64,000 bases of DNA from Ruminococcus flavefaciens (GTDB taxonomy: Bacteria > Bacteroidota > Bacteroidia > Bacteroidales > P3). The notes below the pieces were generated by a model, which saw nothing but the letters and a program-made list of their open reading frames with translations, made no database searches and was not told the DNA's origin. This document shows positions 1 to 64,000 of this stretch, in pieces. The position numbers were made by a program, and so were the translations under genes. Where the stretch lies: assembly GCA_023667315.1 (NCBI GenBank), contig JAMPAI010000003.1, positions 124,001 through 188,000 of the forward strand, in the 5' to 3' direction. Within the stretch, counting starts at the first letter, position 1; the number at the start of each line of letters is the position of its first letter.

Positions 1-1
1 G

Positions 2-415
2 AAATGGGCCTTCCCCGTTATCAACGGAATGATCAAGAAGCGGGAGGAAAAGATAAGCACGGCTTTGAACCAGGCGGAGGCCACGCGCGAGGAAATGGAG
101 CGCATCCAGTCGGAAAACAAGACGATGATGGCCCAGGCGCGTAGCGAACGCGAGAAGATTCTGGAAGAAGCCACCCAGATAAGGCGCCGCATCGAAGACG
201 AAAGCCGTGAGAAGGCCAAGGCCGAGTACGACCGCCTGATGGTTTCGGCCAGGAACGACATCGAGCGCGAAAAGCGTATGGCCCTGGAAGACATAAAGAA
301 CCATGTGGCCTCGGTTTCGCTGGATGTGGCCGAAAAGGTGCTGGGCAGGGAACTGTCCGACCGCGACCGCCAGCAGGCTTTGGTGGAACAGGAGTTAAAG
401 AATGTGAATCTGTAA
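2..415 (+). CDS. atpF: ATP synthase F0 subunit b, partial (5' end outside window)
   Basis: This is the peripheral-stalk subunit of the F1Fo ATP synthase, linking the membrane sector to F1. The reading frame is open from base 2, upstream of the first in-frame ATG at base 29. It reads KWAFPVINGMIKKREEKI, a typical segment just after the single membrane helix, so the N-terminus and transmembrane segment lie before the window. The rest is a long charged helix rich in Glu, Arg and Ala, as expected for the b-subunit dimeric coiled coil. It ends 3 bases before atpH and is followed by atpA and atpG in the usual order, which makes the assignment firm. Confidence 0.93.
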   Translation, partial: KWAFPVINGMIKKREEKISTALNQAEATREEMERIQSENKTMMAQARSEREKILEEATQIRRRIEDESREKAKAEYDRLMVSARNDIEREKRMALEDIKNHVASVSLDVAEKVLGRELSDRDRQQALVEQELKNVNL

Positions 416-418
416 GCC

Positions 419-982
419 ATGCAACATTCGAAGGCGAACATACGCTATGCCCGCGCCCTTTACGACTTGGCGGAAGAACAGCATCAGAACGAGGCGGTCT
501 ATCAGGAAATGGTGGCCTTGCGGATGTTTTTCGCGCAAGACCGGCAGATCAGGGCATGGATGTCGAACCCGGTGGTGTCGGTTAAATTAAAGAAGCAGAC
601 GCTGGCCGACCTATTTCAAGGCAGGTTGGACGGGCTTGCGGTGCGTTTCCTCAATCTGATTGTGGAAAAGAACCGGAGCGCCGACGTGGACGGAATCATT
701 CACGATTACGTGGATCTGTACCGCCGCAGGAAAGGCATCGCCCATGCGGTGATAGGCACGCCGCAGCCGCTCAACAAGACCGAGCTCAAGGCTTTTGAGG
801 ATTGGTGCGCCAGGAATTTTCCCGGCGTCAAGGTGGAGATAACCAATAAGGTGGCTCCGCGGCTTATCGGTGGGTTCACGTTCCGGGTGGGCTGGCAGTT
901 CGTGGACTGCAGCGTGGCCGGACGCTTGCACAGGCTCCGCAAGGAAATGCTTTCGGGCGACACCCTTACGCGGACTTTTTAG
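419..982 (+). CDS. atpH: ATP synthase F1 subunit delta
   Basis: The delta subunit (187 residues) caps the F1 head and joins it to the b stalk. The N-terminal half is helical and opens with a family-like stretch (NIRYARALYDLAEEQ). The C-terminal half contains the conserved end region (KVAPRLIGGFTFRVG) before a short helical tail. Length matches the family (about 175-185 residues). It starts 3 bases after the atpF stop, so it is translated as part of the atp operon. The atpH stop and atpA start are 30 bases apart. Confidence 0.95.
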   Translation: MQHSKANIRYARALYDLAEEQHQNEAVYQEMVALRMFFAQDRQIRAWMSNPVVSVKLKKQTLADLFQGRLDGLAVRFLNLIVEKNRSADVDGIIHDYVDLYRRRKGIAHAVIGTPQPLNKTELKAFEDWCARNFPGVKVEITNKVAPRLIGGFTFRVGWQFVDCSVAGRLHRLRKEMLSGDTLTRTF

Positions 983-1012
983 ATTTATTAAGAATTATAC
1001 AAAAACGACAAG

Positions 1013-2608
1013 ATGACAGGTATCAAGGCATCGGAAGTAACGGATATTTTAAAGCGCCAGCTGGCGGGTCTGAACCTGAACGAGGATATGCAGGAAGTGG
1101 GTACCGTGCTCAAGGCAGGCGACGGCATCGCCCGTGTGTTCGGCTTGGAAAACGCCGAGGCAGGGGAGTTGGTGGAATTTACCGCCGCCGGCGTGAACGG
1201 TATCGTGCTCAACCTTGAGGAAGACAATGTGGGGGTGGTGATGTTGGGCAATTCTTCGGAAGTGCAGGAAGGCGACAAGGTGAAAAGGACGCACCGCATC
1301 GCCTCCATCGGCGTGGGCGAAGGCATGCTGGGGCGTGTGGTCAACACCCTGGGGCAGCCCATCGACGGCAAGGGGCCTATCGAGGGCGAGCTCTTGGAGA
1401 TGCCCTTGGAACGCAAGGCGCCCGGCGTGATCTACCGTGAACCGGTGGCGCAGCCCTTGCAGACCGGCCTTAAGAGCGTGGACGCGATGATTCCCATCGG
1501 ACGCGGCCAGCGCGAGCTGATTATCGGCGACCGTCAGACGGGCAAGACCGCCATCGCCATCGATACCATCCTGAACCAGAAAGCCCGCTACGAGGCGGGA
1601 GACCCCATCTATTGCGTGTATGTGGCCATCAGCCAGAAAGGCTCCACGGTGGCTTCGGTGGTAAAGACGCTGCAAGACAATGGCGCCATGCCCTATACGA
1701 TTGTGGTGGCTTCCATGGCGGCCGACCCGGCGGCCATGCAGTTCTACGCGCCCTTTGCGGGTGCGGCCATCGGCGAGTATTTCCGCGACACGGGTCGCCA
1801 TGCCCTGGTGGTTTACGACGACCTGTCGAAACAGGCGGTGGCCTACCGCGAAGTGTCGCTGCTGCTGCGCCGTCCGCCTGGACGCGAGGCCTATCCCGGC
1901 GATGTGTTCTACCTGCACTCCCGCTTGCTGGAACGTGCGGCCAAGATTATCCGCTCCGACGAGGTGGCGCAGAAGATGAACGATGTGCCCGAATGCCTGC
2001 AAGGCAAGGTGAAGGGGGGGGGCTCGTTGACGGCGCTGCCCATTATCGAGACCCAGGAAGGCGACGTCTCGGCCTACATCCCCACCAATGTCATTTCGAT
2101 TACCGACGGACAGATTTTCTTGGAAACGGGGCTGTTCAACGCCGGTATCCGTCCGGCCATCAATGTGGGTATCTCGGTATCGCGCGTGGGCGGTTCGGCG
2201 CAGATCAAGTCGATGAAGAAGGTGGCGGGAACGCTGAAGCTCGACCAGGCGCAGTTCCGCGAACTGGAATCGTTCTCCAAGTTCGGTTCCGACCTGGATC
2301 CGGCCACTAAACTGGCGCTGGACAAGGGGCACCGCAATGTGGAACTGCTCAAGCAGCAGCAATATTCGCCCATGAAGGTGGAGGAACAGGTGGCCGTGCT
2401 CTATTGCGGGGTAAAGGGCTTGTTGCTGAAGTTGCCGGTGGATAAGGTGGAGGATTTTCAGGAAGACTACCTGCGCTTGCTCAGGAGGGATCATGCCGAA
2501 GTGCTGGCCCGTATCGCGGCAGGCGAGATCGACGATAAGATAGAGGCGGTGCTTAAGGAAACGGCCGCCCGCTCGATAGAGAATGTGGCTCCGGTAAACG
2601 CAGAATAA
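1013..2608 (+). CDS. atpA: ATP synthase F1 subunit alpha
   Basis: This is the non-catalytic nucleotide-binding subunit of F1, 531 residues. The Walker A motif GDRQTGKT is at residues 172-179, and the alpha/beta signature region ([17 protein letters not shown]) follows in the C-terminal half. A short insertion before [14 protein letters not shown], containing [13 protein letters not shown], is characteristic of Bacteroidetes alpha subunits and supports the taxonomic placement. Only 6 bases separate its stop from atpG. The antisense reading frames across it are by-products of high GC. Confidence 0.98.
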
Positions 2609-2614
2609 AGAGGC

Positions 2615-3583
2615 ATGGCTGGCTTAAAGGAACTCAGGACCCGTCTGGAATCGGCTCGCTCCACGCAGCAGCTTACCTCGGCCATGAAGATGGTGTCGGT
2701 GTCGAAGTTGCGTAAGGCGCAGCAGAAGACCGCCCATGTGCGCGCCTTGTGCTTCCGCCTGCTGGAACTTTACCGCAACGTGGCCGACAGCGCGGATTGC
2801 ACCGAACATAACTGTCTGTTGCAACAGGGACACGGCAAGGTGAGCCGGGCTTTGGTTATCGTGCTGGCGTCCGACAAGGGAATGTGCGGAAGTTTCAATT
2901 CCAATGTGTGCAAGGAGGCCGAGCAGTATATCCAGCGTACGTACGGGCATTTGCCGCCGCAGGACGTGGAAGTGCTGCCGGTGGGGAACCGTGCGGTGGC
3001 CTACTTCGCGGGCAAGGACCATGTGATTTCCGAGATACCGGGTTTTTCGCCCACCGATGCCGAGTATGGGGATGTGGCCGCCTTTATGCGGCAGGTTTCC
3101 GAACAATACCATCAGGGAGTGTTCCACCGGGTCGATCTGGTGTGCGAGAAACCGGTCAATGCGGCCACGCAGGTGGTCAAGGCAAGACAGGTATTGCCCA
3201 TCGACTATATCCTGGATGCGGGGGTGCGTCTGCTGGACGAGGAACGCCGTAAGGCCGCCTCGGCCGCCGCGCTCGAAGACGCTTCGTCGGCGGTGGATTT
3301 CGGATTGCATTTCTCGAACAAGGTGGATATCCTGCCCGATGCCCGGATGGTTATCGATACGATGTTGCCCATGGTGTCGGTGTTGTATTTCTATCTGGTG
3401 CTGTGCCAGTCGCTGGTGGCGGAACACGGGGCGCGCATGACGGCCATGAGCAAGGCTTCCGAAAACGCCGATGCGCTGATCAAGGAACTCAATCTGAAGT
3501 ATAACAAGCTGAGGCAGTCGGCCATTACGAACGAATTGCTGGAAATCGTAAGCGGGGCGAACGCTTTGGCCGAAGACGCATAG
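2615..3583 (+). CDS. atpG: ATP synthase F1 subunit gamma
   Basis: The gamma subunit (322 residues) is the central rotor shaft of F1. The N-terminal helix has the family pattern (ELRTRLESARSTQQLTSAMK) and the C-terminal helix the matching one (ARMTAMSKASENADALI), which together form the coiled coil inside F1. The Rossmann-like middle contains the SDKGMCGSFN motif. It is somewhat longer than the roughly 290-residue E. coli protein. It is the last gene of the atp operon here, since a separate tRNA promoter begins about 30 bases after the stop. No clear terminator hairpin is visible between them. Confidence 0.96.
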   Translation: MAGLKELRTRLESARSTQQLTSAMKMVSVSKLRKAQQKTAHVRALCFRLLELYRNVADSADCTEHNCLLQQGHGKVSRALVIVLASDKGMCGSFNSNVCKEAEQYIQRTYGHLPPQDVEVLPVGNRAVAYFAGKDHVISEIPGFSPTDAEYGDVAAFMRQVSEQYHQGVFHRVDLVCEKPVNAATQVVKARQVLPIDYILDAGVRLLDEERRKAASAAALEDASSAVDFGLHFSNKVDILPDARMVIDTMLPMVSVLYFYLVLCQSLVAEHGARMTAMSKASENADALIKELNLKYNKLRQSAITNELLEIVSGANALAEDA

Positions 3584-3614
3584 AAAAATATTGAGGCCTG
3601 ATGCGTATCTTTTG

Positions 3615-3645
3615 TTTGGAGATTTAAAAAATATGCGTATCTTTG
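3615..3645 (+). promoter_or_regulatory. Bacteroidetes-type promoter of tRNA-Asp
   Basis: TTTG at 3615-3618 is separated by 19 bases from TATCTTTG at 3638-3645. This is a full match to the Bacteroidetes primary sigma consensus (TTTG, 19-21 bases, TAnnTTTG). The tRNA starts 17 bases after the -7 box. Confidence 0.75.
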
Positions 3646-3661
3646 CAGCCTCAATTGAGCA

Positions 3662-3735
3662 GGTCCGGTAGTTCAGTTGGTTAGAATACATGCCTGTCAC
3701 GCATGGGGTCGCGAGTTCGAGTCTCGTCCGGACCG
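3662..3735 (+). tRNA. tRNA-Asp (anticodon GTC)
   Basis: A 74-base cloverleaf. Acceptor strands GGTCCGG (3662-3668) and CCGGACC (3728-3734) pair fully, with G at 3735 as discriminator. The anticodon loop CTGTCAC gives anticodon GTC, and the T arm contains the GTTCGAGTC motif. CCA is not encoded. Confidence 0.97.
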
Positions 3736-3800
3736 CAAGAGGGAAGTCTGAAAGGCTTCCTTTAAATGAAAAAGCATCGCCATACTTTCTTGTATGGTTT

Positions 3801-3826
3801 AAGCCGCTCCAGAAGCGGCTTTTTTT
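3801..3826 (+). terminator. Rho-independent terminator after tRNA-Asp
   Basis: AGCCGCT and AGCGGCT form a stem around a short loop, followed by seven T residues. It lies 66 bases past the tRNA and only about 14 bases before the next ATG, so it separates the tRNA transcript from the NYN gene. Confidence 0.8.
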
Positions 3827-3839
3827 AATTCGAGTACTT

Positions 3840-4487
3840 ATGAACACAAGGGTTACGTTCTACGTGGATGGATTTAATTTTTACTATGGATTGAGAAGGA
3901 TGTCCAGGGTAGATAAGAAATGGCATCGCTACTATTGGCTTGATGTGGTCAAGTTTTTTAAGCAGTTTATTGGGGCTGGGCAGGAATTGTCTAAAGTGGT
4001 TTATTTTACAGCCTCGCCATTGGATCCTGTTAAAAGTGGTAAGCAGAGTGCCTTTCTGAATGCAAACAAACTGAGAAATCCCGATAAGTTTGAGGTTGTA
4101 CGAGGAAAGTACATCAATAAGACAATTAAATGTCCTCATTGCAAAGTTTCAATCAATAGACCGGAAGAAAAGAAAACGGATGTAAATCTTTCTGTCAGAA
4201 TGATGGGGGATTGTTTTAAAAATGAAACAGATGTAGTTGTACTTGTTAGTGCCGATACGGATTTGATACCTCCCATTGATTTTATCTTGAAAAATTTTAG
4301 CGATAAGAGAGTGAAAGTTTACTTTCCTCCATCAAATAGTAGTTTCGATATAAACGAGTATATGAAGGCTCATAAGAGTGATATTGTTAAATTGGAGTTT
4401 AATGAGAGGAAATTTAGCAATGCCATTATGCCGGATATTGTTACAGATGGCTCAAAGTCGTATACTGTTCCGGAAAATTGGAAATAG
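3840..4487 (+). CDS. NYN-domain (PIN-like) putative ribonuclease
   Basis: A 215-residue protein that looks like an NYN-domain metal-dependent RNase. The N-terminal strand carries VDGFNFYYG with the first acidic residue at Asp10. A second acidic site is in KKTDVNLSV and a third in VSADTDLIPP, the usual arrangement of the PIN/NYN active site. A CPHC motif sits between the first and second catalytic strands, so a small zinc-binding insertion is possible. Longer upstream starts would fall inside the tRNA gene, so the ATG at 3840 is chosen. The gene is more AT-rich than the atp operon, which suggests acquisition. RNA cleavage is inferred from the fold. Confidence 0.75.
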   Translation: MNTRVTFYVDGFNFYYGLRRMSRVDKKWHRYYWLDVVKFFKQFIGAGQELSKVVYFTASPLDPVKSGKQSAFLNANKLRNPDKFEVVRGKYINKTIKCPHCKVSINRPEEKKTDVNLSVRMMGDCFKNETDVVVLVSADTDLIPPIDFILKNFSDKRVKVYFPPSNSSFDINEYMKAHKSDIVKLEFNERKFSNAIMPDIVTDGSKSYTVPENWK

Positions 4488-4560
4488 TGAAATTGTAAAT
4501 TTTTCGGAAACGTTCAAATTTGGAATTAAACGCAAGGTTAAAATAAAAGTTTAGTTTTAT

Positions 4561-4594
4561 TTTGAGATTGCGATTGTTTATTTTATTATATTTG
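4561..4594 (+). promoter_or_regulatory. Candidate promoter of the small lipoprotein gene
   Basis: TTTG at 4561-4564 and TATATTTG at 4587-4594 are 22 bases apart, slightly longer than the Bacteroidetes optimum. Transcription would start near 4602 and give a leader of about 175 bases before the lipoprotein ATG at 4777. The leader (4602-4776) has no ORF I would support. Confidence 0.5.
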
Positions 4595-4776
4595 CAACAC
4601 AAAACAAAGATATAGGTCAGGGAAATATGGTTCGGGATGGTGAAATCCATACCCAAATCGGAGGAACACGATAGACAGAAACCCTAATACAACCGAGGTA
4701 TAACAACTCAAATGGGATTAAGGCTCGATTGAAAGATAAGGAAGAGATTATTAACCTTAAAAAAACAATAAGTAAG

Positions 4777-5235
4777 ATGAAAAAGTTTTTGTTACTCTTT
4801 TTACCGGTGTTTTTTATCACTGGAACGTTCACGTCTTGCAGTTCGGACGAAGACAGTGCAGCAGACAAAATTGTTGGTACCTATTCGGGTACCAGAACAG
4901 GAAACCTTACGGTTATTGTCAACGGACAAAGTGGTACGGTTCCTATGAATGGTAGCGGCACCGCCACCATCTCAAAATTGAGCGACAAGCGCATTCGTTT
5001 GAATTATGGTGGAGATGTTTTTGAGGGAACCGTTGCGGATAATCATATTTCGTTTGAAACTATAACTACAACCGCTTCGGATCAATCGGCTACTATGACC
5101 TTGAATATTGCAGCCTCTGGGAATATTGCCGGAAGCACTATAACGATACGGGAAACTTATTCTGGATCCTATTTTGTGCAAGGTTCATCGTTTCCAATAA
5201 CGGGTTCCGGTTCTGTTGTGCTGAATAAGCAATAG
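4777..5235 (+). CDS. Small exported lipoprotein of unknown function
   Basis: A 152-residue protein beginning MKKFLLLFLPVFF and reaching a lipobox at TFTSC, so the mature protein starts at a lipidated Cys followed by Ser-Ser-Asp-Glu-Asp. The acidic residues after the Cys resemble the lipoprotein export signal of Bacteroidetes, which would place it on the cell surface. The mature part is rich in Gly, Thr and Ser with alternating strands (IVGTYSGTRTGNLTV), suggesting a small beta-sandwich or lipocalin-like fold. An in-frame ATG at 4729 exists, but the one at 4777 places the signal peptide correctly. I do not recognise the family. Confidence 0.7.
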   Translation: MKKFLLLFLPVFFITGTFTSCSSDEDSAADKIVGTYSGTRTGNLTVIVNGQSGTVPMNGSGTATISKLSDKRIRLNYGGDVFEGTVADNHISFETITTTASDQSATMTLNIAASGNIAGSTITIRETYSGSYFVQGSSFPITGSGSVVLNKQ

Positions 5236-5259
5236 ATTGCAGTATCTGAATTTTCATAT

Positions 5260-5291
5260 AAAAAAGGAGGCGGCTCGTATGAGCCGCCTCC
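5260..5291 (-). terminator. Strong terminator of the cobalamin locus
   Basis: A perfect 11-base-pair stem (GGAGGCGGCTC at 5266-5276 with GAGCCGCCTCC at 5281-5291) with a GTAT loop. Read on the minus strand it is followed by a run of six T. It lies just past the stop of the 1607-residue gene and also faces the converging lipoprotein gene. Confidence 0.85.
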
Positions 5292-5316
5292 TTGCGTAAT
5301 GAGGAAAACAGGACGT

Positions 5317-8300
5317 TTACCTCTTGATAACGCGAACTACCGTGCTGCGGTTGCCCGAAGACACGCGGATAAAGTAGAGGCCGCCGGTTTCAAGACGGAT
5401 GGTCTGGATGCCGGCGGGAACTTGCTTGCGGAGCATCAGGCGGCCGTTGGAGGCGAATACTTCCAAGAGAGCCGTTTCATCCAATTTCACGTTTACATCC
5501 GAAGCCGTGGGGTTCGGGTAAACAGAAATGGCAAGCGTCTGCGCGTCTTGGTTGGCCACATCATTCTTCACAACCGTAATGGTGCAGGTGTCGGCAAAAC
5601 CGCCGTTCACGGTGGTAACGATAATCAAGGCCTTGCCTTCGGCAATCGCTTTCACCATGCCTTGGGCGTTCACGGTGGCCACCGTTTCATCGGTGCTTCT
5701 CCATGTTAGGCTCTTATCGGTGGCGGTGTCGGGAAGCACGGTGGCGGTCAAGGCCAAGGATTCTCCGATATTCAAGGTGGAATCTGCGATATCGATCCTT
5801 ACGCCCGTAGCCGGAATAATGGAAATGGGGGTCACCGCCTCATAAGGCATGCGCGGTTCGGTGGAAGAAGGATAGGAATCCCAGTTCCATACATCCATGC
5901 ATCCGTCGGTCAGCTTGCGGTCGGAGGCACCCGTAGAGGCCGAGATCAACTCGTCCGCGGCATCGTCCGCAACCAGATAAGCCCAGAAATAATCGGTGTT
6001 CCAGCCCGATCTCCACAAGGCGTCTTCGGAAGCCGACCACGAATCATAATCGCTGTTGTCGGTAATCACGATACCGTTTTCGGGCACCACGACACGGGCT
6101 TCCTCTCCCTCGGGAGCAAAGGTCAGCGTCATTTCGCCCGGCGCGTTCCGCTTGAATCCGATGCCGGCCACCGTATTGCCGTATTGCGTTTCGTGCGTGA
6201 GCAAGGTGAGGCGCGGGTCGGCTTGGGCAATGGCGATAATCATGTCCGTGCCGGTGGCCTCGCCGTTCCAGCGGTAGCCCCATACGAGGGCGTGATCCAA
6301 TCTTTCATCCTGCCAGTCGATGACCAAGGCGGCCTGGTTGCTGCCTTCGCCCACCCAAAAGTTGATGTCGTCGAATGTAAAGGCGGGCTCGGTGTTTCCG
6401 TTCTTTTTCTTCACCGTAAGGGTGCAGGTGTCGGAAAAACCGCCGTCCACGGTGGTAACGATAATCAAGGCCTGGCCTTCGGCAATCGCTTTCACCATGC
6501 CTTGGGCGTTCACGGTGGCCACGGCTTCATCGGTGCTTCTCCACGTTATATCCTTGTTGGTGGCGGTGTCGGGAAGCACGGTGGCGGTCAAGGCCAAGGT
6601 GCCGTCGATATACAGGGTGGAATCGGCAATGTCGAGGCGTACTTCCGTAACCGCAATCGGTTCGGGTTCTACGGGTATCACCTGCTTGGCTTTCACCGTA
6701 AGGGTGCAGGTGGCGGCAAAGCCGCCGTCCACGGTGGTAACGATAATCAAGGCTTCGCCTTCGGCAATCGCTTTCACCGTACCCATCGCGCTCACGGTGG
6801 CCACGGTTTCATCGGTGCTTCTCCACGTTATATTCTTGTTGGTGGCCGTGTCGGGAAGCACGGTGGCCGTCAGCATCCGACCCGAGCCTCCCAGCGTGAG
6901 CGTAAGGGTCTTGTTGCTCACCACCACGCCCGTTGCCGGGTTCACCACCATATTGGAAACCAAGACCACGCAGGTGTCGGTAAAGCCGCCGTCCTCGCTT
7001 CGGGCGATAATCAAGGTCTCTCCGTTGCCCGCAGGTTTTACCGATGCCCCGTTATAGCTGGCGGTTACGGTGGCCACCGTCTCGTCGGTGGAAAGCCAGC
7101 TTACGTTTTTATTCGACACGGTGGCCGGGGTGAACGTCACGCCCAGCGACTTGTTCCTGCCGTCGGTTATGCGGAGCGTGTCATTGGCCAACGCGATGCC
7201 GGCCACGTGCACTTCCTCCACCTTCACCACGCAGGTATCGGTAGGGCCGCCGTTGGCCGTGCGTGCAATCACTCTGGCCTCGCCGATGTTCTGCGGCCAT
7301 ACCCAACCGTATTCGTTCACGGTGGCCACGCTTTCGTCTGAACTTTCGAAGGATACGGTCTTAATGGAGGCACTGGAGGGCGATACCGTGGCGGTCAGCC
7401 TGAAGTTGCTGCCATTATACACCAAAGACAAGGTGTCCAGACTGAGTTTCACGCTTTCTACAGGCACGATATCGACCGTTACCGTATGGGTGTCGCTGAA
7501 GCCGCCTTCCTGAGTCGTGACGGTGATGGTGGCCTCTCCGGGCTTCAAGGGGGTTACGAAACCCGTCTCACTCACCGAGGCCACGGTTTCGTCGGAAGAT
7601 TTCCATGTTACGTTCTGGTTCGTGGCATTTTCGGGAAGTACGGAAGCGGTTACTTGCAGTCCTCCGGCACCGACGGTGGTTTCCACAGTGGCAATCTCCA
7701 CACCTGTTACGGCCACCGGCACCGTCTTGACGAGGCAGGTATCAGACAGGCGGCCGTCTTTCGTGGCCACGATAATCCTCGCCTCTCCCGCTGCCACTGC
7801 CTTTACAGAACCCGATTCATCCACCGTGCAGACGGCGGGAGCGGACGATGTCCATACAAGGTCCTCTTCCGAGTTTCCGGGCTGTATAACTGCGTTAAGG
7901 GCAGCAACATCGCCCACACTCATCTCTTTCTTTTTACTGTCAAGGGCAAGAACCGTCAAGGGCGTATATACGTTTACCGTGCAGGTGTCCGTAAAGCCGC
8001 CTTCGCGGGTATCGACCACAATCCTGGCCTGTCCGGCCGCCAGTCCTTTCACAAGTCCGGAGGCATCCACCGTGGCTACATCTTCGTTCGTGGAAGTCCA
8101 GCTTACCTCCTTATTGGATTTCATCGTAACCACGTGCGCCTGTAAGGTCAATTCTTCGTCTATACCTATCTTGGCCATAGGTTGGCTCAACAAAACGCCC
8201 TTGCTTTCCAAGGCCCAGAAACCCCTGGAGTCGTTCTTGTAATACATCGTGCCGTATTGATCCACCACCATCGAATGGGTGCAATACTGTGTCTTGGGAG

Positions 8301-10140
8301 CCTGCCATTTATATTGGACAATCGGTTCGGTATTGCCTTCAAAATCCTTTATGCAGACCAAATCGCCCGTATTATTGTTCAGGCATACGTAGATATACAC
8401 CTCGTGCCGGTTTCCCTCATTGGCGAAAGCGGTGCAGACCACCGGCGTCGACTGCGAGATGCCGCCCATATCCACGGTATAGATTCTTTCCAAGGTTTCG
8501 GCATCCAACACATCGAAACCGCCGCCGCTGGTCATCGTGCCCGAAGTGGCATAGACCCTGCCGTTATACACGGTAGGGGTGGTGGTGGGTTGTCCCGAAA
8601 TTTCGGTGGATAGTTTTGAGGCATTGTCGAAAGTGCCGTCGGGATTGATCTTTACCGAACAGATCTTGAGGGCTTCCTTGGCGGTGAAGAACAGGCGTTG
8701 CGTCTTCTCATCGTAGGAAGTGCCGCTGCGGATGGTGGATCCCTCCACATCGGGAGCCACCACCCATTCATCGATAACCTCTCCCGTGAGGCGGTTGTAG
8801 GAGCGCATCACACCGTCGTCGCCGCCCACGAAAATGCAGTCGCCCACAATGGAACCGCCGCTCCAGTAGAAGCCCGTATTGTCCGATTGCCATACGGGGG
8901 TCTTGATTTCATCCTCGACTTCTGGGTCGTCGTCTTCGGTGGAGAGGCAGTAGTAAACACCGGTGGCGGGACTTCCGCCGTTCCATGTGCCGGTGTAGAT
9001 GTGACCGTCGTGATAGACAATCGGGCAGAGCTGCTGGCCGCCCACTTCCACTTTCGACTGCCAGAGCGGTTTAAGCGTTACCGCGTCGAATGCCTGGGTT
9101 ACGCCGCTGCCGAGGGTGACGAAAATCTTGCCGTCACCGTAGGCTATCATCGAGAAGAAGCCGATGGAGGCAATCATATCGTGTTCGGCCACCAAAGAGC
9201 CGTCGTGCAGCGAAATCTTGATGATTTTTTTGCCGGTGGTGTTGTACATGTAATCGCCCACCACAATCGGCTGGCCGCTGTATCCGCTGAACGGATATTC
9301 CCATTTCACCGACAGTTGGTTTGGGGCGATGGCCAGGGGTAAGTCCACAATCGACTGGTGTTCGGCGTTCTTGTACATCTGCCCCCAGTAGGCGTTGGCA
9401 TCGGTGGGCTCGGCCGGAGAAGCCGCCTCGAAGGGCATGCGCGGCAAGGTGCCTTCGGTGGTTCCCGCGATAAGGGCGAACGACCATCCATCGACGCAAC
9501 CGTCGGTCAGCTTGCGGGAAGAGGCCCCTAATCCGGAGTAGGTAAAGTCTTCCGAGACATTGTCCTTTACCTGATAGGACCAATAGCCGTCATACCAGCC
9601 TGCCCGCCACAGGGCAATGGGATCGGAACACTGCCAGTTGTCGTAGTTGTAGGCATCGGCGGTCACCACGCCACCTTGGGGCGTGTGCCAGGTTGTGTCG
9701 TTGTCCTTTATGTAAAGCAGTTTGGTTTGGTAGGGAGAGTGGCTGTTGAACCCCAGGCCGGCCACCGTATTGCCCAGGTTGGTTTCGTGGGTCAACAAGG
9801 TGAAGCGGGAATCGGCCGCGGCCACCGCCATCAGCATATCGATACCCGTGGCCTCGCCGTTCCATCGGTAGCCCCATACCAAGGCGTGGTCCAGGCTTTC
9901 GTCCTGCCAGTCGATGACCAGAGCCGCCTGGTTGGTGCCTTCGCCCACCCAGAAGTTGATGTCGGAAAACGAGAAGGTGTTGTCGTCCGTTGCCTTGGCC
10001 GTAGGACGAGCCATGGAGGAAACCTTGTCCTGCAAGTCGGGGCGTCCGATGCCCTGCACCTTGAAGGTGGCTTTCTGCGCGAAAGCCGTGGATACCGTCA
10101 ATATCATGACGGCAAACCACATCAGTTTGTTTTTCATCAT
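5317..10140 (-). CDS. Giant T9SS-secreted surface protein with PQQ-like propeller and Ig-like (Big_2) repeats
   Basis: A 1607-residue exported protein, last gene of the riboswitch-controlled cobalamin locus. A signal peptide (MLTVSTAFAQ region) is followed by a domain beginning FSFSDINFWVGEGTNQAALV, then a beta-propeller resembling PQQ/YVTN repeats (about residues 270-640). A long series of Big_2-type Ig-like repeats follows, each with a version of WTSTNEDVATVDASGLVKG. A second copy of the first domain (FTFDDINFWVGEGSNQAALV), one more Big_2 repeat, and a C-terminal T9SS type A sorting domain (VYPNPTASDVNVKL to the end) complete it. The duplicated first domain resembles one I have seen in surface proteins of Bacteroides B12 loci, so corrinoid capture is a reasonable guess but unproven. 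A start one codon later (10137) is also possible. Confidence 0.8.
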   Translation of the reverse strand: MMKNKLMWFAVMILTVSTAFAQKATFKVQGIGRPDLQDKVSSMARPTAKATDDNTFSFSDINFWVGEGTNQAALVIDWQDESLDHALVWGYRWNGEATGIDMLMAVAAADSRFTLLTHETNLGNTVAGLGFNSHSPYQTKLLYIKDNDTTWHTPQGGVVTADAYNYDNWQCSDPIALWRAGWYDGYWSYQVKDNVSEDFTYSGLGASSRKLTDGCVDGWSFALIAGTTEGTLPRMPFEAASPAEPTDANAYWGQMYKNAEHQSIVDLPLAIAPNQLSVKWEYPFSGYSGQPIVVGDYMYNTTGKKIIKISLHDGSLVAEHDMIASIGFFSMIAYGDGKIFVTLGSGVTQAFDAVTLKPLWQSKVEVGGQQLCPIVYHDGHIYTGTWNGGSPATGVYYCLSTEDDDPEVEDEIKTPVWQSDNTGFYWSGGSIVGDCIFVGGDDGVMRSYNRLTGEVIDEWVVAPDVEGSTIRSGTSYDEKTQRLFFTAKEALKICSVKINPDGTFDNASKLSTEISGQPTTTPTVYNGRVYATSGTMTSGGGFDVLDAETLERIYTVDMGGISQSTPVVCTAFANEGNRHEVYIYVCLNNNTGDLVCIKDFEGNTEPIVQYKWQAPKTQYCTHSMVVDQYGTMYYKNDSRGFWALESKGVLLSQPMAKIGIDEELTLQAHVVTMKSNKEVSWTSTNEDVATVDASGLVKGLAAGQARIVVDTREGGFTDTCTVNVYTPLTVLALDSKKKEMSVGDVAALNAVIQPGNSEEDLVWTSSAPAVCTVDESGSVKAVAAGEARIIVATKDGRLSDTCLVKTVPVAVTGVEIATVETTVGAGGLQVTASVLPENATNQNVTWKSSDETVASVSETGFVTPLKPGEATITVTTQEGGFSDTHTVTVDIVPVESVKLSLDTLSLVYNGSNFRLTATVSPSSASIKTVSFESSDESVATVNEYGWVWPQNIGEARVIARTANGGPTDTCVVKVEEVHVAGIALANDTLRITDGRNKSLGVTFTPATVSNKNVSWLSTDETVATVTASYNGASVKPAGNGETLIIARSEDGGFTDTCVVLVSNMVVNPATGVVVSNKTLTLTLGGSGRMLTATVLPDTATNKNITWRSTDETVATVSAMGTVKAIAEGEALIIVTTVDGGFAATCTLTVKAKQVIPVEPEPIAVTEVRLDIADSTLYIDGTLALTATVLPDTATNKDITWRSTDEAVATVNAQGMVKAIAEGQALIIVTTVDGGFSDTCTLTVKKKNGNTEPAFTFDDINFWVGEGSNQAALVIDWQDERLDHALVWGYRWNGEATGTDMIIAIAQADPRLTLLTHETQYGNTVAGIGFKRNAPGEMTLTFAPEGEEARVVVPENGIVITDNSDYDSWSASEDALWRSGWNTDYFWAYLVADDAADELISASTGASDRKLTDGCMDVWNWDSYPSSTEPRMPYEAVTPISIIPATGVRIDIADSTLNIGESLALTATVLPDTATDKSLTWRSTDETVATVNAQGMVKAIAEGKALIIVTTVNGGFADTCTITVVKNDVANQDAQTLAISVYPNPTASDVNVKLDETALLEVFASNGRLMLRKQVPAGIQTIRLETGGLYFIRVSSGNRSTVVRVIKR

Positions 10141-10158
10141 AGTATTGAATTTAAATTG

Positions 10159-11646
10159 TTATCGAATCATAATCTTGTAAACCGCCGTACTTCCGCGCTT
10201 GTCGGTGGCGCGGAAGAAATAGACGCCCGGTTTCCAATCCCGCACATCAATCCGCTTTTCACCACGGAAGGTGTTCTGCAGACGCCCCGTCAGGTCATAC
10301 ACCTGCAAGAGTTCGTATTCACCCTTGGCAAACACCGCATCCTTGGCCGGGTTGGGATAGAAGCTCACCCCGCAGCGTACGTGGGTTTCGTTGGATAGGG
10401 TATCGCCGGGGTTAATGGGTTCATCGGGATTTTCAGGCTCTTCGGGAATGCTGTCGGAGGCCGCCGGGAAAATGGTGAGGGCGGGGAACCAGTAGTTGTC
10501 TATCATCTCGTAGGTGGCCAGCACCTCGCCCTTGTTGTTCAGCCTGAGGGTCTGATAGGTCTGCTTGAGGTTGTCCAGATAGAGCGAGACATACATCTCG
10601 TCGGTCTGCGGGTGAACGCGGAAGCCCGCGCCGCAGTAGATATACCAGCCCAGTTCCCGGGTGTCGAAAAAGAGGGAGGCCTCGTTCCTGTCGATGTCGT
10701 AGCAGACAATCTCGCTGTTGGTGAACCAGCCGCCGTTGGCTTTCTTCCAATAGAGCTTGTTCTGCTGTCCGGAGGCGCAGAAGGCGTCCGCCGTCCACGC
10801 ATACCAGGAGGAAGGCAGGCCGTAGCCCTCGGGCAGGGCGATGCGCGTGGTGTCGAAGGTTGCGGGGTCGAACTTGAAGAAATAATCCACGGTGGAACCC
10901 CGGCCGCTTACGTCGGCGGCCACGCTGAGCCACATCATGCCGTCTTTGGAACGCACGATGGAACCGAAGCCGCGCCTGGTGGCCTTGCCGTTCACTTCCT
11001 CCACCGGCGCGCCGATAACGCGCACCACCGAGTCTTTCTCTATATCGATAACCAGCAGGCCTTTGGTCTGGTGGATGGCGAACACATACTGGCTGTCGGC
11101 AAGCATGGTGCCGCACTGGTTCGAATACAGGCCGCCGTCGGCACTGCCGGTGCTGTCTATCATCTTGTCCACCTCGAGGTTCTCGAGGTCGAACACATAG
11201 ATGCCGTTGTTGGTGGAAACGTAGCCTTTCTGCGGGTTCACGCCCACAAAGGCGCGGCCGTCGGCTATCGAATTGCCCCCGGCATCGGTGGCGATGTTCT
11301 CGATCTGCTTGAGGCATTGCATCGTCTTGGCATCGCAGACGGTGATGCGGCCGCCGGCAACATCGGCCCCCATGTCGCGTGCCTGCTTGGAGATGATGAC
11401 GAACAGGCGGTTGTCGAAGATGACCCCGAACTGGCTGGTGCAGCCTAATTCCTTGCCCGGATTCTCCTTCTGGAACACGCGGTATTCCCATTCGCCGTTA
11501 TCCCTCAAGAAGTTGATGGTGGAGTTCTGATGTCCGTACCAGCCTTCGTTGAGGATGAACACGCCCTTGGTGTAGTCGGGCTTCTCCTCCGCCCGCAGGC
11601 AGAACGCGCCCATCAGGCTCAAAACGATAGACAATATCTTTTTCAT
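10159..11646 (-). CDS. DUF5074/BtuG-like beta-propeller with T9SS sorting domain
   Basis: A 495-residue exported protein. After a signal peptide (MKKILSIVLSLMGAFCLRA) comes a propeller-like region with repeats such as GVFILNEGWYGHQNSTINFL and IFDNRLFVIISKQ, close in style to the DUF5074 family that includes the Bacteroides cobalamin-binding BtuG proteins. It has no lipobox. It ends in a T9SS type A sorting domain (CGVSFYPNPAKDAVF, then an LQVYDLTGR strand), so it would be anchored through type IX secretion instead of as a lipoprotein. It lies 18 bases upstream of the giant T9SS gene and 7 bases after the PKD-like lipoprotein gene, within one transcription unit. Role in cobalamin capture is inferred from family and operon. 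Confidence 0.75.
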   Translation of the reverse strand: MKKILSIVLSLMGAFCLRAEEKPDYTKGVFILNEGWYGHQNSTINFLRDNGEWEYRVFQKENPGKELGCTSQFGVIFDNRLFVIISKQARDMGADVAGGRITVCDAKTMQCLKQIENIATDAGGNSIADGRAFVGVNPQKGYVSTNNGIYVFDLENLEVDKMIDSTGSADGGLYSNQCGTMLADSQYVFAIHQTKGLLVIDIEKDSVVRVIGAPVEEVNGKATRRGFGSIVRSKDGMMWLSVAADVSGRGSTVDYFFKFDPATFDTTRIALPEGYGLPSSWYAWTADAFCASGQQNKLYWKKANGGWFTNSEIVCYDIDRNEASLFFDTRELGWYIYCGAGFRVHPQTDEMYVSLYLDNLKQTYQTLRLNNKGEVLATYEMIDNYWFPALTIFPAASDSIPEEPENPDEPINPGDTLSNETHVRCGVSFYPNPAKDAVFAKGEYELLQVYDLTGRLQNTFRGEKRIDVRDWKPGVYFFRATDKRGSTAVYKIMIR

Positions 11647-11653
11647 ATCTTCT

Positions 11654-12895
11654 TTATTTGCGTTTGCTGTTATCGCTTACATGCAGGTCCTCGGCTTTCG
11701 AAAGCTCGGTGGAGGTCTCGCCCAGCCAGCCGCAGCTTTGGCTCACGCCCGTATAGACCCGCACGAAATCGATGCAGGGCAGGTGCACGGCCTTTCCGTT
11801 TCCGTCCACCGCCCACTCTATGTTGAAGCTCGATTTGTCTTCGGCCTCGTTGGGATGGTTGTCCACATAGCCCCAGTCGTAGGGGTAAAGCACGTAATAA
11901 GTGCCCTCGCCGCTTTCGTCCACGGCGTTGTCGGCCAGGCGGGTGCCGCCGAACGTAAGGCTTTGCTCCGAGAGCCACTGCGGAAAATAATCCTGGTTGT
12001 GGAAGGCGTTCCTGGGCACGTAGCCGGTCTTGCCCTCGCTGTCGGTAAAGCGGATGTAGGCCGTGTCGGAAATGCCCGGCAGGGTAGGGTGCGGCACGGG
12101 CGTGTGCGTCGCCTCGGGGCGGTGGTAGGTAATCTCGTAATGATGCAGGGTTTCGGGCTTAAAATATTCGCTTCCCGCCAGTTCATACCATTCGTCGTCG
12201 GGCAGGCCGTTCTGGTTGCGGTCGAACGACACCATCACGATGCCCGGCTCGCTGCTGCCGCCCGCATCGGGATTGGAGGGGTTGGGATTTTCCGCCGCAT
12301 AGAACGCATTGCCGTAAATCTTGAAGTCGTACCGCCCCGGCACGTTCACCACGCTGTGGTCGAAGCCGAAGGTTACGTAGCCGCCGTAGGCGCCCAAGGA
12401 AATCATCACGTCGTTGGTGCCCCCGATCGATTCCTCGGCTTTCCTGAGCATGTCGGCATAGGTGTTTCCCGTTTCGTATTCGGGCATCATGTTGATGAAC
12501 TGCCCCGGGGCGGGACAGTATTCATACACCTTGGCGATGTAGGGGCTGTAGGCCACTTCCTCTTCCCACACGCTCACCGAAAACTCGTGGGTGTAGGGGT
12601 TCGCGGGGTCTTCGATATGCAGGCGGAAGTTGAACACGCCCGGTTTCCCGGAGCAGAACACGAAATCGCGCTCGGTGGAGACCACGGTGTCGCGCCCCGC
12701 GCTGTCAATCTGATGCCACAGGTAGCGGTCGCCGCTGAATTCGGGGTGCAGCACGAGGGCCTTCATGCGGGGAACGGCGTAGGTGTCGTCGATGCCGAGG
12801 CTCACCATCGGAATCTCCCGATGGCAGGCGCAGAGCAGAAGCGCCGCCGCAACGAGGCATAACCCGTATGTATTTGCAATTCTTTTCACGCTCAA
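11654..12895 (-). CDS. PKD-like surface lipoprotein of the cobalamin locus
   Basis: A 413-residue lipoprotein; the signal peptide ends in the lipobox LLLCAC (Cys near residue 24). The N-terminal part of the mature protein resembles a PKD/Ig-like fold (VFNFRLHIEDPANPYTHEF). The larger C-terminal part includes DFKIYGNAFYAAENPNPSN, FDRNQNGLPDDEWYELAGSE and a closing DFVRVYTGVSQSCGWLGE. Proteins of this kind occur next to BtuB/BtuG genes in other Bacteroidetes. The acidic FDRNQNGLPDDEW stretch looks like a calcium-binding loop. It overlaps the upstream DUF5074 gene by 4 bases (ATGA), indicating translational coupling. Substrate binding is inferred from context only. Confidence 0.7.
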   Translation of the reverse strand: MSVKRIANTYGLCLVAAALLLCACHREIPMVSLGIDDTYAVPRMKALVLHPEFSGDRYLWHQIDSAGRDTVVSTERDFVFCSGKPGVFNFRLHIEDPANPYTHEFSVSVWEEEVAYSPYIAKVYEYCPAPGQFINMMPEYETGNTYADMLRKAEESIGGTNDVMISLGAYGGYVTFGFDHSVVNVPGRYDFKIYGNAFYAAENPNPSNPDAGGSSEPGIVMVSFDRNQNGLPDDEWYELAGSEYFKPETLHHYEITYHRPEATHTPVPHPTLPGISDTAYIRFTDSEGKTGYVPRNAFHNQDYFPQWLSEQSLTFGGTRLADNAVDESGEGTYYVLYPYDWGYVDNHPNEAEDKSSFNIEWAVDGNGKAVHLPCIDFVRVYTGVSQSCGWLGETSTELSKAEDLHVSDNSKRK

Positions 12896-14091
12896 TTGTT
12901 TTTATAGACAAACGCCATGTGTGCCGGAATGTCGCCCGTGCGCACGCTCCATTTCTTCTTGCCGTCTTTGCCGTAGCAGTGCAGCACCCCGCTCGACACA
13001 TAGTTCTTGGCATCCGTCACATACACATCGCCGTTGTAGGGATTGAGGGCGATGCCGTAGGGAATCTTGATTTCCTTCTCGGTGCCGTCGGTGATGAACG
13101 AGGAGGAGGCCAGGGTTTTGGCGGCGATGTTCAGGATGCCGTAGGAAACCTGGTTCACCTCGCTCTGTTCGTTCCAGTTCACGCTGTAGAAATAGAGCGA
13201 GTCGCCCTGGATGATGAATTCCGAGCAGGGGATGTCGAAGGTGTCGGTGACCGCCATTTCCTTGGTGGTGCTGTTCTTGCGCGCCAAAAGGTGAAGGCGG
13301 GAAGGTGCGTCCTTGTAGTTGCCCCGCGAGCTTACCCAAAGGCGGTCGTAACGGTCTTTGCGCAGGCGGTGCAGGTTCAGCCCCACGGGAATCTTCTGCA
13401 CCTGCTTCATGCCGTAGCGTTCCACCACCGACACCGTGTAGTCGTAGTCGGGCACGCGGTAGCCGCCCGAATTGGCCACGTAGATGTACTCGCCCAAGAT
13501 GTCCAGTTCATCGGGCTGGTAGCCCACCGTTACCTGCCGGGTAACCTGCAGGGTGGCGGTGTCGATTTCGAAGACCGCGCCCAACTGGGCGTCCGGGTCG
13601 ATGGAAACGGGCCCCACATAGGCCGACACATAGGCCTTGCCGTTGTAGAAACGGATATAACGGCAGTTGGGAATGTCGATCTGACTGATGCGCACGCAGG
13701 AGCGGGCATCCATCACCTCCACCTTGTGCGAACAGTTGATGACCGCGTAGAGCTTGCTTCCGTACACCTGAATGTCGTTGCCCACGTCGCCCAGTTCCTT
13801 GATGACGGTGGGGTTGCGTTCGGCGTAGATGTTGCGGATGTAGTAGCCGTTCACGAAGTCGAGGTAGTCGATGGAAGCCTTGTTGCTGCCCATATTGCCC
13901 TCGTTGAGCAGATACATGCCGATGGGCTCGTTGTCGGCGAAAGAGGCTTCGGTGCGCACGGGAATCGGCAACAGCTCGTATTCGGAAGGCACCACGATTT
14001 CGTCCTTGCGGCAGGCGGCAAAGCACAGCAGAACCGCCGGCAGCAGTACCGTCCAGCCAAGTGAGGTTCGTATGTGGCGTGTTGTCTTCAT
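12892..14091 (-). CDS. BtuG-like DUF5074 surface lipoprotein
   Basis: A 399-residue lipoprotein with signal peptide and lipobox (LLCFAAC). The mature part is a beta-propeller of the DUF5074/YncE type, with repeats such as GMYLLNEGNMGSNKASIDYL, YGSKLYAVINCSHKVEVMD and LGEYIYVANSGGYRVPDYD. In Bacteroides thetaiotaomicron the BtuG propeller lipoprotein sits on top of BtuB and binds vitamin B12 with extreme affinity. The same gene order (TonB receptor then propeller, under a cobalamin riboswitch) makes this the likely BtuG equivalent. It starts 12 bases after the receptor stop. Cobalamin binding itself is not visible in the sequence. Confidence 0.75.
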   Translation of the reverse strand: MKTTRHIRTSLGWTVLLPAVLLCFAACRKDEIVVPSEYELLPIPVRTEASFADNEPIGMYLLNEGNMGSNKASIDYLDFVNGYYIRNIYAERNPTVIKELGDVGNDIQVYGSKLYAVINCSHKVEVMDARSCVRISQIDIPNCRYIRFYNGKAYVSAYVGPVSIDPDAQLGAVFEIDTATLQVTRQVTVGYQPDELDILGEYIYVANSGGYRVPDYDYTVSVVERYGMKQVQKIPVGLNLHRLRKDRYDRLWVSSRGNYKDAPSRLHLLARKNSTTKEMAVTDTFDIPCSEFIIQGDSLYFYSVNWNEQSEVNQVSYGILNIAAKTLASSSFITDGTEKEIKIPYGIALNPYNGDVYVTDAKNYVSSGVLHCYGKDGKKKWSVRTGDIPAHMAFVYKNN

Positions 14092-14103
14092 TCCTTTCCG
14101 CCT

Positions 14104-16134
14104 TTAAAATTCCACCGTGAGCGACACCCGGTAGTTGCGTTTGGGCATCGGGTAGTTCAGGATCACGTCATAGTCCTGCCCCAGCAGGTTGTTCACTTCC
14201 ACCATCGCCTTAAGGCGTATCTTCTTGATGTTCCACGCGCCCGAAACGGAGAGGTCGTGGGTGTACCAGGGCTGGGTGTAGTTGTAGATGATGTTCTCCT
14301 GCTGGTTGTAGCGTTCACCCACGTAGATGAAGCTGTAGTTGAGCGCGTAGTTGCGCCACGAGAGCATGCCCACCACCGAGCCGCTGTGCCGGGGAATGTA
14401 GGGGATTTGGTCGCCGTAGTAGGTGTCGGAGGGGTCGGTCAGGTCGATGGCGGTCTGATAGGTATATTGCAGCTTGCCGGTAAGCGACCACTGGTGCGGG
14501 AATTGCAGGGTGAACTGCGCGTTGGCGTCCACCCCGTTTATCTTGACGCGCCCGAGGTTGAGCATCGTCCAGCGGAACTGCTGCCCCTTGGGATAGGCGA
14601 TGATTTTGTCTTTCACGCGGTTGTAGTAGTAGTCCACCTTGATTTCGAAACTGTGGAACACCTTGTCTTTGCGCTCGAGGTTGTAGGTGATGCCCACATC
14701 GTGCTGCACGGCCAGTTCGGGCTTGAGGTAGGCGTTGCCCATATCGGTGTAGTACAGGTCGTTGAAAGTGGGGTAGCGGTAGGCCTGCTTATAGAAGGCG
14801 TTGAGGGTGAGGCCGATTTTCCTGAATGGCTGGTAGGAGAGGAAAAGCCCCGGTGTCACCTTGTATTTCTTGGGCACGTCGTCCCGTCCGCGGGATTCCT
14901 CGTTGATGAAGGTTCCCAAAACAGAGGCCTGCACCTTGACGTGGCCGAAGAGGTCCATGGCCGTGGCCGCCGCCAGCCAGTGGGAGTTGCGGCTCACGTC
15001 GATGTATTCCTCCATGCCGTTCCACTGGAAGTCGTAGGAGAGCGACACATCCCACCACTTGAAGATCTCCACCTTGTTGGCCAGCGAGAGGTAGGCTTCG
15101 CGCTGCACGTAGATGTTGTCCACGTGAATCAGTTTGTCGTCGTTGTTCACGTAGCGGGTGTAGTCGTAGGCGTACTTGGCGTTGACGCGCAGGGTCCACA
15201 GGTCGAAGAACTTGTCTTGCAGCGAGGCCTGCACGAAAGTGTTCCTGTCCCAAAGGCGTTCCCCGCGCCGCCACACGTTGTTCACGATGGCGCCCGGCAC
15301 GCCGCGTTCGGAATTGTAGTAGTAGGCGTTGAATTTCCAGAAGCCGGTGTGGGAGTAGTAGTGGTTCAGACCCGCTTCCACGCGCACGGCGTTGATGTCG
15401 CCGTTCTGCCGCACGGCGGTGGTGTCGTAGGCCACCTGGCCCGAAGGGGTCACGCGGCGGTAGCGGAACTTGTACTTGCCGTTGGAGTTCAGCACTTCGG
15501 CGTTCATCGACACGTTGATCTTGTCGTTGATCTTGTACTCCATCAGCAGGGAAGGGTTCACAAGGGCGAAAGACCCGGCCTTCATGCCTGCCCGCAGGTG
15601 GAAGTTCTTGCCGTCCTCGAACTTGGGGCGGCGGCTGTTGAGGTAGATGCTGCCCGAGGAGCCGAATTCGCGCGCGCTTTGCAGGATGTCGCTTTTCTGC
15701 CCGTTGTAGAGCGCGATTTCGTCGATGTTCTCGAGCGAGAACTTGCCTAAGTCGATCTGTCCGTTCTGGGCGTTGCCCAGCTGGATGCCGTTGTAATACA
15801 CGCCCATCTGGTTGGTACCCATGCTGCGGATATTCACGGTCTTGACGCCGCCCACGCCGCCGTAGTCCTTGATCTGCACGCCGGAGAAAAAGCGGATGGC
15901 GTCGGCCACCGAAAGGCTGTTGAGGCGTTCCAAGGTCTTGCCTTCCAGTTTTTGAGGCGCGATGATTTCCTTGGAGGGTGCCTTGATGACCACCTCGTCC
16001 AGATAGTAGTGCCGGCTGATGCTGTCGTCGCCGGCAGGTTCGGAATGTATGCAAAAGCTCTTGGCCTGCACGGTCGGAACGACGGCAGGCAGACAGAGGG
16101 AAAACAGGATGTGTTGTTTCAGCTTTCGCAACAT
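14104..16134 (-). CDS. btuB: TonB-dependent outer-membrane receptor, probable cobalamin transporter (BtuB-like)
   Basis: A 676-residue receptor. After a signal peptide (LPAVVPTVQA region), the plug domain runs from about residue 45 with LDEVVIKAPSKEIIAPQKLE, VADAIRFFSGVQIKDYGGVG and NIRSMGTNQMGVYYNGIQLG. The rest is a beta-barrel ending in an aromatic residue (YRVSLTVEF), as outer-membrane proteins do. Length and the very short plug fit BtuB and not SusC-type receptors. The cobalamin riboswitch just upstream is strong independent evidence for corrinoid uptake. It is the first gene of a five-gene minus-strand locus. Confidence 0.87.
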   Translation of the reverse strand: MLRKLKQHILFSLCLPAVVPTVQAKSFCIHSEPAGDDSISRHYYLDEVVIKAPSKEIIAPQKLEGKTLERLNSLSVADAIRFFSGVQIKDYGGVGGVKTVNIRSMGTNQMGVYYNGIQLGNAQNGQIDLGKFSLENIDEIALYNGQKSDILQSAREFGSSGSIYLNSRRPKFEDGKNFHLRAGMKAGSFALVNPSLLMEYKINDKINVSMNAEVLNSNGKYKFRYRRVTPSGQVAYDTTAVRQNGDINAVRVEAGLNHYYSHTGFWKFNAYYYNSERGVPGAIVNNVWRRGERLWDRNTFVQASLQDKFFDLWTLRVNAKYAYDYTRYVNNDDKLIHVDNIYVQREAYLSLANKVEIFKWWDVSLSYDFQWNGMEEYIDVSRNSHWLAAATAMDLFGHVKVQASVLGTFINEESRGRDDVPKKYKVTPGLFLSYQPFRKIGLTLNAFYKQAYRYPTFNDLYYTDMGNAYLKPELAVQHDVGITYNLERKDKVFHSFEIKVDYYYNRVKDKIIAYPKGQQFRWTMLNLGRVKINGVDANAQFTLQFPHQWSLTGKLQYTYQTAIDLTDPSDTYYGDQIPYIPRHSGSVVGMLSWRNYALNYSFIYVGERYNQQENIIYNYTQPWYTHDLSVSGAWNIKKIRLKAMVEVNNLLGQDYDVILNYPMPKRNYRVSLTVEF

Positions 16135-16249
16135 GGGTGGCCTTGTATCCGGCTTTCAGCCCCATATAGACATAGTAAAGGAAATCAGATGAGCGAGAAC
16201 CGCTGTCCTCCCCGCCTTTATCCCCAAGGCAAAGAATCTTCCGACTTCT

Positions 16250-16440
16250 TTTTGGCTAGTCTCCTGACTTATCTTTCCCCCGGACGCCTTCCCACACCTT
16301 GCGGCACAGTGACGTGTTGTCCGGCTTCAACAAGAATCACAGTAGAGGGTACTGTTGCGGATTCGCACCGCATTCCTAAATTATCGGAAAGGAAAATCGC
16401 ACCTGTGAATCAATGCGTTTTCTTTGCTTTCCGACCAAAA
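16250..16440 (-). ncRNA. Cobalamin riboswitch controlling the btuB locus
   Basis: Read on the minus strand this leader holds the hallmarks of the AdoCbl/cobalamin riboswitch. They are a GGAATGCGGTGCGAATCCGC segment, then GTCACTGTGCCGC (the GCCACTG-like box), then GGGAAGGCGTC, and finally AAGTCAGGAGACTAGCC at 16253-16270. The order and spacing match the B12-box aptamer. It lies between a good promoter (16449-16479) and the BtuB-like gene, about 115 bases upstream of its ATG. Ligand-dependent repression of the whole locus is expected. I do not see an obvious T-tract terminator, so control may be by translation. Confidence 0.92.
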
Positions 16441-16448
16441 AGCCGCTG

Positions 16449-16479
16449 CAAAGGTACATCTTTGGGCGTGAATTGCAAA
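16449..16479 (-). promoter_or_regulatory. Promoter of the cobalamin locus
   Basis: On the minus strand TTTG (16476-16479) and TACCTTTG (16449-16456) are 19 bases apart, a full consensus match. The transcript would start near 16442, so the riboswitch makes up most of the leader. Confidence 0.75.
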
Positions 16480-16586
16480 AATTTTATCCCGCCTCCGGCA
16501 GCGACAGCCGATAACCCCAATTCCCGAAGCATGACCCCGATTGAGGTTTGTGCGGGCGGGGGTGTGGGGTTCTGCCCGCAATATCC

Positions 16587-16594
16587 TATTTTTG
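16587..16594 (+). promoter_or_regulatory. Possible -7 element of the AraC-type regulator gene
   Basis: TATTTTTG matches the TAnnTTTG box and lies 25 bases upstream of the ATG at 16620. No good TTTG is present 19-21 bases further upstream, so this could be a weak or activator-dependent promoter. Confidence 0.4.
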
Positions 16595-16619
16595 TGGCGT
16601 AAACGCATACGACACAGCG

Positions 16620-17522
16620 ATGAATGAAATCGTGAACCTCAATATCGACACCTACAACAAGCTCTACGGCCTGCCCACGCAACACCCTTTGGTGGCGGTG
16701 ATAGACCTGAACAAGGCCACCAAGTCGGTGAACCATATCCGCATGCACTACGAGGTGTACGCGCTCTACCTCAAGAACGACGCCAACTGCAAGATAAAAT
16801 ACGGTCGTCAGTACTACGACTATCAGGAAGGCACCATCGTGAGCTTCGCCCCCGGTCAGATTGTGGGTGTGGACCACGAAACCGATGTGGTTCGCCACGA
16901 TGTCTATGGGCTGCTGTTTCACCCCGACCTGATTTACGGCACATCCTTGGGCAAGAAGATAAGCCGCTATACATTCCTGGACTATGCACAGAACGAGGCC
17001 CTTCACCTTTCCGAACAGGAACGCGGCATCATCATGGATTGCCTGCGCAAGATAGAATATGAACTGAGTTATCCGGTGGACAAGCACAGCCGCGAACTGC
17101 TTTCGGTGCAGATAGAACTGATATTGGATTACTGTCTGCGGTTCTACGACCGCCAGTTCTGCACCCGCGCCAAGGTGAACAGCGATACGCTGGCCCGTTT
17201 CGAGGAATTGCTCGGCGAGTATTTCGGCAGCACGATGCCCGTGCAGAACGGCCTGCCCTCGGTAAAGTATTTCGCCGACCAGATCTGCCTTTCGTCGGGT
17301 TATTTCGGCGACTTGGTGAAGAAGGAAACCGGCCGCACGGCGCAGGAATACATACAGCGCAAGGTAATCGAACTCTCCAAGCAGCGTCTGCAGGATCCGC
17401 GCAAGAATGTCAGCGAGGTGGCCTATTCCTTAGGCTTCCAATATCCCCAGCACTTTATCCGCCTCTTTAAACGCGAAACCGGCCTCACCCCCGGCCAATG
17501 GCGCGAAGAACAGGCGGTGTAG
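16620..17522 (+). CDS. AraC-family transcriptional regulator
   Basis: A 300-residue DNA-binding regulator. The N-terminal half is a cupin-like sensor region (YEVYALYLKNDANCKIKYG, then GTIVSFAPGQIVGVDHE). The C-terminal half has the two helix-turn-helix motifs of AraC proteins: KYFADQICLSSGYFGDLVKK and the more conserved NVSEVAYSLGFQYPQHFIRL followed by FKRETGLTPGQWR. The first in-frame ATG (16548) would start before the probable promoter, so 16620 is chosen. Such regulators often sit near the alpha/beta hydrolase found here at 20.4 kb, but the target genes cannot be told from sequence. Confidence 0.88.
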   Translation: MNEIVNLNIDTYNKLYGLPTQHPLVAVIDLNKATKSVNHIRMHYEVYALYLKNDANCKIKYGRQYYDYQEGTIVSFAPGQIVGVDHETDVVRHDVYGLLFHPDLIYGTSLGKKISRYTFLDYAQNEALHLSEQERGIIMDCLRKIEYELSYPVDKHSRELLSVQIELILDYCLRFYDRQFCTRAKVNSDTLARFEELLGEYFGSTMPVQNGLPSVKYFADQICLSSGYFGDLVKKETGRTAQEYIQRKVIELSKQRLQDPRKNVSEVAYSLGFQYPQHFIRLFKRETGLTPGQWREEQAV

Positions 17523-17533
17523 GTAAAAATAGG

Positions 17534-17562
17534 TTTGGTTTTATGGTGAAAGTGTATCTTTG
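17534..17562 (+). promoter_or_regulatory. Candidate promoter of the large membrane protein gene
   Basis: TTTG at 17534-17537 and TATCTTTG at 17555-17562 are 17 bases apart. The -7 box is perfect but the spacing is slightly short. It starts only 11 bases after the AraC stop codon. Confidence 0.5.
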
Positions 17563-17623
17563 TCGCACTTTTGTTTATTTTAATGTGCGTATCATGCCGA
17601 CAAGCAAGAAACAAAGATATACC

Positions 17624-20383
17624 ATGAAAGCCAATTCGGGTAGGGGCTTGGTTGCCAGGAAAAAAGAACCATCGGACAATAACAGCGAAAATATTCCTCG
17701 ATTACAGAATCCCGCCGAACGACAATATATGTTGGCGGAAACGGCGCGGCTGTTGCTTTGCGTTTTGGTTTCCGCGCTTGGCTTTTATGTGATCGCGTTA
17801 CTTTGTCATCATTTTTACCATCCCGATATCACCGCGTTTATAGAATCAAGCAAGAACGTGTTGCCGGCACATCTTGTAAACAGTGTTAAACCGGAGCCTT
17901 TGGAAAATCTGCTTTATAATATCGGATTGTTGTATTTCCCGCTCTCTTTGCTTGGACTTTATGCCTTGAGCGTGCGCAAAAAAGTGAACCGCTTGCTTTC
18001 TTCGCCCGGAATCGCCACGATAAGTATCTATTTTGTATGCGCGTCCTTGCTGTGCTTAGGCGTGTTTACGCTCAGTCAACCCAATCCATTTGCCGGTGCG
18101 GGACTTACCGTTACCGACAAATTCAACACCAATTTCAAGGTTTTTTTCGGAGCCTTTCTTATCGTGCGTAAACCGTTGCTATATATAGTTTTCATTCCAA
18201 CTATACTTGGATTGTTTTTTTTGCTGAATAAACTTAAGCCCAAAGCCTATAAATGGGTCGACCTTACATTGGGCGTATTGGTAAGCGTTTGGGTACTGTG
18301 GTTGCTGACGGTGATTTTCCGTATGCAGAATTATTCGTTTCCGGAAACATGGCAGGGACAGTACGATTTGAATGCTGTTTATTATTCGCAGACCCAAACC
18401 ATGGCGGGGCAGCCGGTGCTGATTAACGGAGTGTCGAACACCTATGGCGGTTATCCACTGTTTCTTGCCCCTATTTTTAAACTTATTGGTTTCGATGTGG
18501 CTCATTTTACATTAGTGATGAGCCTGTTGATTGTCGGCGCGGTGCTCTGTTGGGGTGTTTTCCTGAACCGATTCAGCCGGAGCCGCGTTATAGTCTCTGC
18601 AGGTATGGTTACGCTGTTGTTTTTTGGATATTTGACCCCTTATCTGTATGATAATTTGTTTGACAGCAATACTTTCGATTCGTATTTTGCCAATGCGCCC
18701 ATTCGTTGGGTCAGTCCCGCGCTCACCTTATTATTGGCAACACTTTACGGGAGCCATAAACGGAACCTTCGGCGGGTGGTTTATTATGTGGCGGTGCTTA
18801 TTCTGCCGCTCGGTATAGTCTGGTGTCCCGATTTCGGTCTTATCAGTTATGTGGCCTGGCTGCTTTTTCTGTTGTTTCAAGACTTTTGGGTTTCCGGCGA
18901 ATCCCTTCCTCGCGTGGCTTGGCGTACAGAAGGGCGCCATATCGCGGTTTGGTTTTGCGGCCTGTTGGTTTCTTTCGGTTTACTCTCGTTGATTCTGCAT
19001 TTTGCTTACGGTGCATGGCCCGATTACAGGCTATTGTTCCGCACGGCTGCCGTTTTTGGAAAGATAGGTTTCTTTACGCTGCCGATGCAGGCCTGTCATC
19101 CATGGATACTGGTGGTCTTGGTTTTTTGCATGGGTTTGGTTTACAGTATGTCGGCGTTCTATCGCCGTAGGGTGACTTCACATACGGCTGCTGTTTTTTT
19201 GCTCAGTGTCATGGGGTGTGGCATGTTCGCATACTTCAAGGCGAGGAGTTATCATAATAATTTATTCCAGCCTGCTCTTTACGCCATAATGATTGGAGTG
19301 ATGTTTACCGATATGCTTTGGGAACAGGTGCGGGAAAAAGGAGTGCGGCAGCTTTGGTGTCCTTGCGCCATCGGTTTGCTGTTAACGTGTGTTTTCGTTC
19401 CCGAAAGTCTGGCGGCGGTCAAGACCCTGCAGAGACTTACCCGTCCTTACCATGGATTTGCTAAAGCGGCGGATGGACCGCGTATTTACGAAAATAAGTC
19501 GTTTATACGCCAGTATGCGGACAAGACAGATAAGGTATGGGTGCTGACCAGTAATAAATACCAAAGCCTTTATTTTGACAAGCCGATACTTCAATCGGCA
19601 TTTAATCCTGGATTCTTGGATTTAAATATGCTGGAAGATTTTAATCGGGCCAAGCATACGATGCGCGATTCCTCGTTTACAGTGTTTTTGGATGGAGGTT
19701 CATTTTATTATGGAGAATGGAAAGATTTGAGGGCTATGCTGGCTGCTCGCTATACCATCGACCGGCAACTTCTCCAGTCGAATCAAATGTTTTTCTCGGC
19801 GCTCAATCCCCGTAGGGCAGAAATTCCCTTAACCCGGGTATTGGAACGTCAAGGCGAAAATTCGTTGCTGTACCGTAAGTACAAGGATACGACTACAGAC
19901 TACGAGCTCCGTGTGAAAGATGTCGAGGGTATTCCACTAGATTTAAGCGGCAAGACGTTTTCAGTGGAAGCCATCTTTTATACTTCGCCGCAACATTACC
20001 CAAACAGCGTGCTGTTCGCCCAGGATCCGAATGGGCAAGGTTTCGGATTTTTCCATACGAACGGTAATGCAGGCCAAAATAACCTTTTCGTGTTGGTTTG
20101 CAATTCATCTCAGATAGCATTGCGCTTGCCGATGTCGGCATGGCACTATCTGAACCTTAATTTCTTATCGGACGCAGTGGATATATACCTGAACGGTAAA
20201 TATGCTGGCCGCATTCCTATGAAAGAACCCTGCCGTACCGCTTCCGATAAATTCTTTATCGGTGCATATGAGGGTGGAGCGAATTATTTCGGAGCCATCA
20301 GCGAAGTGGCCGTTTACGGCAGGCCAAAAACCGCTGGCGAAATCAAAGAGACTTTCGAAATCATGAAGGGCAGCCTAAAATAA
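17624..20383 (+). CDS. Polytopic membrane protein with C-terminal LamG/ConA-like domain
   Basis: About 920 residues. A polar N-terminus is followed by roughly a dozen hydrophobic helices (for example LLLCVLVSALGFYVIALLC and LLYIVFIPTILGLFFLLNKL) over residues 40-590. A soluble region follows, and a C-terminal jelly-roll-like domain (from about residue 775) with FSVEAIFYTSPQHYPNSVLF, WHYLNLNFLSDAVDIYLNGK and FIGAYEGGANYFGAISEVAV resembles LamG/concanavalin-type lectins. The membrane part looks like a lipid-linked-sugar glycosyltransferase or acyltransferase, but I see no decisive motif. An ATG at 17594 is an alternative start. The gene is visibly more AT-rich than its neighbours, suggesting transfer. 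Function is unknown; a glycan-related role is inference. Confidence 0.65.
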   Translation: MKANSGRGLVARKKEPSDNNSENIPRLQNPAERQYMLAETARLLLCVLVSALGFYVIALLCHHFYHPDITAFIESSKNVLPAHLVNSVKPEPLENLLYNIGLLYFPLSLLGLYALSVRKKVNRLLSSPGIATISIYFVCASLLCLGVFTLSQPNPFAGAGLTVTDKFNTNFKVFFGAFLIVRKPLLYIVFIPTILGLFFLLNKLKPKAYKWVDLTLGVLVSVWVLWLLTVIFRMQNYSFPETWQGQYDLNAVYYSQTQTMAGQPVLINGVSNTYGGYPLFLAPIFKLIGFDVAHFTLVMSLLIVGAVLCWGVFLNRFSRSRVIVSAGMVTLLFFGYLTPYLYDNLFDSNTFDSYFANAPIRWVSPALTLLLATLYGSHKRNLRRVVYYVAVLILPLGIVWCPDFGLISYVAWLLFLLFQDFWVSGESLPRVAWRTEGRHIAVWFCGLLVSFGLLSLILHFAYGAWPDYRLLFRTAAVFGKIGFFTLPMQACHPWILVVLVFCMGLVYSMSAFYRRRVTSHTAAVFLLSVMGCGMFAYFKARSYHNNLFQPALYAIMIGVMFTDMLWEQVREKGVRQLWCPCAIGLLLTCVFVPESLAAVKTLQRLTRPYHGFAKAADGPRIYENKSFIRQYADKTDKVWVLTSNKYQSLYFDKPILQSAFNPGFLDLNMLEDFNRAKHTMRDSSFTVFLDGGSFYYGEWKDLRAMLAARYTIDRQLLQSNQMFFSALNPRRAEIPLTRVLERQGENSLLYRKYKDTTTDYELRVKDVEGIPLDLSGKTFSVEAIFYTSPQHYPNSVLFAQDPNGQGFGFFHTNGNAGQNNLFVLVCNSSQIALRLPMSAWHYLNLNFLSDAVDIYLNGKYAGRIPMKEPCRTASDKFFIGAYEGGANYFGAISEVAVYGRPKTAGEIKETFEIMKGSLK

Positions 20384-20397
20384 TCGTCTCATACAGC

Positions 20398-20434
20398 AAG
20401 CCCCCGACAGATACTCTGCCGGGGGCTTCGTTTT
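20398..20434. terminator. Terminator between converging genes
   Basis: AAGCCCCCG and CGGGGGCTT bracket a hairpin extended by CAG/CTG after one mismatch, followed by a short T-run on the plus strand. It lies between the membrane-protein stop (20383) and the hydrolase stop (20449), so it probably serves the plus-strand gene and may work in both directions. Confidence 0.75.
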
Positions 20435-20448
20435 GGCAAGGCTGACCT

Positions 20449-21516
20449 TTATTTCAAGTTGGCGTTAAAGAAATCGGCCAGCGTGTCCCAGGGAATCACC
20501 TGATCCTTGCCGCCATCGTAGAGGTCGGTGTGGCTGGCGCCGGGAATGATGAGCAACTCCTTGTTGTCGCCCTTCAACTTCTTGTAGGTGTCTTCGCCGA
20601 AGTAGCGCGAGTGTGCTTTCTCTCCGTGCATGATCAGTACGGCGTTCTCCAGTTCGTCGGCGTATTCAAAGAACTTGAAGTTGAGTGCGGGCAGGGCGGC
20701 CGTGGCGTTCCAGCCCTCGTTCGAGTTGAGCGAGCGTTTGTGGTAGCCGCGAGGCGTCTTGTAGTAATCGTAGTAATCCTTTACGAACTGGGGCGCGTCT
20801 GCGGGCAGGGGATCCACCACGCCGCCGGCACGTTGGTAAGCGCCGTTCTTGTAGTCCACGGTGCGTTGAGCGGCCATGGCGGCGCGCTTGGCGTTGCGCT
20901 CTTTCGCCGAATTTTCGGCATCGAAATAGCCGTTGGCCGTAACGCGGGTCATGTCGTACATGGTGGAAGCCACCGTGGCCTTGATGCGCGGGTCGTTGAT
21001 GGCCGCCTGGATGGCGATGCCGCCCCAGCCGCAGATACCCAGGATGCCCACGCGGTTTTCATCCACGTCTTCACGGCTCAGCAGGTAATCGACCGCCGCG
21101 CTGAAGTCTTCGGTATTGATGTCGGGAGAGGAAACATAGCGCGGTTCACCGCCGCTCTCGCCCGTATAGGAGGGGTCGAAGGCGAGGGTGAGGAAGCCCC
21201 GTTCGGCCAGTTGTTGCGCATACAGTCCCGACACCTGTTCCTTTACCGCGCCGAAAGGGCCGCTCACGGCAATGGCCGGCAGTTTTCCCTGCGCCCCCTT
21301 GGGAATGAAGAGGTCGGCGGCCAGCGTGATGCCGTAACGGTTGTGAAAGGTGATCTTAGAATGCGCCACCTTGTCGCTTTGGGCAAAAGTCTTGTCCCAT
21401 TCCTGCGTCATGTTCAATGTAGTCGTCATATTGTTTGTCTTGTTTTGATTCGGCTTGCAGCCCGTCAGCAGCAAGATGCCGAGGGCAATCGCGAATATGG
21501 ATTTAATCTGTTGCAT
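20449..21516 (-). CDS. Alpha/beta hydrolase, lipoprotein (dienelactone-hydrolase-like)
   Basis: A 355-residue predicted hydrolase. The start at 21516 gives a signal peptide MQQIKSIFAIALGILLLTGC with a lipobox, so it is probably a membrane-anchored lipoprotein. The earlier ATG at 21675 lies within the tRNA-Gly region and is rejected. The alpha/beta fold shows AIAVSGPFGAVKEQ (oxyanion region), a nucleophile elbow GICGWGG with Cys instead of Ser, and a late acid/His pair in the region of MHGEKAHSRYF and IIPGASHTDLYDG. A Cys nucleophile is typical of the YcjY/dienelactone-type group. Substrate is unknown. Confidence 0.82.
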   Translation of the reverse strand: MQQIKSIFAIALGILLLTGCKPNQNKTNNMTTTLNMTQEWDKTFAQSDKVAHSKITFHNRYGITLAADLFIPKGAQGKLPAIAVSGPFGAVKEQVSGLYAQQLAERGFLTLAFDPSYTGESGGEPRYVSSPDINTEDFSAAVDYLLSREDVDENRVGILGICGWGGIAIQAAINDPRIKATVASTMYDMTRVTANGYFDAENSAKERNAKRAAMAAQRTVDYKNGAYQRAGGVVDPLPADAPQFVKDYYDYYKTPRGYHKRSLNSNEGWNATAALPALNFKFFEYADELENAVLIMHGEKAHSRYFGEDTYKKLKGDNKELLIIPGASHTDLYDGGKDQVIPWDTLADFFNANLK

Positions 21517-21536
21517 GGTCTGAAGATTTTGTAATG

Positions 21537-21544
21537 CAAACATA
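21537..21544 (-). promoter_or_regulatory. Possible -7 element of the hydrolase gene
   Basis: CAAACATA on the plus strand is TATGTTTG on the minus strand, matching TAnnTTTG. It lies 20 bases upstream of the chosen ATG and so supports that start. No clear -33 box is seen. Confidence 0.4.
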
Positions 21545-21603
21545 TAACAAGCCCCGCAACCGCCGCTAACCCCAATTACAGATTTCGTAACCCGATTTAC
21601 GGA

Positions 21604-21638
21604 TAAATGAAAGGGAGCCATGCAAACATGGCTCCCTT
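21604..21638 (-). terminator. Terminator of tRNA-Gly
   Basis: A perfect 12-base-pair stem (AAGGGAGCCATG at 21611-21622 with CATGGCTCCCTT at 21627-21638) with loop CAAA. On the minus strand a T-rich stretch (TTTCATTT) follows. It is 30 bases past the 3' end of the tRNA. Confidence 0.75.
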
Positions 21639-21667
21639 CAACAATGAAAACAAAAACAAAACGAAAG

Positions 21668-21740
21668 AGCGGCAAACGGGCCTCGAACCCGCGACCTCAA
21701 GCTTGGGAAGCTTGCACTCTACCGACTGAGCTACTGCCGC
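21668..21740 (-). tRNA. tRNA-Gly (anticodon TCC)
   Basis: A 73-base cloverleaf on the minus strand. GCGGCAG pairs with TTGCCGC (one G-U), the anticodon stem CAAGC/GCTTG encloses TTCCCAA, giving anticodon TCC, and the T arm has the GGGTTCGAGGCCC pattern. CCA is not encoded. Confidence 0.96.
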
Positions 21741-21796
21741 AATAACGAGGCGCGAAGATACAAATAAATCGGGAGTATCTCCGCGCCCCGAAAATT

Positions 21797-23584
21797 TTAT
21801 CGGATAATCATCAGTTTTTGAACCAAGTTCAGGTTCCTGCCCGATACCTGAACGAAGTACAGCCCTTCGGCCAGTTTGCTTACGGGCAGTTCGATGTTTT
21901 GTTTTCCTGCGCTCAGGTTCATGCTGCCCAGATCGAGTGCGCAGGCACCGTTGCTGCCCATAATGTGCACGCGAACGTTTTGGGCGGCGGTCAGTTCGAA
22001 CGACAGAACGCTCTGATCGTTGGCGGGGTTGGGCAACAACTGTACGTCGGAACGGTTCGCCAGGGCTTCGTTGGCTACTCTCGACCTGCCGACATAGGCG
22101 CGCCAGGAAGATTTGTATTTTCCGTCATTTGAGATTACGGTGGTGTTGTTTCCGTCGATAATGCTCAAATGCCCTTCGCCATAGATATTGTTGATGCCGT
22201 CGCCGCTTACGTCGTAGATGTTGAAGATATAGCAGGAAGCAGTCAGTGTGGCCTGGGCTTTCTGTTCAAAAACCGTCGGTCGCTGAAAATCAATATAGGG
22301 CCCGCCTTTTACGAGAACCTCTTTATTGTCTGCCTGAACCAGTTCCCAGGTAATGTCTTTTCCGTATTGGTCTTGCCAGATATGAACGGTTATGTTGTCG
22401 TTGGTAGATAAACCGATTGTCTTGGTGACTTCAGTTTTAACCGTTTGGGAGGAGTAGGGAGCCTCGCCATTGATTTTGGTGATACGGGCCGTTACTTCTT
22501 CGGTTTTCCCATTGGCGGAAATCTTGATCGGTGAGCTGATTATCGTGTCGGGTTGGTCCTGTATCGGGGTGGATTCGGGTTTATATTCGAATTCCGTGAT
22601 ACCGGCGGCCGATTCGAATTCAAAAGTAATGGAAGTGATGGGCGTCGCCACGATGCGGGGTTCTAACCGTATAGCGAACCGTGTTGCGGGCGAACACGCC
22701 TGGTCTTCATCTTCTGCATGGACTATGCTTCTTAGCGTTACAATATGGTCGGGTGAATTTTTGTGCTCCAGTTCCACTTGACAGGCATTCATGATTTCAT
22801 TTTCGCCTTCGGTAACGAAAGCAACGAAATGCAGGTTTACGAGTTCTACGGGAATACTTCTGATTGAATCGGGAATCGTATAGGAAAAGGTTTTTTCTAT
22901 GAAACTGCCTTTGGAAGTCGATGTTATGGATACACCCCATTGACCGGTAATCAAATCCCTAAGGGCGTGGTGGTGTAAATAATGGCCGTCTTCCGTAACT
23001 TGTGCAGGATTGGCGCTGGCTCCGGCTTGAAGGCCTATGATATTGTCTTGCAATACTGCTACATTCAGATAATTGGTGGAAGCGGGAGAACTTTCCGTAT
23101 AGTAAATCTGTACGGTAAGTTCCAGTTTGCGAGTGTTCCAGTCCAACACTCCTTTGGCTGCCACGTTTACGTAGCTCGACATTTCGAGAACGGCACTTGC
23201 ATATCGATCCCAGCTGGTACGGTCGAGTGCCGTAACTTTACCCGTAAATATATGGCGGTTTATCGATCCGGAGGGAAAGCCGGAAACACCTGCATTTGTA
23301 CACAAGGCTTCTCCGTAGTTGGTGCGCAAGTCCGGTGCATTGGCGGATGCAGGTGTTCCATATGTGTTTGTATGTACGTTGATGGCGAACATTTTTCCTG
23401 CATGTTTTTCCATCAAGGCGTTGGCTCTTTTATGTCCGTCGGGGCACTTGCTGCAGAGGTATCCGGTGTATTCTTCCAGAACCACCTTGCGGTTCTGCGC
23501 TTCTTCGCTAACAAAGCGTTCTTGGGCGAAAGCGGTGCCGAAGCAGGCGGCTGCGGCTACCAAAGACGAAACGATTTTTTTCAT
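21797..23584 (-). CDS. Omp28-related T9SS-secreted protein with CxxC thioredoxin-like motif
   Basis: A 595-residue exported protein. The signal peptide (MKKIVSSLVAAAACFGTAFA) is followed by an Omp28-type domain containing VLEEYTGYLCSKCPDGHKRA, with Cys44 and Cys47 in a CxxC arrangement, and INVHTNTYGTPASANAPDL. A middle region contains Ig-like strands and a segment with the TLTASCYIFNIYDVSGDGIN pattern. The C-terminus is a T9SS type A sorting domain (VQLLPNPANDQSVLSFELT, then LYFVQVSGRN). The CxxC motif suggests a thioredoxin-like fold; whether it is redox-active on the surface is unknown. It is monocistronic, next to tRNA-Gly. Confidence 0.82.
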   Translation of the reverse strand: MKKIVSSLVAAAACFGTAFAQERFVSEEAQNRKVVLEEYTGYLCSKCPDGHKRANALMEKHAGKMFAINVHTNTYGTPASANAPDLRTNYGEALCTNAGVSGFPSGSINRHIFTGKVTALDRTSWDRYASAVLEMSSYVNVAAKGVLDWNTRKLELTVQIYYTESSPASTNYLNVAVLQDNIIGLQAGASANPAQVTEDGHYLHHHALRDLITGQWGVSITSTSKGSFIEKTFSYTIPDSIRSIPVELVNLHFVAFVTEGENEIMNACQVELEHKNSPDHIVTLRSIVHAEDEDQACSPATRFAIRLEPRIVATPITSITFEFESAAGITEFEYKPESTPIQDQPDTIISSPIKISANGKTEEVTARITKINGEAPYSSQTVKTEVTKTIGLSTNDNITVHIWQDQYGKDITWELVQADNKEVLVKGGPYIDFQRPTVFEQKAQATLTASCYIFNIYDVSGDGINNIYGEGHLSIIDGNNTTVISNDGKYKSSWRAYVGRSRVANEALANRSDVQLLPNPANDQSVLSFELTAAQNVRVHIMGSNGACALDLGSMNLSAGKQNIELPVSKLAEGLYFVQVSGRNLNLVQKLMIIR

Positions 23585-23649
23585 GTTGATAAGCGTTTTT
23601 CTATTGAGGCTTGCGCGCGGGCGTTCGGTGGGGCCGCGACAAAAGCCAT

Positions 23650-23657
23650 CAAAGATA
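23650..23657 (-). promoter_or_regulatory. Possible -7 element of the Omp28-type gene
   Basis: CAAAGATA on the plus strand reads TATCTTTG on the minus strand, 66 bases upstream of the ATG. The matching -33 region has no good TTTG. Confidence 0.4.
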
Positions 23658-23678
23658 ACAAAAAAAGATAAAAGCGAT

Positions 23679-23686
23679 TATATTTG
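23679..23686 (+). promoter_or_regulatory. Possible -7 element of the S-component/tatAC operon
   Basis: TATATTTG matches TAnnTTTG 28 bases upstream of the ATG at 23715. It is back to back with the minus-strand element at 23650, giving a compact divergent promoter region. Confidence 0.45.
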
Positions 23687-23714
23687 CAGTTTGAAACTTC
23701 ATAGATAAAGAGTT

Positions 23715-24227
23715 ATGCAGACTTCAACGGTTAATCTCCACGAATTGGGCTACAGGCGGGTTCAGACCTACGGAATAGCCGCCCTGTTTGTGCTGGGCAA
23801 CATCGTGTTGCCCCAACTCTGCCACTTGGCGCCGCAGGGCGGCATTACCTGGCTGCCCATCTATTTCTTTACCTTGATAGGTGCCTACAGGTACGGCTGG
23901 AAAGTGGGTCTGCTGGTGGCCTTGGCCTCTCCGCTGGTGAATTCCGCCCTGTTCGGCATGCCCGCCGTGGCGGCCTTGCCCTCCATACTGCTTAAGTCGG
24001 TGCTGCTGGCCGTGGCCGCCGGCTATGCCGCCAAACGCTTTCAAAAGGTGTCGCTGCTTCTGCTCATAGGCGTGGTGCTTTTCTATCAGGTGCTCGGAAC
24101 CTTAGGCGAGTGGGCGATGAAAGGCGATTTTTACCTTGCCGTGCAGGATTTCCGCGTGGGCGTGCCCGGCATATTGGTGCAGGTTGTGGGCGGATGGCTC
24201 GTTATCAAGTTTCTAATGCGTAGATAA
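23715..24227 (+). CDS. ECF transporter S-component-like membrane protein
   Basis: A 170-residue hydrophobic protein with about five to six membrane helices ([60 protein letters not shown]). The pattern of short helices with a small-residue-rich loop fits the substrate-binding S component of energy-coupling-factor vitamin transporters. No T component or ATPase is adjacent, so it would share a distant EcfAAT module. It is joined to tatA with a 2-base gap. The substrate cannot be read from the sequence. Confidence 0.65.
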
Positions 24228-24229
24228 TC

Positions 24230-24445
24230 ATGACGAATATGGTGTTGCTCGGTATTTTGGGCTGGCCGGAGCTGTTGGCTCTGGCCGTATTGGTGCTGCT
24301 GCTGTTCGGAGGCAAGAAGATTCCCGAACTTATGAAAGGTCTTGGAAAAGGCGTGCGCTCGTTTAAAGACGGCGTGAACGGCGTGGAAAAAGACCTCGAC
24401 GTAAAAGAGCCCGAAAGTCCTTCCAAATCCGAAAACAAGGAATAA
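24230..24445 (+). CDS. tatA: Sec-independent translocase subunit TatA
   Basis: A 71-residue TatA/E protein: one N-terminal membrane helix ([20 protein letters not shown]), the hinge FGGKKIPEL, an amphipathic helix ([14 protein letters not shown]) and a charged tail. It forms the pore-like multimer that passes folded proteins with twin-arginine signals. It lies directly before tatC with a 2-base gap, and no separate tatB is seen, as is usual in Bacteroidetes. Confidence 0.92.
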
Positions 24446-24447
24446 TA

Positions 24448-25257
24448 ATGGATTCCGGCGGGAAAACGCAGTCTTTCTGGGAGCATCTCGACGACTTGCG
24501 CCACAGCCTGATCCGTATCGTGGTGGCGGCGGTGGTGCTGGCGGTGGCGGCGTTCTGCTTTAAGGAAACGCTGTTTTCGGTGGTGCTCGCCCCGCAAAAG
24601 GGAGGTTTTGTAACCTACCGCCTGTTGGCGCGCCTTTCCGCATGGATGGGCTCGCCGATGGGCGATTTCTCGGTTCCGCTCATCAACACCGGTCTGGCGC
24701 GGCAGTTCGTGATCCACATGAAGACCGCGCTCTGGGCGGGTGTGATCCTCTCTTCCCCCTATATCCTCTACCAGGTTTTCCGCTTCGTCTCGCCGGCCTT
24801 GTACGCCAACGAGAAACACTATGCCGTGCGTGTGGCCGGCAGCGGCTACGTGCTGTTCCTTGTGGGCGTGGCTGTCGGCTACTTCCTTATCTTCCCGCTC
24901 ACCTTCCGCTTTTTAGGCACCTATACGGTAAGCGGCGACATCGCCAACCTCATAAGCCTCGATTCGTATATCTCCACCCTGATGAGCATGTGCCTCACGA
25001 TGGGCATCGTGTTCGAGATACCCGTGCTGTGCTGGCTGTTCGGTAAATTAGGATTCCTTTCGGTAAGTTTCATGAAAAGATACCGCAGGCACGCCATCGT
25101 GATCATCGTGTTCGCGGCCGCCATCATCACGCCCACTTCCGACGTGTTTACGCTGGCCGTGGTTTCGCTGCCCATGTACCTGCTCTACGAGGCGGGCATC
25201 TTCTTGGTAAGGCGCGCCGGGCGGAAAAGGCCGGCGGAACTTCCGGTCCGGGAATAG
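24448..25257 (+). CDS. tatC: Sec-independent translocase subunit TatC
   Basis: A 269-residue inner-membrane receptor for twin-arginine signal peptides, with six predicted helices. The conserved N-terminus SFWEHLDDLRHSLIRIVV is present, as are FRFVSPALYANEKHY and the periplasmic loop. The final helices end in AAIITPTSDVFTLAVVSLPM. A basic C-terminal tail follows. It ends 5 bases from the converging cdaA stop. Confidence 0.95.
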   Translation: MDSGGKTQSFWEHLDDLRHSLIRIVVAAVVLAVAAFCFKETLFSVVLAPQKGGFVTYRLLARLSAWMGSPMGDFSVPLINTGLARQFVIHMKTALWAGVILSSPYILYQVFRFVSPALYANEKHYAVRVAGSGYVLFLVGVAVGYFLIFPLTFRFLGTYTVSGDIANLISLDSYISTLMSMCLTMGIVFEIPVLCWLFGKLGFLSVSFMKRYRRHAIVIIVFAAAIITPTSDVFTLAVVSLPMYLLYEAGIFLVRRAGRKRPAELPVRE

Positions 25258-25262
25258 ACCGC

Positions 25263-26087
25263 CTACGCCTTGGGCGCGTCCTCGTCTTTGTGTTCGTAGA
25301 AAAACTCCTCGATCTTGGCGCGCAACTGCGTGGGGGATACGTTGTAGGTGACGTTGCCGAAAAGGCAGAACGAAATGGAGCCCGTTTCTTCCGAAACCAC
25401 GATGGCCAGCGCGTCCGACTGTTCGGTGATGCCGATGGCCGAGCGGTGGCGCAAGCCTAATGAGGCCGACACGTTCTTGTTGGTCGTTACCGGCAGGATG
25501 CAGCGGGCGGCGATGAGCTTGTTGCGTTCTATGATCAAGGCCCCGTCGTGCAGCGGGCTGTTCTTAAAGAAGATGTTCTCGATAAGCGCGCTCGAGATCA
25601 GGGCGTCCACCTTCTCGCCGGTGGCCACCGTGCCGGGCAGGCGGTTCAGCTGTGTCAGGATAATCAGCGCCCCGGTCTTTTCCTGGCTCATGTGCATGCA
25701 TGCCTGGACAATCGGGGTGATGCTCAGTTCCCGCCGCCGGATCCGCCGCGTGTTGATCTTTCCGAAAAGCCACCATTTGCGCCGTTGCTCGATGGCTCCC
25801 GGCGTGCTGAGCATGAACAGCGCGCGCCGTATCTCGGGCTGGAACACGATGACCAGGGCCAGGAATCCCATGCTGATGACCCGGTCGAGGATCTCGGTGG
25901 TGAGGCTCAGCTCGAACTGCTGGGCTATTTTCCAGAAGATGTAGATGCCGATGATGCTCAACACCACGTTAAGAGCCGACGTACCCTTCACGATCTTGTA
26001 GAACTGGTAAACGAGGAATCCCACGATGGTCAGATCGATGATCTGGATAAAGTCGAGGTTCATGAACCATTGGGTGATAGTTTCCAT
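25263..26087 (-). CDS. cdaA: Diadenylate cyclase CdaA
   Basis: A 274-residue membrane enzyme that makes the second messenger c-di-AMP from two ATP. Three N-terminal helices (IIDLTIVGFLVYQFYKIVKG, then LNVVLSIIGIYIFWKIAQQF and MGFLALVIVFQPEIRRA) precede the DisA_N/DAC domain. The DGA motif is in NSPLHDGALIIERNKL and the RHR motif in LGLRHRSAIGITEQSDA. It is 12 bases downstream of folP, a conserved Bacteroidetes pairing. The antisense frame across it is a shadow. Confidence 0.93.
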   Translation of the reverse strand: METITQWFMNLDFIQIIDLTIVGFLVYQFYKIVKGTSALNVVLSIIGIYIFWKIAQQFELSLTTEILDRVISMGFLALVIVFQPEIRRALFMLSTPGAIEQRRKWWLFGKINTRRIRRRELSITPIVQACMHMSQEKTGALIILTQLNRLPGTVATGEKVDALISSALIENIFFKNSPLHDGALIIERNKLIAARCILPVTTNKNVSASLGLRHRSAIGITEQSDALAIVVSEETGSISFCLFGNVTYNVSPTQLRAKIEEFFYEHKDEDAPKA

Positions 26088-26099
26088 ATCGGGTCGGGC

Positions 26100-26963
26100 T
26101 TAGGGGTTTTTACGGTCGGGGTTTCCCTTTCCGTTTCGGCGGCATTGGCAAAAGATCCTCACGCACTGGGCGGCTTCCTTCACGTCGTGAACGCGCAGTA
26201 TGTCCGCTCCGTTCTGCAGGGCGATCATATTGGCGGCGGTGGTGGCGTTCAGGGCCTCCTGCGGTGAGCAGTCGAGCAGCCTGTACAGCATCGACTTGCG
26301 CGACATGCCCGCCAGCAGAGGGGCGCGCAGCATCTGGAAGTCGCGCAGGTGCGCCAACAGCCGGTAGTTGTGCTCCAGCGTTTTGGCAAAGCCGAAGCCG
26401 GGGTCGAGAATCACATCGTGGATGCCCGCCTCGTGCGCCGCCTGCAGTTTCTGCGAGAAGTAGAGGATCAGGTCGGTCACCACGTCGTTGTAACGCGGGT
26501 CGTCCTGCATGTTCTTCGGTTTCTCCTTAAGGTGCATCAGCACGTAGGGCAGTTGCAGCATTCCCACGGTCGCGAACATATCCGGGTCGTACATCCCTCC
26601 CGAGATGTCGTTGATGATGTGCGCCCCGCACTCGGCCGCCATGCGGGCGATGCCGGAACGGAACGTATCCACCGAAACGATGAGGTCGGGAAAACGGGCG
26701 GTAACGGCCTTGAGGGTCCCTTCCAGACGGCGGCGTTCCTCGGCCTCGTCGGGCAGTTCCGCGCCCGGCCGCGACGAAACGGCGCCTATGTCCAGCATGT
26801 CCATACCGTCTTTCAGCATCTGTTCCACCTTGCGCAGGGCGGTGTCGGTGTCGGGCACACGGCTTTGGGCGTAGAAAGAGTCGGGGGTAAGGTTCAGGAT
26901 TCCCATGACCATGGGTCGGTCCAAGACCAGAAGGTTGCCCCGTACATTGAGCGAATAAGCCAT
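26100..26963 (-). CDS. folP: Dihydropteroate synthase
   Basis: A 287-residue folate-pathway enzyme that joins p-aminobenzoate to dihydropterin pyrophosphate. Motifs appear in order: MGILNLTPDSFY, DIGAVSSRPGAE, VDTFRSGIARMA, IINDISGG, LDPGFGFAKTLEHN, GMSRKSMLY and the final LRVHDVKEA. The ATG at 26963 is chosen over the one at 27053 because the probable promoter (27023-27030) lies between them, so the longer form could not be made from it. It is co-transcribed with cdaA. Confidence 0.94.
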   Translation of the reverse strand: MAYSLNVRGNLLVLDRPMVMGILNLTPDSFYAQSRVPDTDTALRKVEQMLKDGMDMLDIGAVSSRPGAELPDEAEERRRLEGTLKAVTARFPDLIVSVDTFRSGIARMAAECGAHIINDISGGMYDPDMFATVGMLQLPYVLMHLKEKPKNMQDDPRYNDVVTDLILYFSQKLQAAHEAGIHDVILDPGFGFAKTLEHNYRLLAHLRDFQMLRAPLLAGMSRKSMLYRLLDCSPQEALNATTAANMIALQNGADILRVHDVKEAAQCVRIFCQCRRNGKGNPDRKNP

Positions 26964-27019
26964 CCTCAAAACCGAATTATGATGAGCCGGAATCCGAAAA
27001 AAAGGCGTTCCGGATACCG

Positions 27020-27053
27020 TTGCAAAAGTACCTAAACATACGTACTTTTGCAA
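27020..27053. promoter_or_regulatory. Symmetric divergent promoter between folP and the DUF1599 gene
   Basis: A perfect 12-base inverted repeat, TTGCAAAAGTAC (27020-27031) and GTACTTTTGCAA (27042-27053), with a 10-base centre. Each arm contains a TACTTTTG -7 box for one direction (27043-27050 plus; 27023-27030 minus). The outer TTG of each arm sits 20 bases from the opposite -7 box and can serve as its -33 element, so the two promoters overlap fully. Confidence 0.7.
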
Positions 27054-27076
27054 GATAGCGCATAAGCAAATCCGTT

Positions 27077-27670
27077 ATGAAAGCAACGCAGACCAATAAG
27101 GAATTCAAGCAGGTGATCGACGAATGCCGCAGCCTTTATGTGGCCAAACTGGGCGATTACGGCGCGGCCTGGCACGTATTGCGCCCCGCCTCGCTCACCG
27201 ACCAGATCTTCATCAAGGCCAAACGCATCCGCACCATTCAGATAACCGGCACCCAGCTGGTGGGCGAGGATATCCGCGACGCTTTCATGGCCATCGTCAA
27301 CTATTCGGTCATGGCGCTTATCCAGGCCGAACTGGGCTTCGAGGACACGCCTCTGTCCAGACAGGCCGCCATCGAGGCCTACGACCGTCACGCCACCCAG
27401 ACCTACGGGCTCATGGTAAAGAAGAACCACGACTACGGCGAGGCCTGGCGCAGCATGCGCGTAAGTTCCCTTACCGACATCATCCTGATGAAGCTCCTGC
27501 GCGTAAAGCAGATCGAAGACGCCAACGGCGTCACCTCCGTTTCAGAGGGCGTGGAGGGCAACTACTGCGACATGATCAATTACGCCGTTTTCGCGCTCAT
27601 CAAGCTTAACGAAGAAGAGGGACGCGAACAAGAAAAGGCGAACCTGAAAAATACCAAACAGCATGAATAA
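27077..27670 (+). CDS. DUF1599 protein (nucleotide-modification-associated domain 1)
   Basis: A 197-residue soluble protein built from two tandem copies of the DUF1599 fold. The first contains KLGDYGAAWHVLRPASLTDQ and the second KKNHDYGEAWRSMRVSSLTD; each is followed by helices with Asp/Asn-rich ends (MAIVNYSVMALIQ, CDMINYAVFALIK). The repeated D-Y-G-x-A-W pattern suggests a bound nucleotide or metal site. The family is linked to nucleotide modification, but in Bacteroidetes it is a core-genome neighbour of tpiA. It overlaps the next gene by 8 bases. Confidence 0.85.
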   Translation: MKATQTNKEFKQVIDECRSLYVAKLGDYGAAWHVLRPASLTDQIFIKAKRIRTIQITGTQLVGEDIRDAFMAIVNYSVMALIQAELGFEDTPLSRQAAIEAYDRHATQTYGLMVKKNHDYGEAWRSMRVSSLTDIILMKLLRVKQIEDANGVTSVSEGVEGNYCDMINYAVFALIKLNEEEGREQEKANLKNTKQHE

Positions 27671-28943
27671 ACAGATTGTTTCCCAAGCATTCCCTTCGTA
27701 CGCCATATTGGCGCTCACCCTGCTGCTGGCCATCGGCATCGCCTTCGTGCCCGGCCTGAACTGGCTCTTTTTGCTCCTGCTGTGCGCCAACATCGTTTTC
27801 TGCGTGCTCAACCGCAAACGTTTCTGCCGTTCGGCGGCGGTGCTTTTCCGCGTGTTGCTGGGGGCGGTGTTCGTGTATTCGGGCTTTTCCAAGGGCGTTG
27901 ACCCTCTGGGTACCCAGTACATGATGCACGATTACTTGGAAGCCTTCAACATGTCCTGGCTCAACGGGCTTACCCTGTTCGGCTCGTTCTTCCTCAACGT
28001 GTTCGAGTTCACCTTGGGCGTGCTGATGATCTGCAACGTCAAGATCAAGTACACCGCCTGGCTCGTGGCGGCGATGATGGCCTTCTTTACCCTGCTCACG
28101 CTCAACGACGCCATTGCCGAGCCCGTGCCCGACTGCGGCTGTTTCGGCAAGGCCCTGGTGATCACCAACTGGCAGACTTTCTACAAGAACCTGGTGCTGG
28201 ATGCCGGCGTGCTGGTGATGCTCTTTTCGCTGCCGCTCTATACAAGCCGCAAGTCCTGCAAGGTGGAGTGGTCGGTTATCGGCATCACGGCCTTGATTTT
28301 TGTAGGCTTCGAATACTACAACTACCGCTACCTGCCGGTGGTCAACTTTCTGGATTGGAAAGAGGGGGTAAGGCTGTTTCCCGAGAACCCGATTCCCGTT
28401 CGGCACTACCTTACATACAGGAACATACAGACGGGCGAGGAAAGGGAGTTCCTGATGTCCGAATGTCCGTTCAGCGACCCCGACTGGGTGGAAAGCTGGG
28501 AGTTTGTGGACCGCCGCGACGAAGACCTCAATCCGCGTACGGCCAACATCAATATCCTGGAGAAGATAGACGACGAAGACCCCGGCTACGATGTAACCAA
28601 GAGTCTTCTGGAACAGGAAAACGCCCTGGTGCTGGTGGCGGTGTACGATCTGGATGCCGCCGATAAGAAAGGCGTTCAAAAGACGGCGAAGTTCGTAAGG
28701 CAGGCGCACGAAGCCGGCATCGACTGCTGTTTCCTTACGGCCTCCACCGTGGCCGAGGCCGAGGCTTTCAAGCAGGTATACGGCCTGGAAGACTTTCCGT
28801 TCTATTATGCGGACAACACCTCCATCAAGGCGGTGATCCGTTCCAATCCGGGCATCGTGCTGGTAAAGGGTGCCTATGTATTGAAATTGTGGGATTGGCG
28901 GCGTCTGCCCTCGTTCGAGAAGGCAGAAATCCCCGCCGACTAA
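27663..28943 (+). CDS. BT_3928-type DoxX-like membrane protein with thioredoxin-like C-terminus
   Basis: A 426-residue protein. The N-terminal half holds several membrane helices of the DoxX/MauE type (LFRVLLGAVFVYSGFSKGVD, ALTLLLAIGIAFVPGLNWLF), with a conserved PDCGCFGKAL loop. The C-terminal region after about residue 300 looks like a thioredoxin-type fold without a CxxC pair (LVLVAVYDLDAADKKGVQK, then GLEDFPFYYADNTSIKAV). This gene is conserved between DUF1599 and tpiA in Bacteroidales. It is probably involved in membrane redox chemistry, which is inference. The tpiA start is 12 bases downstream. Confidence 0.8.
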   Translation: MNKQIVSQAFPSYAILALTLLLAIGIAFVPGLNWLFLLLLCANIVFCVLNRKRFCRSAAVLFRVLLGAVFVYSGFSKGVDPLGTQYMMHDYLEAFNMSWLNGLTLFGSFFLNVFEFTLGVLMICNVKIKYTAWLVAAMMAFFTLLTLNDAIAEPVPDCGCFGKALVITNWQTFYKNLVLDAGVLVMLFSLPLYTSRKSCKVEWSVIGITALIFVGFEYYNYRYLPVVNFLDWKEGVRLFPENPIPVRHYLTYRNIQTGEEREFLMSECPFSDPDWVESWEFVDRRDEDLNPRTANINILEKIDDEDPGYDVTKSLLEQENALVLVAVYDLDAADKKGVQKTAKFVRQAHEAGIDCCFLTASTVAEAEAFKQVYGLEDFPFYYADNTSIKAVIRSNPGIVLVKGAYVLKLWDWRRLPSFEKAEIPAD

Positions 28944-28955
28944 AAAGATATACGC

Positions 28956-29738
28956 ATGAGAAGAAAAATTGTGGCGGGAAACTGGAAGATGAACCTCCGC
29001 TTTTCCGAAGCCGAAGAATTGCTGGACGAACTGGCCGCGCGCCTCGAAAAGGAACAGCAAAGCCGGGATGTGGACGTGATCGTGTGTCCGCCCTTTCCGT
29101 ATCTGGAAATGGCCTACGACTTAGGCACCGACGAAGAAGACGAGAACACGGTGTATTTCGCCGTGGGCGCGCAGGATGTGAGCGAACGCGAGAAAGGCGC
29201 CTATACGGGCGAGATCTCGGCCTCCATGCTGGCGTCTATGAATGTGGAATACTGCATCGTGGGGCATTCCGAACGCCGCAAGTACCATGGCGAGACCGAC
29301 GGGCAGGTGGCGGCAAAGGTGGAGAAACTGCTGCAGAACAACCTGGTGCCCATTGTCTGCTGCGGGGAGTCCTTGGAGGAACGCGAGGCCGGCAAGCATT
29401 TCGAGGTAATCGAAGCCCAGCTCGAAAAAGGGCTTTTCGGACTGGAGCCTCTCGATTTCTCGCGGGTCATCATAGCCTATGAACCTGTGTGGGCCATCGG
29501 CACGGGCAAGACCGCCACGCCGGTGCAGGCGCAGGAAGTGCATGCCTATATCCGCAATCTCGTGGAAGAGACCTACGGCAAGGAAATAGCCCGGCAGTTG
29601 CCCATCCTGTACGGCGGCAGCTGCAATCCGGCCACGGCGCCCGAACTGTTCGCCATGCCCGATATCGACGGCGGCCTGATCGGCGGCGCTTCCCTGAAGG
29701 CCGACGACTTTATCTCCATCATCAATTCGTTCGAATAG
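28956..29738 (+). CDS. tpiA: Triose-phosphate isomerase
   Basis: A 260-residue glycolytic enzyme interconverting dihydroxyacetone phosphate and glyceraldehyde 3-phosphate. The catalytic residues are in context: Lys in AGNWKMNLRFS, His in IVGHSERRKYHGE, and Glu in IAYEPVWAIGTGKTAT. The phosphate-binding loop (LPILYGGSCNPATAPEL) and the end GLIGGASLKADDFISI are also present. Length is typical. It sits 7 bases before prmA. Confidence 0.97.
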   Translation: MRRKIVAGNWKMNLRFSEAEELLDELAARLEKEQQSRDVDVIVCPPFPYLEMAYDLGTDEEDENTVYFAVGAQDVSEREKGAYTGEISASMLASMNVEYCIVGHSERRKYHGETDGQVAAKVEKLLQNNLVPIVCCGESLEEREAGKHFEVIEAQLEKGLFGLEPLDFSRVIIAYEPVWAIGTGKTATPVQAQEVHAYIRNLVEETYGKEIARQLPILYGGSCNPATAPELFAMPDIDGGLIGGASLKADDFISIINSFE

Positions 29739-29745
29739 AAGCGTT

Positions 29746-30594
29746 ATGAATTACGTGTCGGTCTGCCTGCACCACGCCTTGGACGAAGTGCGGCTCGATT
29801 TATTGGTGGATGCCCTGGGCGAGGCGGGGTTCGAGAGTTTCGAAACTGAAGAAGGCGTGCTTACCGCCTATATCCCGCAGCCCGGCTATCAAGACAACAG
29901 GGAAAGCATCGAGGCGGTCTTGGGCGAATACGGTTCGTTCGGACAGCGCACCGACACGGTGATCGAAGACCAAGACTGGAACGCCGTCTGGGAGAGTTCC
30001 TACCGGCCCGTGCGTTTCGGCGATTTCTGCTTCGTGCACGCGCCCTTCCACGAACCGCTTGAAGAGGTAAGGTACAATATCCGCATCGAGCCCAAGATGT
30101 CGTTCGGCACGGCGCATCATCCCACCACGGCGCTTATGATTCAGTTCCTGCAAGACTTTCCGCCGGTAGGGGAGCATGTGCTGGATATGGGCTGCGGCAC
30201 GGGCGTGTTGGGCATTCTGGCTGCCATGCAGGGCGCAGGGAGCGTAACCGGCATCGACGTGGACGAATGGGCTTACCGCAACGCTCTGGAAAACGTGCAG
30301 GCCAACGGCTTTTCCGAACAGGGCGCATGCCCGTTCCGCATCTTGTTGGGCGATGCCAAGTCGCTTTCCGGCAAGAGATTCAACCGCATTATCGCCAATA
30401 TAAACCGCAATATCCTGGTAAACGACATGGCAGCCTACGCTTCGGCTCTGGAAACGGGCGGAAGCCTCTATCTGAGCGGTTTCTACGAGCAGGATATGGA
30501 AATTCTCGAACGTGCCTGCAACGCGAACAGACTGTTCTATAAACAACATCGCAGCCAAGACAACTGGGCTGCGATGCGGTTCGTCAAGAAATGA
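29746..30594 (+). CDS. prmA: Ribosomal protein L11 methyltransferase
   Basis: A 282-residue S-adenosylmethionine-dependent enzyme that methylates ribosomal protein L11. An N-terminal substrate-binding domain is followed by the linker motif FGTAHHPTTALM and the class I methyltransferase core: LDMGCGTGVLGILAAMQGA (motif I), ITGIDVD-like acidic end, and IANINRNILVNDM (motif IV). It is the last gene of the DUF1599-DoxX-tpiA-prmA operon and converges on the kinase at 30603 with an 8-base gap and no clear terminator. Confidence 0.93.
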   Translation: MNYVSVCLHHALDEVRLDLLVDALGEAGFESFETEEGVLTAYIPQPGYQDNRESIEAVLGEYGSFGQRTDTVIEDQDWNAVWESSYRPVRFGDFCFVHAPFHEPLEEVRYNIRIEPKMSFGTAHHPTTALMIQFLQDFPPVGEHVLDMGCGTGVLGILAAMQGAGSVTGIDVDEWAYRNALENVQANGFSEQGACPFRILLGDAKSLSGKRFNRIIANINRNILVNDMAAYASALETGGSLYLSGFYEQDMEILERACNANRLFYKQHRSQDNWAAMRFVKK

Positions 30595-30602
30595 ACGACG
30601 GC

Positions 30603-32741
<2,139 letters not shown>

Positions 32742-32762
32742 GGCGGCCTTGTGTTCGGGAGT

Positions 32763-33449
32763 CTATAGGTGGTTGGTGATTTCGTTCTCCAGTTTCACGG
32801 GATTGATCGGTTTGGAGATATACCCGTTGAAGCCGATGCTCATGATCCTCTCCTTGTCGGAGGCGAAAGCGTAGGCCGTTACCGCGATGATGGGAACGTT
32901 TTCCGACACCTTGCGTATTTCCTTGGTGGCCTCGTAGCCGTCCATGTTGGGCATGCTGATGTCCATCAGGATAAGGCGCGGGTTGTGGGTCTTGAACATC
33001 TCCACCGCCTCTATCCCGTCGTGGGCGTGCAGCAGTTCGTAATCGTCCTCCAGCATGGCGTGCAGCAGGAAGTAGTTGTTGTCGTTGTCTTCGGCCACCA
33101 GGATAAGGGGCTTTTCTTCCGTGCCTGCGTGGCGGGGATTGGGGCGCGGTGCCGGTTCAGAAACCGGCTCGGGCTTCGGTCCGGAAACGGGGGCAGGGGC
33201 GGAAACGGGCACCGGAGCGGAGGCCGGCACTGCCGGAGCAGGCGATCCTCCGCCCGTGTTCATATCCAGCTGCGACTGGAACATCTGCAGCATCTGCCGG
33301 ATGAGCCTGCTGTTGTTCTCTATGGTTTCGGCATAGAGTTTCCGCATATTCACGTCGTCGGTACCGGCGATGCGTTTGGAATAATCCACCAGCATCTCGA
33401 TGGGTGTGCGGATGTTGTCGAAGAAAGATCTCAGTTGTTCGCTATTCAT
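32763..33449 (-). CDS. Response-regulator receiver protein with dimerisation-like helix and Pro-rich linker
   Basis: A 228-residue protein. Residues 1-65 (FFDNIRTPIEMLVDYSKRI, ENNSRLIRQMLQMFQSQLD) resemble a HisKA four-helix dimerisation segment. The usual His-Glu is replaced by Asn-Ile before RTP, so the site cannot be phosphorylated on His. A flexible linker rich in Pro, Ala and Val (about residues 70-110) joins it to a complete receiver domain: LVAEDNDNNYFLL, phospho-Asp163 in LILMDISMPNMDG, ITAVTAYAF-like Thr and GYISKPI Lys. It has no output domain, so it probably acts as a phosphorelay intermediate or by docking on its kinases. It overlaps the upstream hybrid kinase by 8 bases. Confidence 0.82.
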   Translation of the reverse strand: MNSEQLRSFFDNIRTPIEMLVDYSKRIAGTDDVNMRKLYAETIENNSRLIRQMLQMFQSQLDMNTGGGSPAPAVPASAPVPVSAPAPVSGPKPEPVSEPAPRPNPRHAGTEEKPLILVAEDNDNNYFLLHAMLEDDYELLHAHDGIEAVEMFKTHNPRLILMDISMPNMDGYEATKEIRKVSENVPIIAVTAYAFASDKERIMSIGFNGYISKPINPVKLENEITNHL

Positions 33450-36400
33450 TGTCGTTCGTTTTTTCGTGTGGTTGGATGCCCCTCTTGCCCAACACCGACT
33501 CCAGTTCCCTCAGCAGGATGTCGGCGTTGATGGGCTTTGAGACGTAACTGTTGAATCCGTTGGAGAGGATGCGTGTCTTGTCGGAGGCGAAGGCGTAGGC
33601 GGTAACGGCGATGATTGGCACGCTGTCCGATACCTTGCGTATCTCCCTTGCGGCTTCGTATCCGTCCATCTTTGGCATGCCTATGTCCATGAGGATGGCG
33701 TCCGGGCGGTGTTCCTTATACATGGCCACCGCTTCCTCGCCGTCCCAGGCGTGGAGCAGCCGGTAGTCGGATTCGAGGATGGACTGGAAGAGCATGAAGT
33801 TGCTCTCGTTGTCCTCGGCCACCAGGACGGTCGCCCCCTCGGGCCGAACGGACGTTTCCTCCGGGGAGGCCTTCCTTTGCGGGAATCCCTCTTCCGCGTG
33901 TTCTCCGGCCGGGGTGAAGGGAATGGTGAACCAGAACTTGCTGCCGCACCCTTCCCCGTCGGAGACCATCCCGATGCAGCCTCCCATCTTCTCCACGATG
34001 CCCTTGCAGATGGACAGTCCAAGCCCCGTGCCCTGGGCGAAGTTGTTGAGTTTCGAGAAACGCTGGAAAAGCTTCTGCTGGTTTTCGAACGAGATGCCGA
34101 TGCCCGTGTCCTTCACGAAGAAATACAGGCTGTTCCCCTGGATTTCGTACCCGAAGTCGATGCTTCCCCGGACGGTGAACTTGCAGGCGTTGGTGAGCAG
34201 GTTGTTGACGAGCTGGGCGAGACGGTTCGGCTCGGTCTTTATGACGCACCGGTCCGCCCCCGTGCTGCACCGCAGCTCCACGCCCGGCTTTACCTTGAAC
34301 CGGATCGACTGCTCGATGGTGTTCATCAGCTCGTTCAGATCCACGGTCTGGTAGCTGAACTCGAGCGTGTTCGACTCCACCTTGGCCAGGTCGAGTACGT
34401 CGCTGATGAGCTGCAGCAGCAGGTTGTTGTTGCTTTCGATGAGTTCCACGAACTTCTGCTTCTTGGCCGGATCCTCGGTCTTGCTCAACAGTCCCGAGAA
34501 GCCCACGATGGCGTTGAGCGGCGTGCGTATCTCGTGGCTCATGTTGGCCAGGAAGGCCGACTTCATGCGGTCCGACTCCTTGGCCTGCTCGCGGGCCTCG
34601 ATCAGCGCCTGTTCCTGCCGCTTGCGCTCGGTTATCAGCAACAGGGAGCCCGAGAGCGCCAACGGCCTTCCGCCCTCGTCGGTTTCGGTAACGATGGCGT
34701 TTATCTCGAACCATTCCGTCTTCTTCCTGCTGCCGGCGTTGCCGTAGGTGCGGAACTCGGTCTTTATGTAGGTGCTTTCCCCCGAGACGAGATCCGCGTA
34801 GCAGGAACGGACCTTGTTCCTGTCGTCGGGGTGTACGCGGTTAAAGAAGTCGTCTTCCCTGAGCACGGTCTGGAAACTGGAATTGTCCCGGTGCCGGTTC
34901 CCGGTGTCGGGAAGGATGGAGGACGTGTCGCAGACGATCTCGCCCTTGTCGAAATTCCAGTACCAGGGGATGATGCGCGTGAGCCGGAGGGTGAGCTTCA
35001 GTTTTTCCGTAATCTTGTGTATGTCCCTTTCCGCCCGGCTCCGGTCGGTAACGTCGATGGCGAAGAGATCCACGTCGGAAGTCTTGTTCCTTTGGATGAA
35101 ACCCTCGCCAGGCTCCTTATTCACCAGGCAGAGCATGAAGCTGAAGAAATGGTCGGTCCGCCTGAAGTGGTAGGTGAAGAGGATGGGCTGCCTGTCCTTG
35201 AGCAGCCGGGTTACATGGGCCGCGATATAGGGCTCGGGAAAGAGCTTGCCGGGCTTCCCCGGAATGGCGTCCCGTTCGAGCAGGTTCAGGAAGGACTGGT
35301 TGCCGGAGTGGTATTCGAGGTCTGCCACCGAGCCGTTGCCCGTAAAGATGATCCGCCCCTGGGTGTAGCCGATCGGCATGTTGGAAAGCAGGGTGTCGTA
35401 CCTTTGGAGATCCTTGAGCCTTCTCCGTTGGAAAGAGATGCGGAAGGTGATGATGAAAACGGCCACGAGCAGCCCCATGACCGTCACGATGCACGGCCAC
35501 TTGTATCTGTCCCAGAAAGAGAGCGGCCTGTTGATGAACACGGTGTCTTCGGGGCAGAGCCTTTCCGAGAGGTGGTTGGATTCAAGCAGGGAGTAGTCCA
35601 CGATGGGCGATGAGTCCAGATCCTTCCCGAAAACGAAAGGTATCTGCTGCACCGGCGTGCCGTCTATCATCTGGAGCACCGCCGACAGGAGGCATTCCTT
35701 GGTCTGCGTGGAACTGGGGAAATAACCGCCCACCGCGCCCTCGCGCAGGTAGTATTCGCGCAGGGAGAACACGGGCTGCTCCACGGCGGGGATCAGTCCC
35801 AACCCGCCCGCGAGTATCTCCCGGTTGCCGAGCGTGCCCCTGCGTCCGTAGAACCACGAGCACAGCAGCAGCCCGATTTCGGGGTTGTAGTTGGTGAGCA
35901 GGCTCTGCAGGGCGGGCAGGTTCTCGTCCTTGCTGATGAGCCACTCGTATTCGATGCCGGGGTATTTCCGGCTTATGTATTCCTTGGCGTCCAAGGCCAT
36001 GTGTCGGTTGTGGTAGCTGGCGTCGGCCAGCACGACGAGCTTGCGGATCTCAGGCTGCATCCGCAGCATCATCTCTATGGTGGCGCCCACCAGGTCGGGG
36101 TTCTCGATGAAGGTGAAGTTGTATCTGCCCCGGAGTTCCTCGATGGGGCTCAGCTTCTCGAGGGGAAAGCGGAGGGTGTCGCCCGTGATGTAATAGTCGG
36201 GGGAACCGAAGCGGTCGGTCCTCGAGACGAAGATGAAGGGGATGTCGCCCCATTCTTCCCTGATGCGGTCTCTCAGGGTGATTCCCATGCCGCCGAACAG
36301 AACCGCGTAGTCCGGCCTGTGTTTCTGGAAATGCCTGAACACGCCGTCCACGGTGCGGTTGTACAGCATGGTGTCCGTGATCAGCGTGGTGTTCATATAG

Positions 36401-36624
36401 ACGGGGTCGATAAGGATATCGGACCTCTTGGAGAGGTTTATGGTAAGGGTGTTCAGGAGGTCATGCGCCCAGGGGGCCGATTCGTGATAGGCGCTGATGA
36501 CCGCCAGCCGCTTGCGCGGACGGTGCTGCCCCATGGCGGGCTGGAAAGTGAGGGAACTAAGGAACAGGACGCAGGCCAGAATCGCGGAGACCCGGTTCAG
36601 TCGGTTGAAAGTGATGCGTGTCAT
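33442..36624 (-). CDS. Hybrid sensor histidine kinase with periplasmic ABC-substrate-binding-like sensor
   Basis: A 1060-residue hybrid kinase. After a signal-anchor (VSAILACVLFLSSLTFQPAMG) comes a periplasmic sensor resembling ABC sugar-binding proteins (KRLAVISAYHESAPWAHDLL, YAVLFGGMGITLRD, GLGLIPAVEQPVFSL). A membrane helix (WPCIVTVMGLLVAVFIITF), two PAS-like regions and HisKA with His697 (NMSHEIRTPLNAIVGFSGLL) follow. HATPase_c (NNLLTNACKFTV, KDTGIGISFENQQ, GTGLGLSICKGI) and a C-terminal receiver with phospho-Asp980 (ILMDIGMPKMDG) complete it. The ATG at 36624 is chosen because the longer frame lacks a sensible signal. Ligand unknown; position next to an exopolysaccharide-type locus suggests a glycan or surface cue. 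Confidence 0.88.
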   Translation of the reverse strand: MTRITFNRLNRVSAILACVLFLSSLTFQPAMGQHRPRKRLAVISAYHESAPWAHDLLNTLTINLSKRSDILIDPVYMNTTLITDTMLYNRTVDGVFRHFQKHRPDYAVLFGGMGITLRDRIREEWGDIPFIFVSRTDRFGSPDYYITGDTLRFPLEKLSPIEELRGRYNFTFIENPDLVGATIEMMLRMQPEIRKLVVLADASYHNRHMALDAKEYISRKYPGIEYEWLISKDENLPALQSLLTNYNPEIGLLLCSWFYGRRGTLGNREILAGGLGLIPAVEQPVFSLREYYLREGAVGGYFPSSTQTKECLLSAVLQMIDGTPVQQIPFVFGKDLDSSPIVDYSLLESNHLSERLCPEDTVFINRPLSFWDRYKWPCIVTVMGLLVAVFIITFRISFQRRRLKDLQRYDTLLSNMPIGYTQGRIIFTGNGSVADLEYHSGNQSFLNLLERDAIPGKPGKLFPEPYIAAHVTRLLKDRQPILFTYHFRRTDHFFSFMLCLVNKEPGEGFIQRNKTSDVDLFAIDVTDRSRAERDIHKITEKLKLTLRLTRIIPWYWNFDKGEIVCDTSSILPDTGNRHRDNSSFQTVLREDDFFNRVHPDDRNKVRSCYADLVSGESTYIKTEFRTYGNAGSRKKTEWFEINAIVTETDEGGRPLALSGSLLLITERKRQEQALIEAREQAKESDRMKSAFLANMSHEIRTPLNAIVGFSGLLSKTEDPAKKQKFVELIESNNNLLLQLISDVLDLAKVESNTLEFSYQTVDLNELMNTIEQSIRFKVKPGVELRCSTGADRCVIKTEPNRLAQLVNNLLTNACKFTVRGSIDFGYEIQGNSLYFFVKDTGIGISFENQQKLFQRFSKLNNFAQGTGLGLSICKGIVEKMGGCIGMVSDGEGCGSKFWFTIPFTPAGEHAEEGFPQRKASPEETSVRPEGATVLVAEDNESNFMLFQSILESDYRLLHAWDGEEAVAMYKEHRPDAILMDIGMPKMDGYEAAREIRKVSDSVPIIAVTAYAFASDKTRILSNGFNSYVSKPINADILLRELESVLGKRGIQPHEKTNDNE

Positions 36625-36719
36625 ATCCAAAGTCGATAGCGTGCGCCGGCCCGCGCGGAAACCGTCCCGTGTCCGGCCGGCTTCCGCGCTTCCGACAGTA
36701 AAAGCGCACAATTGAGGTG

Positions 36720-36727
36720 CAAAGATA
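36720..36727 (-). promoter_or_regulatory. Possible -7 element for the kinase cluster
   Basis: CAAAGATA on the plus strand reads TATCTTTG on the minus strand, about 95 bases upstream of the hybrid kinase ATG. The -33 position falls within the end of the preceding gene and has no TTTG, so expression may also come by read-through. Confidence 0.4.
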
Positions 36728-36736
36728 ATAAATTTG

Positions 36737-38845
36737 TTATTTGTCCTTTACGGGACGTATCTTCATACCGTAGCAACGGTCAAAGCCATTGAGTTCTCCG
36801 GCACCGGTCATTTCGACCTGAAGCGCACCGTAGTAGTATTCCGCCGAGAAGCCGCAGGCCAGGGACTCGGTGCACCAGGCACGCTCCAGCGAACCTCCCG
36901 AGATGAATCCTCCGGGAACATTCTGCCTGTCGTCGTTTCTGTTAGTCTGCTTGCTCAGGGAGGACGACCAGTACCTGTATTGGGTCATTCCCGAAAGCTC
37001 GTTCCTGTAGTTGTAGTAGCCGGTGCGGGGCAAAACAAGCTTGTTCCCGTTGGCGGCAGTCAGGCACAGCACGGTGGAGCCGTCCTGCGTCACTTCCTCG
37101 ATGGAGCCGTTCTTGCGGCAATCCTGAACCAGTTCCGTCCATTCTTCGGCGGTGGGCATACGCCAGCCCTTGCCTAAGCGCACGGCGGCGGCGTCGTCCT
37201 CCGGATCCAGGCCGGTCTTCCCGTCTTCCGATTCGGCCACGTCTTTCGCAAGCCATGTGTATTTGGTGAGTTTGGCCGTGCCGTCGAAGAAACGGTAGTT
37301 GGTGTAGTCGGCGTACGATGTCTTGCCGCTATTGGCAAAGGTATAGTAACTGCCGTCGTTGGTGTATGTACTGCCGTTGTATTCGAGGGTCTTGCCGGCC
37401 TCGTCGCCGATGTTGAAGATCTCGCCCCATGCATAGTAGCCTTCCAGGTCTTCGCTTGCCCAGAGGATATTGCCTCCCATGTCGATGCCCTCTTCAGCCG
37501 GTGTGTCGCCGTCTTCGGGGGTGAACCTGTACACGCGCACGCCGCTCTGTCCGTAGGCCACGTAGATGTAGCCGGAGGCGGGGTCGTAGGTTACGAAGTT
37601 GGGCGAGTGGCGCTTCGCGGTCTCGATGGTGGCGGGGTAGTCCGAGGTCGGCTCGCCGGTGGTTTCGTCGTAGCTTTCCACTTCGAAGGCGTAGAGGGTC
37701 AGGTCGCCGCTTTCCTCAATGGTATATATGCGCAGGCCCTGCGCGGTGGCGGCGAAAAGTCGGTTCCCGTAAACGTGCAGCCCCACGGTCATGGTGCCGT
37801 TGGTGTAGATTTCGGCGCCGGTTTCAAGGTTGAGGCCCTTGAGTCCGTTGTTGCCGCAGGCCACGTAGGCGTAGTCGCCCGTCACGGCCATGGTGTGCTT
37901 GCCGTAGTAGTTCTGTTCGTCGCCGGTAACCGTCCAGGTCTTGGTTTCGTCGTCGTAGAACTCGATCTTCTTCTTGGCCGAGGTGAGGCGGACTCCCACG
38001 TTGGTTTCCTTGCCGTCCATATCGACGATCCGGGCGCCGCCTTCGGCGTCATAGAGCACGTAGGCGTTGTCGTCGGTGGCCACCGCGTACTTGCCGCCGA
38101 AAACGCCGATGGTCTCGGTTTTCGGGGTGATCACGTTGTTTTTGTCATTCACGTAGTTGTAGGCCTGGGCCTTCACGTTGGGGTCGAACTCGGCGTAGGT
38201 ACCCTTGTTGTAGCCCGACACGGCGAGCAGCTTGCCGTTGCGGTAGGCCACGGCGTTCACCGAAGCCCCCGGGAAACCGATGTTGTCGGCCTCGGTCGAG
38301 GCGGCGTCGCCCTCAACGTTCAGGTTGACGCGGGCCACGGCCCCGCCCAGCTTGGCGTGGGTGGCCGAGAGGAAGAGGCGGTTGCCGTCCACCAGCGCGT
38401 GGTTGAACTTTGCCTCCGTGCTTTCGTAGGTGTTCACCAGTTCCTTCCTGTTCATGTCGATCACGTCCAGCGCGCCGCCCCATACGGTGGCGGGGTCGGA
38501 GGCCTGGAAATTGGAATGCCAGGTAACGTACACGATGTTGCTTTCGGCATCGTTGTCGGGACTCACCGTTACCGAACTGGCCGACCAGATCCAGTCCTTG
38601 CGGTCGTCGAGGGGGTTGATGGTGGCCACATAGGTGAGCCGCTTGCGTTTCTGCAGCTTGGCCTGTTTGCCGGGATCGACGGAACTTATGCGGCCTTTCT
38701 GTCCGCTTACCTTCCGCAACGGGAGTACGGAGTCTCCGCCGTTTTCTTTCTTCCCCGTGTTTTCGCGTTCGCAACCGCCGGCCAGCAGACCCACGGAAGC
38801 CAGCATTGCCGCAAGGGCAAGGCTCTTTAAAAATAATCGTTTCAT
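36737..38845 (-). CDS. Surface lipoprotein: propeller plus Fib_succ_major-type C-terminal domain (paralog 2)
   Basis: A 702-residue lipoprotein with lipobox LLAGGC followed by Glu-Arg-Glu. The larger N-terminal part is a beta-propeller of LVIVD-like repeats (VWGGALDVIDMNRKELVNTY, VGLHVYGNRLFAATAQGLRI, YIYVAYGQSGVRVYRF). The C-terminal part from about residue 470 has the Fibrobacter-major-paralog pattern: EDLEGYYAWGEIF, RLGKGWRMPTAEEWTELV, YYNYRNELSG, YWSSSLS and CYGMKIRPVKD. It is a close tandem paralog of the gene at 38882-41053, with the same domain order. It is probably surface-exposed and glycan- or matrix-associated, by position; function unknown. Confidence 0.78.
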   Translation of the reverse strand: MKRLFLKSLALAAMLASVGLLAGGCERENTGKKENGGDSVLPLRKVSGQKGRISSVDPGKQAKLQKRKRLTYVATINPLDDRKDWIWSASSVTVSPDNDAESNIVYVTWHSNFQASDPATVWGGALDVIDMNRKELVNTYESTEAKFNHALVDGNRLFLSATHAKLGGAVARVNLNVEGDAASTEADNIGFPGASVNAVAYRNGKLLAVSGYNKGTYAEFDPNVKAQAYNYVNDKNNVITPKTETIGVFGGKYAVATDDNAYVLYDAEGGARIVDMDGKETNVGVRLTSAKKKIEFYDDETKTWTVTGDEQNYYGKHTMAVTGDYAYVACGNNGLKGLNLETGAEIYTNGTMTVGLHVYGNRLFAATAQGLRIYTIEESGDLTLYAFEVESYDETTGEPTSDYPATIETAKRHSPNFVTYDPASGYIYVAYGQSGVRVYRFTPEDGDTPAEEGIDMGGNILWASEDLEGYYAWGEIFNIGDEAGKTLEYNGSTYTNDGSYYTFANSGKTSYADYTNYRFFDGTAKLTKYTWLAKDVAESEDGKTGLDPEDDAAAVRLGKGWRMPTAEEWTELVQDCRKNGSIEEVTQDGSTVLCLTAANGNKLVLPRTGYYNYRNELSGMTQYRYWSSSLSKQTNRNDDRQNVPGGFISGGSLERAWCTESLACGFSAEYYYGALQVEMTGAGELNGFDRCYGMKIRPVKDK

Positions 38846-38881
38846 ATCGGTTTGATTTTAGGGTTATTTATTGTGATTGTT

Positions 38882-41053
38882 TTATTTGCTCGCGCCCTGG
38901 CTCTCCTCGGCGGAGGGCTTGTCCTTGACCGGCCAGATGCCCATGGCGCAGCAGCGGTCGTGCAGGTGCATGTAGGGCTTCTTGCCGAACTTCTGCTGGT
39001 TGGGGGCCACTACACACACACCCTTGCATTCCAGACTCCAGAGGTTTACGTTTGTACTGAGGCCGTACTTCTTGCTGAAGGATGCGGCCTGCATGTAGTT
39101 GCCGGGCATCAGTCTCTTCTCTTCGTTGTTGAAGTTGACCGTGGTGGACAGGGAGGCCGACCAGTAGAAGCAGGAGTCGTCGAAGCGGTGCGGGTTGGTC
39201 TTGTCGGTGTTCCAGCCACGGTAGCCGTTCTGCGGCAGGGTAATCTCGTTGCCGTTCTCCGCCTTGAAACGGACACCGCCCTGTTGTCCCATATATACCG
39301 TTTCGCTCTGCAGGGAAAGCAGTTCCTCCCATTCTTCCTTGGTGGGCATGCGCCAGCCCTTGCCTAAGCGCACGGTGGCCGCGTCGTCCATGGGCTGCAG
39401 TACGGTGTATCCGTCTCTCGAGACTGGTTTCCCGTCGGCGTCAAGTCCTTCCTCCCACTGGTATCTGGTCAGGCGCACGCCTTTCCTTTTCCATGGCACA
39501 TAGCTGTTGACATCGAAGAACCTGTATTGGTCGAAATCGCCGTAACTCTTGATGTTCTTGGCATGCTTGAAGCTGTAGTAGGAGCCGTCGTTGTTGCGGT
39601 AGGTCTTGCCGTCGTATTCCAGTTCCTTGCCGTCCTCATCGTCCAGGCAGAAGATCTCGCCCCAGGCGAAGTATCCCGGCAATGATACAGGACTCCAAAG
39701 CACGGTGCCGCCCATATCCACGCCGGTTTCGAACTTATACACGCGGACCCCGCTCTGTCCGTAGGCCACGTATATGTAGCCGTTCAGCTCGTCCACGGTC
39801 ACGAAGTTGGGCGAATGGCGTCTGGATGTGCCGATTGTGGCCGGGTCGTCCGAGGTGGGCGCGCCGGTGCCGGTCTCGTCGTAGGTCTCCACCTCGAAGG
39901 CATACAGTTCAAGCGAGCCGTCCTCGTTGATGTCGTAGATACGCAAGCCCTTCGAGGTGGCGGCGAAAAGGCGGTTTCCGGAAACGGCCAGCCCCACCGT
40001 CATCAGGTTCTGTTCGTGTACCTTGGCTCCGGTGCTCAGGTTCACCCCGAGCATGCCGCTGTAGCCGCAGGCCACGTAGGCGATGCCGTTGCGCACCACC
40101 ATGGTGTGCTTGCCGTAATAGGTCTGCTCCTCGCCCGTAAGTTCCCATTCGCCGGTTTCATCATTGTAGATCTCCACCTTCTTGGGAGCCGAGGTAAGGC
40201 GTACGCCCAGTTCTGTGATATGGCCGTACATATCGATAATCTTGGCGCCGTCTTCGGCATCGTAGAGCACGTAGGCGTTGTTGCCCTCGCTCACCGCATA
40301 CTTGCCGCCGAAACCGTCGAGGCTTTCGGTCATGGGCTTGATGGCGTTGCCGGCGGTGTTCACGTAGTCGTAGGGTCTGGCCGCCACGTCGGGGCTAAAG
40401 GTGGCGTAGGTGCCCTTGTTGTATCCCGATACGGCCACCAACCGGTCGTTGTATCTGGCAATGGCGTTTACCGAGGCTCCGGGAAAGCCGATGCATTCCA
40501 CGTTCCTGCCGCTCAGGTCGCCGTCGGGCTGCATGCCCACGCGGGCCACCGCGCCGCCCAAGTCGTAGTGGGTGGCCGCCAGGAAGAAGGTGTTGTCGGA
40601 AACCAGCAGGTTGTTGAACTTCATCTTGCCCGTGCTCAGGTAGGAGTTCACGAACTTGAAGTTGTCGATGTCCACCACGTCCAGCGCGCCGCCCCAGACG
40701 GTCACCTTGTTTCCGGTCTCGGTGGTCTGGAGGTTGGAATGCCAGGTGATGTATGCTTTTTTGCCGGGATCGACCGTCACCGAGGTGGCCGACCACTTCC
40801 AGTCTCGGTGTTCCTGCGGGGCCTCGATGGTGGCCACGTAGTTGAGCCGGTAACGCTTGGGCAGCTTGGGCTGCTTGCTGAAATCGATGTGCTGTATACG
40901 TCCTTTCTGGGAAACGCCGCTCACACGTTGCAATGAAACGGTGCCTTCCGCACCCCCACTGCTACCGGGTTCGCGCTCGCAGCTGCTTGCCAAAAAACCG
41001 GTTGAAACGAGAACGGCCAAGGCAGCCAGTCCTCCTGCAAATACCCTTTTCAT
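38882..41053 (-). CDS. Surface lipoprotein: propeller plus Fib_succ_major-type C-terminal domain (paralog 1)
   Basis: A 723-residue lipoprotein. Signal MKRVFAGGLAALAVLVSTGF ends in a lipobox (LASSC). Propeller repeats parallel those of the next gene nearly segment for segment (VWGGALDVVDIDNFKFVNSY; NGYIYVAYGQSGVRVYKF), and the C-terminal domain contains LPGYFAWGEIFCLDD, RLGKGWRMPTKEEWEELL, FYWSASLS and CCAMGIWPVKD. The ATG at 41053 gives the proper signal peptide; the one at 41095 adds a Lys-rich stretch. It lies 54 bases after the GT2 stop and 36 bases before its paralog, so all may be co-transcribed. It arose by tandem duplication, then diverged. Confidence 0.78.
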   Translation of the reverse strand: MKRVFAGGLAALAVLVSTGFLASSCEREPGSSGGAEGTVSLQRVSGVSQKGRIQHIDFSKQPKLPKRYRLNYVATIEAPQEHRDWKWSATSVTVDPGKKAYITWHSNLQTTETGNKVTVWGGALDVVDIDNFKFVNSYLSTGKMKFNNLLVSDNTFFLAATHYDLGGAVARVGMQPDGDLSGRNVECIGFPGASVNAIARYNDRLVAVSGYNKGTYATFSPDVAARPYDYVNTAGNAIKPMTESLDGFGGKYAVSEGNNAYVLYDAEDGAKIIDMYGHITELGVRLTSAPKKVEIYNDETGEWELTGEEQTYYGKHTMVVRNGIAYVACGYSGMLGVNLSTGAKVHEQNLMTVGLAVSGNRLFAATSKGLRIYDINEDGSLELYAFEVETYDETGTGAPTSDDPATIGTSRRHSPNFVTVDELNGYIYVAYGQSGVRVYKFETGVDMGGTVLWSPVSLPGYFAWGEIFCLDDEDGKELEYDGKTYRNNDGSYYSFKHAKNIKSYGDFDQYRFFDVNSYVPWKRKGVRLTRYQWEEGLDADGKPVSRDGYTVLQPMDDAATVRLGKGWRMPTKEEWEELLSLQSETVYMGQQGGVRFKAENGNEITLPQNGYRGWNTDKTNPHRFDDSCFYWSASLSTTVNFNNEEKRLMPGNYMQAASFSKKYGLSTNVNLWSLECKGVCVVAPNQQKFGKKPYMHLHDRCCAMGIWPVKDKPSAEESQGASK

Positions 41054-41107
41054 GATTTTTTGTTTTGTGTGTTTATTTTTTTTCTTGCCTTTCATTGTTT
41101 AAGCGGG

Positions 41108-42430
41108 CTACAGCCCTTCCTCCCGTGCCACCAGCGACACCTTGCGCGGGTTCCAGCTGTCCTTGTAGGACGAGAAGAAGAAAAGTTCCTCCATGTGTCC
41201 GCAAAGACGGGCTATGCGCAGGAAATAGCCCATGTAGAAGGTGTGCAGCGGCAGGTAGGCCAGCATGTACCTCTCCTCGCGCGAGCGTTCCGACACGCAC
41301 TGGTTCACGATGAACGTGCTCAGCGAGAAGGTGAGCCGGATCAGCCATCCCATCACCACGATTTCCAGCAGCCTGTCCACATTGCCCACCAGCAGCCCGA
41401 TGATGTAGAACACCCACACGCAGTTGAGCACGAAGTCGAAGGCGATGCTCTCCATATTGGAGAACAGGTTGCTGAACGAGAAGTTCCTTCCCGTCCACAG
41501 AATGTCCCGGTGCTTGCGTACCCGGAAGCGGATCAGCGACTTGGACCAACGCTTGCGCTGGCGGAAAAGGGCGTGCCACTTGCTCGGCACGCTGGTCATG
41601 CAGATCGCGTCCGGCACGAACTTCACCTTGTAACCCGCCTTGCGCAGCTTCTGGGTGATGTCTCCGTCCAGCCCGGGGCCTATGTCCCAGCAGCCCACCT
41701 GACGTATGGCGTCGAGCTCGAACGCGCCGAACGCGCCCGAGATGATGTGGTAGATGCCCAGCATGTCGGTAACCATACGTCCCACCTGTATGGTTCGCAG
41801 GTACTCCTGCGCCTGCATGGCGGTGCAGAGCGACTCGCGGTCGTTCCTCACCTTGATGCAGCCGCCCACGCCCTTGATGTTGCGGTCGTAGTAGAAGGGC
41901 AGCAGTATCTTCTCGATGGCGTCGCGGTCGAGCGAGCTGTCGGCGTCCAAGTGCACTAAGTACTTGCCCGAGGCGTGCCGCACCCCGTAGTTGGCCGCGG
42001 CCGCCTTGCCGCAGCGGTCGTGCATGCGGAAGAACATATCGATGTAGCCGGCACGCTTCAGGTCGGCGCATATCTGCGGGGTGGCGTCGTCCGAACCGTC
42101 GTCGATAATGATGATCTCGAAGTTCCGGTACGTCTGCTCCCGCAGTGATTCCACCAGTTTGTAGATGTTCGCGCCTTCGTTCTTGCCGGGGGCCAGCACG
42201 GTGACGAGCGGCTGCTCGATAAAGAGCATGCGGCGGGCGATGGCCTGCCTGACCTGCCTCTTCCGCCATGTGATTCCGTAGCGTACGGCGGCCACGATAT
42301 CCAAGGCGTAGTACCGGGGAAACTCGATGAAAAACAGAAACCAATACACGTCCACCACCAAATTCCAGGAGAGATTGACGGTAAGGCAGGCCAGAAGGCC
42401 GTCCATGAGTCTGAATGCGAAGTCAATCAT
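41108..42430 (-). CDS. Processive family-2 glycosyltransferase (exopolysaccharide synthase)
   Basis: A 440-residue inner-membrane synthase. An N-terminal membrane segment (NLVVDVYWFLFFIEFPRYYA) precedes the GT-A domain with DDGSDD starting at Asp110, LVHLDADSSLD (second metal/UDP site), IISGAFGAFELDAI and GPGLDGDITQKL. The QxxRW acceptor motif is present as QRKRW at residues 291-295. Three to four C-terminal helices follow (FDFVLNCVWVFYIIGLLVGN). This is the layout of processive beta-glycan synthases such as NodC, HasA and Alg8. It is downstream of the TackOD1, HlyD-like and TolC-like genes, so it probably builds and helps export a polymer. The sugar is not predictable. Confidence 0.88.
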   Translation of the reverse strand: MIDFAFRLMDGLLACLTVNLSWNLVVDVYWFLFFIEFPRYYALDIVAAVRYGITWRKRQVRQAIARRMLFIEQPLVTVLAPGKNEGANIYKLVESLREQTYRNFEIIIIDDGSDDATPQICADLKRAGYIDMFFRMHDRCGKAAAANYGVRHASGKYLVHLDADSSLDRDAIEKILLPFYYDRNIKGVGGCIKVRNDRESLCTAMQAQEYLRTIQVGRMVTDMLGIYHIISGAFGAFELDAIRQVGCWDIGPGLDGDITQKLRKAGYKVKFVPDAICMTSVPSKWHALFRQRKRWSKSLIRFRVRKHRDILWTGRNFSFSNLFSNMESIAFDFVLNCVWVFYIIGLLVGNVDRLLEIVVMGWLIRLTFSLSTFIVNQCVSERSREERYMLAYLPLHTFYMGYFLRIARLCGHMEELFFFSSYKDSWNPRKVSLVAREEGL

Positions 42431-42445
42431 GGCGTGTTCATATAT

Positions 42446-43858
42446 TTACTGTCTGTCTTCTTCCAGCCGCTTGATGAATTTCTCCACATCGTCTCCGGGA
42501 TGGAAGATGTAGGTGTTCACCAGCTCGAACTGGAATCCGTCGCGCATCTTCCTGAAATCCTCCAGCTCGGATTTCAGCTCGTATTCCATCTGGTTCTGCG
42601 TGTGCGCCAGGTTTCCGTCGTCGGCGGTCCCCAGAAAGTAATAGTTGTTGCCCCAAAGGGCGCTTTTGTACTTGAAGAAGCGTATCATGGCCTGCACCAC
42701 GGGGGGAGTGGCTTCCTGCTGCACGTTATTGTCGAACGCAGGGTCGAATACGTAGAACCGGGATATCACCAGCATGTGTGTCTTTCCTGATTCGGGCTTG
42801 GCGTAGGCGCGCAGGTATTCCACGAAGTCGCCCATGGAGGAATAGCCGTAGAACCCCACCTGACTCAGCGTATAGCGTATGTCGTAGGTGGCGAACGCCT
42901 TGATGCCCTCGGGCGTGAACTCGTATTCCATCACATCCACGGGCAGCAGGTCGTCGGGAACGAATGTCTTGCGGCTGGTGGGGCAGAGAACGCGCATGTC
43001 GGGGTACATGAACGTGTTGTCGCACTGCCTGCATGTAAAGATGGAAGACGGCTTGTCGTAATCCACCCCGATGTGCCGCAGTGTGTGGTGGCACTTGGGG
43101 CAGCGGAGCTCCCCGTCCCACTGGTAGGTGGACTCCGGCGACACGTTGGCGCACCGGAAGTGGTGCAGCATCGGTTCCTCGCGTATGTCGGAACTGCCGC
43201 ATTTGGGGCAGCATTCGAAAAACAGCAGGTGGCTCTGGCGGCACTCGGGGCAGACGTGCGCCTTGTCGATGAAGCGCGTGGGACGGATATAGCCCAGACG
43301 GAGCAGCTGTGAGTGGAAGAAGTCGCGTTCTTCCATCTGCAAGGTTTCCTGTCCCTCGAAATTCAGCGTGTAGTAGTACAGTTCCATGTATCCCTCGCTC
43401 AGCCCAGGCGTGGGTTGGGAGGAAAAGGTGAACTGTCCCCTTGAGATGGCGTAGCGGCAAAGCCTGAAAATCTCTTCGGCGTGCGTTACCACAGGTTCTG
43501 TTCCCAAGAGGAAGTGGACCCGGTTCAGGTTGGCGTATATTTCCTCGATGCCCTGTGTCATGTTGTTGTCGGTGGGTTGGGCGGCATACCCGTCCACGAT
43601 GATGTCGGCCTTGCCCAGCCAACCGATCAGGCGGCGGGTAACGTAACAAGGCTTGAACCGGCACTTCTCCGAGAGCAGGGGCGATGCCAGGCGGATAGCC
43701 AGCATGTTCCTGTCCATCAAGGTGTCGATTACATTGATGAATATGGCGTCGAAGTCTTCGAACGCCAGTTCCGGCGTGTGGTCTATGTCCACCACGTCGT
43801 TCACGACTATGATGCGGCGCCGGTTGGCGTTGGTGACGATTTCGTAGTTTCCGGTCAT
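42446..43858 (-). CDS. TackOD1-type zinc-ribbon protein of the exopolysaccharide operon
   Basis: A 470-residue soluble protein. The centre (residues 203-279) has multiple CxxC zinc knuckles: CPEC (203/206), CPKC, CPKC and CRQC (276/279). Intervening text such as MLHHFRCANVSPEST and LRHIGVDYDKPSSIF matches the TackOD1 metal-binding module as I recall it. The N-terminal part may be a receiver-like fold (RIIVVNDVVDIDHTPELAF). The C-terminal part (residues 330-470) has a GGDEF-like size but no GG(D/E)EF motif. It overlaps the HlyD-like gene by 4 bases and precedes the synthase by 15, so it is probably a cytosolic regulator of the synthase, in the place that PilZ proteins take in alginate systems. 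Confidence 0.65.
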   Translation of the reverse strand: MTGNYEIVTNANRRRIIVVNDVVDIDHTPELAFEDFDAIFINVIDTLMDRNMLAIRLASPLLSEKCRFKPCYVTRRLIGWLGKADIIVDGYAAQPTDNNMTQGIEEIYANLNRVHFLLGTEPVVTHAEEIFRLCRYAISRGQFTFSSQPTPGLSEGYMELYYYTLNFEGQETLQMEERDFFHSQLLRLGYIRPTRFIDKAHVCPECRQSHLLFFECCPKCGSSDIREEPMLHHFRCANVSPESTYQWDGELRCPKCHHTLRHIGVDYDKPSSIFTCRQCDNTFMYPDMRVLCPTSRKTFVPDDLLPVDVMEYEFTPEGIKAFATYDIRYTLSQVGFYGYSSMGDFVEYLRAYAKPESGKTHMLVISRFYVFDPAFDNNVQQEATPPVVQAMIRFFKYKSALWGNNYYFLGTADDGNLAHTQNQMEYELKSELEDFRKMRDGFQFELVNTYIFHPGDDVEKFIKRLEEDRQ

Positions 43859-45024
43859 GACGTTCTGGAGTTAAGGAAGTCGGGACGCGTCCGTTGCAGC
43901 CCTTTATCGGTGGTGAACCACAGGTAGTCGCCGGCCTGTTCCTGCCGTCTGCGGCTCCAGTTCCGGATGCGCACGCGCACGGGCAGGCCGGAGGTCACCG
44001 CCCAGAAAGGCACGGTCTGACCCGGTTCGAAACGGAACGTGGCCACGAGCGATATGGTGTTCTTGGTAAAGTAGCTGCGCAGGTTCTCGGGAATCGTTTC
44101 GGTACGCAGGCCCAGAGAGGAAACACGGGCATCCATGCTTACCTTGTCCGATACGATGATCCTGGCTTCCGAACTTTGGTTGATGCGGTGGATCTTGTCC
44201 ACCGGCACGTAGGCCACCACCTGCAGGTTGTTGGCGTCGAGGTTCAGGTGCTGCAGGGTAAGGATCTCTTCCTTGGCGAAGAAAATCATGCGTTCGGGCG
44301 CGTTCACGGTGGTGATGATCGACGAGTCGCCCGCCAGGCGGTGGCAGATGACGTTCGACATGGATGAAGCGCGCGTGTTGTCGTAGATTTGTCCTTGCAC
44401 GGTTGGCTCCACATTCTTCTTGGCCGCCGCGAACCTGGGGGTGGTTTCCCGTTTCATGCGGCGCAGTACCGTAAGCTCGTGCCCGAGGGCCTTCAGCTTG
44501 GCCTCGCTCTCGTCCAGCTGCCGTTCCAAATCGAGCTTGTGCGAGTTGGAACTCAGGCCGAGGCTGGTGTTGTGGCTTTCCACCCCGATCTGCTGCCTGA
44601 GGCCCTTTATCTTTACGTTCAGCACGTTTATTTCCTGACGGGTGCTTTCGTAACGCAGCGAGATCTCGCGGTGGCGCGCCACGATGCCGGCTTCCTCGTA
44701 GGGGTTGGCCTGCTTTACCAGCAGGTCTATCATATAATAGGAATAGAGCGTGTCGCCGGGAGCCACGATGTCGCCCGGCTTTACATAAACGCTGTCCACG
44801 TAGATGTCGAAAGGCGTGCGCATGCGGTTGGCCTCCACATGGATATAGCCGTCGTATTCGGTATAGTAGGCGTGGTAGCCCACGTAAAAGCCGATGGCCG
44901 CTATAATCAGCCCCAGAATGCTGCCGGCGATGATCTGCTGGCGGTTCAGCTTGCGCTTGCGCTGCCGGAGTATCGCCTCGATGTTTTCTTTCTCTTCGGA
45001 AGACCGGTAGGTAAAGTTTTTCAT
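43855..45024 (-). CDS. HlyD-family membrane fusion protein
   Basis: A 389-residue periplasmic adaptor with one N-terminal membrane helix (QIIAGSILGLIIAAIGFYVG). A lipoyl/barrel-sandwich half (VYVKPGDIVAPGDTLYSYY) comes next, then a long alpha-helical hairpin (residues about 110-200, rich in Glu, Lys, Arg and Gln). A return barrel domain follows (PERMIFFAKEEILTLQHLNL, VVAYVPVDKIHRINQSSEAR). It bridges the inner-membrane synthase to the outer-membrane channel. It overlaps the TolC-like gene (45021-45024) and the TackOD1 gene (43855-43858) by 4 bases each, showing a tight operon. The domain order resembles the MFP half of alginate Alg44. Confidence 0.85.
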   Translation of the reverse strand: MKNFTYRSSEEKENIEAILRQRKRKLNRQQIIAGSILGLIIAAIGFYVGYHAYYTEYDGYIHVEANRMRTPFDIYVDSVYVKPGDIVAPGDTLYSYYMIDLLVKQANPYEEAGIVARHREISLRYESTRQEINVLNVKIKGLRQQIGVESHNTSLGLSSNSHKLDLERQLDESEAKLKALGHELTVLRRMKRETTPRFAAAKKNVEPTVQGQIYDNTRASSMSNVICHRLAGDSSIITTVNAPERMIFFAKEEILTLQHLNLDANNLQVVAYVPVDKIHRINQSSEARIIVSDKVSMDARVSSLGLRTETIPENLRSYFTKNTISLVATFRFEPGQTVPFWAVTSGLPVRVRIRNWSRRRQEQAGDYLWFTTDKGLQRTRPDFLNSRTS

Positions 45025-46445
45025 CGTTCCTGTTTGAGGGTGTCTCCGTCAAAGGAAGTTGTGCTGCAATATTGCAAGATCGAGCCTTCGGCCAGCAGTT
45101 CCTGCAGGTCTGTCAGGCGGTTGTTGCGCCTGTAGCCGAGTTCGATCATCTTTTCGAGGCAGAGCAGGTAGGTGTTGTATTCCTTGAGCCTTGCCTTGAG
45201 GTTGTATTCGCCGATACGCCCCCGGTAGGCCTGCGTGCGGAGGGCGATGTAGCCTTTAAGTTCAATGAGCCTGAAATGTTCGCCTTCCATGGCGCGGTTC
45301 AGGCGTTCTATCTCCCCGCTGATGTAGTGGATACGGTCGGACATCTGGGCGTAAAGGCGTTCCCGTTCGGCCCGGAGTACGTCCTGTTCGGCGCGGATGG
45401 CCTTGCGGCGGTAGCAGTATTCTCCAGTGATGGGAATCGTAAAGGAGATGCCCGCGTCCACGTTCGAGGTGTTTGCCTGATTGTCGGGGCGTATGTAGTA
45501 CGAATAGCGCACGAACGGCGCCAGGTTGAAGTGCGACCAGTAGCTTGTGTTCAGCGCCTGGCGTTCCAAAAGGCGGATGCGCAGGTCGAACAGCTTCATG
45601 TCGTTCTGCGACAGGTTGATGTGCTCGATCAGGGCGGCGGTGTCCACATGGATGGCGAACGCCCCCGTTTCGGAAAGTTGGACGGCAAAGGGAAACTCGC
45701 CCGAGAGGGCGGCCAGCGCGCGTTCGGCCTCCGCTTTCTCGTCGATCACCTTGAGCAGTTCGTCGCTGCTTATGTTCTCGCGTTCCAGCAGGTAGCGGTT
45801 GGCTTCGTGCAGCAGGTTCAGGTTCTCGAGGCGGTGTTGCAGTATGCCCGAAAGCAGGCTGTCGTGCAGAAATCGGAAGTACTCCCGCTGTTGATATACC
45901 GAAAGCCCGAAGTCCTCGTTCTTCCTGGCCGTGCGCTCGATCTCGGTCTTCAGTCGCAGTTCCTCCATGTTTCCCTTGCGTTTGAAGAGCGAACTCTGCA
46001 GGAAATACCAGCGCAGTTCGGCCTGTATCTTGCCGTCGTAGGAAGAAACGGCATCGTCTTCGTCGAAGCCTAGGCTGTGGTCGAAACGGTAATAGCCCTG
46101 TCCCGAGAGCTGCAGGCCGGTTTTATGCTTGAAGGCCTTCTGCTGCAGGCGCAGCCGTTCCATGTAAGCCGAGTCTAAGGGCGTGAGGCTGTCGGAGGAG
46201 AATGCCGCCAAAGTAGTGGAATCCTGGGGTGTCTCTTGGTCGGAAACCGTGTCGATAGAGGCGGTTTGAACGTTGAATATCAGCGAATCCAAGAGAATAA
46301 AGCGGGTTTCGAAACCCTGAAGTATGCCGGAATCGGTAGAAACCGCGTTTTGGGAAGCGAAAAGGGGAGCCATGGCTTTCCCCTGTTGGGCCGAAAGCCT
46401 CAAAATGCAAAACAACGAAAGAAATAAAAGCCCGGCGCGTTTCAT
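45021..46445 (-). CDS. TolC-like outer-membrane efflux/export protein
   Basis: A 474-residue outer-membrane protein, first gene of the exopolysaccharide-type operon. A signal peptide (MKRAGLLFLSLFCILRLSAQ) is followed by long amphipathic helices (MERLRLQQKAFKHKTGLQLS, KIQAELRWYFLQSSLFKRKG) and a beta segment with FVRYSYYIRPDNQANTSNVD and ISFTIPITGEYCYRRKAI. This is the repeated helix-strand layout of the TolC/OEP family. The ATG at 46445 supplies the signal peptide; the upstream one at 46553 does not. It provides the channel matching the HlyD-like protein. Confidence 0.83.
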   Translation of the reverse strand: MKRAGLLFLSLFCILRLSAQQGKAMAPLFASQNAVSTDSGILQGFETRFILLDSLIFNVQTASIDTVSDQETPQDSTTLAAFSSDSLTPLDSAYMERLRLQQKAFKHKTGLQLSGQGYYRFDHSLGFDEDDAVSSYDGKIQAELRWYFLQSSLFKRKGNMEELRLKTEIERTARKNEDFGLSVYQQREYFRFLHDSLLSGILQHRLENLNLLHEANRYLLERENISSDELLKVIDEKAEAERALAALSGEFPFAVQLSETGAFAIHVDTAALIEHINLSQNDMKLFDLRIRLLERQALNTSYWSHFNLAPFVRYSYYIRPDNQANTSNVDAGISFTIPITGEYCYRRKAIRAEQDVLRAERERLYAQMSDRIHYISGEIERLNRAMEGEHFRLIELKGYIALRTQAYRGRIGEYNLKARLKEYNTYLLCLEKMIELGYRRNNRLTDLQELLAEGSILQYCSTTSFDGDTLKQER

Positions 46446-46556
46446 TTTCAATGATTTTCGCTTCGGTTGAAACCTCCTTTCCCTGAAGGGAACACCAAGA
46501 GGTCTTCCCCGTTGCAGGCATAGATGGAAAGCGTACACGGCACGGCCTTCCACGGC

Positions 46557-46619
46557 ATTCCCGCTTGCACGGGAATAGGTTGGCTATGTGTTATACGATT
46601 GCCTATCAATTTGATAGGC
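46557..46619 (-). promoter_or_regulatory. Two hairpins in the leader of the exopolysaccharide operon
   Basis: ATTCCCG/CGGGAAT (46557-46563 and 46570-46576) form a 7-base stem with a 6-base loop. GCCTATCA/TGATAGGC (46601-46608 and 46612-46619) form an 8-base stem with a 3-base loop. Neither is followed by a T-tract in the direction of transcription, so they are not simple terminators. Confidence 0.5.
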
Positions 46620-46639
46620 TTGATTTTAAAAAATTTAAG

Positions 46640-46676
46640 CGGCAAAGATAATAATAAAATAACTTTGCCGTACAAA
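46640..46676. promoter_or_regulatory. Inverted-repeat promoter pair upstream of the TolC-like gene
   Basis: CGGCAAAG (46640-46647) and CTTTGCCG (46663-46670) are an 8-base inverted repeat. The minus strand has TATCTTTG (46643-46650) with TTTG 22 bases away (46673-46676), directed at the TolC-like gene. The plus strand has TAACTTTG (46660-46667), directed at a region with no gene. Confidence 0.5.
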
Positions 46677-46962
46677 TCCTTGGTATCCAAAATTACCCCA
46701 TACCTGCAACGCCCCGTGAGTTCCAAGGAGCGAAATTTCCCCGCGCAACGGCCTGATACCATCGTGCGGGCGGTGCGATATATCACGCAGAGATAATAAA
46801 ATAAATTTCGCATACAAACGCAAACATGCAAAAGTTCCCGAAAACGCCGCGCGCATCCGGACGGCGTGAAACAGGGGTGTTTCACAAGGCAAAGATAATA
46901 AAAGAAGTTTCAAATAACAACAATATCCATCCAAAGATATTCTGACGGCGTTGGACGGATGT

Positions 46963-48150
46963 TCAGAATTGACGCACAAGCATATAGGTCAGCACGCCTA
47001 AGTAGGTGCCGGTGGCGTAGCCCAGCAATCCCACCACGATGCCGCTCAGCAAGCAGCGCCTGCTTTTGAGCAGGCCGGCCACCGTGGGCACGAACGGAGG
47101 CGAGAAGATAAGCCCCACCGCCGAGATGGTGAACAGGTCGGCATCCACCCGGCACCATTTCGAGAACAGCATGTGCAGCCCGAAGCAGAGGCACAGCACC
47201 ACGGCGATAAAGGCCAGCAGGCCGCCGGCTTGCGCGCCCACGTTCGACACCTGGAAGCGGGAGGCCACCACAATGCTGAAAATCAAGATGAAATACATTC
47301 CGGCCTCGAACATCTTGGGGCTTTGGCGCAGTTTTTTCCAGAACGACAGGATAATGGCCAAGGTGGTGATTATCAATATAATGAAGATAATGCGGTAGTC
47401 GGGACTTACGCAGAGAAAGCTGAACGCGGCCGCCACCAGAGCCACCGCCACCGAACAGCCCAAGGGCAGGAGCAGGGCTTTCAGGTTGTTTCGCGAAAGC
47501 ATGCCGCGGTAGTTCTCGAAACTCTCGGAGGCCGCGCCGGGCGTTTCCGCTGCGTGGGGCTCCGTGCCGTCCTCGCGTTCGGGAACGTAGTGCAGGAACT
47601 TGCGTATCAGCCGGTAACCGCCCGCAATCAGAAAGGCGAGCAGAAAGAAGGTGATGAAGATCTCGAAGGTGTTCACCAGCAGGAAGGTTTCCGAGGCCGG
47701 TTGCAGTGCCATGTTGAGCGAGGCCACGTTGGGCGTGCCTCCGGTGTAGAAGCCGATCATGAGCCCGGCGGCCTTGTCCAGTTCGGGAATGCCTTGGTTT
47801 CTGAACAGCAGGAATGCCGCGACCACCGAAATGCAGGCGGCCGCCACGCCGCAGAAAAAGGCGGTGAGGGTCTTCTTGAGGCTCTTGGTCCAGGCCTTGA
47901 AATCGGCCGGGAACAGCATGAGCGGAATGGCCAGGGGAACGCAGAGGTTCTGCAGCCAGTCCTGGCATGCGGCGATGCTTTCCGCCTGAGCCGCCGAGGG
48001 CGAGGTGAGCCCGCTCAGCGACATCAGGATGCCCAGGGCGTAGGCCGGCACGATCGTGCCCGCTTTCGACAGTACCTTGAACCGGCCGTAAAGCCAGATA
48101 ATGAGCAGGGGACCCAGGACATAGAGCGTAAGTATGATGAAGATACGCAT
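46963..48150 (-). CDS. DUF819 family membrane transporter
   Basis: A 395-residue integral membrane protein with about ten helices. The DUF819 signature region GFYTGGTPNVASLNMALQ is clear, and the later half has ISAVGLIFSPPFVPTVAGLL. The family is thought to be related to sodium-coupled carboxylate/anion carriers, but no substrate is established. The ATG at 48150 is used because the longer frame runs back through the divergent gene's promoter and start. It is monocistronic; its promoter is probably the TATCTTTG at 48169-48176 on the minus strand. Confidence 0.85.
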   Translation of the reverse strand: MRIFIILTLYVLGPLLIIWLYGRFKVLSKAGTIVPAYALGILMSLSGLTSPSAAQAESIAACQDWLQNLCVPLAIPLMLFPADFKAWTKSLKKTLTAFFCGVAAACISVVAAFLLFRNQGIPELDKAAGLMIGFYTGGTPNVASLNMALQPASETFLLVNTFEIFITFFLLAFLIAGGYRLIRKFLHYVPEREDGTEPHAAETPGAASESFENYRGMLSRNNLKALLLPLGCSVAVALVAAAFSFLCVSPDYRIIFIILIITTLAIILSFWKKLRQSPKMFEAGMYFILIFSIVVASRFQVSNVGAQAGGLLAFIAVVLCLCFGLHMLFSKWCRVDADLFTISAVGLIFSPPFVPTVAGLLKSRRCLLSGIVVGLLGYATGTYLGVLTYMLVRQF

Positions 48151-48168
48151 GGATGTTCTTTTAGGCCG

Positions 48169-48176
48169 CAAAGATA
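48169..48176 (-). promoter_or_regulatory. Possible -7 element of the DUF819 gene
   Basis: CAAAGATA on plus reads TATCTTTG on minus, 18 bases upstream of the ATG at 48150. Confidence 0.5.
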
Positions 48177-48238
48177 CAACATCGGGGAAAGACACGCGTT
48201 CAAGGCTTCGTCCCCGAAAAAAGCCGTACCTTCGCGCC

Positions 48239-49297
48239 ATGATGCAACCTAAGACCGCCGTGGTGATCCTTAACTGGAACGGCCAAAAGTTTCTGGAACA
48301 GTTCTTTCCGCTCGTGGTGGAACACACCTGCATGCCCGGGGTGGATGTAATCGTGGCCGACAACGCCTCTACCGACGCTTCGCTGGCCTATCTGCACGAC
48401 AACTTCCCGCAGATAAAGACGGTGGTGAACGCCCGCAACGAGGGTTTTGCCGGCGGCTACAATCTGGCGCTGCAGAAGATACAGGACGAGGCGGTGGCGC
48501 AGGGCGAGCCGTACAGGTACTTCGTGCTGCTCAATTCCGACATAGAGGTTACGCCCCATTGGGTGGAACCGGTTCTCGCCGCGATGGAGGCGGATGCCAC
48601 CGTTGCCGCCGCCCAGCCCAAGCTGCTGGCCTATCACGACAAGGGGCTTTTCGAGTACGCCGGTGCCGCCGGCGGTTTTATCGACAGACTGGGCTATCCC
48701 TTTTGCCGTGGCCGCATTTTCGATACCGTGGAAACCGACCGCGGGCAGTACGACACGCCCTGCCAATTGCTGTGGGCCACCGGCGCCGCGCTCTTCGTGC
48801 GCGCCGACCTCTACCTGCAGCATGGCGGTCTGGATGCCGACTTCTTTGCCCACATGGAAGAGATAGACTTCTGCTGGCGGATGCGCAACCTGGGCTATAA
48901 GGTAATGTATGAACCGGCCTCGGTGCTGTATCATGTGGGCGGTGGCACGCTGCCCAAGACCTCTTCGCGCAAGACCTATCTCAATTTCCGAAACAACCTG
49001 AGCCTGCTCTACAAGAATTTGCCGCAAGACCGGCTTAGAAAGGTGCTGTTTGCCCGCTGGTTCCTGGACCGCCTGGCGGCGCTGGCCTTCCTGTTGAAGG
49101 GGGAGAAAGAAAACTGCAAGGCCGTTTTTCAGGCCCGCAAAGACTTCCGCAAGATAAAGGAAGACAATAAGAAAAAGCGCCGATCCCTGCCGCAGCGCCC
49201 CGATCTTACAGGCCTCTACAACCGCAGCATCCTCTGGCAGTATCACCTAAAGAAAAAACGTTTTTTTTCGGACTTACCGGACTGCAAGGTGGTCTGA
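48239..49297 (+). CDS. Family-2 glycosyltransferase (rhamnosyltransferase-like)
   Basis: A 352-residue soluble glycosyltransferase. The GT-A fold opens with TAVVILNWNGQKFLEQFFPL, followed by VIVADNASTDASLAYL, the DxD-type site in FVLLNSDIEVTPHWVE and a conserved acceptor region FFAHMEEIDFCWRMRNLGYK. A Lys/Arg-rich C-terminal tail (KFLLKGEKENCKAVF-like helices) probably contacts the membrane. It resembles RfbF/WcaA-type transferases of surface polysaccharides. Two adjacent ATGs (48239, 48242) could start it. It is not linked to the synthase operon at 41-46 kb. Confidence 0.85.
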   Translation: MMQPKTAVVILNWNGQKFLEQFFPLVVEHTCMPGVDVIVADNASTDASLAYLHDNFPQIKTVVNARNEGFAGGYNLALQKIQDEAVAQGEPYRYFVLLNSDIEVTPHWVEPVLAAMEADATVAAAQPKLLAYHDKGLFEYAGAAGGFIDRLGYPFCRGRIFDTVETDRGQYDTPCQLLWATGAALFVRADLYLQHGGLDADFFAHMEEIDFCWRMRNLGYKVMYEPASVLYHVGGGTLPKTSSRKTYLNFRNNLSLLYKNLPQDRLRKVLFARWFLDRLAALAFLLKGEKENCKAVFQARKDFRKIKEDNKKKRRSLPQRPDLTGLYNRSILWQYHLKKKRFFSDLPDCKVV

Positions 49298-49300
49298 TAT

Positions 49301-49570
49301 TTATGTTTTGGCGATAGTAAGGATGGGTTGTTGCAGGTAAGTTGAAATGGTGGCGATGGTTTTGAGTGTAAAGTTTTGTGTGCCGCCCAACCACTTGGAG
49401 ACTTCTGCTTCGGTTTTTCCCATACCTGTCGCCAAATCCTTTTGGGACATTCCCTTTTCTTTCAAAATCTCTGCAATTCTATCCGCTACATCGAAGGATA
49501 GTTGCGATAAGGCGATACTTTCGGGCGAAAGCTTGGCGATTTGTTGTTGCCAAACAGGGTTATGTTTCAT
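49301..49570 (-). CDS. HTH-type (XRE) antitoxin
   Basis: An 89-residue DNA-binding protein with a helix-turn-helix of the Xre/HigA kind: LKEKGMSQKDLATGMGKTEA followed by VSKWLGGTQNFTLKTIATIS. It overlaps the upstream toxin gene by 4 bases (49567-49570). Toxin before antitoxin is the HigBA order. It should neutralise the toxin and repress the pair, perhaps through the palindrome at 50078-50095. The pair is AT-rich compared with its surroundings, consistent with recent arrival. Confidence 0.85.
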   Translation of the reverse strand: MKHNPVWQQQIAKLSPESIALSQLSFDVADRIAEILKEKGMSQKDLATGMGKTEAEVSKWLGGTQNFTLKTIATISTYLQQPILTIAKT

Positions 49571-50040
49571 AGGTCGAAATTTAGCAGTTCTATTCCTTCT
49601 ATCTTTTTGTAGCCAACTTGAATCACTCCTTCTTTTTCGCAGCGTCTTATCAGTTTGTCTAACTTTTGAAGCGTGAGTACATAGCCTCTTAGCTCATCGT
49701 TTTCTTGGTATGTGGAGGTTTCTTTAATTCCTCCATTACCGACAATCAATACGCTGTCGTTTAGTCGGATACAATAAAGGCGAAGATAGGCTTTATCTAT
49801 CGGGAGCGCTACCACCCGATCCGACATTTTGCCTTCGGGTCTGAAATATCGCTCTTTAGCGCCTCTTTCAAGTATTCGTACTATGGTGTTGATGATGGTT
49901 TCGTAATCCTTCCGGTACTTTATTATGTGCGTGAATTTTTCTAAAAATTTTTGAAATTCAGGCACATTGTCGGCACTGAACAGGATTGAATAAACGGAAC
50001 AAGTTTCCGATTCTTCAAATAACGCCACACTTGCTTCCAT
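49567..50040 (-). CDS. Putative RelE/HigB-like toxin
   Basis: A 157-residue protein, first gene of a toxin-antitoxin pair. The C-terminal half has a RelE-superfamily look: AKERYFRPEGKMSDRVVALP, LRLYCIRLNDSVLIVGNGGI, and a final helix. The N-terminal part is an unusual extension (about 50 residues) for this family. If it is RelE-like it would cleave mRNA, but catalytic residues cannot be fixed by eye. A -7 box TAACTTTG lies on the minus strand at 50054-50061, 14 bases upstream. Confidence 0.65.
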   Translation of the reverse strand: MEASVALFEESETCSVYSILFSADNVPEFQKFLEKFTHIIKYRKDYETIINTIVRILERGAKERYFRPEGKMSDRVVALPIDKAYLRLYCIRLNDSVLIVGNGGIKETSTYQENDELRGYVLTLQKLDKLIRRCEKEGVIQVGYKKIEGIELLNFDL

Positions 50041-50053
50041 AGCATTGCATTTG

Positions 50054-50061
50054 CAAAGTTA
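50054..50061 (-). promoter_or_regulatory. Possible -7 element of the toxin-antitoxin operon
   Basis: CAAAGTTA on plus reads TAACTTTG on minus, 14 bases before the toxin ATG. The palindrome at 50078-50095 lies where the -33 element would be. Confidence 0.55.
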
Positions 50062-50077
50062 AAAAAATATCTCGATA

Positions 50078-50095
50078 CTTAACTTAAAAGTTAAG
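50078..50095. promoter_or_regulatory. Candidate operator palindrome of the toxin-antitoxin operon
   Basis: CTTAACTT, AA, AAGTTAAG: a perfect 8-base inverted repeat with a 2-base centre, 17 bases upstream of the toxin -7 box and so over its -33 region. This is the expected place and form for autorepression by an Xre antitoxin dimer. Confidence 0.6.
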
Positions 50096-50213
50096 GTGAG
50101 GATGTTTCTCACTATATACAATGCGCAACAAGCGATTTTATCGAAACGATAACCGAAATTTTGATAGTGTGATATACTTTAGTGATAAAATAATCAATCA
50201 GATAAAATGTTGA

Positions 50214-50221
50214 TAACTTTG
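50214..50221 (+). promoter_or_regulatory. Possible plus-strand -7 element before the 68-base repeats
   Basis: TAACTTTG matches the consensus and would start a transcript near 50229 that passes through both 68-base repeats and into the 3' end of aroQ antisense. No clear -33 box is seen. Confidence 0.35.
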
Positions 50222-50242
50222 TCTGTAAGTACGATCCGAACA

Positions 50243-50381
50243 ATAGTCCGTTCCGAAAGTTTGTCAGAACGTGACCGAACAGCCCGAGGGGCGCAACGAA
50301 GCAGATTGCCACGATAGTCCGTTCCGAAAGTTTGTCAGAACGTGACCGAACAGCCTGAGAGACGCAACGAAGCAGATTGCC
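50243..50381 (+). repeat. Two 68-base near-identical direct repeats
   Basis: Copies at 50243-50310 and 50314-50381 begin ATAGTCCGTTCCGAAAG and end GAAGCAGATTGCC, differ at three positions (in CCCGAGGGG versus CCTGAGAGA) and are offset by 71 bases. Each contains CGTTC/GAACG arms around GTTTGTCA. No protein-coding gene is supported in 50041-50397. Confidence 0.85.
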
Positions 50382-50397
50382 CGTTATGGCAAACTTT

Positions 50398-50820
50398 CTA
50401 TGACAAACTTTCTAAGGCTAAGATGCCGAGGCGATACGAATCCATGCCGAACCCCGCGATAGAACCCACGCAGGCCGCCCCCACGAACGAAGTGCGGCGG
50501 AATTCCTCGCGCGCCGCGATCTGGCTCATGTGGATTTCGATAACCGGCAGGTCGATGGCCGAAACCGCGTCGCGCAGGGCCACCGAGGTATGGGTGTAGC
50601 CGCCGGCATTGAGCAGCACCATGCGCCCCTGGCTCTTGCATTCGTGCAGTATGTTGATCAGTTCGCCCTCCACATTGCTCTGGAAATAGGCGATGTCGTG
50701 CTGAGGAAACATCTCGCGCAGGGCGGGAATGTAGTTCTCGAAGGTTTCGCTTCCGTAGATTTCCTTTTGGCGGTGGCCCGTCAGGTTCAGGTTCGGGCCG
50801 TTTACGATGGCTATTTTCAT
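50398..50820 (-). CDS. aroQ: Type II 3-dehydroquinate dehydratase
   Basis: A 140-residue enzyme of the shikimate pathway that dehydrates 3-dehydroquinate. Motifs: IVNGPNLNLTGHRQKEIYG (active-site Tyr region), NVEGELINILHE, NAGGYTHTSVALRDA, and VIEIHMSQIAAREEFRRTSF with the catalytic His. Length matches type II enzymes, which form dodecamers. It lies 5 bases downstream of ung, in the same direction. A different minus-strand frame through the same DNA is a shadow. Confidence 0.95.
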   Translation of the reverse strand: MKIAIVNGPNLNLTGHRQKEIYGSETFENYIPALREMFPQHDIAYFQSNVEGELINILHECKSQGRMVLLNAGGYTHTSVALRDAVSAIDLPVIEIHMSQIAAREEFRRTSFVGAACVGSIAGFGMDSYRLGILALESLS

Positions 50821-50825
50821 GGCGG

Positions 50826-51512
50826 TTAATCTTTATTGAGGTCCCAGTCGATGGGGGCAAGGCCTTGCTGTTGCAGGAGGGCGTTGGTTTGCGAAAAGTG
50901 CCGGCATCCGAAAAAGCCCCGGTAGGCCGACAGGGGCGATGGATGCACCGATTTGAGTATGAAGTGCTTGCTGGTGTCGATCAGGCTCGCCTTAGCTTGG
51001 GCGAAGCTGCCCCAGAGCAGGAACACCAGCCCGCTTTTGTGCTGGGAAAGGCTGCTGATAACGGCATCGGTAAAGGTTTCCCAGCCGTGTTTCTGGTGGG
51101 AACCGGCCTGGTGGGCGCGCACGGTAAGGGTCGCGTTGAGCAGGAACACGCCCTGCCGCGCCCATTTGCCCAAATGCCCGCTGCGGGGAAAATCTATGCC
51201 CAAATCCTGTTGTATTTCCTTTAATATGTTTACCAAAGAGGGCGGGAACGGGCATCCGTCGGGCACCGAAAAGCAAAGCCCCTCGGCCTGTCCCGGTTCA
51301 TGATAGGGATCCTGGCCTATCAGCACCACCTTTACCTGGTCGAAAGGGGTACTGTTAAAGGCGTTGAATATCAGCTTTCCGGGAGGATAAACGGTCTGGG
51401 TCTGCTTTTCCTGCACCAGAAAGCGTTTCAGTTCGGCGAAATAGGGCGCCTCGAACTGGGGGCGCAACACCTCCAGCCAACCGGGTTCTATTTGCGGATT
51501 AACGTATGCCAT
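50826..51512 (-). CDS. ung: Uracil-DNA glycosylase
   Basis: A 228-residue family 1 enzyme that removes uracil from DNA. The catalytic water-activating loop is GQDPYHEPGQAEGLCFSVPD, followed by PPSLVNILKE, then LLNATLTVRAHQAGSH (uracil-binding Asn) and the intercalating/catalytic His loop HPSPLSAYRGFFGCRHFSQT. Length and motif order are typical. It overlaps the end of the upstream outer-membrane gene by 14 bases and precedes aroQ by 5, so the three form one operon. Confidence 0.96.
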   Translation of the reverse strand: MAYVNPQIEPGWLEVLRPQFEAPYFAELKRFLVQEKQTQTVYPPGKLIFNAFNSTPFDQVKVVLIGQDPYHEPGQAEGLCFSVPDGCPFPPSLVNILKEIQQDLGIDFPRSGHLGKWARQGVFLLNATLTVRAHQAGSHQKHGWETFTDAVISSLSQHKSGLVFLLWGSFAQAKASLIDTSKHFILKSVHPSPLSAYRGFFGCRHFSQTNALLQQQGLAPIDWDLNKD

Positions 51513-52266
51513 AGCGCATTCCGAATTTGTATTCGATATAAAAATTGAGGAATCCGAAAGGATTCTTCTTATTCATCATCAGCGGAATCCGGGTAAAGTA
51601 AAAGTCGTACATCGCGCCGAAGCCCAGGGTGTGGCTCAGTTTTTCGGACTTGCCGAACTCGAAGTTCAGTCCCACCTTGGCGTAGATGCCCGGATAGGGT
51701 CGGAGTCCCGAAAAGCCCTTTAGGATATGGCTGCGCCTTACGATATAGCCCACGTCCTGGTGTTTGGGATTGTTGGCGTCCATGCGTTCGAGCTTGAGTG
51801 TGCCCAAGGTGTCCTGCAACACATAGACGTATTGGGGAAATGCCAGGCCGAGCGAGAATCCGCCCCGGTAGCTGAGCGCCACCTGCACACCGCCCCAGTG
51901 GGGCTTCTCGTTCATGACCCAAAGGCCGCCGTAGCCGGCGCGCAGCATGCAGAAACTGTTGAGCATGCCGTATTTGTAGCTGCGTCCTTGCCCGTACCAG
52001 TTCACGGCCTTGGTCTTGGGGTTTATCTGGGTGGAGAACTCCACGTTCCAGCCCGAATAATGGTATTTCCTGTTCAGGAAGCCTTGTTCGTAACCGATGG
52101 AAAACCCGCCCGTATGGAGTTGGGCGTAGATAAAGCGTTCCTTTTGGTAGATGTAGGAGCGGGGAGGCACGAAATCTTCGTAGGCCAGCACCTGGGCAAG
52201 CGAAACGGCGGATTGCAGGAGAAGCATGCCGAAAATCACCGAGCGGAAAATGCCGTGCCGTTTCAT
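51499..52266 (-). CDS. Conserved outer-membrane beta-barrel-like protein, function unknown
   Basis: A 255-residue exported protein with a signal peptide (GMLLLQSAVSLAQ). The rest is dominated by alternating aromatic strands (FIYAQLHTGGFSIGYEQGF, YHYSGWNVEFSTQI, CMLRAGYGGLWVMNEK) and ends in FLNFYIEYKFGMRYGIR, as a small beta-barrel would. Similar conserved hypothetical proteins sit near ung in Bacteroidales. It overlaps ung by 14 bases and follows the small lipoprotein gene by 26 bases. No ligand or function can be read from it. Confidence 0.7.
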   Translation of the reverse strand: MKRHGIFRSVIFGMLLLQSAVSLAQVLAYEDFVPPRSYIYQKERFIYAQLHTGGFSIGYEQGFLNRKYHYSGWNVEFSTQINPKTKAVNWYGQGRSYKYGMLNSFCMLRAGYGGLWVMNEKPHWGGVQVALSYRGGFSLGLAFPQYVYVLQDTLGTLKLERMDANNPKHQDVGYIVRRSHILKGFSGLRPYPGIYAKVGLNFEFGKSEKLSHTLGFGAMYDFYFTRIPLMMNKKNPFGFLNFYIEYKFGMRYGIR

Positions 52267-52292
52267 AGTCTAAAGCGCGTGTCCGAACCGGT

Positions 52293-52436
52293 TCAATACG
52301 GAAGCGGTTCTACCTTATATTGGTTTCCGTAAGCGGGGCAGAGGTGCTGGCTGCCCGAACAGGAACAGAGCAGTGCCGCCGCCAAAAAAGCCGTAAGTAC
52401 AAGCCCCGAAAGGAAAAGGATCCGCTTCTTGCGCAT
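52293..52436 (-). CDS. 47-residue predicted lipoprotein
   Basis: A short gene reading MRKKRILFLSGLVL, a hydrophobic helix, then the lipobox region LLCSCSGS and a tail ending PAYGNQYKVEPLPY. Either Cys could be lipidated, leaving a mature peptide of about 22-24 residues. The charged-hydrophobic-Cys layout is typical of Bacteroidetes lipoproteins, and the gene lies 26 bases upstream of the outer-membrane protein in the same orientation. Small size leaves some doubt, but the signal is convincing. Confidence 0.6.
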   Translation of the reverse strand: MRKKRILFLSGLVLTAFLAAALLCSCSGSQHLCPAYGNQYKVEPLPY

Positions 52437-52549
52437 GGGTTAAGGATTAGAGGTCAAAGGTAGCAAAAGTCGAGGGCAGAAGCAAATTTGTTTGTAGTTT
52501 TCATGGTCGGGAAAAATTCCAGTTCCTTGGATTTGTGCCTTGCTGCGGA

Positions 52550-52683
52550 AATTTTATTATTATAATTTAGCGCGGATTGAACCCTGCGTTCGGGATTTTC
52601 CTCTGGCGGAGGCTCAACACGTTGAGCCTCCGCACGCTACGCCCCGTACACCCGCCATAATCCCAAATTATAATAATAAAATT
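52550..52683. repeat. Nested palindromic element (134 bases)
   Basis: The outer arms AATTTTATTATTATAATTT (52550-52568) and AAATTATAATAATAAAATT (52665-52683) are exact inverted repeats of 19 bases. Inside, GCGGAGGCTCAAC (52606-52618) and GTTGAGCCTCCGC (52621-52633) form a perfect 13-base-pair hairpin. No target-site duplication or ORF was seen. Confidence 0.85.
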
Positions 52684-52918
52684 ACCTGATACTCAAATAC
52701 TTACATTTTAAAATCCGGAGTTTTTTACCTACTTTTGCTCCGTTCCGGGCGGCGGAAGTCCGGAGCGCAAGGCGTATGCAAGCGTTGGAAATAGGCTGTA
52801 AGGGGAAAAATCCCGCATTCCGGGCAACACGTCCAGGCATTGAACAGGAACGCGGGATGTTAACCGGCGAATGTTGGTAAATGGCACGTAGGCGGTATGT
52901 CCGGAGAGTGGATTTTTG

Positions 52919-52950
52919 TTTGAATATTATAGCCCGTTTCATTAACTTTG
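52919..52950 (+). promoter_or_regulatory. Promoter of the 53-61 kb exported-protein operon
   Basis: TTTG at 52919-52922 and TAACTTTG at 52943-52950 are 20 bases apart, a full consensus match, 28 bases before the first ATG. Confidence 0.75.
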
Positions 52951-52978
52951 CAACGCAAAATTCAACCCGCTGAATATC

Positions 52979-53377
52979 ATGAAAAACAATCATAGAGTCC
53001 GTAAATGGGGCAAATGTGTTTCGTGCCTTGCCGGATTCGTGGCCTCCCTCGCCACGATAGCCGGGTTGGTGATTTCCGTGTGCGTTTTCCGGCAGACCCA
53101 GCGCATTCACGAGGAAACGCAGTTGCTCAACGAGAATATGCAGCGCACCGAATATATCCGGTATGCCCGCGAATGCCTCGACAGGTATTTGATGAAGCCA
53201 TGGCACGATATGGCCATCAAGACAAGCAATAATCTGAATGATTCGCTCCGTGCATGGGGTATGGAGCCGGATTCTACTTGCCATAACTATTTCAAGGCCA
53301 ACATTGAGGATGCCCGATATGCAGGAGAAGAGGACGATGAGCAAATATTGATGGACTGCATAAAGAAGTTACGATGA
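52979..53377 (+). CDS. Small membrane-anchored protein, function unknown
   Basis: A 132-residue protein with one N-terminal membrane helix (CLAGFVASLATIAGLVISVC) preceded by basic residues, then a soluble helical region rich in Glu, Arg and Asn (THEETQLLNENMQ-like heptads). The tail ends with several Asp/Glu (GEEDDEQ). It is the first gene of the operon and overlaps the next by 4 bases (ATGA). I do not recognise the family; the antisense ORF here is a shadow. Confidence 0.65.
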   Translation: MKNNHRVRKWGKCVSCLAGFVASLATIAGLVISVCVFRQTQRIHEETQLLNENMQRTEYIRYARECLDRYLMKPWHDMAIKTSNNLNDSLRAWGMEPDSTCHNYFKANIEDARYAGEEDDEQILMDCIKKLR

Positions 53378-54132
53378 AAAAGATTCTGTTACAACTTTTG
53401 TTCGCGCTATTCATGTCTTGCTTCAGTATGGTCTATGGACAAGTCAATGAAAACCGTAGGATTTGCCATAAAGCCGTGAAAGCGGCAGATAGCGGGAACT
53501 TCTTTAAGGCAAAAAAACTGTTCGACCGCTGTTTTTCCCAATGCCCGGAATGTAGGGCTTTCTATTTTACTCGAAAACAGCAGTGTGACAGTATCGTGTC
53601 AAGGTATGAACGCCTAGAGGATTCTAAAACCGATAAGAAAAAAGTGCGGGGAGATCTTTATGTGAAAACAGATACTATAATCAATTATAGGCTTGACACG
53701 GTGTATCAAAAGGAAACAGTCATAGACACGCACTATCTCTTGCGGACGGATACCATGAAATACACCAACAACAAAAACTACCTCCACCCCTTCTTTATCA
53801 AGACGGGCAAGGTAAAGAAAAGCGTGTGGTACGGCACGGTAAACGGCGTGGGGGCGGCGGCCCTGGCCGGCAGCATCGCCCTCGGCATACAGGCGCAGAA
53901 CAGTTACCGGAAACACAACACTTATGCGGCCGACACCCGTCAGGACCACCGGCACTACTACCGGCAGTACCGCATCTACACCGGGGCGATGTGGGGCTGT
54001 ATCGGGCTGGCGGTGGCGGCCTTCGCCTCCAACTTCCTGGCCGTGCAGGTAAGCGACGAGGTAAGGATCATTCCCGGCGTGGCGGTGGACATGCAGGGCA
54101 ACCCGCAGGCCTCGCTGAACATTCGTTTCTAA
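53374..54132 (+). CDS. Exported protein with two C-terminal membrane-type helices, function unknown
   Basis: A 252-residue protein with a signal peptide (LLQLLFALFMSCFSMVYG). The periplasmic N-terminal part is helical with several Cys (HKAVKAADSGNFFKAKKLFD, then CFSQCPECRAF), reminiscent of a TPR-like unit, and is followed by repeated Thr/Asp/Tyr strands. Near the C-terminus two hydrophobic segments occur (GVGAAALAGSIALGIQ, GAMWGCIGLAVAAFASNF). GC rises sharply around 53780, near the boundary between these two parts, which hints at a mosaic gene. Function unknown. Confidence 0.65.
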   Translation: MKKILLQLLFALFMSCFSMVYGQVNENRRICHKAVKAADSGNFFKAKKLFDRCFSQCPECRAFYFTRKQQCDSIVSRYERLEDSKTDKKKVRGDLYVKTDTIINYRLDTVYQKETVIDTHYLLRTDTMKYTNNKNYLHPFFIKTGKVKKSVWYGTVNGVGAAALAGSIALGIQAQNSYRKHNTYAADTRQDHRHYYRQYRIYTGAMWGCIGLAVAAFASNFLAVQVSDEVRIIPGVAVDMQGNPQASLNIRF

Positions 54133-54148
54133 CCTAAAGACAGCCAGG

Positions 54149-54502
54149 ATGAAACGCTATATAAAACACAGTCTGACGGCGATGCTCGCGATGTGCTGTT
54201 GCACCGCCTGCCTTAAGGAAGAGAAGCCCTTTATGTACGAACTGCGCGTGTTCGTTACCTACGAAGACGGAACGCCCGTTCCCGACGCCGAGGTGTCGCT
54301 GTCGTACAACAAGCCGGGACAGGACGACTTTCCGTGCACCCGTCTGCCGGAAGGCCTCTATGTGTTTTCCTCCCTGCGTATGGAGGGCACCTACCAGGTG
54401 CGGGCGCACAAGAGCGGCAACGAATACAGAGACGATTCCCGAAACGTTACTCTGAGCGAATTCAAGGTGGAGACGGTGGAACTGAAACTGATACGGCGGT
54501 GA
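54149..54502 (+). CDS. Small lipoprotein with carboxypeptidase-regulatory-like domain
   Basis: A 117-residue lipoprotein (lipobox CCTAC). The mature part is a single beta-sandwich of the carboxypeptidase regulatory-like kind: YELRVFVTYEDGTPVPDAEV, then LPEGLYVFSSLRMEGTYQV and a closing VETVELKLIRR. Such domains often act as structural modules on the cell surface. The gene stop is 5 bases before the next ATG. No enzymatic motif is seen. Confidence 0.7.
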   Translation: MKRYIKHSLTAMLAMCCCTACLKEEKPFMYELRVFVTYEDGTPVPDAEVSLSYNKPGQDDFPCTRLPEGLYVFSSLRMEGTYQVRAHKSGNEYRDDSRNVTLSEFKVETVELKLIRR

Positions 54503-54507
54503 AAATC

Positions 54508-55524
54508 ATGAAAAGGTTCTGTTGCATATGTGTTCTTTATCTGTGTTGCACTTTCTGCCTGTATGCGCAGACCGGATGTGTCTATGGCAAGGTGTTGGAT
54601 TTCCATACCGCCGAGCTCCTGCCGCATGTGGGGGTTAGCTTACTTTACAACGGTCGCGTGGAGGGAAGGGTTTTTACGGATGAACAGGGAACGTATTCCC
54701 TACGAGTCGAAAGAAACAAGATGTATCAATTGCGGTTCGACAAAGCGGAATACGGAGTGGTTACGGAAGACCTTTACGTGGAGGGGGCGGACTCCCTGCA
54801 GCGGGATGCCATCATCGGCAGACCCATGGACATGCTCCGTATCACGGAAGTGGGAAACAAGGATAAGGAAGTGGACAGGATAGACGTGGGGGCGTTGGAG
54901 TCCCCGGCCTCGTATTACGTCCAGCTTTTCAACGGCGGCGGGGAAGCACTGGAATACAGCATAGGGAGTGTGCAGGAATGGATAACGGAGATAATACCGG
55001 CCTCGGGTGTTCTCAAACCCAACGGCAACCCCGAATTCTTTACGATAAAGATAGACCCGAAAAAGTTCGAGGCGGGAAAGACAACAGGAAAAATACTGAT
55101 AAAGACCAATTTCGGAAGCAAGATACTCACGGTGACGGCCGTGGGGAAATTTCCGACACTGACGGTGTTGCCGCCTATAACGCGAGGAACAGACGATCCG
55201 GATAATTTATTTCCAGATACATTCATAGCGGAAATTGAATTTTTGGGAAGACATACCTTTGAGAAAATGGGCTATTGCTTTGCCGAAAATGACTCCCTGC
55301 CTACGATTAATGACAATGTGGTCTATGTAAACGATTTAGGGGATTATTCTTTCTATTCACACTATTCGGAAACACCGCTTCCATGGCTTACGATGGAGGG
55401 CGGTTGGGTTCCTTGCCAGACATTTTACATCAGGGCGTTTCTTGTGTACAACAACGAAAACAAGGTTGTGCACTATAGCAAAAATGTGCAAAAAATTACC
55501 TTATGGGACATACTTTGCCAATAA
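54508..55524 (+). CDS. Exported protein with CarboxypepD-like and BACON-like domains (paralog A)
   Basis: A 338-residue exported protein. Signal peptide MKRFCCICVLYLCCTFCLYA is followed by a carboxypeptidase-regulatory-like domain (VYGKVLDFHTAELLPHVGVS, DEQGTYSLRVERNKMYQL). A BACON-like Ig domain comes next (YYVQLFNGGGEALEYSIGSV, WITEIIPASGVLKPNGNPE, IKIDPKKFEAGKTTGKI), then a third domain with FIAEIEFLGRHTFEKMGYCF. The start at 54508 matches the signal peptide; an upstream frame without a signal is ignored. It overlaps the next gene by 22 bases. It is the most complete of three tandem paralogs. BACON domains often bind carbohydrate or mucin, but the ligand here is unknown. Confidence 0.7.
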   Translation: MKRFCCICVLYLCCTFCLYAQTGCVYGKVLDFHTAELLPHVGVSLLYNGRVEGRVFTDEQGTYSLRVERNKMYQLRFDKAEYGVVTEDLYVEGADSLQRDAIIGRPMDMLRITEVGNKDKEVDRIDVGALESPASYYVQLFNGGGEALEYSIGSVQEWITEIIPASGVLKPNGNPEFFTIKIDPKKFEAGKTTGKILIKTNFGSKILTVTAVGKFPTLTVLPPITRGTDDPDNLFPDTFIAEIEFLGRHTFEKMGYCFAENDSLPTINDNVVYVNDLGDYSFYSHYSETPLPWLTMEGGWVPCQTFYIRAFLVYNNENKVVHYSKNVQKITLWDILCQ

Positions 55525-56294
55525 AGGGAGTGGCGATTCTTGCCATGCTCGCGCTTGCCCTGTTGGTGGGTTGCCACCACGGGGAGGGGGAGGACAAGGT
55601 CGGGGCGGATACGGAAAACGTTCCGGAGGAGGGATCCTTTGTTCTGCAAGGCACCTTGCGCACCCCGAAGCTGCACAACGAACGGGCTGTGTTCCGTGTG
55701 CAACTGGTAAAGGGAGACAGAACGGGCGAGAGGCATCAGGAGGGATCCGTCCATCCGGAGGCCTGGATACAGGCGGTGAGGAACGGGCAGGGTTTCGAAT
55801 TCGATGGATTGACGTCGGGGGACTACACCCTTGTCGCGACAAGGGAAGGCTACACGGAGGTTTTGGCAAAAGTAAGCATGGGATGGTGGCAAGTTTACCT
55901 TAAGGACATAATCATGTATCCCGTGGAGGATGATGGCGAAGAATTCCGTATTCTGGATGAGGAGGGCAAAGAGAAGAAATGCATCGAACTTATACCCTTT
56001 GCCACCCAATCTATAATTTTTTATCTCTACAACGCCACCGCAAGCGATATGCCGTATAATTTAAGTCATTATATGGGCAGCGGTAGTAATATGCGTTCGT
56101 TTATCATAAACGGGAAAGTGGAAAGGGTTTATTCCGATTGGGTTAAGGAAATAAATCCGAGGTCGGGGATATTGCCCCCCCATATCCTGCAGCCGATAGA
56201 AATCCGGATAGACCCCACCATATATTTGGTTAACGGGCATAGCAAATGCAACATACTCGTTAATCATCGAGGGGTATTGGAGTTGTCTTTCTAA
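55503..56294 (+). CDS. Lipoprotein with BACON-like domain (paralog B)
   Basis: A 263-residue lipoprotein with lipobox LLVGC. A CarboxypepD-like domain (GFEFDGLTSGDYTLVATREG) precedes a BACON-like domain whose sequence parallels its neighbours: FYLYNATASDMPYNLSHYMG, WVKEINPRSGILPPHILQPI, IEIRIDPTIYLVNGHSKCNI. The repeated pattern W-x-x-x-I-x-P-x-S-G-I-L in all three proteins shows they are duplicates. Its start overlaps paralog A by 22 bases. Confidence 0.7.
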   Translation: MGHTLPIKGVAILAMLALALLVGCHHGEGEDKVGADTENVPEEGSFVLQGTLRTPKLHNERAVFRVQLVKGDRTGERHQEGSVHPEAWIQAVRNGQGFEFDGLTSGDYTLVATREGYTEVLAKVSMGWWQVYLKDIIMYPVEDDGEEFRILDEEGKEKKCIELIPFATQSIIFYLYNATASDMPYNLSHYMGSGSNMRSFIINGKVERVYSDWVKEINPRSGILPPHILQPIEIRIDPTIYLVNGHSKCNILVNHRGVLELSF

Positions 56295-56309
56295 TTAAAA
56301 TCAACGGAT

Positions 56310-57044
56310 ATGAAATTGTTTTTGTTGAAACTGATTTGCTTTTCCTCTTTGTGTTGTTTTTCTGTTGCGTGTAAAGAAGAAACAGGCAAAGATAAGGATA
56401 GACGGTTCAATGACACCCATGGGTGTATAAGGGGAACGGTAACATTTTTCAATACGGGAGAGGTAACCGATGCCTACGTGCGCTTGCTGCTGCCCGGCAC
56501 CCAGACCGCCATCTACAGTTGTCTGATCAACCGTACGGGAAACTATAGAATTGATGATGTTGACACGGGGCACTATGAGATAAGGATATTCAAGCAAGGC
56601 TTTATCGATACCGTGTTTCCCGGTCTGGTCTATATACTGCCGAAGTCGTTGACCGATGGGGAATGCTGGCGGATGGACTGCGCCATTTCTATGCTGCCGC
56701 CCCGTATGAACTTGCTGGAAGTAAACTCGAATATCCCGCTGGACACATTGGATTTCGGCACAACGGACACAAAGCTGTACTTCCGTATCTACAACGGTAG
56801 CGGGCACACCTGCACGTGGACTTCGGATTTCGAGGATGTGAAACTTCAAAACAATTGGCTTAAATCCATTGACCCTCCGTCAGGAATCCTGAAGCCCAAC
56901 GAAACAGGCCTCGTCGGTATAGAGATAGACAGAAGCATTGTTGGAAATCCCGGCTTTGCAAGCGGCCATAAAGCTGCGAAGTTCCTGATACGGTCGGATA
57001 ACAGCGGAGGCTGTGTACTGACGGTCTTGGCCGAAATTGAGTGA
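56310..57044 (+). CDS. Lipoprotein with CarboxypepD-like and BACON-like domains (paralog C)
   Basis: A 244-residue lipoprotein (signal MKLFLLKLICFSSLCCFSVAC). The first domain reads CIRGTVTFFNTGEVTDAYVR with NRTGNYRIDDVDTGHYEIRI, a CarboxypepD-like fold. The second is BACON-like: LYFRIYNGSGHTCTWTSDF, WLKSIDPPSGILKPNETGLV, IEIDRSIVGNPGFASGHKAA. It is the last of the three duplicates and lies 50 bases before the diversified SUMF1 gene, so the surface lipoproteins may present or pair with that protein. Confidence 0.7.
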   Translation: MKLFLLKLICFSSLCCFSVACKEETGKDKDRRFNDTHGCIRGTVTFFNTGEVTDAYVRLLLPGTQTAIYSCLINRTGNYRIDDVDTGHYEIRIFKQGFIDTVFPGLVYILPKSLTDGECWRMDCAISMLPPRMNLLEVNSNIPLDTLDFGTTDTKLYFRIYNGSGHTCTWTSDFEDVKLQNNWLKSIDPPSGILKPNETGLVGIEIDRSIVGNPGFASGHKAAKFLIRSDNSGGCVLTVLAEIE

Positions 57045-57094
57045 GTTTGTTAAAACGAATTAAATAATAATCAACCAAATAAATATCAAAAACA

Positions 57095-58090
57095 ATGGAC
57101 AGAACAAAACTAAGATGGCTTTTGCCGTTACTATTCCTGCCGTTCTTCCAGCAGGTGGTCGCCCAGACGGAACGGGTGGAGACAGACACCGCCCGCTGGA
57201 CGTGGACGGCGGATGCAGGAGAAGAAAAGACATTTACGTTTGAGGTGTCGAGAATAGGGAAGTATGTGGTGGATTGGGGCGATGGTGAAACGGACGAATA
57301 TTCGGGCGGTTCGGGCTTGGCGGTTGCACCCCTGCATACCTACGCCGCTGCCGGAAGTTATAAGGTTTTGATATTTACGGAACTCCTGGAAAATTTTACC
57401 GAAACGGCCTTAGGCATGAACTTGGAGATGGTGTATGTAGAAGGCGGCACTTTCCAGATGGGGGCCACTGAGGAGCAGGGCAGCGATGCAGGAGATTCCG
57501 AAAAGCCGGTGCGCACCGTCAAGCTGGATTCCTACCACATCGGCAGGTACGAGGTGACCCAGGCACAGTGGAAGGCGGTGATGGGAACGAACCCTTCGAA
57601 ATTCTCGGGCAGCAATCTTCCTGTGGAACAGGTAAGTTGGGAAGAAGCACAGGCGTTTTGTGAAAAGTTGAGCGCGTTGACCGGAAAGAATTATGTATTG
57701 CCTACCGAGGCGCAGTGGGAGTATGCCGCCCGAGGAGGAAATAAAAGCGCGGGGTATAAATATGCCGGCAGCAACGACCTTGACGAAGTGGGGTGGTATG
57801 GAGCCAACAGCCAAAAGAGCACCCACCCAGTAGGCATGAAGAAGGCCAATGAATTGGGCATCTACGATATGAGTGGCAATGTAGAAGAATGGTGTTCGGA
57901 CTGGCATGCCGATTCGTATGATGAAAATGATACAGACAACCCTGCCGGTCCCGCTAGTGGGGCGTTCCGCGTGAGGCGTGGTGGCAGCTGGGACGGCGTT
58001 GCCTGGTACTGCCGGGTGTCGTACCGGTACTTCGGCCTTCCCGGCGGCCGGAGCAGCGGCCTGGGCTTCCGCGTTGCCCTGCTTCCCTAG
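57095..58090 (+). CDS. SUMF1/C-type-lectin-fold exported protein with DGR-like variable C-terminus
   Basis: A 331-residue exported protein (signal ending FQQVVAQ). After a PKD-like domain (YVVDWGDGETDEYSGGSG) comes a formylglycine-generating-enzyme-type (SUMF1) fold: VYVEGGTFQMGATEEQGSD, HIGRYEVTQAQWKAVMG, YVLPTEAQWEYAARGG, ELGIYDMSGNVEEWCSDW and VRRGGSW. In characterised DGR targets this fold carries the variable region at its end. Residues 300-322 here fit that scheme: the variable codons all end in C or T, as expected if AAY codons of a template were mutated at A. Whether it is enzymatic is doubtful; ligand binding is likelier. No lipobox or T9SS domain is seen. Confidence 0.82.
   Translation: MDRTKLRWLLPLLFLPFFQQVVAQTERVETDTARWTWTADAGEEKTFTFEVSRIGKYVVDWGDGETDEYSGGSGLAVAPLHTYAAAGSYKVLIFTELLENFTETALGMNLEMVYVEGGTFQMGATEEQGSDAGDSEKPVRTVKLDSYHIGRYEVTQAQWKAVMGTNPSKFSGSNLPVEQVSWEEAQAFCEKLSALTGKNYVLPTEAQWEYAARGGNKSAGYKYAGSNDLDEVGWYGANSQKSTHPVGMKKANELGIYDMSGNVEEWCSDWHADSYDENDTDNPAGPASGAFRVRRGGSWDGVAWYCRVSYRYFGLPGGRSSGLGFRVALLP
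57989..58060 (+). other. Candidate DGR variable region
   Basis: The codons after GGS-Trp are GAC GGC GTT, then GCC TGG TAC TGC CGG GTG TCG, then TAC CGG TAC TTC GGC CTT, then CCC GGC GGC CGG AGC AGC GGC. Fourteen of these (Asp, Gly, Val, Tyr, Tyr, Tyr, Phe, Gly, Leu, Gly, Gly, Ser, Ser, Gly) are NNC or NNT and sit where DGR-type FGE-fold proteins usually have AAC/AAT-derived residues. The framing residues Cys-Arg-Val-Ser, Arg, Pro, Arg and the end Leu-Gly-Phe-Arg are those normally kept invariant. Confidence 0.6.
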
Positions 58091-58124
58091 TTTATTCGGA
58101 AAATCCGGCCTAAGCTGAGAAGAA

Positions 58125-58183
58125 GCCGTCCGTGCAGCCTTGGCGGTAGCCCGCGAAGTGGCTCCGCCAAGCGGGCGGACGGC
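58125..58183 (+). other. Three-tier hairpin downstream of the variable region
   Basis: GCCGTCCG/CGGACGGC (58125-58132, 58176-58183), CTTGGCGG/CCGCCAAG (58139-58146, 58164-58171) and AGCC/GGCT (58148-58151, 58160-58163) nest inside each other. No T-tract follows, so it is not a typical terminator. It starts 34 bases after the stop codon of the candidate DGR target. Confidence 0.7.
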
Positions 58184-58210
58184 GGTAAAAACATAAATAC
58201 AAACAACAAA

Positions 58211-60211
58211 ATGAAGAAGATAAGATATATGCTTTGCCTGCTGTCGACCTGCCTGTGCGGTGCGTTCTCGATGGCGGCGAATTCGTACAACGGGGCGCAA
58301 TCCCCCAAAGACAATCCTGCGCTTGAATTGCGCATCAAGACCCTGAATATCGCTTCGCGCGGAGTAACAGACTTAGACATAAGCGGCTGCGGCGGCTTGG
58401 AATTGCTGGACTGCTGTAGAAACCAGATTCCGCTGCCGGTGCTTTACAAGGCGGTTTCGCACCGTAAGGCCGGGAGCGTGTTCATGCTCAGTCCGCAGCG
58501 GATGCCGGAAACGGTGTCGTTGATACAGGACGAAGCGATAGACCTGAACCCGTTCCTGGCTCAGACAGTGGCGGGCACGGAACCGGATGTGGAGGTGTTG
58601 GACCTGTTCGACCAGCCCGTGCCGGCCTACCGCTACACCTATAGGGACGGCCGTCTCAGCTTTCAGGCCAACGGCGAGTATCATGTAACGCTGAGCCACC
58701 CGCAGGTGCCCGACTATGCGCAAGGAACGGAAGGCGAACCGGCAAGGCTGCTCTTGAACGTAAGCGTAAGGCCGGCCGAGGCCACGATTACGTATTTCGA
58801 CTGCAGCGGCGCGGAGACGGCGAACAACGGCGTATCGGCCCTGGATGTGCGCAACTGCACGGCCCTGAATGGCCTGGATTGCCGTTACAACGAACTGGAC
58901 AGCATAAGGCTGGCTACCGCCTCGCCGGTTCAGGAACTGCACGCGGAGCACAACCGCATCAGGCTCATGGACGTGTTCACCCTGTTGGGCACGCGCGGAC
59001 GCAGGGCGGCCTACTATTTTAACCCGCAGTCCGCCAGGGAGGTGCGTCTGCTTGACATCGACGAGGAACTGGATCTGAAATCCGAATTCACCATCGACAA
59101 CAACGCCTCAGACTGCCGGGTGTACGACACCCTGGGAGAGGCGGTGTCCGAAGACCTGTATTCGGTGCGGAACGGCATGGTGTCGTTCTTCGCTCCGGGC
59201 GTTTACCTGCTGGAACTGAGCAACCGGGCGGTAACCGACTATATCCGGGGCGGTTCGGCGGGCACGGCCGTAAGGTACACCTACAGGATAAAGGTCGGGG
59301 GCGATGCCGCCGCGGTGTACACGGTGAGCGTGCGTTCGGAGAACACCTCCAAGGGCACGGTTACGGGGGGCGGCACGTATCAGGAGGGCGACTACGCCAC
59401 CGTTACGGCCACGGCCAACAGCGGCTATGTGTTCGACCGTTGGGAAAACAAGGGTTCATTCTACAGCGACCAGCGGAACCTCGGTTTCTATGTGGACAAG
59501 GACTACGACCTTACCGCCTACTTCAGGAATAACGAAACCCGTGAGGAATTCACGGTGAGCGTGCGTTCGGAAAACACTTCCCGGGGCACGGTTACGGGGG
59601 GCGGCACGTACAAGGAGGGCGAGTATGCCACCGTTACGGCCACGGCCAAGCCGGGCTATGCGTTCGCCCGTTGGGAAAACAACGGCGTCCATTACAGCGG
59701 CGAACGTAGCATAGGCTTCTATGTTTACGAAGACTACGACCTTACCGCCTACTTCAAGAGCAACGAAACCCAGGAGGAATACACGGTGAGCGTGCGTTCG
59801 GAAAACACCTCCAAGGGCACAGTTACGGGGGGCGGCACGTATCAAGAGGGCGAGTATGCCACCGTTACGGCCACGGCCAAGAGCGGCTATGTGTTCGACC
59901 GCTGGGAAAACAACGGCTCGTATTACAGCGGCGAGCGCAGCCTCGGCTTCTATGTCTATGACGACTACGACCTTACCGCCTACTTCCGGCAGTCGGGCGT
60001 GGGCAACGAGGAAGCGGACGGTATGAACGGCATCCAGGTATATGCCAAAGACCGGGTGATCTGCCTCTCGGAAGAGGCGGGCGAAATAGAGGTGTTCACC
60101 GCTGCCGGACAGCGGGTGTATGCGGGTACCGCCACCCGTATTCCGGTGCGGGCGCAAGGGGTGTATGTGGTGCGTGTCGGCACCGAATGCCGCAAGGTGA
60201 TGGTTCTTTAA
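58211..60211 (+). CDS. T9SS-type surface protein with LRR-like units and three InlB B-repeats
   Basis: A 666-residue exported protein (signal MLCLLSTCLCGAFSMAA). Two short leucine-rich-like segments (RIKTLNIASRGVTDLDISGC and VSALDVRNCTALNGLDCRYN) are interleaved with Ig-like parts. Three tandem 77-residue repeats of the divergent InlB B-repeat type follow (residues 371-601), each beginning YTVSVRSENTS or FTVSVRSENTS and containing FDRWEN-like or FARWEN-like sequence. The last 60 residues (IQVYAKDRVICLSEEAGEIE through RKVMVL) look like a type A T9SS sorting domain, though the usual P-N-P start is absent. Adhesion is a reasonable guess from the domain types. Confidence 0.78.
   Translation: MKKIRYMLCLLSTCLCGAFSMAANSYNGAQSPKDNPALELRIKTLNIASRGVTDLDISGCGGLELLDCCRNQIPLPVLYKAVSHRKAGSVFMLSPQRMPETVSLIQDEAIDLNPFLAQTVAGTEPDVEVLDLFDQPVPAYRYTYRDGRLSFQANGEYHVTLSHPQVPDYAQGTEGEPARLLLNVSVRPAEATITYFDCSGAETANNGVSALDVRNCTALNGLDCRYNELDSIRLATASPVQELHAEHNRIRLMDVFTLLGTRGRRAAYYFNPQSAREVRLLDIDEELDLKSEFTIDNNASDCRVYDTLGEAVSEDLYSVRNGMVSFFAPGVYLLELSNRAVTDYIRGGSAGTAVRYTYRIKVGGDAAAVYTVSVRSENTSKGTVTGGGTYQEGDYATVTATANSGYVFDRWENKGSFYSDQRNLGFYVDKDYDLTAYFRNNETREEFTVSVRSENTSRGTVTGGGTYKEGEYATVTATAKPGYAFARWENNGVHYSGERSIGFYVYEDYDLTAYFKSNETQEEYTVSVRSENTSKGTVTGGGTYQEGEYATVTATAKSGYVFDRWENNGSYYSGERSLGFYVYDDYDLTAYFRQSGVGNEEADGMNGIQVYAKDRVICLSEEAGEIEVFTAAGQRVYAGTATRIPVRAQGVYVVRVGTECRKVMVL
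59321..60013 (+). repeat. Three tandem 231-base repeats coding InlB-type repeats
   Basis: Units begin at 59321, 59552 and 59783 with ACGGTGAGCGTGCGTTCGGA. They are 231 bases (77 codons) each and keep long runs of identical DNA, so recombination could change the copy number without a frameshift. Confidence 0.9.
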
Positions 60212-60232
60212 TAATCAATCAAAAACAAGACA

Positions 60233-61297
60233 ATGAAAAAGATAATGTTGATAATGGCCTGCTGGCTGCTGCCGGCGGCTTTGGGAATGAAGTTGCATGC
60301 CGCCGAACCGGCCACGGGCACCGACGGCATTCGGGCCACGGATGATGCGGTGCTGATGTCCTGGCAGGTAAAACAGGGCGAGACCAAGACCTTCTCGTTC
60401 CGCGGGGCGGTGGGCGCCACCTACCGCATTGCCTGGGGCGACGGCGATACGGTTACCGTGATGGGGCGCGGGGAGGATTCCACGCTCAGGATGAGCCACC
60501 GCTACATCAAGGGCAACACCTATACCGTGAGCCTCTACGGGGAACGGGACTACAACTACAGCTACAACTACACGGAAACGGCCCTGGGCATGGAGATGAA
60601 GATGGTGTATGTGGGAAGCGGCACCTTCCTTATGGGCTGCACCCTGGATAACGTAAGCGCCTGCAACGCCAACGAACGTCCCGCCCATCGGGTGAGCCTG
60701 ACCTCTTTCGGCATCGGGATGTACGAGGTAACGCAGTCGCAGTGGGAAAAGGTGATGGGCACCACCATACAGCAGCAGCGCGACAAGTATGCGTCCAGTG
60801 CCTCGCTTCAGGGCAATGGCGCGGACTACCCGATGTACTACGTAAGCTGGGAGGACGCGCAGGCGTTCTGCGAAAAGCTGAGTGTGGCCAGCGGCAAGCG
60901 CTATGCCCTGCCCACCGAGGCGCAGTGGGAGTATGCGGCGCGGGGCGCCCGCAAGAGCGTAAACAAGACCTACAGCGGCAGCAACACGGTGGACGGGGTG
61001 GCCTGGTACACATCCAATGGTGGCAGTTCCGCCCATACGGTGGGCGGCAAGACGCCGAACGAACTGGGCATCCACGACATGAGCGGCAATGTATGGGAAT
61101 GGTGCGCGGACTGGTATGGAACTTACGATGAAACGATGAACGACAACCCCGCGGGCCCTGCCACCGGCACCCAGCGGGTGGCGCGCGGCGGCTCGCGTTC
61201 CTCCAGCGCCAACGATTGCCGCGTGTCGTTCCGCACCAGTTTCAAGGCCACGGAGGCGGGCAACCTGATAGGCTTCCGCGTGGTCTGCCTGCCATAG
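60233..61297 (+). CDS. SUMF1-fold exported protein, not diversified (paralog)
   Basis: A 354-residue exported protein (signal LIMACWLLPAALGMKLHA). Like the gene at 57095 it has a PKD-like domain (YRIAWGDGDTVTVMGRGED) before a SUMF1 fold: VYVGSGTFLMGCTLDNVSA, GIGMYEVTQSQWEKVMGTT, RYALPTEAQWEYAARGARKS, ELGIHDMSGNVWEWCADWYG and VARGGSR. Its end (SANDCRVSFRTSFKATEAGN) lacks the pyrimidine-ending codon pattern, and a Ser/Arg stretch replaces the usual Trp after GGS. It may be the fixed partner or ancestor of the diversified paralog. It is the last gene of the operon, with a terminator 22 bases after the stop. Confidence 0.82.
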   Translation: MKKIMLIMACWLLPAALGMKLHAAEPATGTDGIRATDDAVLMSWQVKQGETKTFSFRGAVGATYRIAWGDGDTVTVMGRGEDSTLRMSHRYIKGNTYTVSLYGERDYNYSYNYTETALGMEMKMVYVGSGTFLMGCTLDNVSACNANERPAHRVSLTSFGIGMYEVTQSQWEKVMGTTIQQQRDKYASSASLQGNGADYPMYYVSWEDAQAFCEKLSVASGKRYALPTEAQWEYAARGARKSVNKTYSGSNTVDGVAWYTSNGGSSAHTVGGKTPNELGIHDMSGNVWEWCADWYGTYDETMNDNPAGPATGTQRVARGGSRSSSANDCRVSFRTSFKATEAGNLIGFRVVCLP

Positions 61298-61318
61298 TTT
61301 AATTTCCTCCTAAAACCC

Positions 61319-61360
61319 AGCGCAGGAGAGTAGGCCCGGCCTATTCCCCTGCGCTTTTTT
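61319..61360 (+). terminator. Terminator of the exported-protein operon
   Basis: AGCGCAGG (61319-61326) pairs with CCTGCGCT (61348-61355), enclosing a second GC-rich stem, and is followed by six T. It ends the operon that begins at 52919. Confidence 0.85.
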
Positions 61361-61597
61361 GTTCCTTTTCAAGGCACCTTTTCTCGCCATGGCCATCTGA
61401 AAACAAGTTTTCGATGGCTCATTTGGCTTAACGAAAACGTTCCTTTTCAAGGCACGTTTTTGCGCCACGGCATAGCTCGAGCGAGCTCGGCTTTGCCCGT
61501 TTGGCTGAATCAAAACGTTGGTTTTCAACCGACCTTTTTTACGCCTCGGCAGAGTCCAAGTGAACTTGGCTTCTGCTCTCGGCTAAGTTAAACGTTC
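61361..61597. repeat. Tandem 78-base units with sequence-variable but conserved hairpins
   Basis: Units start at 61361, 61439 and 61517 (a partial fourth at 61594), each opening GTT and a TTC-loop mini-hairpin (CCTT-TTC-AAGG in two units, GGTT-TTC-AACC in the third). Each then has a 12-base-pair hairpin with a bulged T at the same point and a 2-base loop. The apical stems are GAAAAC/GTTTTC, CGAGC/GCTCG and CCAAGT/ACTTGG, so the stem is kept while its sequence changes. The 78-base period also leaves a minus-strand frame open, but I do not call it a gene. Confidence 0.8.
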
Positions 61598-62626
61598 CTA
61601 TTTCGGTTTGCTGTTTCCGTCCATGGCTTTTCGTACGTTGTTCACCTCTTCAATCAGTTGGGTCTGCGTGGGCAGGTACAGACGGTATTCGTTCGCCCAG
61701 ATGGTCTTGTTGTCCTCGGGAAGGGTCATCCTTACCGCCGTGTCGTTCTTGGCCGTTCCCAGCAGGATGCCTATTGTGGGGCCTTCATCGGGCAATTTTT
61801 CGCACCGGTCGTAATAGTTCACATACATCTGCAACTGCCACAGGTCTTGGTGCGTCAGCTTTCCCGACTTCAGTTCCATCACTAAGAAACACCGCAAAAG
61901 ACGGTTGTAGAGCACAAGGTCGATAAAGAACTCGTCATCCTCAAGCAGTATCCTTTTCTGTCGCGCCACGAAAGAGAATCCGTTGCCCATTTCGAGCAGG
62001 AAATCCGCAAGGTGAGTTATGATGGCGCTTTCGAGATCCTTTTCGTAAAAGGCGGCCTTGCGTTCCAGTCCCAGGAATTCCAATACCATAGGCTCCTTGA
62101 TGATTTCCTGCGGGCTTTGCGGAATGCGCTCCTTGCGCGCCACGGCCAGCACAGCCTCCTTGTCGTTGCTGAGAAGCAGTCGCTCGTAGAGTTGGGAATT
62201 GATCTGCCGTTCGGTTTCCCTTGCCGTCCAACCGTTATTGACGGATTCCAACTCGTAATATTTGCGTTTGTCGGGGTCGGAAATGGAAATGAGCATCTTG
62301 TATTGCGACCAGTTCAATTGCGTCCGCAGTGCGGACGCAATTGGATAAAGCCTGTAGAATTGCCGACTTCTCTCTAATTGTCTCACGGTAAACCCGCTTC
62401 CGTATTCGGGTTCCAAGGTTTTGGCAAGGTTCCTTATGAGGTATGAACCGTAATCGGCACGTTCCTTGCCCGCTTGCTCTTCGTCGAATATCCGTCGCCC
62501 GATATTCCAATACATCTGCACGCGGCAGAAATCGACGCTCCGCACGGCATTCCGTCGGGCTGTATCGATAATGCGTTTTATATCATCCAAGAAAACATCT
62601 TTCGGAATGATTGCACTTTTTTTCAT
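61598..62626 (-). CDS. DUF1016 (YhcG-type) PDDEXK nuclease-domain protein
   Basis: A 342-residue protein. The N-terminal domain (VQMYWNIGRRIFDEEQAGKE, LSAKL-like helices, SRQFYRLYPIASALRTQLNW, ISDPDKRKYYELESV) and the C-terminal nuclease domain match DUF1016. The PD-(D/E)xK site is likely in ILLEDDEFFIDLVLYNRLLR with the downstream ELKSGKLTHQDL Lys. Proteins of this family occur with restriction and defence islands and may help process Holliday junctions or invading DNA; the exact role is unsettled. It stands alone here, next to an ORF6N gene. Confidence 0.88.
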   Translation of the reverse strand: MKKSAIIPKDVFLDDIKRIIDTARRNAVRSVDFCRVQMYWNIGRRIFDEEQAGKERADYGSYLIRNLAKTLEPEYGSGFTVRQLERSRQFYRLYPIASALRTQLNWSQYKMLISISDPDKRKYYELESVNNGWTARETERQINSQLYERLLLSNDKEAVLAVARKERIPQSPQEIIKEPMVLEFLGLERKAAFYEKDLESAIITHLADFLLEMGNGFSFVARQKRILLEDDEFFIDLVLYNRLLRCFLVMELKSGKLTHQDLWQLQMYVNYYDRCEKLPDEGPTIGILLGTAKNDTAVRMTLPEDNKTIWANEYRLYLPTQTQLIEEVNNVRKAMDGNSKPK

Positions 62627-62671
62627 CGTATCTTTTTATGGTGTTTTGGCAATGCCGCTTTTCAGGCTTGC

Positions 62672-63398
62672 CTATATAAAGAATGTCCGAATACAGATTT
62701 TTATACGAACGCCACTCAGACTATTCCACCGTGTCGGGGCGGTCGGGTTCCTTTCGGCGTTTGACGGTGTATTTCAGTTTGCCGATGAAGAAGTTGACTT
62801 CAATCTCGGCCGCAGCCTCGTAGGGTTGCAGGTCGGGCATCACTATATCGGAGAGGGTTTCTCCGAAGCGTTGAATCATGGTTTTTTGTTCTTGAGGCGC
62901 GACATCGCCGTTCTGTAGCGTGTTCTGCATAGAGAGAAGTTCTTGTTTCAAAGACCTAACCTTAGCAAAGGTCTCCACGATAAGCAAGGTGGCCTGCGTG
63001 GCGGTCGGGCTTTTCAAGATGGTGGCCAGCATGTAGAGGCCTTTTTCGGTGAAAGCGTGGGGCATTACGGGGGAAAATTTTAGGGAGGAAAGGTGGTCGA
63101 AATTTTCGACCACCTCCTGTTTTTCAGTAGATTGTAGGTCGAAAACATATCCTTTTGGAAATTTTTCGGGGTTATTCCTCACCGCTTCGTTAATGCGTTT
63201 GGTCTCCACCCCGTAGATGGTGGCCACATCGACGTCCAAAAGGACATATTGCCCTCGAAGGGGGATGATTTTGTCTTGAATGTTGAAGACGGGGAGCGGG
63301 TTGTTGATCTTTTTCATATGTTTGATTTTTCTTAATTCCGGTGGTCGACTCTCGCACACCGGGGTTACTATATAAAGAATGCCCGAATACGGATTTTA
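62672..63398 (+). repeat. Pair of ~31-base direct repeats flanking the ORF6N gene
   Basis: CTATATAAAGAATG-T/C-CCGAATAC-A/G-GATTTTT/A occurs at 62672-62702 and 63368-63398, with three mismatches in about 31 bases. The copies lie 696 bases apart on either side of the ORF6N gene. They may be duplicated boundaries of an inserted segment or two members of a dispersed repeat. Confidence 0.65.
62721..63317 (-). CDS. ORF6N (KilA-N-type) DNA-binding domain protein
   Basis: A 198-residue protein. The N-terminal ORF6N domain is clear: KIIPLRGQYVLLDVDVATIY, ETKRINEAVRNNPEKFPKGY, then ENFDHLSSLKFSPVMPHAF and TEKGLYMLATILKSPTATQA. The C-terminal half is a long coiled coil (KVRSLKQELLSMQNTLQNG). ORF6N proteins are phage- and island-associated and bind DNA; regulation is a plausible role. 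The ATG at 63317 is chosen because the upstream start (63359) adds residues outside the domain. It is flanked by short direct repeats. Confidence 0.87.
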   Translation of the reverse strand: MKKINNPLPVFNIQDKIIPLRGQYVLLDVDVATIYGVETKRINEAVRNNPEKFPKGYVFDLQSTEKQEVVENFDHLSSLKFSPVMPHAFTEKGLYMLATILKSPTATQATLLIVETFAKVRSLKQELLSMQNTLQNGDVAPQEQKTMIQRFGETLSDIVMPDLQPYEAAAEIEVNFFIGKLKYTVKRRKEPDRPDTVE

Positions 63399-63409
63399 TC
63401 GAATACTTT

Positions 63410-63663
63410 GGAGAATTGTCTTGGGTAAATTGCAGAAAACAAGCAAGAAAAAGTTATCAACAGGACGGTTCCGTTGTGATGCCGGAGAATGAATTTCCCA
63501 AGAGGTTTTCGCCCTCGGACGGCAGGCCTATCGTTACGTTCGTCGTTTCGGGGGCATACAGTTGATAGAGGAAAACTACGACATCATGCATACACTCAGT
63601 TTCGACGATGCCGTGGACGGTCTGGCCAATTATTGCCGCAGACAGGGAGGGCTCTTGCAATGA
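63410..63663 (+). pseudogene. Decayed reading frame, probably frameshifted small protein
   Basis: Two overlapping frames give a plausible protein only if joined by one frameshift near 63500. The upstream frame gives SYQQDGSVVMPENEFPK, and the downstream frame gives EVFALGRQAYRYVRRFGGIQ, then LIEENYDIMHTLSFDDAVDG and a TGA at 63661-63663. The second part looks like the C-terminus of a small helical protein of accessory regions, but I cannot name the family. No good start or ribosome site is seen. Confidence 0.35.
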
Positions 63664-63784
63664 TTCGTCTATCTTTATAACGTAAGAAGTCGGAATTTAT
63701 CGAACTTACCCACGGATAAACCCCACCTGAGTTTCTGTGTTGCTATGCCTTCCGTATTTACTGTCGGCCTAAGCCAAACCAACA

Positions 63785-64000
63785 TTAAATATTGGGGTTT
63801 TCAAAATTTTGCACTACCTTTACCGCAGAGTCGAGCGACTTTCTAACGTCAGCGGGGATACTGCTGTTTAGGGCGTCTCTCGACTCTTTCTTTTCTAGCA
63901 ACCATCTCTCCATCTTTGTCTTGTCGGCATAGTCCATCAGGTTTTCGTTTATCCAATAGAGAATGTTGGAGGTATGTCTTGGATGCAGACTCCGCACACT
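63785..64000 (-). CDS. Unrecognised protein, C-terminal part only (5' end outside window)
   Basis: The frame is open from the window edge to a stop at 63785, so the gene continues upstream of base 64000. The visible 70 residues are mostly helical (SNILYWINENLMDYADKTKM, then KSLDSAVKVVQNFENPN). A GTG at 63997 could be a start, but a longer gene is likelier. No family is recognised. Confidence 0.55.
   Translation of the reverse strand, partial: SVRSLHPRHTSNILYWINENLMDYADKTKMERWLLEKKESRDALNSSIPADVRKSLDSAVKVVQNFENPNI

Follow-up and report, generated by a model that had tools for sequence, protein, structure and literature searches.

The gene at 57095–58090 (plus strand) of the window, the 64,000-nucleotide stretch of DNA analysed here, ends in a run of codons that looks diversified, which raises the question of whether a diversity-generating retroelement (DGR) has rewritten it and where such a retroelement might reside. 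The gene encodes a TvpA-like protein of 331 residues, whose start resembles, by eye, a signal peptide. Residues 1–94 form a low-confidence N-terminal part, and an FGE/C-type-lectin (CLec)-fold domain spans approximately residues 97–331; the FGE-sulfatase assignment rests on the fold and on PF03781 membership. An earlier note on this DNA had called the product a SUMF1/C-type-lectin-fold protein, which agrees with the PF03781 match and with the nearest solved structure and best structural relative, TvpA, the target of the Treponema denticola DGR (PDB 2y3c). The TvpA tail aligns gap-free with the product across the variable region (VR), which sits at the 3' end of the gene. Judged from sequence comparison, the C-terminus is very probably the VR of a TvpA-type DGR target, and we regard the gene as a real orphan DGR target, of the kind already described in T. 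denticola.

The VR comprises 31 codons (57980–58072, plus strand), running from GGSW to GFR and delimited by a gap-free alignment to template repeats (TRs) of the family with adenine-biased differences. Within it, the hypervariable codons of residues 300–322 (57992–58060, plus strand) stand out by their C/T-ending codons, codon-position pattern and adenine bias. The fourteen C/T-ending codons noted earlier (D300, G301, V302, Y305, Y310, Y312, F313, G314, L315, G317, G318, S320, S321 and G322) are all present, flanked and interspersed by GGSW, CRVS and LGFR as described. This set was chosen after the fact, and the test was hence made on positions fixed by other sequences. All seven GGSW-type family TRs have AAY at 11 of the 14 codons, the exceptions being V302, L315 and G317, and each of these 11 TR-defined codons ends in C or T in the window VR. 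C/T-ending codons make up a fraction of 0.45 in the remainder of the gene and 0.57 across 39 long open reading frames of the window, some of them spurious; by our arithmetic from these two shares, 11 out of 11 would arise by chance with a probability of ~2e-4 to 2e-3. Across the seven TRs, V302 corresponds to Asn or Asp (AAY or GAY) and L315 to Asn in the L128 TR only; G317, where none of the seven has Asn, is unlikely to vary. The proposal that residues 300–322 have been diversified is upheld more strongly by the adenine-bias and codon-position tests, although G317 probably does not belong among the variable codons. W304 (TGG) could derive from an AGG codon in the template.

The conserved 3' end of the VR, CTGGGCTTCCGCGTTGCCCTGCTTCCCTAG (58061–58090, plus strand), may be an IMH-like end, and part of it is retained in two scars, at G000:C5:58–95 in the assembly that contains the window and at L147 8377–8413. 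A strong inverted repeat (58125–58183, plus strand; DNA fold z −3.87, none of 200 shuffles as stable) begins 34 bases past the stop codon of the target gene, and may be a target hairpin or cruciform, or a terminator. For BPP-1, an inverted repeat after the VR is described as a requirement (PMC3240598).

The adenine test uses TRs of eight relatives of the same family, not a TR from the genome itself. Between the window VR and these eight TRs, 21–25 of 28–32 template adenines (75–78%) and 10–23 of 61–65 non-A bases (16–36%) differ, so that the differences are adenine-biased in every case (Fisher p 1e-8 to 6e-4). Against the L128 TR, 23 of 30 template adenines and 11 of 63 other bases differ, ten of the 11 at third codon positions; against the L134 TR, the non-A differences number 10 in 62, nine of them at third positions. 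Such third-position changes outside template adenines are as expected between genera. The non-A difference of the window VR, 0.24, is the lowest among 33 genus tails compared without gaps, a procedure that misaligns tails of other length; SUMF1-like tails lacking the RGG motif were left out, and the 33 are fewer than the target-search matches. A second FGE-fold paralog in the window (60233–61297, plus strand), intended as a control, carries at its C-terminus (61187–61279) a weak, perhaps decayed, TR match: tested against the same eight TRs it gives p values of 0.008 to 0.37, leans weakly to template A (0.66 vs 0.42) and retains at most a weak trace of TR matching.

Relative to the G008 copy L072_4111, the 26 codons of the VR core differ 12/8/1 at codon positions 1, 2 and 3 and the 199 codons of the FGE body 37/29/88. 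The third-position contrast, 1/26 vs 88/199 (Fisher p 2e-5, uncorrected), is the most extreme of 32 pairwise comparisons; VR-core third-position differences are at most 6 in 14 of them and at least 9 in the other 18, which we interpret as paralogs whose templates were different ones or have decayed, with no recent template shared with the window gene. In other genus members this pattern is more pronounced. Two copies from G001, 96.7% identical over 540 bases of the body, differ in 18 of 93 VR bases, distributed 9/9/0 over codon positions 1, 2 and 3. Among the 22 most similar genus pairs, VR third-position differences are 0 in three, at most 3 in nine and 5 to 22 in the rest, the high counts stemming partly from the ungapped comparison of tails of unequal length.

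Cassettes that carry both an RT and an HRDC gene occur in the family and, within the genus, in G012. A protein search with the reverse transcriptase (RT) of genus genome G012 matched 44 of 190 family genomes (E up to 0.01), not all necessarily with DGR RTs, and the best 11 beyond G012 were examined (L125–L135). In all 11, an RT and an HRDC relative accompany a TvpA-like target; the L125 contig runs out there and includes just the VR end of its target. By motif, ten of these loci yielded a TR peptide with the pattern GGSWNNN...NRNNN.GFR, GGSWNNNAKNCRVSNRNNNTPDNRNNNNGFR being an example; the L127 TR was located by the repeat finder only. In the TR/VR pairs reported for L125, L127–L130 and L132–L135, every mismatch falls at a template A, a share that is partly a product of selection, since the finder keeps only pairs above an adenine share of 0.85 (0.8 for contig C66, described below). 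It returned no pairs in L126, L131 and 15 further loci. Together with the G012 cassette, these loci resemble the window gene in their 31-codon VR/TR, peptide pattern and TvpA-like targets; they differ in carrying RT and HRDC genes, and also a TR except in G012, none of which was found here. The G012 cassette (G012:C40; L071 1–2660) has the order target (frameshifted), HRDC gene, RT and a gene that we take to be dnaQ-like; no TR was found on this contig. The contigs that carry the 12 cassette RTs have a median length of 14 kb, with six of the 12 measuring at most 12 kb, values that stand without a control for contigs generally. Strong target matches are present in 11 of 13 genus genomes, G005 and G010 having weak ones only (E 4e-16 and 3e-18), and a matching RT was found in a single one, G012, being absent from the results for the other 12. 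The target search of G000 gave 17 FGE-type matches, some GldK-type or confined to the N-terminal part.

The mutator was sought throughout G000, an assembly of 2.93 Mb that is 98.9% complete and 4.98% contaminated. A search with PF00078 (RVT_1) returned one RT, on contig C66, and the HRDC accessory protein of G012 was not found at E up to 0.1. No cognate TR was recovered in G000 by BLASTN with the VR or by TR-pattern searches; BLASTN at E up to 10 yielded the VR itself, a paralog on C44, the 38-base stretch C5:58–95 and 12 noise-like matches. Neither of the genome-wide searches, for RT and for HRDC, had a match within the window, in keeping with the earlier observation that it holds no RT or TR, and TR-type searches met there only the VR itself, the 60233–61297 paralog and short chance matches. 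The earlier note had further supposed that the system acts in trans from elsewhere in the genome and had called for a genome-wide search for a DGR RT and a matching template. An RT did come to light, on C66 with its own TR and VR; the matching template did not, and with no matching TR, cognate RT or HRDC gene found, action from elsewhere in this genome finds no support. The lack of both a retroelement and a template copy had been named as one half of a refutation, and for the cognate system neither was found in G000; this does not refute past diversification, because RT-less leftovers are known, as recounted for T. denticola (PMC4891356).

The C66 retroelement is a DGR in its own right, located on a phage-like contig (G000:C66, approximately 123200–125357; L081), with a TR near L081 14448 and, where the contig ends, a VR near 15301. 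The two differ by nine mismatches in 50 bases, all nine at a template A, seen as T in the strand that was read. Its RT shares PHROG 1423 with the G012 RT at 30% identity. The G+C content of C66 is 44–47% vs 53–55% in measured chromosomal stretches, so the contig may come from a phage or from contamination.

Wider searches gave the following. The TR pattern matched in four of the 13 genus genomes with no TR among the matches: three were taken as unrelated (by eye; the constant VR codons are absent) and the fourth was the G012 VR itself. A family-wide TR pattern matched in 7 of 190 genomes and not in G000, and the match in G011 is a VR rather than a TR. A TR-like 32-mer with three mismatches lies at G192:C24:30407–30438 (L277, L363); the surrounding 10 kb yielded no RT, TR or target. 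Among viral contigs, TGCCGGGTGTCGAACCGGAAC matched three loci, antisense in Mu-like phage genes (by eye) and judged unrelated, and a second TR-like exact pattern had no match. Two viral contigs encode a relative of the target (42–49% identity), and 160 confirmed relatives of the G012 RT are present in such contigs, the 80 retained among the 160 being at 25–38% identity. Matches of the G012 RT to plasmids amount to at least 5000 records, all below 60% identity, two of the best being annotated beside avd, and the target matched 23 phage records, again all below 60% identity.

The reading that we favour starts from a DGR core of the kind seen in the cassettes, made up of a target with its VR, an HRDC accessory gene, an RT and a TR, which would have reverse-transcribed a template with AAY codons. 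The adenines would have been randomised during copying, and the cDNA would then have replaced the 3' end of the target gene. In TvpA, the variable residues are the ligand-binding loops of the C-type-lectin fold, and the altered residues here would correspond to these loops, with a presumed role in ligand binding. We infer this mechanism, the ligand-binding role and the fate of the core, which would have been lost from the lineage or lie on an element absent from the assembly; of these two, loss is given somewhat more weight.

A related explanation holds that the core is present in the organism but outside the assembly, on a short, repeat-flanked or mobile contig that escaped binning, and acts in trans on this gene and other scattered targets; we consider it somewhat unlikely. 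Evidence for it comes from other members of the genus, in which VRs have been rewritten recently and the RT was not found. A G001/G002 pair differs 11/9/0 in the VR, with 63 of 175 third positions differing in the body, and a G011/G002 pair 7/12/0, with 67 of 175; the zero third-position differences in both VRs imply rewriting after the lineages split, in genomes without an RT found. The short contigs of the cassette RTs (median 14 kb), an RT not found in 12 of 13 genomes, and a probable IS-end repeat at nine contig ends of G000 also favour a core missing from the assembly. Against it, the assembly is 98.9% complete, the searches of its contigs yielded no template-like TR, the two exact TR-like patterns gave three spurious-looking matches and none, respectively, in viral contigs, and the dnaQ-like site in G000 is a scar, not a cassette.

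Extended to the genus, the same thought would have a core off the stable chromosome, mobile or often gained and lost, serve scattered TvpA-like targets in trans, a proposal that we make tentatively and hold to be unlikely. It draws on the targets in 11 of 13 genomes, on marks of recent rewriting in some of them (copies from G000, G001, G002, G008, G009, G011 and G012), and on a matching mutator found in one of 13. The cores would either have been lost repeatedly or reside on DNA that these assemblies miss. If the core is mobile, a single element could give adaptive diversification to many hosts.

The orphan-target reading that we prefer has precedents. The T. denticola DGR is alike in its FGE/CLec-fold protein, VR at the 3' end, HRDC-type gene and several dispersed targets, and targets are reported to be retained in T. 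denticola isolates without RT and TR (PMC4891356). It differs in that it also varies lysine codons, as described there (PMC4891356), whereas template codons here are mainly AAY; moreover, the host here is Bacteroidales-type and the TR is known only from relatives. Cyanobacterial DGRs likewise have CLec targets far from the RT with transposase genes nearby, but those remote targets are assigned in that account to DGRs of the same genome, unlike here (PMC7517822). The scale is less usual, with recent VR rewriting in several species and a matching RT in one of 13 genomes. RT-centred DGR surveys overlook orphan targets such as this one; one such survey notes that DGRs on remote targets would escape its approach (PMC8144416). 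In this genus, most genomes retain these surface-type proteins, some of them recently rewritten, while the mutator is seldom found alongside.

The two scars named above stand without a gene. The dnaQ-like genes of G000 and G012, a name that we assume for both (L071/L017), share 91.6% identity over 83 bases and 71% over 58 residues. In G000, the site then holds only a ~40-bp VR/TR 3' end, followed by a 53-base repeat (G000:C5:1–53) that recurs at the ends of C7, C55, C3, C88, C8, C2, C87 and C13; it is probably an IS end, and no transposase was seen at it. In the sister genome G008, the stretch is 92.8% identical up to the repeat border and then carries a different open reading frame. The C5 fragment could be what is left of a TR, but the resemblance to a scar in G008 makes the 3' end of a deleted target equally possible. 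The G008 scar, L147 8377–8413, is a gene-less VR 3' end adjoining what is presumably an ORF6N-like gene.

A cause without any retroelement, either ordinary diversifying selection or gene conversion between paralogous copies, is very improbable, although several FGE-type paralogs exist and the locus turns over quickly. Window positions 53261–57045 are 97.3% identical to G008, whereas in 57046–62996 the target genes differ from G008:C19 (L147) in number and sequence (71–76% identity), and the target genes at this locus appear to be replaced much faster than those beside them. Selection on loops would neither freeze third positions (1/26 vs 88/199 relative to the G008 copy) nor favour template-A sites, and gene conversion would copy the variable codons, yet these differ between the tails compared. 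That the C66 RT diversifies the gene in trans is scarcely credible: it is DGR-type, like the G012 RT, but is equipped with a different TR and VR of its own, and BLASTN of the window VR at E up to 10 had no C66 match.

Two other features lie near the target. Between the FGE paralogs, 58211–60211 encodes a protein with three divergent InlB B-repeat (PF18998) stretches, and at about 61366–61604 of the window a short dispersed repeat is partially matched at many places in G003, G008 and G012.
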